From a virus: 30,735 nt of DNA. Location: IMG/VR virus record IMGVR_UViG_3300048997_000068, positions 1-30,735 of that record. One strand, given 5' to 3'. Below, piece after piece: positions 1 through 30,735 of the stretch (its first letter is position 1; every line of letters starts with the position of its first letter). The notes beneath the pieces are model-generated. The model had not been told where the DNA came from and searched no databases. It saw nothing but the letters and a program-made list of their open reading frames with translations. A program made the translations under genes and the position numbers.

Positions 1-2
1 AC

Positions 3-509
3 GTCAGCCCCGCGTCCGGCGCGGTGCGCAAGAAGTGCAACCAGGTCAAGCGCAGCATCCTCGCTGCCCTCAAGGGCCTGGGCGGAAATAACGTCGGCAT
101 CGGCGCGATCGTCGGCGATAACTTCTTGGATGACCTGACCGGTCACTCTGAGGTGGAGAAGACCTTCCTGGCAACGGCGGCCGCCGTGGATCTCCGCAGC
201 GGCTTTGGCACCGCATGGTCGACCTTCCGATACGGCGATATCACCTGGATCAACTATCGCGGTTCGGATGACAGCGCCGTCGGCGTCGGTACCGACAAAG
301 CGAAATTCTTCCCGATCGGCGCCGGCATTTTCCCGGTTGCGCAGTCGCCGGGCGAGAGCTTCGAATTCGTCAACACCCCCGGCCAGCAGGTCTATTCCCG
401 CATCGTCGTCGACAAGGATCGCGATAGCTGGGCGGACGTCGAAGCCTACTCCTACCCGCTGCATGTCTGCACGATGCCCTCGGCGTTGTACCAGGGCAAG
501 CGCACCTAA
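3..509 (+). CDS. Major capsid protein, C-terminal part (lambda gpE-like), 5' truncated by window
   Basis: The frame is open from the first bases of the window, so the start codon lies upstream and only about 168 C-terminal residues are seen. The protein forms the phage head shell. The C-terminal third has the layout of the lambda gpE family: a GAGIFPVAQSPGESF stretch, then VNTPGQQVYSRIVVDKD, then a conserved ending SYPLHVCTMPSALYQGK. That ending matches the SNPLPLC-type ending of gpE proteins. It is followed after 2 nt by a connector-like gene, then tail completion genes, which is the expected head-to-tail order. The GTG at 24 is an internal codon and not a believable start. Confidence 0.8.
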   Translation, partial: VSPASGAVRKKCNQVKRSILAALKGLGGNNVGIGAIVGDNFLDDLTGHSEVEKTFLATAAAVDLRSGFGTAWSTFRYGDITWINYRGSDDSAVGVGTDKAKFFPIGAGIFPVAQSPGESFEFVNTPGQQVYSRIVVDKDRDSWADVEAYSYPLHVCTMPSALYQGKRT

Positions 510-511
510 GC

Positions 512-838
512 ATGAGCCTCGCCGAGACCATCGCCGCGGCTGCGATCGACGCGAACTATTCCGTGTGGGGAAAGTCCGCGTCGTATCAGCCGCCTGGCGG
601 CGGTGATCCGGTGCCGTGCATCGTTCTCCTCGATGTGCGCGACAACAATGCGAAGCCCGACGACGGCAGTCCGCCGGCGGGCCAGTCCACCATCGAGGTT
701 CGGGCCAAGGAAGTCGCGCAACCCGCGGCGGGCGGCACGTTCACGATGGATGTCGGCGGCAAGGTCTTCAGCGTCATGAGCCGGCCGCTGCCGGCCGACG
801 GCGATGGTTACGGCTGGAAGATGTGGGTCGACGAATGA
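512..838 (+). CDS. Head-tail connector/joining protein (lambda gpFII-like)
   Basis: A 108-residue protein beginning MSLAETIAAAAIDANYS, placed between the major capsid gene and a gpZ-like gene. In lambda-type phages this slot is filled by the head-tail joining protein that sits on the head vertex and receives the tail. The sequence is mostly beta (GTFTMDVGGKVFSVMSR) with an N-terminal helix, as in gpFII-like and related connector folds. Identification rests on position, size and general character and not on a diagnostic motif. The stop overlaps the start of the next gene (ATGA at 835-838), indicating translational coupling. Confidence 0.6.
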   Translation: MSLAETIAAAAIDANYSVWGKSASYQPPGGGDPVPCIVLLDVRDNNAKPDDGSPPAGQSTIEVRAKEVAQPAAGGTFTMDVGGKVFSVMSRPLPADGDGYGWKMWVDE

Positions 839-1485
839 TCGAAGCCAAAATCCAGCCCATCCGCCGCGATCTGGACCTCGCCATTCAGTCCTGGTTTGGG
901 CCGGAGGCCCGCGCCCAGATTCTGGCCGAGACCGCGCGCGACGTGCTGCGGGAAATCGATGCGCAGAACGATGCCGCCGCCGGCCAGCACGTGCCGTCTC
1001 AGACCTTCGTCGATGGCGTGAAGACCGAAAGCATCGAGCGCGTTCACGCCGAAGGCGTGATCGTCCGCACCTATGATCTGATGCCGCTGGTGCTGATGGA
1101 AATAGGCGCGCTGCTGTGGACGCATTCGCCGGTGCTGTCCGGACGCTATCAGAAGTCGCATCGGCTGCTGGGGGACGGCTCGGAACTCGCCGAGGTGACC
1201 GAAGGCTGGAGCCTGCCGGCGTTGCCGGCCGGCATTCGCGAGTTCGTATTCGTGCCGACCGTCGATTACGCCCGTCCGATCGAGCGCGGCTGGTCCAAGA
1301 AAGCGCCGGACGGCGTCTATCAGGTGGTGGCCGCGATGGCCAAAACATCGTTCGGCAAGTTTGCCAAGATCAGTTTCGGCTACCGCGAATTGGCCGGGAT
1401 GCAAGAGTCCAAGGTCGAGCGCAAGGCTCGCCCGGGCAAGCCGCGCGACATGCGGCAGCCCGCCATCATCATTCTGCCGAGCTAA
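835..1485 (+). CDS. Tail completion protein (gpZ / HK97 gp10-like)
   Basis: A 216-residue protein starting at ATG 835, which overlaps the previous stop as ATGA. That coupling fixes the start, although the frame is open further upstream. It begins MIEAKIQPIRRDLDLAIQ. It contains a HSPVLSGRYQKSHRLLGDG segment followed by VDYARPIERGWSKKAPDGVYQ, the pattern of HK97-gp10/gpZ-type tail completion proteins, where a Y-A-x-x-x-E-x-G motif recurs. Such proteins cap the tail or join it to the head. The next gene starts directly after the stop. Confidence 0.65.
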   Translation: MIEAKIQPIRRDLDLAIQSWFGPEARAQILAETARDVLREIDAQNDAAAGQHVPSQTFVDGVKTESIERVHAEGVIVRTYDLMPLVLMEIGALLWTHSPVLSGRYQKSHRLLGDGSELAEVTEGWSLPALPAGIREFVFVPTVDYARPIERGWSKKAPDGVYQVVAAMAKTSFGKFAKISFGYRELAGMQESKVERKARPGKPRDMRQPAIIILPS

Positions 1486-1908
1486 ATGCCGAGCGCCGCC
1501 GCAGCTGCCGCGTTTGAAACGCGCCTCAAAACTCTCTGGCCGAGTATCGCGGCGTGTCCGTTCGTCGATCTGAATGAGGTTTCGGAAGTCCCAAAACCAC
1601 CGTTCATCGAGATCGAATATCCGGTTTCCGACGCCAAGATCGTGACGCCCGGCGTGCGCTTCGTTAACCGCGAGATCGGCGGCGCGCGGTTCGTCATCAC
1701 CGTTGCGCTGTTGAAAAAGGGCTGGAAGCCGCAGGTGCTCGGATGGGCGGATGAAATTGCCGACCTGTTTCGCGCGCAGTTTTTCGACGGCGTCGAAGTC
1801 TTCGAGGTGTCGCCGCCGGTGCTCGATGACCGGAACCGGGACGGCAACCGCTACAAGGTGCCGTTTGTAGCAACCTATCAGGCCGACACCATCAAGGGCG
1901 GCGGCTAA
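1486..1908 (+). CDS. Tail terminator-like protein (gpU position)
   Basis: A 140-residue protein whose ATG abuts the preceding TAA. An N-terminal helix (AAAAAFETRLKTLWPSIA) leads into a mixed alpha/beta domain with PFIEIEYPVSDAKIVTPG and RFVITVALLKKGW. In this position, between a gp10/gpZ-like gene and the tail tube gene, the usual product is the tail terminator, which stops tube polymerisation at the length set by the tape measure. I see no family-specific motif, so the call depends on gene order, size and fold character. Confidence 0.55.
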   Translation: MPSAAAAAAFETRLKTLWPSIAACPFVDLNEVSEVPKPPFIEIEYPVSDAKIVTPGVRFVNREIGGARFVITVALLKKGWKPQVLGWADEIADLFRAQFFDGVEVFEVSPPVLDDRNRDGNRYKVPFVATYQADTIKGGG

Positions 1909-1961
1909 AGTTCAAAATTTTTCGAAAATTTCATCACGGCTAACGCAAAAAGGAACTCGCC

Positions 1962-3443
1962 ATGACCGGCAAGATCGTTGCTTCCTCCAATCGCACCAAG
2001 ACCGCCTATTGCATGGAAACCACGCCGGGCGTGACGCCTGCCAATCCGGTCTGGACGGAAATCTTCGTCGGGCAGAACGGCCTGAAATACACGCCGGTGC
2101 GCGGGCGCAGCAAGGATTTGCGCTCGGACGGCCAGGCCTCCGGCACCTTCCTCACCGATGCCACGCAGGACGGCACCATTCCGATGGAGCTGAAGTTCAA
2201 GATGTGGGACTGGCTGATGCAGATGGCGCTGCGCAACACCTTCAACAACAAGGCGGTGCGCGACAATGCCGGCGTCGCCGACAGCGTGATCACGGCCGTC
2301 ACGGCCTCGACCGATGCCTATACCTGCACCGATGACACGGTCGACTTCGCGGTCGGAATGCTGACGCTGGCCGCCGGCTTCGGGCAGTCCGCCAACAATC
2401 TGTTGTTCCGCGCCGCCGCCGGCACCAGCGGCACTTCCGTGGTGTCGCCGGACGGGCGCGCCGACGAAGCCGTGCCGCCGGCCGCCGCCGCGCTGCATGG
2501 CGTTGGCTTTGAGGGCGCCTCCGGCGATATTACGGCGACCGCCACGGGTCTCGCGTCCACCACGCTGGATTTTCTGACCTTCAACATCCAGCTCGGCGAG
2601 TGGCACTACGTCTGGGGCGTTGCCGCCGGCAACATGTTTGCCACCGCGGCCAACCGCGGCTGGGCGCGGGTCAGCGCGATCGCGCAGCATGCGCTGACCT
2701 ATGACGTACTGCCGGTCGGCTGGGGCGTCGATGCTGGCGCCGGCAAAACCATTCAGGTGTTCTTCGGCGACTTCATGGCCAACGGCACCACGATCAAGAC
2801 CGCCAGCTTCGAGCGCCAGCAGCTCGATACGGCTGCCGTGCTATACGAATATTTCAACGGCGATTTTTGCAACGATCTTTCCATGACCATCGTCGGCGCC
2901 AAGGAAATCGACATGTCGGCGGATTTCATCGGCCTCGGCGGGCAGGCGATCGGCACCGCGCGCTTTGCCGGATCGAGCGACGTTGCCGCCACCACCTATC
3001 GGACCATGACGGCGACCGCCAATCTCGGGGATATGGTCGAGGGCGGGGTTTCGATTATGGGCGGCGTCAACTGCATGAGCCAAGCCAGCGTCAAGATCGC
3101 CAACAATGTCACGCGCGCGCCGCTGCCCGGCCCGGTCGGCACCGCGGCGATCAACGTCGGCAAGCTGATGGTGTCCGGCAATATCGACATGTATCTCGGC
3201 GACGGCACCATCCTCGCCAAGGGCATCAACGATACGCTGTCGTCGCTTTCCTGGCCGGTGAAATATCCGGACGGCAACCACGAGGGCTACCGCTTCGACT
3301 GCCCCGCAACCCGGCTAACGCCGACATCGGTAATTCCCGGCGAGAATACCGGACGCCTGGTGACCGGACCGTTCGAGGCCGAGCCGCACGCCACGCTGGG
3401 CTACACCATGAGCGTCTGCCGCTACTGGTATCTGCCGGTCTGA
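1962..3443 (+). CDS. Major tail tube protein
   Basis: A 493-residue protein with a clear ribosome site (AAAAGGAA ending about 8 nt before ATG 1962). The N-terminus AYCMETTPGVTPANPVWTEI, followed by a KYTPVRGRSKDLRSDGQASG segment, has the hallmark of the Phage_tube_2 tail tube family: E-x-T-x-G-T-x-P, then a region listing the reference state. It forms the stacked hexameric rings of the tail tube. At 493 residues it is longer than most tube subunits of about 250-320. The extra length lies in Gly/Ala/Thr-rich central and C-terminal parts and may form a surface-displayed domain. The order terminator, tube, chaperones, tape measure supports the call. Confidence 0.75.
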   Translation: MTGKIVASSNRTKTAYCMETTPGVTPANPVWTEIFVGQNGLKYTPVRGRSKDLRSDGQASGTFLTDATQDGTIPMELKFKMWDWLMQMALRNTFNNKAVRDNAGVADSVITAVTASTDAYTCTDDTVDFAVGMLTLAAGFGQSANNLLFRAAAGTSGTSVVSPDGRADEAVPPAAAALHGVGFEGASGDITATATGLASTTLDFLTFNIQLGEWHYVWGVAAGNMFATAANRGWARVSAIAQHALTYDVLPVGWGVDAGAGKTIQVFFGDFMANGTTIKTASFERQQLDTAAVLYEYFNGDFCNDLSMTIVGAKEIDMSADFIGLGGQAIGTARFAGSSDVAATTYRTMTATANLGDMVEGGVSIMGGVNCMSQASVKIANNVTRAPLPGPVGTAAINVGKLMVSGNIDMYLGDGTILAKGINDTLSSLSWPVKYPDGNHEGYRFDCPATRLTPTSVIPGENTGRLVTGPFEAEPHATLGYTMSVCRYWYLPV

Positions 3444-3540
3444 TTTTCCTTTTCAGTTCGCGCGACCCCACCGCGCGTCATCCTGTCCGCTCGCCGGCCC
3501 CACTTCAGTTGCTCGAAGTTGCCCGGAAATGATCGGGCTC

Positions 3541-3579
3541 GGCCGGACAGTCGTGGGGCTGTCCGGCCACAAACCCCAC
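3541..3579 (+). promoter_or_regulatory. Stem-loop with possible pseudoknot before the tail chaperone gene
   Basis: In the 151-nt gap between the tube gene and the next gene, a perfect 10-bp stem (GGCCGGACAG, 3541-3550, with 3559-3568) closes an 8-nt loop. The loop bases GTGGGG (3553-3558) are complementary to CCCCAC at 3574-3579, so the loop could pair downstream. No T-tract follows, so this is not a simple terminator. It lies 15 nt upstream of the ribosome-site-bearing start at 3595 and could damp chaperone expression relative to tube protein. The 5-nt linker is short for spanning a 10-bp stem, so a full pseudoknot may be strained. Confidence 0.4.
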
Positions 3580-3594
3580 AAAGGATAAATTGCT

Positions 3595-4047
3595 ATGGAT
3601 CTCGAAAGCACGCGAGTCGCAACCGATGGCAGGCAATGGCAAAAGGATTTGCCAGAACTTGGCGATTTGGAGGTGCTGGTGGCACCTTGGGAAAATCGCG
3701 CATACGAGGACTTGCAGCAGAAACTGATCAGCGCGTTGCCGCCGGCATTGCGTGCGGACGGCAGGGTCAAGTCGGGGCCGTTCTACATCATCCAAGGCAA
3801 ATGCATCGCAAGGACGCTGCTGTTCGATTGGAAAAACTTCAAGCTCGGCGGCAAGGACGTGGCGTTCGACGCTAAATATGCCGAGACCGTCCTGATCGAT
3901 CCAAAATATCGGCCGCTGCGCGACGGCATCATCGCCGCCGCCAAACGCGTGCAGCTCGGCGTCAAGGAGGACGATGAGGCCATCGAGGGAAACTCCGGGG
4001 CTTCCTCGTCTGGCGCCGGCAGTGGGGAAGCAGCCAAGACCGACTAG
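3595..4047 (+). CDS. Tail assembly chaperone, first frame (gpG-like)
   Basis: A 150-residue acidic-ended protein with an AAAGGA ribosome site 9 nt before ATG 3595. It sits between the tube and tape measure genes, the invariable place of tail assembly chaperones that coat the tape measure during tube assembly. Residues 1-110 form a compact domain (LGDLEVLVAPWENRAYEDLQQKL then FDAKYAETVLIDPKYRPLRDGI). The last 25 residues are low-complexity Ser/Gly/Ala. Codons 132-133 (GGA AAC) with the preceding G make GGGAAAC at 3987-3993, a canonical -1 slippery heptamer correctly phased. Slippage would replace the low-complexity tail with the product of the next frame. Confidence 0.75.
   Translation: MDLESTRVATDGRQWQKDLPELGDLEVLVAPWENRAYEDLQQKLISALPPALRADGRVKSGPFYIIQGKCIARTLLFDWKNFKLGGKDVAFDAKYAETVLIDPKYRPLRDGIIAAAKRVQLGVKEDDEAIEGNSGASSSGAGSGEAAKTD
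3987..3993 (+). other. Programmed -1 ribosomal frameshift site (GGGAAAC)
   Basis: The heptamer G GGA AAC is in X-XXY-YYZ phase in the gpG-like frame. It is one base different from the lambda G/GT slippery site GGGAAAG. After a one-base slip, translation continues from 3993 in the frame of the 4053-4361 gene. I read codons 3993 to 4050 and found no stop. The fusion would be 255 residues (133 from the first frame, 122 from the second). The linker codons read LRGFLVWRRQWGSSQDRLAA, which looks like ordinary protein. Confidence 0.75.
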
Positions 4048-4052
4048 CGGCG

Positions 4053-4361
4053 ATGCGCGAGCATTACGACCAGCAGGGCCTGGAGCATCCGGCGGACTTC
4101 TACCCGCCGGACATCTTGCCCCAGGCGGTGCCTTTCCTGAACGCGCTGAACCGGCTCGCCGCGGACCGGCCGCGCCTATCCCTCGGCATGTCGGGAATCG
4201 TTGTTTACGGCCGCATCCCGTTTCTTTCCGTCGATCGCTATGCCGCCCGGCACGGCATCGATGGGGTGTCGGAGTTCGCGCGGTTCGATCGCATCATCGG
4301 TGCCGTCGATAGCTTCGACGTTGAATATCTCAATGAGCAGGCCGCCAAGAAAACCAAATGA
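4053..4361 (+). CDS. Tail assembly chaperone, second frame (gpT-like)
   Basis: A 102-residue reading from ATG 4053, five bases after the first chaperone frame stops, in the -1 frame relative to it. It contains PPDILPQAVPFLNALNRLAADRP and ends AAKKTK. In lambda the second domain (T) is made only as the G-T frameshift fusion and binds the tape measure. Here the open frame extends back through the slippery site, so the functional product is probably the fusion spanning 3595-3993 and 3993-4361. The stop overlaps the tape measure start (ATGA, 4358-4361). Confidence 0.65.
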   Translation: MREHYDQQGLEHPADFYPPDILPQAVPFLNALNRLAADRPRLSLGMSGIVVYGRIPFLSVDRYAARHGIDGVSEFARFDRIIGAVDSFDVEYLNEQAAKKTK

Positions 4362-7300
4362 ACATTGAGCAAGTCGTTCGAGAGGTCAAAATTGTCGGCT
4401 CCGTCCAGGGTATGGACGGGGTCGCGAAGGCCTATGGCGACGTCACCGATGGTGCGGACAGGGCCGCTGTTGTTACCGACAAGGCGACCAAGGCGCAGAT
4501 CAGCGCCGCGAACGCGATTGAGAAACTGCGCCTGAATTACCAGGACGGCTATCGGCAGCAGCAGAAATTTACCGACGCGCAGGCGGCCTATCAGCGCGCC
4601 GAAGAGCAGGGCCTGATCACGAAGAAAGCCGCCGCCGCCGAGCTGGTGAATATCCAGAACAAGCTCGGCCAGACGACCAACGCGCAAAAAGCCATGGGCA
4701 CTGTCACATCCGATCTCAACAATCGCGTGCAGGCAAGTGCTGGCGCCTTCGGGGTAGCGGGTGCGGCGTTGAGTGCGCTCGGTCCGGTTGGCATTGGTGT
4801 GGCCGCGGTAATGGGCGCGGTTTATCTTGCCATCAACCACATGATCTCGGAAGCCGATCGCATGGGCGAAGGCGCGCTCGCGATGCGCGCGTTCTCCGAA
4901 ACGACGGGGCTTTCGATCAGCCAGCTCAAGTCCCTCGGCAAAGCGGGCGCGGAATTTGGTGTCGGCACAGACGTTATCGCCGCAAGCGTCGACAAATTCA
5001 CCATCAATATGGAGGAGGCGCGAAAAAGCACAGGCAAGCTATTTGACGAAGTTCGTATGATTGATGGCGGGCTGGCTACTGAGCTGGCCGCTACGAAAAC
5101 GACAGCGCAGGCGTGGGATGTGCTGGCGAAAGCAAGGAACGCGGCGTCAGACCAGTCCAAGAACGCGCTGTCAAAGGCGGCGTTCAATAAGGGTGGCCTG
5201 GAAACCGGTCTCGTGCTGGACGTGACGGCGGAGGCCGGCGGGCTAGAGGCACTGGTAGCCAAACAGCAGAAGCTGAATGGGCTCACCGACGATCAGATCA
5301 AGAAATGGGGAATTACCAAAGTTCAGATCGAGGAAACGCAAAAGCGCACCGCGAACCTGATGGCGGCGACTTATACACAGGAGGTGCTTGATCGCCTGCT
5401 GCAGGCCGCGCAGCTGGAAGAGCGCGTCACGCGCGCGCTGATCGACAGCAACGCGCAGCGCCAGAAGGGGCGGAGCTACCTCGACCTGTTCTCCGCCGGC
5501 GTTGACACCAATCCGGTGACGCCGCGCGAGGCGGCGAACTCCAACCTGGCCGCGGGCCTCTCGTCGGGGCAGAAGCCCGATCTTTCCGGCTACGACGCGA
5601 TGGCAAAGAAGCTGTGGGAAGTCGCCTCCGCCGAGAAAGCCGTAAAGGACGCGCGCAAGGAAGCGGCCGACGCAGCGACCGGGCAGTCCAATCTGCTGAA
5701 GGAACAGATCGGCTATCTTGGTTCGGCGGCGACCGCGGACGAGAAGCGCGCGCAGAAACTGAAGGAACTGGAAGCGGCGTATTTAACCAGCAAGGTTTCG
5801 GCGGAGACCTATAACCGCGCCGTCGCGGCCGTGAACTTGGACACCGCTATCGCCAAACAAAGCGCATACGTCAGCGCGCTCGGGGCCTCGGCGCCCATCG
5901 CGGAACTGGTGAAAGACAAGGAACTGCAGCTGCAACGGCAGCGCCAGCAGGACCCGCGCATCACGCAGGCGATCATCGACCAGCAGAAAGCCTTGGTCGC
6001 CTCGCAGCAATTGGGCACGTTCCAGATCGACGCCATGACAGCGGCCGAGAATGTTCGGATCGCGGCGTTATTCAAGTCGAACGAGGCGGGAATCGCTTAC
6101 GCGATTGTGCAAACAAAAATCAATGAAGCGAACGCTCTCGGCAAACCGCTGCAGGATGATGAAATTGAAAAGCTCAAAAGGTCCGCGGATGCGTTTGCTG
6201 CCGTAAAGGTAAAGGGTGATGCCTATACCGAATTGATGAATACCGCGCGGCAGTCCGCAACGTCGTTCACAGGGGACCTGATTTCCGGGCTGCGCGATGG
6301 CAAGACCGGAATGGAGGCCCTTTCGGCCGCTGCAACCAACCTATCAAAAACCCTAACCAACTCTGCGCTGACCGATCTGTTCAAGGGCAACTTTCTGCAG
6401 GCTGGGGTCGAAGGCATCGCCGCGCTGGTCTCCGGCGTCCTTGGAAACAATACCAAGGGAAACCAGTGGTACCAGCAGCAACTGGACGGCATGAACACCC
6501 GCAATGCGCAGTATCAACAGCGCATCGCAGCCGCCGGGATAGATACCAATACCCGCGCCGGCGCCATCGCAGCTCAAGACGCGCAGTTTACGCAAGAACG
6601 CATCGCCGAGAACAAGGCCGGCGGCCAGGCCATGAACGCGCTGCTGCAGGCCGAGCTGGATGAGCGCATTGCGCTGCAGAAGGATTGGGACGCCAAGGAT
6701 CTGGCCAGCGCGCAGGCGGCGCTGGATGCCAAGGCCGCGGTGGAGAAGGCCGCGGCGGACAGGTCGCTGACGTTCCAGAACCGCCTGTTCGCGGCGACCA
6801 ACGATTTCTCGAGCCTGGAAGGCCAGCTCGCGGCCTTCGACCGCGCCGCGCAGCAAGAGCGCATTACCGAAGCGCAGAACGGCAACCAGGCGATTGTCGA
6901 TCTGGAAGCAGCCCAAGCCGCCGAGCGCTTCAACGTGATCAAGAGCTATAACGACAAGATCGTGGCGGACAGCGAGGCCGCCGCCAAGGCGGTGCATGAC
7001 GCGCAGAATTCGGCGACCAAGAATATTCTGGATTACGTCAACAGCCTTACCGCCGGCTCCAGCTCCGGTCTCTCGCCGCAGGGCCGCTTCGACGCCTCCC
7101 AATCGGCGTACAATGCCAAGCTGGTGCTGGCGCAGTCCGGCAATGTCGACGCGCAGGGCGGCATCACCACGGATTTCGAGAACTACCGGCAGGCTGCGCA
7201 GGCGATGTTCGGCTCGACGGCGGCCTATCAGCAGATTTTCTCGACCGGCATCCAGCAGCTGCTCAATCTGCCGGTGGTGCAGGCGACCACGGATCCGGTT

Positions 7301-8692
7301 TTGGTGGTGATGCGCGACGTGCTTACCGCCATCAACGCCGGCATCCTGACGCAGGCGACCGACGCCACGCTGGTCGGCACCATCAAGGCCGCGATCGACG
7401 CCGGCAACGCCGCGCAGGTTGCGACCGCGCTCAGTACCTATTTCAACGCCATCGATACCAACACCAGCCAGTCGATCGATTTCAACGAAATGAAGTCCGC
7501 GCTCGGCGGCATGGTCAACGATGCGGCGCTGCGCGACATGTTCACGCGGCTGGATACCGACAATTCCGGCGCGATCGACCGCCTCGAACTGATCAAGGCG
7601 GCTTCGCAGGCGACCACGACGGCGGCGCAGAGTATCGATCACGCGACAAGCGTTGATATTATCAATGCGGTCAACGCGGGCAACGCCACGGCGGTGGCGA
7701 ATGCGCTCAGTAACTATTTCAACGCCATCGATACCAACACCAGCCAATCCATCGATTACAATGAATTGGTCACGGCGCTTACGCCGGTCGTGACAAACAC
7801 CAACGGAACAATAAACCAGGCGGCGACCACGGCGGCGCTGGCAACCATGGCGAACAATGTCGCGTTGCGCGACATGTTCACGCGGCTCGACACCGACGCG
7901 TCGGGATCGATCGACAAAATGGAGTTGATCCGCGCGCAGTCAGCGGCGACCAACACCAATACCGGAAACACCACAGGATATCTCGTAAACGGAATTGCGC
8001 CGCTTCTGGATGCGATCAGGGCGTTACAGAGCACGGCGAATACCCAACTTCAACTCCTGAACGCGGGTATCAATCCCGCGGCCAACGGGGTCATTATTTC
8101 ATTTATTACCGCCGGTGCCGGCACCAGCAACCCTACGCTGGGGCATGCTGCGTTCGGCGATCAGATGCTTACGACTTTGTACAAGATCTCCGTGAACACC
8201 TGGGCTATTGCAGGCAATACTCGCGGTTTGGCGGGTGGTGCGGCCCGCGACGGGACGTTCGCCTCTGGCGGCCTGGTCACCGGCCCCGGCACCGGAACGT
8301 CGGATTCCATCCGGGCCATGCTTTCGAACCGGGAATACGTGATACCGAATGCCCGGGTTGAGCAGTTCGGGGTTTCGTTTTTCGATCAATTGCGCGCCGG
8401 CATTCTGCCGCGGTCGATTGCGAACGACAATTTCTCGATCGCGAACGACCATTTCGTTCCGTATCCGGCCTGGGCGCCGGCCCACGCGGCTCACGGAGAC
8501 AACGCAGATGCTCGCGCGCTGCTGGCAGCGATTGCGCGGCTGGAGACCCGCCTGGCGGCAATCGAAGGCAACACCGATCGCACGGTGCGCGCTACCGTCG
8601 CCGGTGCCGAGCATGTTGGCGAGCGGGTCGATCGTGTCGCGGACGCTGCGCAGGATGCGGCGCGCGAACAAAAATTTGTATTGGCCGCGTAG
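4358..8692 (+). CDS. Tape measure protein with four EF-hand loops
   Basis: A 1444-residue protein, the longest gene here, translationally coupled to the chaperone. It is the ruler around which the tail tube assembles. The N-terminal 120 residues are helical and coiled-coil-like (IEKLRLNYQDGYRQQQKF). A hydrophobic Gly/Ala segment spans about residues 128-162. Long Ala/Gln/Lys-rich helices run to about residue 1000. Two similar units of about 80 residues follow (about 1000-1200), each with a pair of canonical 12-residue EF-hand loops: 1033-1044 DTNTSQSIDFNE, 1066-1077 DTDNSGAIDRLE, 1125-1136 DTNTSQSIDYNE and 1178-1189 DTDASGSIDKME. All have D1, S/N ligands, I8, D9 and E12. Near the C-terminus, GGLVTGPGTGTSDSIRAMLS followed by an N-x-E-Y-V-I element is the usual C-terminal motif of siphovirus tape measures. 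Calcium binding is inferred from the loops. Confidence 0.9.
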   Translation: MNIEQVVREVKIVGSVQGMDGVAKAYGDVTDGADRAAVVTDKATKAQISAANAIEKLRLNYQDGYRQQQKFTDAQAAYQRAEEQGLITKKAAAAELVNIQNKLGQTTNAQKAMGTVTSDLNNRVQASAGAFGVAGAALSALGPVGIGVAAVMGAVYLAINHMISEADRMGEGALAMRAFSETTGLSISQLKSLGKAGAEFGVGTDVIAASVDKFTINMEEARKSTGKLFDEVRMIDGGLATELAATKTTAQAWDVLAKARNAASDQSKNALSKAAFNKGGLETGLVLDVTAEAGGLEALVAKQQKLNGLTDDQIKKWGITKVQIEETQKRTANLMAATYTQEVLDRLLQAAQLEERVTRALIDSNAQRQKGRSYLDLFSAGVDTNPVTPREAANSNLAAGLSSGQKPDLSGYDAMAKKLWEVASAEKAVKDARKEAADAATGQSNLLKEQIGYLGSAATADEKRAQKLKELEAAYLTSKVSAETYNRAVAAVNLDTAIAKQSAYVSALGASAPIAELVKDKELQLQRQRQQDPRITQAIIDQQKALVASQQLGTFQIDAMTAAENVRIAALFKSNEAGIAYAIVQTKINEANALGKPLQDDEIEKLKRSADAFAAVKVKGDAYTELMNTARQSATSFTGDLISGLRDGKTGMEALSAAATNLSKTLTNSALTDLFKGNFLQAGVEGIAALVSGVLGNNTKGNQWYQQQLDGMNTRNAQYQQRIAAAGIDTNTRAGAIAAQDAQFTQERIAENKAGGQAMNALLQAELDERIALQKDWDAKDLASAQAALDAKAAVEKAAADRSLTFQNRLFAATNDFSSLEGQLAAFDRAAQQERITEAQNGNQAIVDLEAAQAAERFNVIKSYNDKIVADSEAAAKAVHDAQNSATKNILDYVNSLTAGSSSGLSPQGRFDASQSAYNAKLVLAQSGNVDAQGGITTDFENYRQAAQAMFGSTAAYQQIFSTGIQQLLNLPVVQATTDPVLVVMRDVLTAINAGILTQATDATLVGTIKAAIDAGNAAQVATALSTYFNAIDTNTSQSIDFNEMKSALGGMVNDAALRDMFTRLDTDNSGAIDRLELIKAASQATTTAAQSIDHATSVDIINAVNAGNATAVANALSNYFNAIDTNTSQSIDYNELVTALTPVVTNTNGTINQAATTAALATMANNVALRDMFTRLDTDASGSIDKMELIRAQSAATNTNTGNTTGYLVNGIAPLLDAIRALQSTANTQLQLLNAGINPAANGVIISFITAGAGTSNPTLGHAAFGDQMLTTLYKISVNTWAIAGNTRGLAGGAARDGTFASGGLVTGPGTGTSDSIRAMLSNREYVIPNARVEQFGVSFFDQLRAGILPRSIANDNFSIANDHFVPYPAWAPAHAAHGDNADARALLAAIARLETRLAAIEGNTDRTVRATVAGAEHVGERVDRVADAAQDAAREQKFVLAA
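7360..7950 (+). repeat. Tandem duplication encoding two EF-hand pairs
   Basis: Two in-frame copies lie at about 7360-7615 and 7640-7950. They share long nearly identical stretches, for example TATTTCAACGCCATCGATAC and GCGCGACATGTTCACGCGGC, each present in both copies. The second copy carries an insertion of about 20 codons between its two EF-hand loops. The encoded core is A-G-N-A, then N-Y-F-N-A-I-D-T-N-T-S-Q-S-I-D, a helix, then L-R-D-M-F-T-R-L-D-T-D. The nucleotide similarity suggests a fairly recent duplication. Confidence 0.8.
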
Positions 8693-10278
8693 TGTCGGTC
8701 TCGACCGCCGCCTATCTGCTCGAACTCGATGTCTGGAATGGCTCGGGCATCGAGACCTGGCGACTTGGCACGCATACCAAAACCACGGCGTCGGGGGATA
8801 CGCCGGCCAGCGCAATCTATCGCAGCAGGCTTGTTGACGCCGGGCAGATGGACCGGCAGCTGTCGCTGAAGGGCGGAGTGTTCGGCAGCCCGACCAACAG
8901 TCCGGTTACCTTCGAGGTCGGCAATGTCGACGGCTATTTCGATAGCTGGCTCAATCCGGACAACGCGGTTGCGCTGGACGGCCGCGCGTTCCGCTTCATG
9001 CAGCTCAATGCGCTGGACCTTCCGGTTGCCGGCGCCGCGCCGCTGATTTTAGGCACCGTGCGCGGCGTCGATGGATCGAATGCGCTCAAGAGTCTTAAAA
9101 TTCTGGCGTCCGATCGGCTGGCCGATCTCAATCAGCCGCTGTTGCGCGCGCGTTATGCCGGCACCACGCTGGCGGCGGGTCCTACGGCCGAGGGCGACGC
9201 CGATCTTGCCGATCAGATCAAGCCTTACATCGGCGGCAGCGCGTTTCATGTGCTGCCGAAGTTCGTCAACAAGTTCAATCTGCTCTACCAGGTGTCGGTG
9301 GCCCGCGTTGCGTCGATTGCGGTTTTCGACGGGGGCCTGCCGCTTACCTTGACCGGCGATTTCCCCGATATTGCCGCGCTGATCGGAGCGCCCTTGGTGG
9401 CCGGTCAGTATGCGACGTGCCTGGTGCTGGGCCTGTTTAGGCTGGGCATTGCGGCCAAGGCGGTTTCGGCCAGTGTCGTTGAAGGTGCCTCGGTATCGGA
9501 CCGCTCGGCCGCGCGCGTGGTGCAGCGGATGCTGGCGCTCTATGGGGTTGCCGGCAGCGATATCGATGCCGCCACATTCGATGCCTTTCATGCGTTCAAG
9601 CCCGCTGAAGTGGGCATCGCGGTTAGCGATGAGGCGACGGCGGCGGATACGGTTGCAAGGGTCACGGGTTCGGTATTGGGCGCCGTGCTGCCCACCGAAG
9701 CCGGCAAGTTCGCCGCGGTATGGTTGAGCGAGCCGGCAAGCTTGCCGGCCGGCGATACCTACTCGCTGCGCGATATCGGCACCGATTCCAGTTTTTCCTA
9801 TCTGCTCGGCGCCGACGACGGCAACGCCGGCATTCCGGCCTGGCGCGTGGTGTGCAATTGGGGGAAAATCTGGAACGTGTTTTCGGGCGGGGATATTTTG
9901 GGTGCCGTCGATGCCGCCACCCGCGCGCTGCTTACCACCCCTAGCGGCGTGCGGCAGGCCTCCGCCGAGGACGCCTCGGTCCGGACCGCCCATCCGCTGG
10001 CGGTTGAACTTACGGTCGACACGCTTCTGGTCAACCAGGCCGAAGCAGAGGCCGAGGCGGCGTTGCGGCTTAATCTGTTCAAGCGCAAGCGCGGCAAGAT
10101 CGTGATGCCGCTGCCATTCGACCTTGGCGGCATGCGCAGCGGCAAGCCGGCGATCGGCTCGATTGTCAAGGTCAAGGATCCGCTGCGGCCAATGCTGGCG
10201 GCGGGCCGCAACTATTTCGTGCTGGGCCGCAAGGATGATTTCACCAAGCGGCGGTCGTATTCGACCTTGTGGGGCTGA
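8692..10278 (+). CDS. Tail hub / baseplate-type tail protein
   Basis: A 528-residue protein starting at GTG 8692, which overlaps the last base of the tape measure stop. Its position directly after the tape measure is that of distal-tail and hub proteins. The N-terminal part (LELDVWNGSGIETWRLGTHT, then VTFEVGNVDGYFDSWL) reads as beta-rich. A middle region (about 160-330) has repeated beta segments. The C-terminal 100 residues contain a helix AEAEAALRLNLFKRKRGKI, then PLPFDLGGMRSGKPAIGSIV and FVLGRKDDFTKRRSYSTLWG. I do not recognise a named family, so the hub role is inferred from context. Confidence 0.55.
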   Translation: MSVSTAAYLLELDVWNGSGIETWRLGTHTKTTASGDTPASAIYRSRLVDAGQMDRQLSLKGGVFGSPTNSPVTFEVGNVDGYFDSWLNPDNAVALDGRAFRFMQLNALDLPVAGAAPLILGTVRGVDGSNALKSLKILASDRLADLNQPLLRARYAGTTLAAGPTAEGDADLADQIKPYIGGSAFHVLPKFVNKFNLLYQVSVARVASIAVFDGGLPLTLTGDFPDIAALIGAPLVAGQYATCLVLGLFRLGIAAKAVSASVVEGASVSDRSAARVVQRMLALYGVAGSDIDAATFDAFHAFKPAEVGIAVSDEATAADTVARVTGSVLGAVLPTEAGKFAAVWLSEPASLPAGDTYSLRDIGTDSSFSYLLGADDGNAGIPAWRVVCNWGKIWNVFSGGDILGAVDAATRALLTTPSGVRQASAEDASVRTAHPLAVELTVDTLLVNQAEAEAEAALRLNLFKRKRGKIVMPLPFDLGGMRSGKPAIGSIVKVKDPLRPMLAAGRNYFVLGRKDDFTKRRSYSTLWG

Positions 10279-10280
10279 GC

Positions 10281-10910
10281 GTGGCAGACTCGGATATTAC
10301 GATCAGCGGCGTGGAAAGCTTTCCGGCGCAGCAGCAGGTGTCCTTTAAATGGATACTGAGCGATCCGCACGAGGACGGCGGGTTGTTCTATCTGCAATGC
10401 GAGCAAGTCGAGGTATGGGCCGCATCCGACAATGATGCATCGCACGCCATCCACGTGGCCGATGGGTTGCGCGACGCGCTGGTGGCGGGTCTTAGTCGCG
10501 GCGAGACGCTGTATTTCTGGTTCCGGCCGCGTGACCGCTCGGGCAATTATGGCGCGCAATTTCCTGCGGACCCCTTCGACGGCATTGTTGCCACGGAAAT
10601 CAGCGGCGATGTTCTGATCGCGCAGGACGGTTACTGGAAACATCCAAGCGGCCTGATCGAACAATGGGGCCGCGCCGACCTCGCCGGCGGCGGGCCATCG
10701 ACGTCGATCGTATTTCCGCTGCCGTTTCCGAACCAGTGTTTCAACGTCACGGCAAACCCGCTGGCATCGCCAAGCTCGACCATCGTTCGCGCGGTCAATG
10801 TCGAGACCTTTGATACCGATACCGTGCTGCTTAGCGCCAACCTGATCGAGAATGGCGGCACGGTGGCGGCGCCGGCGATTACCGTGATGTGGCAGGCAAG
10901 GGGTTTTTAG
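10281..10910 (+). CDS. Tail protein with fibronectin-III-like part and gp53-like fibre C-terminal domain
   Basis: About 209 residues. GTG 10281 is chosen because a TGGGG stretch lies 7 nt upstream and it starts just after the previous stop. An in-frame GTG at 10269 would overlap that stop and has no ribosome site. Residues about 10-105 resemble a fibronectin-type-III domain of phage tail tips (VEVWAASDNDASHAIHVADG, then LYFWFRPRDRSGNYG). Residues about 115-209 resemble the gp53-like C-terminal tail-fibre domain: GYWKHPSGLIEQWGRAD, FPLPFPNQCFNVTANP and a terminal WQARGF. It probably links the hub to host recognition. A gene joining these two modules in so short a form is compact. Confidence 0.6.
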   Translation: MADSDITISGVESFPAQQQVSFKWILSDPHEDGGLFYLQCEQVEVWAASDNDASHAIHVADGLRDALVAGLSRGETLYFWFRPRDRSGNYGAQFPADPFDGIVATEISGDVLIAQDGYWKHPSGLIEQWGRADLAGGGPSTSIVFPLPFPNQCFNVTANPLASPSSTIVRAVNVETFDTDTVLLSANLIENGGTVAAPAITVMWQARGF

Positions 10911-10914
10911 TTCG

Positions 10915-11778
10915 ATGAACTATCCCGCCGTCATTCTTCATAGCGCCTATGCAGCGACGCTGAGCGGCGGGTCGTGGGCGTTGCCGCTGACCAATGCGCA
11001 GGACCCCGATATCGGGATTGTCGCCCGCTCGACCGATCCGCTGAACGCGTCGACGAAGTTTACCGCCGATTTGGGCTCGGCGCGGCAGGTCGGTGGGCTG
11101 GTGCTTGGTCCGGTCAATTTATCGCCGGCGTCGACCTATCGGTTCCGCGGCTACTCGGACGTTGCGCTGACGACGCTGGTTTACGATTCGACGGTGAAGG
11201 CCGTGTCGGGCTCGACGGTCGATTGGAGCAGCACCGCAAACTGGCTGGCATGGGAAAATCCGGATTTCTGGCTCGGCATTCCGGATGCAGATTCCTTCGC
11301 CGGGCTGCCGCTCTATCTGGCGGAAATTCCCGATGTCGATAAGACGGCGCGGTACTGGCTGGTCGAGATGTTCGATGCCGCCAACGGTGACGGCGCTGTG
11401 AGGTTTGGCCGGTTTATGATCTGCAAGGCCTATCGTCCCGCGTTTACTTTCGATGAGGGCAATAACGCGCTGACGCCCGATTTCGTCGGCGACGTCCAGG
11501 AGACCATGGGCGGCCTGTTCAATTATTGGGACCGGGCCACCCGCCGCAGCTGGCGGGCGACCTTCTCCAGCATCAGCGAAAGCGAGATGTTCGGCCCGGT
11601 GTTCGACATGGTGTTTTCCTCCCGGCTCAGCCGTCAGGTGTTCGTGGTCCCGGCGCCATTGGATACGGCCAATTTTCGCAAGCGCAGCTTCCTCGCAACC
11701 TTCAAGCAAGCCCCGGCGCTTGTGCAGCTGACCGCGCAGCGCGGTTCCACCGCTTATGATTTCCTTGAGGTTAGCTGA
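10915..11778 (+). CDS. Tail-associated protein of unknown function, discoidin-like N-terminus
   Basis: A 287-residue protein, ATG 10915, four bases after the preceding stop. The first half has the look of an F5/8-type C (discoidin) jelly-roll: LTNAQDPDIGIVARSTDPLN, then FTADLGSARQVGGLVLGP and YRFRGYSDVALTTLVYDS. Such domains often bind carbohydrate. The C-terminal half (FMICKAYRPAFTFDEGNNAL, RRSWRATFSSISESEMFGPV) resembles a conserved tail protein module I cannot name. It lies between two fibre-type genes, so an adhesion or tail-tip role is likely. The stop overlaps the next start as TGATG. Confidence 0.5.
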   Translation: MNYPAVILHSAYAATLSGGSWALPLTNAQDPDIGIVARSTDPLNASTKFTADLGSARQVGGLVLGPVNLSPASTYRFRGYSDVALTTLVYDSTVKAVSGSTVDWSSTANWLAWENPDFWLGIPDADSFAGLPLYLAEIPDVDKTARYWLVEMFDAANGDGAVRFGRFMICKAYRPAFTFDEGNNALTPDFVGDVQETMGGLFNYWDRATRRSWRATFSSISESEMFGPVFDMVFSSRLSRQVFVVPAPLDTANFRKRSFLATFKQAPALVQLTAQRGSTAYDFLEVS

Positions 11779-13706
11779 TGTCAGCACTCACTCGATTGGC
11801 CTCGTTCTACAATGGCTCGGCCTATAACTCCGGCACTAACCCCGGCGGGTTTTTGCAGGGTGGGCATGTGGTCAATTTCATTCCTGCGCTGCAGGACGTG
11901 GCGAGCGTTGCCGGCGATGTGGCGACCAACGCGACCGCGGCCGCCGCATCAGCCTCCGCGGCGTCCGCGAGCGCGACCAGTGCTGCGGCATCCGCAGCCG
12001 CGCTGTCTGGCACGTCCGCGACATCGGTTGCGATTGGCAGCGGCAGCAAGAGTTTCACCACGCAATTGGGCAAGGCGTTTGGCGCCGGCGTCTGGCTGAA
12101 TATCCGATCGGCGGCGAACCCGTCGCTGAATTACATGATTGGCCAGGTCGCGAGCTATTCCGCCGGGCTTGCGGTGGTCAGCGTGCCCGCTACCGGTTTC
12201 GGCGGGTCCGGTACCTACAATGACTGGGTAATCGACGTTTCGGGCTCGGTTGGCGTGCAGGGCGTCCCGGGCAACACCGGCGCGCAGGGTGCCTCGCCGG
12301 CGATCCAGTGGAATTTTTCGACCGGTACCTCCGACAGCGATCCCGGCAATGGCCTGTTCCGCTTCGATAGCGCCACCACGTCGGCAATTGCGTTCATCTA
12401 TTTCGACAATCTCAACAAGGATTCGGTCGACGTCACCGCCTGGCTCGATGCGCTGGACGATTCCACCAATCCTACCGATCGCGGCCGGCTGTTCATCATG
12501 CAGCCGGATACGCCGCAAAAATTCGTGACGTTCAAGGTGACCGGCGCGGTGATCGATGGCTCCGGCTATCGCAAGGTGCCGGTTACGTATATCGCCTCCA
12601 GTGCGCCAGCGGCGGTGCCCTTCACCAATGCGGCGGCAATCGCTGTCGATTTCTCGCCGACCAGCAACAAGGGCGCGGATGGCGCCGGCTCCGGCGACGT
12701 GATCGGGCCGTCCGGCGCGACCGATGGCGCGATCGCGCTGTTCAACACCACGACCGGAAAACTGATCAAGAATTCCGGGGTTGGCATCGGTACGTCCGGC
12801 GCCAATGTCGGCCGGCTCGACGGCAATAATACCTATTCCGGGACGTCGGCGTTTTCCGGACCGCTCGGCTGGTCCAGCACGGCGATCGGCACCGTTGCCA
12901 ATGCCAACGCGCTCACGGTCGGGCCGAACGGGTCAACCAATCCGACGCTCAAGGTCGACACCTCGACCGCATTGGCGGTCACCGGTCTGTCGATCAAGTC
13001 CGCGGCGCTGGCCGCGGGCCTGGCGCTTGCGGTGCTGTCGTCCGGCACCAACGAAAACCTGACGCTGGACGCCAAGGGCGCCGGCACCATTACGCTGGGC
13101 GGGACGTCGACCGGCGCCATTTCGATTGCGCGCGCGCTCATCTATGGCGGGGTGACGCTCTCGAACGCGGTCACCGGCACTGGCAATATGGTGCTGTCGG
13201 CGTCGCCGACGTTCACGGGCACACTCGGCGCCGCGGTAATCGCGGCGACTGGCGCCCTCTCAACGAGCGACACGACTGCCTCTACCTCGACGACAACCGG
13301 CTCGGGCAAGTTTGCTGGCGGCCTAGGAGTCGCAGGTCAGGTATCCTGCCGTAACATTTATACCGACATCCTTTCGACTGCGGGTCCGCACTTTGCCAAC
13401 AATGCGGCAAACTACACCGCGACGGTCGCCGCGAGTTCAAACGTCGCGATTTTGCCGGCGTCTCCCGCCAGCAGTTACTTCCTAATCTTCGTTGCGGAAG
13501 CATCCAACAGCGGAAACACGGCGCTGTATATGTGCGCGGCGCCGGGCGCCGCCGTGGTACTGGTCGGGTCAACCGGAAATTGGGTGCCGACAACCACCAG
13601 CCCGGCCGCCGGTAAATTTACCATCGCGCATAACGGCACGGCGTTCGCCATCTATAACGGGTCGGGCGTCTCGTATTCATTCAAGACTCTCGTTCTGGCA
13701 ATGTAA
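11778..13706 (+). CDS. Tail fibre protein
   Basis: A 642-residue fibre. After a short N-terminal anchor (FYNGSAYNSGTNPGGFLQGG) comes an Ala/Ser low-complexity helix (residues about 50-80). A short collagen-like stretch follows (GVQGVPGNTGAQGASP, about 158-173). A Gly/Ser/Thr/Ala-rich beta-repetitive shaft then covers most of the protein, with repeats such as LDAKGAGTITLGG and VTGTGNMVLSASPTFTGTL. These are typical of prophage trimeric fibres. The C-terminus is a globular beta domain. It is the last large structural gene and probably carries host-range determinants. No chaperone-type intramolecular peptidase domain is visible. Confidence 0.75.
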   Translation: MSALTRLASFYNGSAYNSGTNPGGFLQGGHVVNFIPALQDVASVAGDVATNATAAAASASAASASATSAAASAAALSGTSATSVAIGSGSKSFTTQLGKAFGAGVWLNIRSAANPSLNYMIGQVASYSAGLAVVSVPATGFGGSGTYNDWVIDVSGSVGVQGVPGNTGAQGASPAIQWNFSTGTSDSDPGNGLFRFDSATTSAIAFIYFDNLNKDSVDVTAWLDALDDSTNPTDRGRLFIMQPDTPQKFVTFKVTGAVIDGSGYRKVPVTYIASSAPAAVPFTNAAAIAVDFSPTSNKGADGAGSGDVIGPSGATDGAIALFNTTTGKLIKNSGVGIGTSGANVGRLDGNNTYSGTSAFSGPLGWSSTAIGTVANANALTVGPNGSTNPTLKVDTSTALAVTGLSIKSAALAAGLALAVLSSGTNENLTLDAKGAGTITLGGTSTGAISIARALIYGGVTLSNAVTGTGNMVLSASPTFTGTLGAAVIAATGALSTSDTTASTSTTTGSGKFAGGLGVAGQVSCRNIYTDILSTAGPHFANNAANYTATVAASSNVAILPASPASSYFLIFVAEASNSGNTALYMCAAPGAAVVLVGSTGNWVPTTTSPAAGKFTIAHNGTAFAIYNGSGVSYSFKTLVLAM

Positions 13707-13719
13707 GGAAAACAGAGAT

Positions 13720-14058
13720 ATGGCAATCGACCAAGGAACCGAAACGCTCGCGGTATCGAGGCAAGAGCGCACATGGAGAATCAACATCGAGACGCCGAAG
13801 GGCGGGGACCCTGTCGTGACCGTGCATCGCGAGATCGCCCGCACCGGCTTGAACGGCGAGATCATTTCGCGCGAGAGCGCCGGCACTGTTGAGCGCAGCC
13901 TCTCGGCGATCGCGGGGCAGACCTACAGGGTGGGCAACGCGACCTACAGGACCGACGAGATCGCCGGCGTCATCGCCGCGATCGCCGATACCTGGCGCAA
14001 GGAAGATCTCGCCGCTGCAGCCGCCGCTGCGGCCGCCGCAGCGGCGGCAAGCGACTAA
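13720..14058 (+). CDS. Small phage protein with poly-alanine C-terminus, function unknown
   Basis: A 112-residue protein. ATG 13720 is preceded by TAAGGAAAAC. It lies 13 bases after the fibre gene and before the lysis genes. Residues 1-95 look like a small beta/alpha domain (RTWRINIETPKGGDPVVTVH, then IAGQTYRVGNATYRTDEIAG and VIAAIADTWRKED). It ends in about 14 alanines and SD. The alanine tract is coded by GCC/GCT/GCG runs that form a strong hairpin. It could be a fibre accessory protein, but there is nothing diagnostic. Confidence 0.6.
   Translation: MAIDQGTETLAVSRQERTWRINIETPKGGDPVVTVHREIARTGLNGEIISRESAGTVERSLSAIAGQTYRVGNATYRTDEIAGVIAAIADTWRKEDLAAAAAAAAAAAAASD
14020..14048 (+). other. Strong hairpin in poly-alanine codons
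   Basis: GCCGCCGCTGCGG at 14020-14032 pairs perfectly with 14036-14048 across a CCG triloop: 13 bp, almost all G-C. It sits 7 nt before the stop codon of the small gene. No T-tract follows. It may be a by-product of alanine codon choice or may slow transcription or decay. Confidence 0.4.
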
Positions 14059-14081
14059 AGCCCGCCGCCGCGTTCCCTGAA

Positions 14082-14149
14082 AAACCGCCAACCGCAGGAA
14101 ACACCACGATGCCGCCCCGTGTTAAACCGCCAACCGCAGAAAACACCAT
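14082..14149 (+). repeat. Direct repeat duplicating a translation-start leader
   Basis: Two 26-nt copies (14082-14107 and 14124-14149) differ at two positions and are 42 nt apart. Each reads AAACCGCCAACCGCAG, then G or A, then AAACACCA, and each leads into an ATG (14109 and 14148). The first copy keeps AGGA, a good ribosome site. The second has AGAA. The period of 42 nt keeps the two starts in the same frame. Confidence 0.7.
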
Positions 14150-14543
14150 GAGGATCAAAACCGGCGATGCCCACAACCTGTATGCCGCCGTCAAGGCGCT
14201 CGGCAGCGATGCGAGCCTTAAACTCAAGGACGAGGTTCTGCTCGCCGCCATCATCAACGAAAACATCCTGCTGCCGATCGCGCAGGGTTACGAGCGCACC
14301 CGGCAGAAGGCCTTTCTCCAGATGAGGCAAGCCGGCAGCAACGAGGCCGGGATTTTCTACAAGGATGCCGCGGCTTTCGACGCCGAGTTTTCGCTGCGCG
14401 ATCTGGAGCTGCGCGACGTCGAGATCGAAATGCCGGCGCAGCTCAAGACAATCAAGTTCGACGACCTGAAGCCCGTCAAAGGCGAGCACTTCATTCCGAA
14501 CAGGATCTGGCTCAAGCCGATCATTGAGGACTGGCCGCAGTAA
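14109..14543 (+). CDS. Hypothetical phage protein
   Basis: A 144-residue protein from ATG 14109, which has AGGAA 8 nt upstream. An alternative in-frame ATG at 14148 gives MRIKTGDAHNLYAAVKALG and would look like a natural N-terminus, since the first 13 residues are encoded by the duplicated leader. The rest is helical then mixed (LKDEVLLAAIINENILLPIA, ERTRQKAFLQMRQAGSNEAG, FSLRDLELRDVEIEMPAQLK). It is found between fibre and endolysin genes. I do not recognise it. Confidence 0.6.
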   Translation: MPPRVKPPTAENTMRIKTGDAHNLYAAVKALGSDASLKLKDEVLLAAIINENILLPIAQGYERTRQKAFLQMRQAGSNEAGIFYKDAAAFDAEFSLRDLELRDVEIEMPAQLKTIKFDDLKPVKGEHFIPNRIWLKPIIEDWPQ

Positions 14544-14548
14544 GGCTA

Positions 14549-14580
14549 CGCGCGGGTCGCCATAGGGCCCGCGCGCTTTC
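14549..14580 (+). terminator. Weak terminator-like hairpin before the endolysin gene
   Basis: CGCGCGGG (14549-14556) pairs with CCCGCGCG (14568-14575) around an 11-nt loop and is followed by CTTTCTCC. The U-tract is poor, so read-through is expected. It could reduce lysis gene expression relative to structural genes. Confidence 0.35.
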
Positions 14581-14609
14581 TCCACACCACACCTACCTAG
14601 GACACTCCC

Positions 14610-15890
14610 ATGACCGACGACGCCTCTTTCGGCGCGGCGCTGACGCGCCTGTGGCCGCACGCTCCAAAACCCCTGCTCGAGGGCATCATCGCCACCGCGC
14701 CGGCGGTGTTCGAGAAATACGGCTTCGGGCCGCTCGAGCAGGCGCATTGCATGGCGCAGATCAGCCACGAATGCGGCCAGGGCCACGAAACGATCGAGAA
14801 CCTGAATTATTCCCCGGAAGGCATCGTCCGGACCTGGCCGTCGCGCTTTCCCTCGCTCGCCGCTGCGGTACCATTCGCGCACAAGCCGCAGGATCTCGCC
14901 AACAAGGTCTATAACGGACGCATGGGCAACCGGCCCGGCTCCAACATGGGCTGGACCTTCCGCGGCCGCGGCGCCACCAACACCACCGGCCATGACGGCT
15001 ATTACGCGCTGGCGCAGAAGACGGCGCTGGATCTGTTGAACGATCCGGACCTGGTCAACCGCCCGGACAAGTTCCTGGAATGCGGGGTGGTCGATTTCAT
15101 CCTGTGCGGCTGCGTCCCCTTTGCCAAGGCGGACGATTGCCGCAACGTCACGCGCCACCTCAATGGCGGGCTCATCGGGCTCGCCCAGCGCGAGGACTGG
15201 CTGCGGCGGTGGAAGTCCGCGCTTCTGCCGGTTCACGGCGCAGACGCCCTTTTCCCGCCCGCCACGCCCCCTTCCGAGGGCGAGCTCCGGTTCGGCGATT
15301 CCGGCTTCGAGGTGAAGGGGCTGCAGGGCGGCCTGAAGGCCAAGAACTACGCCTGCGGCACCGACGACGGGGACTATCTGGAAGGCACCCGCGGCGCGGT
15401 CGCCAAATTCCAGCTCGACCACGGCCTGCCCGCCACCGGCATCGCCGACCGCGCCACCCGGGATGCCCTGGAGAGGTCCCCGGGCGCGCCGATCGCCGAG
15501 GCGCGCGCCACCGCCACGGTCCAGGATCTGCGCGAGAAAGGATCCCGCACCGTCGCCGGCGCCGACCGGGTGTCGTTCATCGGCAAGATCAAGGCCTGGC
15601 TCGGTATCGGCGTCACCAGCGGCGCCTTGGCCGGCCATGCCGGCGCGCTGGATCTGGATAGCGTCCAGGGCGGCGTCGACCGGGCGCAGCAGGCCGCCGG
15701 CATGCTGGACCAGCTGAAGGGCCTCACCGCGCCTTTGGCGGGCTTCCTGAAGCCGCTGCTGGTGCATCCCGCCACGCTGCCGATCGCCGCCGGGATCGCT
15801 ATCGGCGGCATCCTGCTGGTGATCGAGGCCCGGCGCATCCGGCGCGCGCGGCTCGACGATCACCACACCGCTACGAATATGGGGCGCTGA
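14610..15890 (+). CDS. Endolysin: GH19-type lytic domain, peptidoglycan-binding domain, C-terminal membrane segment
   Basis: A 426-residue cell-wall hydrolase with AGGA 7 nt before ATG 14610. The GH19 chitinase/lysozyme-like domain covers about residues 10-215. AQISHECGQGHETIENLNYS holds the probable catalytic acid E54, followed by DLANKVYNGRMGNRPGSNMG, WTFRGRGATNTTGHDGYYAL and ECGVVDF. A peptidoglycan-binding type 1 domain lies at about 226-290 (LRFGDSGFEVKGLQGGLK, then GAVAKFQLDHGLPATGIADR). The last 50 residues contain one hydrophobic segment (about 385-407) followed by RRIRRARLDD. That membrane anchor is an addition to the usual two-domain endolysin and implies delivery to, or retention at, the inner membrane. 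It is the first gene of the lysis cassette. Confidence 0.85.
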   Translation: MTDDASFGAALTRLWPHAPKPLLEGIIATAPAVFEKYGFGPLEQAHCMAQISHECGQGHETIENLNYSPEGIVRTWPSRFPSLAAAVPFAHKPQDLANKVYNGRMGNRPGSNMGWTFRGRGATNTTGHDGYYALAQKTALDLLNDPDLVNRPDKFLECGVVDFILCGCVPFAKADDCRNVTRHLNGGLIGLAQREDWLRRWKSALLPVHGADALFPPATPPSEGELRFGDSGFEVKGLQGGLKAKNYACGTDDGDYLEGTRGAVAKFQLDHGLPATGIADRATRDALERSPGAPIAEARATATVQDLREKGSRTVAGADRVSFIGKIKAWLGIGVTSGALAGHAGALDLDSVQGGVDRAQQAAGMLDQLKGLTAPLAGFLKPLLVHPATLPIAAGIAIGGILLVIEARRIRRARLDDHHTATNMGR

Positions 15891-15892
15891 CC

Positions 15893-16300
15893 ATGCTGTC
15901 GATTGCTGGCATCGCGCTCGCCAACGGCGTCGCGCTCATCCCCGGAGGCGGCGCCGCGGCCGGCGCCGTGGTTTCCGCGTTCGGCTACCTGCTCCGCTGC
16001 GGCACCTGCCTGAAGGTGCTGGGCGTGGTGGCGCTGGTCGGCTGGACCGCCCTGCACGTCCACCATGCGGACGCGGCGCGCTGCGAGGCGCGCATCGAGG
16101 ACGATCACCACAAGGCGGAGGCCGCGGCCAGGAACCGCGACAGCTCGATCGCCGACGATCTCGGCAAAAAGTACACCCCGGAAATCAAGCGGCTGAAGGA
16201 TATGAACGCCGCGCTGCAGAAGAAGGTGGAAGATGCAAAGAAGCAAAAGCCTGCGCCTGGCGGCAAGTGCCGCGTCGGCGCTGCTGCTGGCCTCCTGTAG
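15893..16300 (+). CDS. Inner-membrane spanin subunit (Rz-like i-spanin)
   Basis: A 135-residue protein, ATG two bases after the endolysin stop. It has an N-terminal Gly/Ala hydrophobic stretch, a second stronger hydrophobic segment at about residues 39-57 (CLKVLGVVALVGWTALHV), then a charged helical periplasmic part. That part (CEARIEDDHHKAEAAARNRD, YTPEIKRLKDMNAALQKKVE) has heptad-like spacing. This is the Rz layout: membrane anchor plus periplasmic coiled coil. A lipoprotein gene is nested over its 3' end in the +1 frame, exactly the Rz/Rz1 arrangement, and that is the main support for the call. Confidence 0.75.
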   Translation: MLSIAGIALANGVALIPGGGAAAGAVVSAFGYLLRCGTCLKVLGVVALVGWTALHVHHADAARCEARIEDDHHKAEAAARNRDSSIADDLGKKYTPEIKRLKDMNAALQKKVEDAKKQKPAPGGKCRVGAAAGLL

Positions 16301-16535
16301 CGCGAGCTGGCGCGGCGAAGGGCTGCCGGCGGCGCTTGCCGTCGACCAGCCCTCGATCTGCGAAGACGTGCTGGATCCGCCGCGGCTGCCGCCGAAGCCC
16401 GGCCGCGACGACGACGCGATCGCGGCCTTGGTCGAGAACCGCGGAACGGCGAAGGTCGCGATCGAAACCATCGTCGCCGGCCGCAGCTGCATCCGCGACC
16501 AGCGGCAGCTCTATGCAGGCAAGGGAGGCGATTGA
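16233..16535 (+). CDS. Outer-membrane lipoprotein spanin subunit (Rz1-like o-spanin)
   Basis: A 100-residue lipoprotein starting inside the i-spanin gene (68-nt overlap, +1 frame). It has a signal peptide with basic start MQRSKSLR, hydrophobic core, and lipobox L-L-A-S-C with the lipidated Cys at 22. Ser at +2 predicts outer-membrane sorting. A proline-rich stretch follows (DPPRLPPKPG), as in Rz1 proteins. The C-terminal half (DDAIAALVENRGTAKVAIET) is longer than in minimal Rz1. With the i-spanin it would fuse inner and outer membranes in the last step of lysis. Confidence 0.75.
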   Translation: MQRSKSLRLAASAASALLLASCSASWRGEGLPAALAVDQPSICEDVLDPPRLPPKPGRDDDAIAALVENRGTAKVAIETIVAGRSCIRDQRQLYAGKGGD

Positions 16536-16807
16536 TGCGCCAGCCTGCCCGCCTCGTCGGCTCCGACCGCGATCGCCTTGCCGCGCTCGAGACGCGCGCC
16601 GATGCCCACGACAAGGTCATCGCGCCGATGGCCGAGCAGGTCGCCAAGATGTCTCCGCAGGTGGACGAGCTCTATGTGCTGCTCGACACGGCTCGGAAGA
16701 TCAATTGGTTCCTGGTCAAGGCGGCGGCGTTTGCCGGCGGCGGCCTCGGCCTGGTCGCCGTGGTGCTGACGATCGCGGCCAATGGGGCCAAGCTCTTCGG
16801 CCACTGA
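16535..16807 (+). CDS. Small membrane protein, holin-like (XhlA-like layout)
   Basis: A 90-residue protein. ATG 16535 has AAGGGAGG 6 nt upstream and overlaps the o-spanin stop. Residues 14-55 form an amphipathic helix or coiled coil (DRLAALETRADAHDKVIAPM). A single C-terminal membrane segment covers about 63-84 (LVKAAAFAGGGLGLVAVVLT). A cytoplasmic coiled coil plus one C-terminal membrane helix is the layout of XhlA-type haemolysin/holin accessory proteins. No other holin candidate is visible in the cassette, so this is the likely membrane permeabiliser, but size and topology are the only evidence. Confidence 0.55.
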   Translation: MRQPARLVGSDRDRLAALETRADAHDKVIAPMAEQVAKMSPQVDELYVLLDTARKINWFLVKAAAFAGGGLGLVAVVLTIAANGAKLFGH

Positions 16808-16835
16808 CAAGCCAATCAATATTAGCTAATCAAGA

Positions 16836-16867
16836 AACGCCGCCGGCATTATGCCGGCGGCGTTTTT
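16836..16867 (+). terminator. Rho-independent terminator at end of late operon
   Basis: AACGCCGCCGGCA (16836-16848) pairs perfectly over 13 bp with 16852-16864 across a TTA loop and runs into TTTTTCTT. It follows the last + strand late gene by about 28 nt. Read on the minus strand it also ends in a short T-rich stretch, so it may serve the convergent outer-membrane gene as well. Confidence 0.85.
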
Positions 16868-16897
16868 CTTTGAGTGCGCGGGCGGCGCTGGTCCGGA

Positions 16898-17851
16898 TCA
16901 GAACCGCACGCCGATCATCGCCGTGCCGCGGGCGGTCCAAGTAAGTTGTCCGGCGCTGGATGAGCTGCCCGAGATACCGGGCGTCGTCACCAGCGTTGTG
17001 GGATGATTAGCCGCTTCGAAGTCGGCGCCAAAGCGTCCAAAAACCGAGCCCCAGTTCTTTTCAACACCCAGCCCAAAAATTGCGGATGGCAACCAAGATG
17101 CAATTACAATGCTGTTCAGCCCCGGTGTCGTAGGATTAAAAAAACAAGGACCGGGCGCGGGGCAAACGGTTACCAAGATACCGCGCTCATCCGACGTAAA
17201 GTTTTCACGGATTCGGCTGGCCCCTAGACCGGCCTTGCCGAAAATCAAAAGATCATCGAATACGACACCGGTGCGAATCGCAGCGTGAACGCCAGCATCA
17301 TTGCGGTATTTGTAGCTTGAAATTGCTGCACCTGAGGTAGCTGAGAGAAAGGGAAGGCTTGCGGCGGTCGATCCTCCGCCTTCTCCACCAAAGCGTCCGT
17401 CTAGTTCTAGTCCCACCATGCCCCAACCAAACACTAAATTCCGGCCAACTGCGAAGTCGGCGCTTGCACCAGCCGTTGTCGGGAGGGACATCGCGTCCGG
17501 AAAGCCACTCGTAAAATTTCCGCTGAGGGAGGCGTCGCGTCGTGTTCCAACGCCGTAACCTCCGCCGATCGCGACGTAGTAGCTGTCGAAGGGATTGCGC
17601 ACAGGCTCCAGTGCAAACGCCGGCGCTTTGGTCGGCGCCGCAGCATGGGCGTCCAAAGGCGTCGCGCGTGCTACAGGCCGCGCCGCGGCGGGCCTGGACG
17701 CGATCCGCGCCGCGGCGTCATAGCAGGCCAGCCGTTCGGCGCCGCTTTTCAGGCTTCCGCAAAATTTAAGATCGTCAGATACCTCGGCGTTTGCGGCGCC
17801 GATCAAAGCCGTGCTGATGGTCAGCGCAGAAATCGCCAGATGACGTTTCAT
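16898..17851 (-). CDS. Outer-membrane beta-barrel protein (lysogenic-conversion moron)
   Basis: A 317-residue protein beginning MKRHLAISALTISTALIGAA, a signal peptide with likely cleavage after ANA. The start has GAGGG about 6 nt upstream on its strand, so a longer upstream reading is not needed. The mature N-terminus holds a small motif FCGSLKSGAERLACYDAAAR with two Cys, seen in other exported alphaproteobacterial proteins. From residue about 85 it is a barrel of alternating strands (DSYYVAIGGGYGVGTR, FGWGMVGLELDGRFGGEG, FGLGVEKNWGSVFGRFGADF), ending in FGxRF-type aromatic GVRF, the Bam recognition signature. It is transcribed against the flanking late genes and bracketed by hairpins, as expected for a moron expressed from the lysogen, analogous in place to lambda lom. 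Its base composition looks less GC-rich than its neighbours. Confidence 0.8.
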   Translation of the reverse strand: MKRHLAISALTISTALIGAANAEVSDDLKFCGSLKSGAERLACYDAAARIASRPAAARPVARATPLDAHAAAPTKAPAFALEPVRNPFDSYYVAIGGGYGVGTRRDASLSGNFTSGFPDAMSLPTTAGASADFAVGRNLVFGWGMVGLELDGRFGGEGGGSTAASLPFLSATSGAAISSYKYRNDAGVHAAIRTGVVFDDLLIFGKAGLGASRIRENFTSDERGILVTVCPAPGPCFFNPTTPGLNSIVIASWLPSAIFGLGVEKNWGSVFGRFGADFEAANHPTTLVTTPGISGSSSSAGQLTWTARGTAMIGVRF

Positions 17852-17932
17852 TGAACCCTCCCCCGTTCCGGAGGGCCATGGTCCAACAACCAGCGGGTGC
17901 GTGCAAGCAAAGCTGGCGCCCATTAACCGATT

Positions 17933-18160
17933 TCAACCGCCGCCGGCAGCACCTGCCGGCGGCGTTTTCGTTTGCGCGCATGGAAGCGCGAGCTCGAGCT
18001 GGCGATCGGCGCGATCGAGCGCGGCGAGATCCAGCGCCGCGACGTCGGCGCCGGCGAACACCGCGGCGCGGGTGGCATAAGGATTTTGGGTGGTGAGGTC
18101 GCCGGCGATCCAGCCGCGGCGGCCGCGCCAGGGCCCCCGTCGGACGATGACAGACGTTCT
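17933..18160 (-). pseudogene. Small KOW-like frame without a recognisable start codon
   Basis: On the minus strand a frame of about 76 codons ends at TGA 17933-17935. It reads SVIVRRGPWRGRRGWIAGDL, then AAVFAGADVAALDLAALDRA and DRQLELALP. The G-P-W-R-G-R-R-G-W-I core is the signature of a KOW motif, and the LDLxxLDxADxQLELALP ending looks like real protein. It follows the stop of the 18160-18513 gene directly. No ATG, GTG or TTG lies in frame ahead of the KOW core. It may be truncated, use a rare start (ATC at 18148 or CTG at 18163), or be frameshifted. Too short and startless to be an ordinary gene call. Confidence 0.45.
17938..17968 (+). terminator. Second terminator hairpin, near-copy of the one at 16836
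   Basis: CGCCGCCGGCAG (17938-17949) pairs with 17953-17964 across a CAC loop and is followed by TTTTCGTTT. The right arm and tail (TGCCGGCGGCGTTTT, then TTTG) repeat the same bases as the terminator at 16836. The two copies bracket the outer-membrane protein gene. The hairpin also encodes the last codons of the small minus-strand frame described next. Confidence 0.65.
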
Positions 18161-18513
18161 CAGAACACGTCGACCTTGACGCTGCCGTAGAACTTGCGGC
18201 CGCGGTTTTCGGCCATCGTCACGATGCCCTGGTCGATCAGGGTCTGGCGCCGGCGCTCGCTCAAGCCCAGGAAGGCATCGGGTACGACGGTGGGGACGAG
18301 GCCCTTGAACTCGCCGTCCTTCTCGCCCGCCACCTTGACCGCACCCTCGCCCGCGAACTCTTCCTTGAAATTCTCGCCGCGCTCGGTCGCGCTCTTGCGC
18401 AGAGCGCTTTTGATGTCTTCCATCCGGGCGAACACCGGGCCGTGCTTGCGATGATAGCCGAGCAACTCGTGGGCGAGCGCGCGGTCTTCGTTGTGGGATT
18501 TCGGAGGTGCCAT
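18160..18513 (-). CDS. Hypothetical phage protein
   Basis: A 117-residue protein (start MAPPKSHNEDRALAHELLGY). The frame is open to 18594, giving 27 more residues, but the stretch MKRSVNPEVEDFGPRPAG looks non-conserved, so ATG 18513 is preferred. The C-terminal half contains AGEKDGEFKGLVPTVVPDAF, LGLSERRRQTLIDQGIVTMA and KFYGSVKVDVF, a compact domain with a helix-turn-helix-like SERRRQTLIDQG segment. It is near the distal end of the minus-strand early operon. I do not know its function. Confidence 0.55.
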   Translation of the reverse strand: MAPPKSHNEDRALAHELLGYHRKHGPVFARMEDIKSALRKSATERGENFKEEFAGEGAVKVAGEKDGEFKGLVPTVVPDAFLGLSERRRQTLIDQGIVTMAENRGRKFYGSVKVDVF

Positions 18514-18634
18514 GGCGGATTCCGGGCGACCAGACGCGGTACCAGCCGGTCGCGGGCCGAAATCTTCCACTTCCGGGTTAACGGAGCGTTTCAAGGCGTT
18601 TATATCATTGCAGAATAGGCGACCCAGCAGCGCC

Positions 18635-18916
18635 CTAGCGGCCTTTATCGATCACTTCCAGGGGAGGCTCAAAGCGAAAATACGACGGCAAGCGGGATTT
18701 CTCTTCGGCACTCAGGTTTGGGTTATGCCGGAAGACGACGCCCGCCTGGCTGAGTTGATCGCGCGCCATGCCTATAGCGTCGGCGTGAGACGTCGATTGC
18801 TCCGCGATGGCTCGCAGACAATTGATAACAGATATCCGCCCGAGCTCGCGAAGCCGGACGTCTTCGCTTAATTTGTCTATTTGGGGCTTCGTATCGGCGT
18901 TCATGGATGCGCTCAT
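18635..18916 (-). CDS. Hypothetical protein, translationally coupled
   Basis: A 93-residue protein whose ATG overlaps the stop of the gene before it (ATGA at 18913-18916). The sequence is helical (QIDKLSEDVRLRELGRISVI, CLRAIAEQSTSHADAIGMAR) and ends in SYFRFEPPLEVIDKGR. No domain is recognised. Tight coupling to the zinc-ribbon gene and location in the early operon support it as a real gene. Confidence 0.5.
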   Translation of the reverse strand: MSASMNADTKPQIDKLSEDVRLRELGRISVINCLRAIAEQSTSHADAIGMARDQLSQAGVVFRHNPNLSAEEKSRLPSYFRFEPPLEVIDKGR

Positions 18917-19164
18917 TGCGGCTGATCTTCCTTCGGATGCGGTAGCGCCCCCGTGTGTTCAAGCACCATACCCAGGTCGCGCATGTCGATCCAGCCGCCG
19001 CAGTCGGGGCATTTCATGAAGTGATCGACTTCGCAGGCTGGTGTCCAGCCCTCGGGTTTGCCGGTCACCTCACCGCGAGGGAGCGAGGGTTTTGGTCCAG
19101 CCCGTCTCATTGTTGCGCCTTTGCACTTTTCGAATGCAGGATGTCCGGTGTTTTTGATATCCAT
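18913..19164 (-). CDS. Small zinc-ribbon-like protein, N-terminus probably frameshifted
   Basis: An 83-residue reading from ATG 19164; ATG 19110 is an alternative with AAAGG upstream. The C-terminal 35 residues (HFMKCPDCGGWIDMRDLGMV, then EHTGALPHPKEDQPQ) match a short protein type common in rhizobial prophages and hold one CPxCG knuckle. Upstream bases read IYIAAGPDGGAMDIKNTGHP in the same frame, while an ATG coupled to the ligase stop (ATGA, 19222-19225) reads MKGMKAPVLY in another frame. Removing one base near 19192-19197 joins the two into one reading, so the intact gene was probably 18913-19225. Confidence 0.55.
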   Translation of the reverse strand: MDIKNTGHPAFEKCKGATMRRAGPKPSLPRGEVTGKPEGWTPACEVDHFMKCPDCGGWIDMRDLGMVLEHTGALPHPKEDQPQ

Positions 19165-19221
19165 CGCGCCGCCATCCGGCCCGGCAGCGATGTAGATACA
19201 GGACCGGGGCCTTCATCCCCT

Positions 19222-20145
19222 TCATTCCAGATCCTCCCGCAGTCCTTTGAACACCGGATGACGCACCTTGCCTTCGGCCGATTTGGCGCGGTACTCGATC
19301 TCCGCCAAAACCGACGGCTCGACCCAGATGCCGCGGTGGGTGATCTTTTTTACGTAAGGCTGGGTCTTGCGGACCAGCGGCGCCAGGCGGGCCCGCAGCT
19401 CTTTTGCCGAGGCCGGGGTAAAACCGTGGTCGACCTTTCCGGCATAGACCAGGTCCATGCCCTTGCGCCGGCCGACGAAGATGCCGTCCCATTTGCCGTC
19501 ATCGAGCGCGAAACCCGCGATCGGCAGCGTCTCGCGCTGCGCGCAGGTGACCTTCACCCAATCGTTGGTGCGGCCCACGGGATAGCGGCTGTCCCGCACC
19601 TTGGAGACCACGCCCTCGAGGCCGGTCTTGCACGCGTGCTTGAACATTTCCCGGCCCTCGAGTTCAAAGCTCTCGCTGAACTGGATGGCCGAGTTTCCGA
19701 TCAGCTTTTTTAGCGCGGCCTTGCGCTCCAGGATCGGGAGGTTTCGTAGATCCTGCCCGTTGAGATAAAGCAGGTCGAAGGCGACCATTACCAGCTTTTT
19801 GGAATTGCCCTTCAGCTCGTTTTGCAGCACGGAAAAATCCGTGGTGCCGTCCGCGGCGGGGACCACCACCTCGCCGTCGATGATCGCGAAAGCCGCATCG
19901 ATCAAAAACGCATCGCCTGCGATCTTGCTGAATCGCTTGGTCCAGTCGTTGCCGCGGCGGGTGTAGATTTTCACGTCGTCGTTGATGATGTGGAGCTGCA
20001 CCCGGTAGCCGTCGAACTTGATCTCGTGGATCCATCGCGCGCCGGACGGCGGCTTCTCGATCGGGCTCGCCAGCGCCGGCGTGATGAAGCCGGGATAAGG
20101 CGCCTTGACGCCGATGGCAGGCTGTTTTCTACGCTGGAACGCCAC
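19222..20145 (-). CDS. ATP-dependent DNA ligase (LigD ligase-domain type)
   Basis: A 307-residue stand-alone ligase that seals nicks using ATP. GTG 20145 is chosen over GTG 20154 because GGAG lies 8 nt before it and the first GTG overlaps that ribosome site. Motif I is EIKFDGYR with the adenylated Lys43. Motif III is FAIIDGEVVV, motif IV is LEGVVSKV, and motif V is DWVKVTC. The C-terminal 90 residues (LVYAGKVDHGFTPASAKELR, KKITHRGIWVEPSVLAEIEY) are the OB-fold domain. The arrangement is that of the LigD ligase module without its polymerase and phosphoesterase parts. It belongs to the phage replication operon and probably joins replication intermediates. Confidence 0.9.
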   Translation of the reverse strand: MAFQRRKQPAIGVKAPYPGFITPALASPIEKPPSGARWIHEIKFDGYRVQLHIINDDVKIYTRRGNDWTKRFSKIAGDAFLIDAAFAIIDGEVVVPAADGTTDFSVLQNELKGNSKKLVMVAFDLLYLNGQDLRNLPILERKAALKKLIGNSAIQFSESFELEGREMFKHACKTGLEGVVSKVRDSRYPVGRTNDWVKVTCAQRETLPIAGFALDDGKWDGIFVGRRKGMDLVYAGKVDHGFTPASAKELRARLAPLVRKTQPYVKKITHRGIWVEPSVLAEIEYRAKSAEGKVRHPVFKGLREDLE

Positions 20146-20210
20146 GACAAACACTCCACTGACGGGGGATCAAGCGGCTTTGCCGCCAAATCGTTCCAGC
20201 TTGGAACAAG

Positions 20211-20456
20211 CTACTCCCGCTGCTTCCGCTGGTTCTCGGCCAGCTGCTCGTCAATGAAGCGGTCCAGTTCCCTGTGAGCGTGCCCTCGCAGTCGAACGGC
20301 TTGCCGTGCATCGACCAGAGTGACGGCCAGAGCCAGGCATTCGGCAAGGCTGGACACCCAATCCGGCGCGTTGATGATTTCGCCGGTCCGCAGCGCATTC
20401 TTCATCCGGTTGGTGAGGACGTTCTCAACTTCCTCGTAGAGCGTGAGTGCAGTCAT
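20211..20456 (-). CDS. Hypothetical small helical protein
   Basis: An 81-residue protein, ATG 20456 with GAGGGG just upstream. It is almost all helical: MTALTLYEEVENVLTNRMKN, then SSLAECLALAVTLVDARQAV and HAHRELDRFIDEQLAENQRK. A longer in-frame extension exists but is composed of Arg/Pro/Ser-rich antisense-like sequence and overlaps the zinc-ribbon gene upstream, so the shorter start is preferred. It lies just upstream of the ligase gene. No family recognised. Confidence 0.5.
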   Translation of the reverse strand: MTALTLYEEVENVLTNRMKNALRTGEIINAPDWVSSLAECLALAVTLVDARQAVRLRGHAHRELDRFIDEQLAENQRKQRE

Positions 20457-20484
20457 TGGCCCCTCTTCGCGGCTTTTCGAACAA

Positions 20485-20838
20485 TCAGATCGGCCGCCTG
20501 CAGCGGTCGCAGCGGATGGCGCCAAAGCCGGCGTCTTCGACCTCGTCGAACAACATCGTGTGCCGGCAAAAGCCGCAGGTCGCCTCCAGGAGGCCATAGG
20601 CGCGCCGGAGATCGGCTTCGCGGTGGCGCCGCGGCGTGCGGACGCGCAACGCGCCCTGTAGCGCCAGCTCCTTGTGCAGGGCTTTGCGCATGCCGCCGGA
20701 GATCGGGGTCGGCGCCTGGCGCAGATCGCGCTCGAGCGCCAGCCGGCAGGCCGCTTGGACGTCGGCAAGACGCGCGATCGGCATGCGGCGAAAGGTCTGT
20801 TTCCCGAAGAAGCGGACCGGATGATTGCCAGCGGACAT
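20485..20838 (-). CDS. Small protein with C-terminal zinc ribbon
   Basis: A 117-residue protein. Residues 1-80 are basic and helical (LADVQAACRLALERDLRQAP, ISGGMRKALHKELALQGALR). The C-terminus has two CxxC pairs, CGFCRHTM and CDRCRRPI, separated by 18 residues, a zinc-ribbon arrangement that suggests nucleic acid or protein binding. No strong ribosome site is visible. It sits in the early minus-strand operon. Confidence 0.55.
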   Translation of the reverse strand: MSAGNHPVRFFGKQTFRRMPIARLADVQAACRLALERDLRQAPTPISGGMRKALHKELALQGALRVRTPRRHREADLRRAYGLLEATCGFCRHTMLFDEVEDAGFGAIRCDRCRRPI

Positions 20839-20901
20839 CCGGGCATTGAAGCGCCGCGGCGCGACGTTGTCGAATCGGCCGGATATCGGGTGGTGGAAGC
20901 T

Positions 20902-21435
20902 TTAAGGTCCTTCAACAGCTCGGGCAGTGGGCTGCGCGCCATCGCCATAGGGCATTGAGCTCGCCCGCGCCATGATGATGGCTACCCAGCGGCAGATGCG
21001 CTCGGCTGCGGCGCCCTGCACGCCGTCCCATTGCCCGGGATAATCCGGCCCGGGCCCGCGGGCACCGGTATGGAAACTCACCTGCCCGGTCGGCAGATCG
21101 ACGTAGAGGATGTGATGGTGCGGATCGCCGCGGCCGCGCAGCGCGTCATCAATCGCCCAACCCCACCACTGACGGAATATCGTCTCGCTGCCGATGATCG
21201 AATTGAGCGCCTCCGCCAGGTTGCGGATGCTCCAGTCCTTGCGATCGTAGGCCGCGGTCTTGTATCCACGGCCGCGGCGATACAGCTTGGCGCGCTCCGA
21301 GCATTTGCAGGCGCGGAACAGATTGACGCCAATCGCGCCGATCGGGCCCGACTGCTCGAGCTCGCGGTACAGCGCCCGGGTCGCTTCGCCGTCGGAGCCC
21401 TGGTAGACGCGAACGATATCGGCGTAATCGATCAA
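20902..21435 (-). CDS. Conserved phage hypothetical protein next to a PAPS-reductase-family gene
   Basis: A 177-residue protein. The only plausible start is TTG 21435, which overlaps the upstream stop as TTGA, so translation is coupled. It contains LYRELEQSGPIGAIGVNLFR, SERAKLYRRGRGYKTAAYDR, and then HHHILYVDLPTGQVSFHTGA and RGPGPDYPGQWDGVQGAAAE. The core (YVDLPTGQVSFHT and PGxWDG) recurs in phage proteins of many hosts, but its role is not known to me. Pairing with the PAPS-reductase-like gene may be functional. Confidence 0.65.
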   Translation of the reverse strand: MIDYADIVRVYQGSDGEATRALYRELEQSGPIGAIGVNLFRACKCSERAKLYRRGRGYKTAAYDRKDWSIRNLAEALNSIIGSETIFRQWWGWAIDDALRGRGDPHHHILYVDLPTGQVSFHTGARGPGPDYPGQWDGVQGAAAERICRWVAIIMARASSMPYGDGAQPTARAVEGP

Positions 21436-22451
21436 TGTGCTAACCGCCCGGTTTGTGCGGCGATCAGCGCGGCGTAGCGGCGATGAATTGCCGGTACGTC
21501 CAGATGATCCACCTCAAAGCCGACCGCGCCGCTGACAGTCTTTCGAACGATAGCGAGCACTGCGGCTTCGGCATCGGTCAGCATCCGCGTTGGCCAGCCC
21601 TTAACGTAGAGCATGCCCTTCGTGATCTGCTTTTCCGCAGCAATTCGGGCAGCCGCGCGCCGTTTCGCTTCGGCGAGCCCCCGGCGCTGCGCTTCGGTCA
21701 GGACCGATGGTGCGATGTCCCCGAGCCATCGGTAGCCTTGAAATGAGAATGTGCTGGCAATCTCCAAGCCTACGATCTCGCGGTAAATGTCGCGCGCTTC
21801 TGGCGCCGCGGCGGCCGTCGTCAAATCCTCTTCGCTCGACATGATGCAGAACTTGCAGGAAATGCGGGACATGCCGCGCGAATAGCCCTCGTGTGTCGCC
21901 AAGCCCTCATCCGCAACAGACTGGAACGCTTGCTCAAGCGACCAATCCGAGATCAGTCGCCACGTCCAAAACCTTCCCGATGCATCCTCGGCGGCCATCG
22001 TGCCGTGTGCCCGCGCAGCGCTTTCCTGCCGACGAATGCCGGTGATATTGACAAACGGTTGGCCCTTGAAGCGTCTCTTCAATTCCGCGGCAATGAGTTT
22101 GGTTTTCATCTCCGAGGTGCAAAATCGCATGCTCGGAGTGGACCACGGCAAAACCAACGTGACCGTCTCTAGATTGGCGTACCGCCGCACGCTCGATCGC
22201 CAACGTGCGTTCCATCGCTCCATCAGTCCGCCGGCTGCGCGTCGAACCGTAACGAGGTCGATCCGAAGATGGGCGGCGAGCCGTTCGCAGACCGGCAGCG
22301 AATCGTTCCACTCTACCGACCCGAGGTCGCTATGAATGAGGATGCGCGGCCCCGCATGCCCGACGCGATCGAGGTAGCGAATGGCGGCGATCGCTGCGGC
22401 CTGGCTGTCCTTGCCACCCGAAACCCACGACGGCCACCGGCGCACCGGCAC
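21432..22451 (-). CDS. PAPS-reductase-family protein (PP-loop), N-terminus apparently frameshifted
   Basis: A 339-residue reading from GTG 22451. It has the PP-loop SGGKDSQAAAIAA that binds adenosine nucleotide, then PRILIHSDLGSVEW, FCTSEMKTKLIAAEL, NITGIRRQESAARAHG and a C-terminal SCKFCIMSS. Those three Cys may ligate metal. This is the phosphoadenosine-phosphosulfate-reductase-like family found in phages and in DNA sulfur-modification clusters. The first eight residues look wrong. The other frame starts at ATG 22503, coupled to the GapR-like stop, and reads [20 protein letters not shown], then APVAVV. Dropping one base at 22427 joins it as VAVGVSGGKDS. The native gene was therefore probably 21432-22503. 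Role in the phage: nucleotide or DNA chemistry, unproven. Confidence 0.75.
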   Translation of the reverse strand: MPVRRWPSWVSGGKDSQAAAIAAIRYLDRVGHAGPRILIHSDLGSVEWNDSLPVCERLAAHLRIDLVTVRRAAGGLMERWNARWRSSVRRYANLETVTLVLPWSTPSMRFCTSEMKTKLIAAELKRRFKGQPFVNITGIRRQESAARAHGTMAAEDASGRFWTWRLISDWSLEQAFQSVADEGLATHEGYSRGMSRISCKFCIMSSEEDLTTAAAAPEARDIYREIVGLEIASTFSFQGYRWLGDIAPSVLTEAQRRGLAEAKRRAAARIAAEKQITKGMLYVKGWPTRMLTDAEAAVLAIVRKTVSGAVGFEVDHLDVPAIHRRYAALIAAQTGRLAH

Positions 22452-22502
22452 TCAAGAGTGCATCAATATCAGGGGCTGTACCGATTGCCGGAAGTGCCAT
22501 CA

Positions 22503-22766
22503 TCACAGCATTCCCAACGCCTGCAGGTAGGTTTCCAGGATGGTCTCGTGTTCCTGCCGTTCGTTGGCGTCCATCTTGCGCAAGCGCACCACGCTGCGCA
22601 GCGCCTTGACGTCGAAGCCGTTGCCCTTGGCCTCGGCGTAGACGTCTCGGATATCGTCCGAGATGGTTTTCTTTTCCTCCTCGAGCCGCTCGATGCGCTC
22701 GACGATCGCCTTCAGCTGATCCTTGGCGAAGCGCGTCGCGGGCTCTTCTTTGGCGGCGGCGGCCAT
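22503..22766 (-). CDS. GapR-like DUF2312 protein
   Basis: An 87-residue protein with the full DUF2312 pattern: [60 protein letters not shown], then [10 protein letters not shown]. In Caulobacter the family member GapR is a nucleoid protein that clamps overtwisted AT-rich DNA ahead of replication forks and helps topoisomerases. A phage copy within a replication operon beside the initiator and ligase would fit a role in relieving torsion during phage replication, or interference with the host GapR. Its stop overlaps the next start. Confidence 0.9.
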
Positions 22767-23011
22767 CAGTGCACCCGCCGCCCATGCAGCGCGAGCAACC
22801 GCTCGATGACATCGTCGAAACGATCGAAATCCTCACCTGGCAGCATGAATTCCCGCATCATTTGCATGATCAGATCGGGCAGCGCTAATTGAACCCGTCC
22901 GCCGGGCAGCTCGATCGCGCGCGACGGATAAAATGCGCGCTCGGCTTCCGACGTGCTCTGCTCAAGCAGTTGGTGGTAGGTCGATGATTTCAGCGTAACA
23001 AGTGGCATCAC
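22766..23011 (-). CDS. Hypothetical small protein
   Basis: An 81-residue protein, start coupled to the neighbour (start and stop share a base at 23011). It reads [20 protein letters not shown], then [20 protein letters not shown] and [21 protein letters not shown] short beta segment is followed by two helices. It could be an antitoxin-like or adaptor fold, but there is no diagnostic motif and no toxin partner. Confidence is from gene packing and codon character. Confidence 0.55.
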
Positions 23012-23307
23012 TAAGCCTGGGATTGATCCGCTGGCGTTTCCCGCAAGACCTCGGCGAGCTCGGCGACGTCTTCGGTCAGTGCGTCCGCCAGGCGTGCGAT
23101 GTCGATCTGCACATCGATGCCGACGAAATGCGACGCCGGCAGCGCCTTCCGGACGGCGGCAACCGGAGCGACATCCGAAATCGAGCGGATGAAACGCTGA
23201 CCGGCCTCGATCTCGACCAGCTGCCGTTTGACGCGCAGCAGCTTGTTGCGGGTGGCGACGGGATCTGGGGCAAGTGCTTCGGTCGCGGTGGTCTCGGTTT
23301 CGGTCAT
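23011..23307 (-). CDS. Hypothetical small helical protein
   Basis: A 98-residue protein coupled to the initiator gene (ATGA overlap at 23304-23307). Helical throughout: TRNKLLRVKRQLVEIEAGQR, then VAAVRKALPASHFVGIDVQI and DIARLADALTEDVAELAEVL. Its place directly after the initiator is that of a helicase loader or initiator partner in many phages, but size and sequence do not support such a name. Confidence 0.55.
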   Translation of the reverse strand: MTETETTATEALAPDPVATRNKLLRVKRQLVEIEAGQRFIRSISDVAPVAAVRKALPASHFVGIDVQIDIARLADALTEDVAELAEVLRETPADQSQA

Positions 23308-24371
23308 GATGCTTTCCTTTCGGGTTTGACGGTCATCATTGGCAGTGGAAGTTTCTTCTGGTCGGCGAACAAAAGCTCCTTGGTGCCGGCCTGCAGCACG
23401 TCGCGGAACTGGTCGCCGGAGAGCCCGCGCGCCGCGGCGTCGGCAATGATGCGGCGCAGGCCCGCGGCGTCATTGCCGCAGCGTTTCATCAAGGCGGCGA
23501 TCGCCTCGCCCGCCTTGTGCGGCGCGTAGCCCATCGCCTCGCCGACCAGCGGCACGCCTTGCTCGAGCAGCCAGCGCGCATCCGGATTTTCGGGGCGCGC
23601 CGGCGCCGCCTTCGCCACCGCGATCGTGACGCGGTCGACGTCGGGATGATCGGCGCGCAGCCCCTCAAGGATCGCCGCCTCGTACTGGGTTTTGACGTGG
23701 TTGGCGTGGAAGGCGGTCGGGAAAAACAGCGTCACGGCGGCAGGTGCAAACTCTGCCCCTGCCAGTTTTGGCCCGAACCAGCCCGCAAACACCTTCTCGC
23801 CAAGCCGCTGCTTGAGCCGCGCGTTCAGGCGGTCGAGATTTTGACGGGGCGAGCCGCCAGCGCCATCAGGCGCGCTGGCGGCCTCGCCCCCGGCGGGGCC
23901 GGAAAGAGAAGGAAAGGAATCTTTCTTTAAAGGAATACTTAGGGGCAAATTTTGCACCTGTGACACGGGCAAATTTTGCACCTGTGGTGACCGTTTTTTG
24001 CCCCTCTCGACCTCCGGGAGGTGCAAATTTTGCACCTCTGGAGTTTCTGGGAGGTGCAAATTTTGCACCTCCCGGGGCTTGAAGATGGGTCGGTACCGAT
24101 TGCTGCTGCGCCGCCCTGGCCGAACTACTTCGAAGTGTCCGGCCAGCTGCAGCGCCTTGACCGCCATTTTCACCGTCCGCTCCGACAGACTAAGCCTCTT
24201 GACCAGATAGTCCTGATCGCAATCGGCAAAGCCCGAACTGAAGGACAGCCGCGAACATAGTTCGGCGCCTACCTTGAACGCGGAAGGTGAAAGCAGGTCA
24301 TCGTGGCGGATGCGGTCGGAGAGCGCCAGGCGCTCGCGATCGAAGTTTTTCTTTTGCTCCTCGCGGGTCAT
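23304..24371 (-). CDS. Replication initiator-like protein: winged helix plus DnaA-N-like domain, iterons inside gene
   Basis: A 355-residue protein. Residues about 15-95 form a winged helix-turn-helix (LSPSAFKVGAELCSRLSFSS, DYLVKRLSLSERTVKMAVKA, LQLAGHFEVVRPG, then SNRYRPIF). Residues 100-143 are a repeated linker of V-Q-N-L units (EVQNLHLPETPEVQNLHLPE, then QVQNLPVSQVQNLPLS) produced by palindromic DNA repeats. Residues about 178-238 (NLDRLNARLKQRLGEKVFAG, WFGPKLAGAEFAPAAVTLFF) resemble the N-terminal domain of DnaA, which recruits helicase. The plan of a DNA-binding head, an origin coded in the linker and a recruiting tail is that of lambda O. It is first in a run of overlapping replication genes. 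Confidence 0.75.
   Translation of the reverse strand: MTREEQKKNFDRERLALSDRIRHDDLLSPSAFKVGAELCSRLSFSSGFADCDQDYLVKRLSLSERTVKMAVKALQLAGHFEVVRPGRRSSNRYRPIFKPREVQNLHLPETPEVQNLHLPEVERGKKRSPQVQNLPVSQVQNLPLSIPLKKDSFPSLSGPAGGEAASAPDGAGGSPRQNLDRLNARLKQRLGEKVFAGWFGPKLAGAEFAPAAVTLFFPTAFHANHVKTQYEAAILEGLRADHPDVDRVTIAVAKAAPARPENPDARWLLEQGVPLVGEAMGYAPHKAGEAIAALMKRCGNDAAGLRRIIADAAARGLSGDQFRDVLQAGTKELLFADQKKLPLPMMTVKPERKAS
23905..24073. repeat. Candidate replication origin: palindromic iterons plus A/T-rich tract inside the initiator gene
   Basis: Four copies share the core GCAAATTTTGCACC at 23945, 23969, 24023 and 24056. The last two are perfect long palindromes: GAGGTGCAAA, T, TTTGCACCTC at 24018-24038, and the same extended to 12-bp arms at 24049-24073. 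A fifth degenerate copy lies at 23991-24004. Centre spacings of 24, 22, 32 and 33 nt are close to two or three helical turns. On the downstream side of the gene, 23911-23945 holds an A/T-rich run (GGAATCTTTCTTTAAAGGAA). Iterons followed by an easily melted tract inside the initiator gene is the lambda ori plan. Confidence 0.7.
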
Positions 24372-24418
24372 GTTCGGCGCCCGGGACTATGATCTGAGCG
24401 ACGCGCGCTTGGCATCTC

Positions 24419-24517
24419 TCACCCCGCCGCGCCGGCCAGCATGCCGACCGCGATCGCGGCGAGCGAGCCGATCAGCGCGAGCGCAAGCGGGAGCAGGGTT
24501 GGATAGCGCTCGATCAT
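24419..24517 (-). CDS. 32-residue membrane micro-protein
   Basis: ATG 24517 overlaps the stop of the gene before it (ATGA at 24514-24517). The protein reads MIERYPTLLPLALALIGSLA, then AIAVGMLAGAAG, one hydrophobic helix. Coupling and a clean hydrophobic pattern make it a likely gene despite its length. It follows another single-pass membrane protein, so the two may act together. Role unknown. Confidence 0.5.
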   Translation of the reverse strand: MIERYPTLLPLALALIGSLAAIAVGMLAGAAG

Positions 24518-24726
24518 CGGTCGCGCTCCGAGAGCTGGTGAACGAGCGGGGCGGCGGCTTGTGGCTGTGAGCGCAGCCAGGCGGTCACCACGCCCGCAAC
24601 CAGCAGGATGGCCACGATCAGCACTGCGGCGACCGCCAGCAGCAGCGGGATCGCGATCGCCGCTATCGGATCGACGGGCGAGGACGGCTTGAACAGGCGG
24701 GAACGCCGATCGCGCAGCAGATTCAT
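24514..24726 (-). CDS. Small single-pass membrane protein
   Basis: A 70-residue protein from ATG 24726 (MNLLRDRRSRLFKPSSPVDP), a basic N-terminus followed by one long hydrophobic segment at about residues 21-46 (IAAIAIPLLLAVAAVLIVAI) and a polar tail ending SERDR. The frame stays open to 24801, but the added stretch has no ribosome site. It lies between the Cro-like gene and the initiator gene. Such early membrane proteins can act in superinfection exclusion, which is only a suggestion. Confidence 0.5.
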   Translation of the reverse strand: MNLLRDRRSRLFKPSSPVDPIAAIAIPLLLAVAAVLIVAILLVAGVVTAWLRSQPQAAAPLVHQLSERDR

Positions 24727-24793
24727 CGCGTCCTCAGGGACTTGCGGGGATAGGGACGCGGACGCAACAAAACTGACCAAAACGCGAAAACGG

Positions 24794-24802
24794 TTATCCA
24801 CA
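24794..24802 (+). promoter_or_regulatory. Perfect DnaA box
   Basis: TTATCCACA on the + strand, the consensus DnaA box. A weaker relative TCTTCCACA lies at 24845-24853, and both are followed by GGG. It is about 0.7 kb from the iterons, upstream of the membrane and initiator genes on the transcribed strand. It also contains the stop of the micro-ORF. It could make early transcription or origin function depend on host DnaA. A 9-mer alone can occur by chance. Confidence 0.4.
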
Positions 24803-24949
24803 GGGCCGAATGGACAATTGTCCTAGCGGCGGTCCTGAAACTTCTCTTCCACAGGGGCAGATAGCCGCTCGACGGCGATTCGACTCTGTGGCAGACGGCG
24901 CCAAAGCTGGGCGCGTATATCCCCGCGTTGAGTACCCCCGCACAATCAT
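24794..24949 (-). CDS. 51-residue micro-ORF coupled to the Cro-like gene
   Basis: ATG 24949 overlaps the Cro-like stop (ATGA at 24946-24949). The product begins MIVRGYSTRGYTRPALAPSA and contains AAICPCGREVSGPPLGQLSI before ending RPCG. It has three Cys in two CG pairs and no hydrophobic segment. Coupling is the main support. No relative is recognised, so it may be a spurious frame in what is otherwise a leader of about 220 nt. Confidence 0.35.
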   Translation of the reverse strand: MIVRGYSTRGYTRPALAPSATESNRRRAAICPCGREVSGPPLGQLSIRPCG

Positions 24950-25194
24950 GCCGCCAGCTCCATTTCCGCCGTCACGACTTGACCCCAAAGCGATGGATGC
25001 GCGCGCAGGCGCCTTTTTCTTAGCGCCCACGTCATCACCGCGAAGTAGCGCGACGGAAAGGTTTCGCCATCGCTCCACGGCCAAACCGTCCCGTACCGCG
25101 CGCCAATCAATTTCGACACAGGCGCGGGACCGCCGAGAGCTTCCATCACCTCGGCGCATGTATGGAGCGTTCGCGACTCAGAAGCTCTGCGCAT
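24946..25194 (-). CDS. Cro-like transcriptional regulator
   Basis: An 82-residue protein: HTCAEVMEALGGPAPVSKLI, GARYGTVWPWSDGETFPSRY, FAVMTWALRKRRLRAHPSLW. The pattern of a short HTH with x-W-x-x-x-x-x-F-P-S and a closing SLWG is that of small Cro/repressor proteins of alphaproteobacterial prophages. It starts the minus-strand early operon and is divergent from the other regulator, as Cro and CI are. No ribosome site is present. The -10 box ends six bases before ATG, so the mRNA may be leaderless. It would bind the TCTAGAAAA sites in the intergenic region. Confidence 0.75.
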   Translation of the reverse strand: MRRASESRTLHTCAEVMEALGGPAPVSKLIGARYGTVWPWSDGETFPSRYFAVMTWALRKRRLRAHPSLWGQVVTAEMELAA

Positions 25195-25200
25195 CCAGAA

Positions 25201-25241
25201 TCGATAGTCTAGAAAATCTATATTCGCAACGATCTAGAAAT
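25201..25241. promoter_or_regulatory. Divergent promoter/operator between the two regulators
   Basis: Minus strand: TTGCGA (25229-25224), 17-nt spacer, TATCGA (25206-25201), then six bases to the Cro-like ATG, which puts the transcription start at or next to the A of ATG. The spacer contains TCTAGAAAATCTA (25208-25220). Plus strand: TATATT (25219-25224) is a possible -10 for the repressor with a poor -35. A second site TCTAGAAAT (25233-25241) would cover its start. Binding at the spacer site should block the minus promoter. Confidence 0.6.
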
Positions 25242-25284
25242 GCTTGTTAGCCCCGAATCCATTTCCAAAGCATCTTTCACCAAC

Positions 25285-25605
25285 ATGGTGAAGAAGAACA
25301 CAACGGCAACGGGTGCGCGGCGACAGCGTGAAAAGCTCCCCGGTCAAGGTGCGCGTTTAAGGCAACTACGCCGGGCCTTTGGCTTCGAAACCTCGACGGC
25401 CTTTGCGATCTTTATCGGGGTCGAGTTTCAGCGTTGGAACGCGTTCGAAAACGACTTTCCGCTCAGTCGCGAGGTAGCGTTCCTGCTGGCTCGGAAATTC
25501 GGTGTTTCGCTTGACTGGCTCTACTTCGGCAGGGTCGACGCTTTGCCGTTGGAGCTGATGCGACGCTTGGAGCCGGATCCCGGTGGAAAAGGCACCACCC
25601 GCTGA
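25285..25605 (+). CDS. CI-like XRE-family repressor
   Basis: A 106-residue regulator from ATG 25285 (MVKKNTTATGARRQREKLPG). ATG 25240 is possible and adds 15 residues, and neither has a ribosome site. The HTH covers about residues 23-85: QGARLRQLRRAFGFETSTAF, AIFIGVEFQRWNAFENDFPL, SREVAFLLARKFGVSLDWLY. The closing FGRVDALPLELMRRL is typical of short XRE proteins in rhizobial prophages. It has no cleavable C-terminal domain, so induction would not follow the LexA-like autocleavage route. Convergent with the gene at 25521-25772, whose 3' end overlaps it. Confidence 0.75.
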   Translation: MVKKNTTATGARRQREKLPGQGARLRQLRRAFGFETSTAFAIFIGVEFQRWNAFENDFPLSREVAFLLARKFGVSLDWLYFGRVDALPLELMRRLEPDPGGKGTTR

Positions 25606-25772
25606 TTGCGGCTGTCGCCAGGCGGCCGCGGCGCCGGCGGACCGTATAAAAACTTCACCAAATAACGCTGGATACAATTGACTACCTTCTGAGCGTCCTC
25701 GCGCTCCTCGGGCAACTGTATCGCGAGCTGCATCGCTTGGCGACGGTGCCAGCTGGTGACCTTTGATGACAT
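25521..25772 (-). CDS. Hypothetical small protein, convergent with the repressor
   Basis: An 83-residue protein from ATG 25772, with GGGGAG and GAGG just upstream on its strand. Residues 1-45 are helical (SWHRRQAMQLAIQLPEERED, AQKVVNCIQRYLVKFLYG). The Pro/Arg/Ser-rich last 38 residues are antisense to the repressor 3' end and may be simply the run to the next stop. An upstream in-frame extension has no support. Its promoter would lie near the operators at 25855-25900. The antisense overlap (85 nt) might itself influence the repressor message. Confidence 0.45.
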   Translation of the reverse strand: MSSKVTSWHRRQAMQLAIQLPEEREDAQKVVNCIQRYLVKFLYGPPAPRPPGDSRNQRVVPFPPGSGSKRRISSNGKASTLPK

Positions 25773-25854
25773 CCTCAACTCCCCGCCACAGAAGTTATTG
25801 AGCGCAGCGGAACATTTAAAATGACCCCCGACAAGCAACTTGGCCGTGTGTTTA

Positions 25855-25900
25855 TCTAGTTTTTTTATACTTTTCCATTGAACATCTAGTTTTTCTAGAT
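25855..25900. promoter_or_regulatory. Second operator cluster (TCTAGAAAA type)
   Basis: A perfect inverted repeat ATCTAG-TTTTT-CTAGAT lies at 25884-25900. Its minus strand reads TCTAGAAAAACTA, identical at 12 of 13 positions to TCTAGAAAATCTA at 25208 in the regulator promoter. A further half-site TCTAG followed by T-run is at 25855-25866. CTAG is a rare tetramer in most bacterial DNA, so repeated use in two control regions is unlikely to be chance. It probably binds one of the two regulators. Confidence 0.6.
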
Positions 25901-25968
25901 TAGCGTTTTTCTCACGCGGCGTGAGTCGCGCGGCCGGCAAGGTGATGCCCGGTCAATTCCGTAACCTT

Positions 25969-26064
25969 CCGCCGGTGTGTTTTCAGTGTGCGTCCGGCGG
26001 CCACGCGGGCCGGTTTTGAAACCAGCCTTGGCTTCGATCTAGGACCCGGCCCGCGTGTTTTTTT
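25969..26064 (+). terminator. Two stacked hairpins with U-tract: leader attenuator or terminator
   Basis: Hairpin one pairs CCGCCGG (25969-25975) with CCGGCGG (25994-26000). Hairpin two pairs CACGCGGGCCGG (26002-26013) with CCGGCCCGCGTG (26046-26057), 12 perfect bp, then seven Ts (26058-26064). The T-tract runs straight into GATGAGGAG, the ribosome site of the gene at 26077. A terminator placed so that its tail touches a ribosome site suggests controlled read-through. It could instead end a short RNA started in the operator region. Confidence 0.6.
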
Positions 26065-26076
26065 GATGAGGAGCCG

Positions 26077-26757
26077 ATGCGCGCATCTGAAATCCTGCAA
26101 AATATCGGAATGGACCGGACGCCTGCGGGCACATGGTTGATGGCTGATTTAGCCAAGGCGGATACTGCTCCCATTCATCACTCCAGCATACCGGTCGCGG
26201 TGGCTGCTTTCGCGCTGACATCGGTCTCGTTCTGTCGGGGCCGATTCCCGCGTGCCACTCTTTCGGAATTAGTCTGCAAGCGACCGGTTATGGACGGCAG
26301 CGAGGCCGTCGCGCTCGCCGCGGCCTGCGACATCGCCGACCTGTCGGACGAGCCCCCGATCCCGCACCGCTTCGCCGGTCCGAACACCGGTGCCAACCGT
26401 TTCCACGCGCATCTCTGCTACGTGATCGGGGCCTGGGGTCTCGATGCCTTCTTCGGCCGCGACTTCGCGCATCCCGCCTGCAACAACATCGACGTCCGTC
26501 CATTTGGATTTGACTGGCGCACCGATGAGATCGATCGGGTGGCCATGGCTAGCTGGCGCCGCGGCTATCGCGAGCTTCCGGCCGAGCGTCAGATGCTGGT
26601 CGCCACCATCATGTGGCTGTATCGCGGCGGGCGCGACAAGACCTGGCTGACGCGGGTGCCGTGTGCGTGGCATGCGGCTGACGCCATTGCAGTGCTGAAG
26701 TCTGCCGGGGCGCTGCGCGACTGGGCCATTCTCGTCGCCCTCTATCCGGGGTGGTGA
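26077..26757 (+). CDS. Hypothetical protein, first gene of rightward accessory operon
   Basis: A 226-residue reading from ATG 26077, which has a strong GAGGAG site 5 nt upstream. The first 70 residues (MRASEILQNIGMDRTPAGTW) look less protein-like than the rest. ATG 26290 would give a 155-residue protein starting MDGSEAVALAAACDIADLSD. The C-terminal part is clearly coding (NRFHAHLCYVIGAWGLDAFF, ERQMLVATIMWLYRGGRDKT, HAADAIAVLKSAGALRDWAI). No domain recognised. It heads a run of small genes that overlap one another. Confidence 0.55.
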   Translation: MRASEILQNIGMDRTPAGTWLMADLAKADTAPIHHSSIPVAVAAFALTSVSFCRGRFPRATLSELVCKRPVMDGSEAVALAAACDIADLSDEPPIPHRFAGPNTGANRFHAHLCYVIGAWGLDAFFGRDFAHPACNNIDVRPFGFDWRTDEIDRVAMASWRRGYRELPAERQMLVATIMWLYRGGRDKTWLTRVPCAWHAADAIAVLKSAGALRDWAILVALYPGW

Positions 26758-26760
26758 AGT

Positions 26761-27255
26761 ATGCCCTCCGCGATCGACCAACTTCCCGGCATCAAGCAGC
26801 GCGAGCTGCAGCGGTGCGCGCTGTGCGACAAGGGGGTCGGGCACGGCAACTATCCGCTGTTCTGGCGCTTGCGGATCGAGCGCTTCGCCGTCGACGTTGC
26901 ATCGGTGCGGCGCCAGCACGGGCTCGAACTCATGCTCGGCTCGCCCGCGCTCGCCCGGGTGATGGGCCCCGACGCCGACCTCGCCAAGGCAATCTATGGA
27001 CCGCACCAGGTCCTGGTCTGCGAATCCTGCGTGCTGACGCACCTGGCCGGCCTGTTCGTGATCGCCGATGCTGCCACCAGGCGCGCGGACCTGCGCCGCG
27101 AAAACCTCGAAAACGAACGCAACGATCTGCTGAACAGCTTCGGTGACGGTCCGTTCCGAGACGGCCAGACCCGCGACCGGCTGCGGGCGGTCGAGGCGGA
27201 GTTGCGTGAGCTCGGCATCGACGTGCCGACTGAACCCGGAGCAGCGGCGTCATGA
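26761..27255 (+). CDS. Hypothetical protein with two CxxC pairs
   Basis: A 164-residue protein. CALCDKGVGHGNYPLFWRLR near the start and CESCVLTHLAGLFVIADAAT at about residue 90 give two CxxC knuckles that could bind one zinc. The C-terminal 60 residues are a charged helix (RENLENERNDLLNSFGDGPF, DRLRAVEAELRELGIDVPTE). The stop overlaps the next start as ATGA. Possibly a small nucleic-acid-binding protein. Role unknown. Confidence 0.6.
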   Translation: MPSAIDQLPGIKQRELQRCALCDKGVGHGNYPLFWRLRIERFAVDVASVRRQHGLELMLGSPALARVMGPDADLAKAIYGPHQVLVCESCVLTHLAGLFVIADAATRRADLRRENLENERNDLLNSFGDGPFRDGQTRDRLRAVEAELRELGIDVPTEPGAAAS

Positions 27256-27455
27256 GCGGCTTATCTGCCCTGCAGAAGCTTCAGCTGCACGAAAAGATTG
27301 AGCCGCACCTTAAGGCCATCTCGAAGCTGTTCAAAAATCCGAAGATCACGCTTTTGGTCAGAGCCCCCGACGCCGAGGACGGCGATCTGATCCTGACCGC
27401 CGACGATCCCGACTGCGTCATCGCAGCTCTGAAGCGGACATGGGGCAGACCATGA
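27252..27455 (+). CDS. Hypothetical small protein
   Basis: A 67-residue protein coupled at both ends (ATGA overlaps at 27252 and 27452). It reads ALQKLQLHEKIEPHLKAISK, LFKNPKITLLVRAPDAEDGD, LILTADDPDCVIAALKRTWG. A helix followed by a small beta hairpin and a helix. Not recognised beyond being a typical small prophage gene. Confidence 0.6.
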   Translation: MSGLSALQKLQLHEKIEPHLKAISKLFKNPKITLLVRAPDAEDGDLILTADDPDCVIAALKRTWGRP

Positions 27456-27715
27456 AAAAACTCGCGGGGATAGTTCAAGCAGAGCGCCGGCATTCCATGC
27501 CGGAGATACTGGTATCGAGCCCGGCGCCCCGCTCCATGGCTCGGGCCCTCGCCGCGGGTCTCCACATGGATCCAGCGGCCATCGCGCGCGGCCGCGCCGA
27601 CGGCGAGGCCAACCTGTTCCGGCTCACCGCCGAGGACATCCTCGAACATCCCGAAACCGCGCTGGCCTATCTCAACGGCTTTCACCAGGCCCGGCGCCAA
27701 CGGCGGGGACACTGA
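27452..27715 (+). CDS. Hypothetical small protein
   Basis: An 87-residue protein. ATG 27452 is chosen for its ATGA overlap with the previous stop, and an in-frame ATG at 27440 is less likely. It reads MKKLAGIVQAERRHSMPEIL, SMARALAAGLHMDPAAIARG, NLFRLTAEDILEHPETALAY, ending in a basic tail RRQRRGH. The DGEANLFRLTAEDILEHPE segment looks like a short helical domain. Function unknown. Confidence 0.55.
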   Translation: MKKLAGIVQAERRHSMPEILVSSPAPRSMARALAAGLHMDPAAIARGRADGEANLFRLTAEDILEHPETALAYLNGFHQARRQRRGH

Positions 27716-27716
27716 C

Positions 27717-27935
27717 ATGCGCTGCATCGGCTGCGGCTGCACCGAGAACCGCGCCTGCATCGGCGGCTGTTCCTGGCTGTGCGTCACCCCGCCGAAATGC
27801 TCGGCCTGCGTCGAGAGCGGCGTGCTGTCGCTGCTGCATGACAACATCGTCCGCATCGCCAGCTGGCTGCCGCGCCGCGACGAAGGGCTGCTGATCATCA
27901 CCGGCACCGGCAGGAGGATACGATGCGAGGGATGA
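27717..27935 (+). CDS. Cysteine-rich small protein (putative zinc-binding)
   Basis: A 72-residue protein with eight Cys in the first 33 residues: MRCIGCGCTENRACIGGCSW, LCVTPPKCSACVESG. The spacing suggests metal clusters. Such Cys-rich proteins are frequent in proteobacterial prophages but have no assigned role that I know of. The rest (LLHDNIVRIASWLPRRDEGL) is helical. The 3' end overlaps the next gene by 13 nt in another frame. Confidence 0.6.
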   Translation: MRCIGCGCTENRACIGGCSWLCVTPPKCSACVESGVLSLLHDNIVRIASWLPRRDEGLLIITGTGRRIRCEG

Positions 27936-28117
27936 CCTGCGAACCGCTTGAGGATTTCGACGACGTCGACGATCCCGCCGGCGCCGCACCGATCGACAGC
28001 GAGTTCTTCGGCGCCGAGCGCTGCCCCGCTTCGGAGACGCCGGCGCTGCATGCGATGATCTGGATCGACGCGAGCTCCGGCTATTGCGCGCGCTGCAGGA
28101 TGGGATTTTGCGCATGA
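27923..28117 (+). CDS. Hypothetical small acidic protein
   Basis: A 64-residue protein with AGGAGG seven nt before ATG 27923. N-terminal half is acidic (EPLEDFDDVDDPAGAAPIDS). The C-terminal half ends SSGYCARCRMGFCA with a CxxC pair and a further Cys. The stop overlaps the following start (ATGA at 28114-28117). Unknown function. Confidence 0.5.
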   Translation: MRGMTCEPLEDFDDVDDPAGAAPIDSEFFGAERCPASETPALHAMIWIDASSGYCARCRMGFCA

Positions 28118-28332
28118 GCGACAAAAGCCATGCCCTCGCAGCCTGCGCCCGCGCCGCGTCGTTTCACACGCCGCTGATCCGCAGCCGCGCGACCAAGGCC
28201 GCAAACGGTCCGCTGAAGGGCGCCAGGCATGAACTGAGCGAAGCCATCCGCCACGCCCGGGCGCTGCTGTTCGAACTTGAGCGGCAACAGGCCGAGCTCG
28301 GCTGGCGCGAGCGGCAAGGAAACCTCGCATGA
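28114..28332 (+). CDS. Hypothetical small helical protein
   Basis: A 72-residue protein, start fixed by the ATGA overlap at 28114. It reads MSDKSHALAACARAASFHTP, then KGARHELSEAIRHARALLFE and LERQQAELGWRERQGNLA, a basic then coiled helical protein. The stop overlaps the next start as ATGA. No recognised domain. Confidence 0.5.
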   Translation: MSDKSHALAACARAASFHTPLIRSRATKAANGPLKGARHELSEAIRHARALLFELERQQAELGWRERQGNLA

Positions 28333-28589
28333 CCGCGATCGGCATTGCGCTGGCGGCGCGCATCCGGGCCCGCCGCCGCATGGATAGCCTGCGGCTGCAT
28401 CCGGCAGTAGCAGGGCGGCACGTCATCACCACGGCTCGCGACGTCGCCGGCAGCGACGTCTTTTGCGTTGCCACGTGTACCTGCAGATGGCGCAGCCGCA
28501 TTGAAATCCGCGAGATCGCGGATCAGGACGTGGCGATCGACGGACACCTGCGCGACGTCATCGCCGCCGCGCGCGGGGTTGCCGCATGA
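28329..28589 (+). CDS. Hypothetical small basic protein
   Basis: An 86-residue protein, ATGA-coupled at both ends. N-terminus is Arg-rich (LAARIRARRRMDSLRLHPAV), followed by CVATCTCRWRSRIEIREIAD and VAIDGHLRDVIAAARGVAA. The CxxxCxC trio may bind metal. Unknown function. Confidence 0.5.
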   Translation: MTAIGIALAARIRARRRMDSLRLHPAVAGRHVITTARDVAGSDVFCVATCTCRWRSRIEIREIADQDVAIDGHLRDVIAAARGVAA

Positions 28590-28838
28590 TCACCGCCAGG
28601 GATCTCGAGCGATCGCGCATCCGCCTGGTTGCCAGCCGCTATGGCAAGGGCTGGGCCTTCAGGAAATGGCGCAACATCGAATATCCGCGCCTGACCACGG
28701 TCGAGGACTGGCGCGACTTTCGCGAGGAGCAATCCATCTTCACCTTCTTCGTCGACGACGCGGCCCTGCGCCGGCCTCGACGACATCCTGGCGCGCCTGA
28801 ATGCGCAGCCCGCGCAACGAGCGAGGTCCGCGGCGTGA
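28586..28838 (+). pseudogene. Small gene interrupted by an apparent one-base insertion
   Basis: ATG 28586 is coupled to the previous stop. It reads MITARDLERSRIRLVASRYG, KGWAFRKWRNIEYPRLTTVE, then FREEQSIFTFFVDDAAL. After that the frame turns to Arg/Pro-rich sequence (RRPRRHPGAPECAA) and runs on into the next gene. If one base at about 28769 is dropped, the sequence continues AGLDDILARLNAQPAQRARS, then AA and a stop at 28836-28838, which overlaps GTG 28835 of the next gene. The repaired protein is about 83 residues. Real mutation and sequencing error cannot be told apart here. Confidence 0.6.
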
Positions 28839-29236
28839 CGGCCGAGCCCGACCAGGAGCGCGTCACGACGGGTGGCCTCTATATCGGCTGGGACGAGCTG
28901 CACGATCTCGTGTCGCCGCGACTCGGCCGCGATCGGTTCCGGGCCGTCATCAAAGGAAAGATGGATCGGGAGGGTTTTCCACCGTTTCGTGAGGAGTGGG
29001 GCGGCTGGTACTGGCCAAAAGTCCGGCGCTGGCTGGACTCGGACAATGAGGTTGGGACAGATGGCTTCGTCGAGCAGGCCGAGGACGGACCGGAAGATTT
29101 CAATGCCGCGCCGAAGCGACAGGCCAGGGTTCAAGCGCGGCCGCCGCGCGTTGCCGTACTGGATCGCAAAACAGGTAAAGCCGGATCCGATGGGCTTCCC
29201 GGATCCTTGCATCGCCTTGCCGCCAGACAGCGATGA
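28835..29236 (+). CDS. Putative excisionase / recombination directionality factor
   Basis: A 133-residue protein from GTG 28835, overlapping the repaired upstream stop (GTGA). Residues about 15-70 read GLYIGWDELHDLVSPRLGRD, RFRAVIKGKMDREGFPPFRE, EWGGWYWPKVRRWLD, a winged-helix-like DNA-binding module that lies immediately upstream of the integrase gene. This is the usual position and size of an excisionase. Its last 44 codons overlap the start of the integrase gene in another frame, so the two are co-expressed. The 3' tail may be poorly conserved. Confidence 0.55.
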   Translation: MTAEPDQERVTTGGLYIGWDELHDLVSPRLGRDRFRAVIKGKMDREGFPPFREEWGGWYWPKVRRWLDSDNEVGTDGFVEQAEDGPEDFNAAPKRQARVQARPPRVAVLDRKTGKAGSDGLPGSLHRLAARQR

Positions 29237-30389
29237 CGCAATGCTAGACACGCTGTGCCAGGAACACACCGCGCGGCTCGATGCCTGGGTTGCCGCTCGG
29301 CTTGCCGAGCTGAGCGCCGACGTCGATGTGCCGAAGCAGCCGATCACCCGTTACGACGGTACGATGAAATCGGCCTGCAGGATCTATCAGGAACACCAGC
29401 ATTCCCCGTTTCACACCGTCAAGCACAACACCCGGAAAGCCTACATCACCTGTCTGAAGCGGATCGAGCAGACGGTGGGCGCCCGCATCATCAAGAACGT
29501 GACCGTCAACACCTGCAGGTTCTGGTACGGGGAATGGCGCAAGCCCGACTTCGAGGGCGACGTCGAACACATCGACCGCGCGCACGATACGATAGCGATG
29601 GTGCGCACCGTGATCTATTTCATGGCGTCGGAGCGCTATCAGGACTGCAAGGTCCTCGCCTCCGAACTCGACAAGGTGAAATTCGAGAAGGGCGGCGCGC
29701 GCAGCGAGGAGCTGACCTATCAGCAGGCCGCCGCATTCATCAAGAAGGCGCTGCAGCTGGGACGCGAGGGCGCGATGCCGTTCGACCGAGCGCTGAATAT
29801 GGCGATCGGCGTGGCGGCGCAGTTCGAGCTGCTGCTCCGGCAGATGGACATCATCGGCGAATGGGCGCCCGCCGGGGCCACCCGCAAGATCCCGGCCGGC
29901 ATCGGCAGCGTCGATCGCGGCAGCGAGCTGTGGATTGGGTTCTTCACCTGGGAGCATATCGCCGGATGGCGCTGGCGCATGAAGACGTCCAAATCCAAGT
30001 ATCGCGCGGCGCAGGATTTCGATCTGACGCGCTACAGCCTGCTTCACCCGCTGCTCGAAATGGTGCCGCTCGGCGAGCGCACCGGTGCGATCGTCAAAGG
30101 CGAGCATGGCCTGCCGGTGCGGGCCCGCAGCTACGGCAACTGGTTTCGCGACATCGCGCGCCAGGCTGGCATTCCTGACACGGTCTGGAATATGGATTCG
30201 CGCGCCGGCGGCGCCACCGAGGCGCACGATGCCGGCGCGGCGCTTTCCGCAATCAGCAACGCGATGACGCACACCGAGGAGCGCACCACGGTGCGCTACA
30301 TCCGGCGCCAGTCGAAAGGAAACGAGATCGTCGCCGAGGCCCGCAGCCAGGCGCGCAGGCGAAATGAAAACGACGGCGGAACAGGGTAA
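29103..30389 (+). CDS. Tyrosine-type site-specific integrase
   Basis: A 428-residue recombinase from ATG 29103. ATG 29061 is an alternative, and longer readings only overlap the excisionase frame. The N-terminal PGFKRGRRALPYWIAKQVKP and FPDPCIALPPDSDDA suit a DNA-binding arm domain. The core-binding region includes YDGTMKSACRIYQEHQ and TVKHNTRKAYITCLKRIEQT. Catalytic candidates are R246 (LLLRQMDI), K294 (RMKTSKSK), R367 (NMDSRAGG), H390 (AMTHTEER) and nucleophile Y399 (TVRYIRR). The usual His of the HxxR box is Met364. The gene ends 64 nt from the tRNA-Pro 3' end, as expected for a prophage integrated there. Confidence 0.9.
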   Translation: MPRRSDRPGFKRGRRALPYWIAKQVKPDPMGFPDPCIALPPDSDDAMLDTLCQEHTARLDAWVAARLAELSADVDVPKQPITRYDGTMKSACRIYQEHQHSPFHTVKHNTRKAYITCLKRIEQTVGARIIKNVTVNTCRFWYGEWRKPDFEGDVEHIDRAHDTIAMVRTVIYFMASERYQDCKVLASELDKVKFEKGGARSEELTYQQAAAFIKKALQLGREGAMPFDRALNMAIGVAAQFELLLRQMDIIGEWAPAGATRKIPAGIGSVDRGSELWIGFFTWEHIAGWRWRMKTSKSKYRAAQDFDLTRYSLLHPLLEMVPLGERTGAIVKGEHGLPVRARSYGNWFRDIARQAGIPDTVWNMDSRAGGATEAHDAGAALSAISNAMTHTEERTTVRYIRRQSKGNEIVAEARSQARRRNENDGGTG

Positions 30390-30398
30390 GAACCGCCG

Positions 30399-30429
30399 CT
30401 CAGAATCACGGCGTTTAACTCAGAATCGC
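30399..30429. repeat. Two direct repeats between integrase and tRNA (possible integrase arm sites)
   Basis: CTCAGAATCAC (30399-30409) and CTCAGAATCGC (30419-30429) match at 10 of 11 positions and start 20 nt apart, about two helical turns. They lie in the short gap where integrase arm-type sites are usually found. Small size means chance cannot be excluded. Confidence 0.4.
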
Positions 30430-30453
30430 AGGTAGGGGAATCAATGGCTTAGT

Positions 30454-30531
30454 TGGTCGGAGCGAGAGGATTTGAACCTCCGACCCCTAGTCTCCCAGAC
30501 TAGTGCGCTAACCGGGCTGCGCTACGCTCCG
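30454..30531 (-). tRNA. tRNA-Pro(GGG), probable prophage attachment site
   Basis: Read on the minus strand it begins CGGAGCG and ends CGCTCCG-A-CCA, giving a 7-bp acceptor stem with encoded CCA. The D arm is GCGCAGCCCGGTTAGCGC. The anticodon stem CTAGT/ACTAG encloses CTGGGAG, anticodon GGG at 30494-30496, which reads CCC proline codons. The T arm is GGAGG-TTCAAAT-CCTCT. Its 3' end faces the integrase gene, so the phage side supplies the 3' part and the attachment core probably lies between 30454 and about 30500. The matching copy at the other prophage end is outside the window. Confidence 0.95.
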
Positions 30532-30638
30532 ATGCCGTGACGGCTTGCGTTCTGTAGCTTCTCGGAAGGCCTGGCGCAAGGCGCGTGGCGAGGATGGCGG
30601 GTGCAGGTTCCCGGCCGTCCAGCCTCGTCATTCCGGGA

Positions 30639-30735
30639 TGCGCCAATTGGCGCAGGCCCGGAATCCGTAACCCCGATCGTGGTTATGGATTCCGGGTTCG
30701 CCCTTTCAAGTCGGCTGTTGCCGACTTGAAAGGGC
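30639..30735. repeat. Host intergenic repeat made of three consecutive hairpins
   Basis: TGCGCCAATTGGCGCA (30639-30654) is a perfect palindrome. CCCGGAATCCGTAACC (30657-30672) pairs with 30681-30696 with one G-T mismatch. GCCCTTTCAAGTCGGC (30700-30715) pairs perfectly with 30720-30735 across TGTT and runs to the window edge. The TCATTCCGGG lead-in and the CCCGGAATCC core are typical of the dispersed REP-like elements of Bradyrhizobium and relatives. The complementary outer arm is cut off by the window end. It marks chromosome, not phage. Confidence 0.7.

Follow-up and report, generated by a model that had tools for sequence, protein, structure and literature searches.

The closest described counterpart of the protein analysed here is the tape measure protein (TMP) l10 of Lactococcus phage c2 (Ceduovirus), which matches the Pfam model TMP_3 and, like ours, has an EF-hand loop within the last third of its sequence. 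Its GenBank record notes an "EF-hand calcium binding domain" and a location at the tail tip, and the motif has been linked to Ca2+-dependent adsorption (PMC7150918, published in 2020). The c2 protein differs from ours in having one full loop (IIDKNKDGKVSNEEM), which scores below the Pfam cut-off, in lacking tandem pairs or an array, and in belonging to a phage of a Gram-positive host. A further counterpart, gp77 of EBPR siphovirus 2 (JF412297), is homologous in the C-terminal half of the TMP and has an EF-hand pair at the same place, one pair as against two; its annotation reads "similar to tail protein" only and makes no mention of EF-hands. Among cellular proteins, Pfam PF13499 and the calmodulin-like domain of plant CDPKs share the arrangement of two hands whose loops are of DxDxSG type and spaced by about 33 residues. 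Unlike these, the module described below is embedded in a phage structural protein, and its odd-numbered loops have Gln at position 6 and Asn or Ser ligands, which may mean weaker binding.

The setting of such a module in the virion is illustrated by phage JBD30, where the C-termini of the TMP trimer lie in the baseplate core and the TMP density within the tube is about 20 Å wide; expulsion of the TMP, followed by its refolding into a channel, has been proposed for that phage (PMC11445458). Siphophage tail tubes measure about 4 nm inside (PMC9022992), which would probably be tight for three folded EF-hand pairs abreast. In the literature searched, which omits most subscription papers, no account of TMPs with EF-hand pairs or arrays came to light; PMC5137146, PMC5795418, PMC5889276 and PMC8637289 mention both topics and do not describe EF-hands in a TMP. 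EF-hands in a TMP have one precedent, the single sub-threshold loop of phage c2, and tandem pairs or arrays appear to be undescribed in that literature.

The stretch of DNA analysed, called the window below, is a 30,735-base virus record from IMG/VR (Table 1). An earlier reading of the sequence alone (the sequence-only reading) took its 1444-residue protein to be a TMP. The window protein matches no Pfam or PHROG TMP model. It is a long protein encoded after the tail tube gene (PF18906) and two tail-chaperone-like ORFs and before ORFs of tail-tip type, and its relatives match TMP_2, TMP_3 or PHROG TMPs; because of this gene order and these relatives, we too assign it as a TMP. Residues 1299-1348 match annotated Rhodococcus and Pseudomonas TMPs in a tblastn search against phages, and the motif they contain is common to the TMPs of unrelated siphophages. 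Table 1 also lists features elsewhere in the window, and the phage may be temperate, judging from weak integrase matches towards the right end.

Table 1. Features of the window and of loci compared with it (window positions unless a locus is named).
Feature	Location	Strand	Basis or remark
TMP gene	4358..8692	+	ORF, 1444 aa; contains the EF-hand array
Conserved ~70-aa TMP domain (aa 905-976)	7070..7285	+	alignments; upstream of the array in most relatives
EF-hand pair A, first copy of duplicated module	7391..7616	+	DNA repeats; Pfam
EF loop 1, DTNTSQSIDFNE (aa 1033-1044)	7454..7489	+	PS00018-like pattern
EF loop 2, DTDNSGAIDRLE (aa 1066-1077)	7553..7588	+	PS00018-like pattern
EF-hand pair B, second copy, with ~20 aa inserted between loops	7667..7952	+	DNA repeats; tree
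EF loop 3, DTNTSQSIDYNE (aa 1125-1136)	7730..7765	+	PS00018-like pattern
EF loop 4, DTDASGSIDKME (aa 1178-1189)	7889..7924	+	PS00018-like pattern
C-terminal TMP motif (GG..GTGTSDSIRAMLSNREYVI...), aa 1299-1348	8252..8401	+	tblastn of window TMP against phages
Endolysin-like protein	14610-15890	+	peptidoglycan-binding domain
Gene next after endolysin-like gene	15893-16300		weak Rz-like spanin match
ATP-dependent DNA ligase	19222-20154	-	both ligase domains present
Protein with PAPS reductase domain	21432-22451	-	
ORF with weak integrase matches	28872-30389	+	phrog_1, E 1e-6; near right end
L017 TMP without EF loops	L017:7479-12227		one or two relic entering helices, then Thr/Asn-rich tracts
L019 TMP without EF loops	L019:7476-12566		one or two relic entering helices, then Thr/Asn-rich tracts
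L114 TMP with six pairs (IMGVR_UViG_2617270908_000001)	L114:2904-10205		Pfam TMP_3
L007 TMP, 2000-aa ORF	L007:4443-10445		reads in frame into the apparent next tail gene; natural fusion or sequencing error

The four EF-hand loops that had been claimed for this protein are borne out. They are in frame, and a PROSITE PS00018-like pattern matches nowhere else in any of the window's six frames; in shuffled versions of the TMP it matches 0.02 times on average and at most once. Each 12-residue loop has acidic or polar ligands at positions 1, 3, 5 and 9, a hydrophobic residue at 8 and Glu or Asp at 12, and five Pfam models (EF-hand_1, _5, _6, _7 and _8) exceed their gathering cut-offs in the protein, the best at E 6.2e-16. 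A profile of the pair matches EF-hand proteins in the PDB across both hands, with the calmodulin-like domain of CDPK as the best match (E 2.5e-10). AlphaFold models place a helix-loop-helix at all four loops with low confidence (pLDDT 61.6 and pTM 0.25 for residues 970-1215; 62.4 and 0.34 for pair A alone), too low to support a claim that the two hands pack together; Foldseek and VIA-align searches with these models returned no significant match, the few EF-hand chains listed by Foldseek having E values of 8-10. Two other identities were rejected. A type I dockerin is not indicated, with no PF00404 match in the window TMP at E 0.1 and borderline ones only in relatives, and lanmodulin-like lanthanide loops are set aside on position 2, which is Thr in all four loops and not the Pro that marks lanmodulin loops.

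The arrangement in two tandem pairs within a duplicated segment near the C-terminus, also part of the sequence-only reading, is visible in the DNA itself. Positions 7391-7503 and 7667-7779 are 82% identical, and positions 7499-7616 and 7835-7952 are 70% identical. The starts of the loops are 33 residues apart in pair A and 53 in pair B, and the odd loops (1 and 3) are less canonical, since Gln replaces the usual Gly at position 6. The array begins 411 residues, and its last loop lies about 255 residues, from the C-terminus of the TMP. The conserved TMP domain precedes it and the C-terminal end follows, and this part of the protein is expected to be nearest the tail tip.

The module is not confined to this phage. 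It occurs in about 26 TMPs, that of the window and those of some 25 other phages and prophages, with one to twelve loops (one to six pairs) each. The searches gave 27 loci and 91 pattern-matched loops; the number of TMPs is lower because L081 and L096 hold the same one, and one of the loops, at residue 1071 of the L098 protein and outside its array, is probably due to chance. In most relatives the module stands directly behind the conserved domain of about 70 residues. Module searches located it in viral contigs (L002/L005, L004, L006, L007, L008, L015 and L016), in MAG contigs from a Xanthobacteraceae bacterium (L009) and a Hyphomicrobiales bacterium (L010), and in EBPR siphovirus 2, which provided the only credible EF-hand match when the modules were compared by tblastn with 50,697 phage records; weak matches to such records from two other queries (E 2-10) were dismissed as chance. 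A scan of the whole class brought up a module-bearing TMP that is more distant, of 2182 residues in G943, and the order of G943 has two further ones, of 2149 residues with two pairs and of 2186 residues with five loops. With the distant modules as queries, two scans of viral contigs yielded further long ORFs, in L096-L102, L104, L107, L109, L111, L112 and L114, the last a TMP of 2.4 kaa whose twelve loops form six tandem pairs. Family models (Pfam TMP_2, TMP_3 or PHROG TMPs) identify the TMPs of L004, L098, L100 and L114; the remaining loci, among them the fragment in L104, are assigned by length, shared C-terminal sequence or homology. L011-L014 and L115 were rejected, as their matches are to EF-hand proteins without the look of a TMP.

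These counts bear on the claim that EF-hands in a TMP are unusual. It has to be softened in view of the 26 or so TMPs and of the precedent in c2. In bacterial genomes, strong matches are rare (1/397 in the order and 2/391 in the family of G001, at thresholds under which distant modules, scoring lower, would escape notice or be lumped with EF-hand proteins of the cell).

In 13 homology-aligned copies of the module, from which decayed copies were left out, D1 and E12 of loop 1 and D1 and G6 of loop 2 are invariant, and D3, S5 and E12 of loop 2 are nearly so. Ligand counts over the 91 pattern-matched loops carry no weight here as evidence of conservation, since Asp at position 1 and Glu or Asp at position 12 are built into the pattern. 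Values of dN/dS between module copies are 0.11-0.37 where dS is estimable (not saturated), and selection on the module is accordingly estimated to be purifying. Since the ligands are kept in homologous copies, metal binding by the module is strongly implied, and the loops in the window are very probably real EF-hands under selection for it. In some multi-copy arrays there are pairs that keep the second loop and have a decayed first one; therefore, not every site would bind.

A tree of 38 copies, built on few columns and with many forks lacking resolution, joins pairs A and B of the window as sisters (support 98/88); several other copies, too, cluster by the TMP that contains them. Since copies are often sisters within one TMP, the arrays have expanded more than once and independently. 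The two pairs of the window are best read, from the DNA repeats and this tree, as a lineage-specific tandem duplication of a genuine EF-hand module.

Close relatives show that a TMP can do without the module. The sequence-only reading had held that absence of the loops from close relatives would speak against it, and such absence is found in part: the TMPs of L017 and L019, which show 81-82% identity in the N-terminal region, have no EF loops. Both retain a matching entering helix (AVNAGNATAVANALKFYFDQID in L017), so that the absence looks like a loss. L017 and L019 indicate that a TMP can dispense with the module and still work. The TMPs of Caulobacter phage Sansa and of many prophages have the upstream domain of about 70 residues without EF-hands, and in the prophage TMPs of L083-L087 the slot of the EF-hands is filled by unrelated tandem repeats of about 25 residues (e.g., LGRDLTAAERAALVxxGxVxRT). 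The latter suggests that the C-terminal parts of TMPs hold a general site of module exchange.

The bacterial cytosol has free calcium at sub-micromolar levels, and levels are far higher in the periplasm and outside the cell. Because of this difference, a module near the leading end of the TMP would tend to be empty during assembly and to fill outside or in the periplasm. We propose that the EF loops of the TMP packed in the tail tube would be largely empty in the low-calcium cytosol, and that high calcium would cause them to fill and fold. This could happen at the tail tip once the cell has lysed, but would more probably happen in the periplasm, as they leave the tube. Folding in the periplasm would lock or pull the TMP segment that has emerged. 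The whole explanation, a genuine EF-hand module together with Ca2+-driven folding of a tip-proximal TMP segment, has in our estimate a probability of about 0.45; the part that is tentative, and falls somewhat short of even odds, is the switch in folding, be it at the tip or during exit, although no other function considered is likelier. Against the explanation count the low confidence of the models, the lack of a significant fold match, the decay of first loops in several multi-copy arrays, and the absence of the loops from L017 and L019, by which the function is not essential to all such phages.

The same location near the anchored end of the TMP would also suit a static role, in which the EF-hands bind calcium in the virion, or a metal during assembly, and stabilise the C-terminal region of the TMP in the tip complex without taking part in movement. 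The distances of the array from the C-terminus, the placement of the TMP C-termini of JBD30 in the baseplate core (PMC11445458) and the tail-tip location noted for the c2 TMP are all consistent with such a lock. The range from one to six pairs and the absence in some relatives, however, suit a fixed fit in a hub poorly, and there would be little space within the tube and hub, so that we consider this role rather unlikely. Quite unlikely, in our view, is that the helix-loop-helix repeats only set the length or flexibility of the TMP, with metal binding incidental. The unrelated repeats in the same slot of some TMPs fit such a spacer and count against the switch, and the variable number of pairs and the loss of loops in L017 and L019, with the entering helix kept, point the same way; a spacer, however, would need neither D1 nor E12, few residues in the 13 aligned copies are as strictly kept as those at the ligand positions, and the module is under purifying selection. 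Chance or remnant acidic loops with neither fold nor function, which the low confidence of the AlphaFold models might suggest, are very improbable given the Pfam scores, the shuffled-protein statistics, the conservation across diverged TMPs and the independent expansions of the arrays.

One consequence concerns annotation, because TMPs with EF-hands can receive the names of unrelated EF-hand proteins. The EF-hand repeats of these TMPs score against the model of the XopAW family (NCBIfam NF041410). The window TMP scores 56, below the cut-off of 120, and the TMP of L114 scores 170.8, above it, so that automatic annotation could misname the latter as a type III effector. An effector function is set aside, as the proteins are TMPs that have only the EF-hand repeats in common with that family.

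For the proposed calcium switch, a stronger form can be envisaged, in which the array is a calcium-powered ratchet that is empty and extended in the tube and folds pair by pair in the calcium-rich periplasm, driving the exit of the TMP or making it irreversible. We regard this form as doubtful; if it is true, tandem duplication would be the phages' means of tuning the array, between one and six pairs. For the release of the TMP by a non-contractile tail and the formation of its channel through the periplasm, a modular and countable array close to the tip would offer a direct handle.
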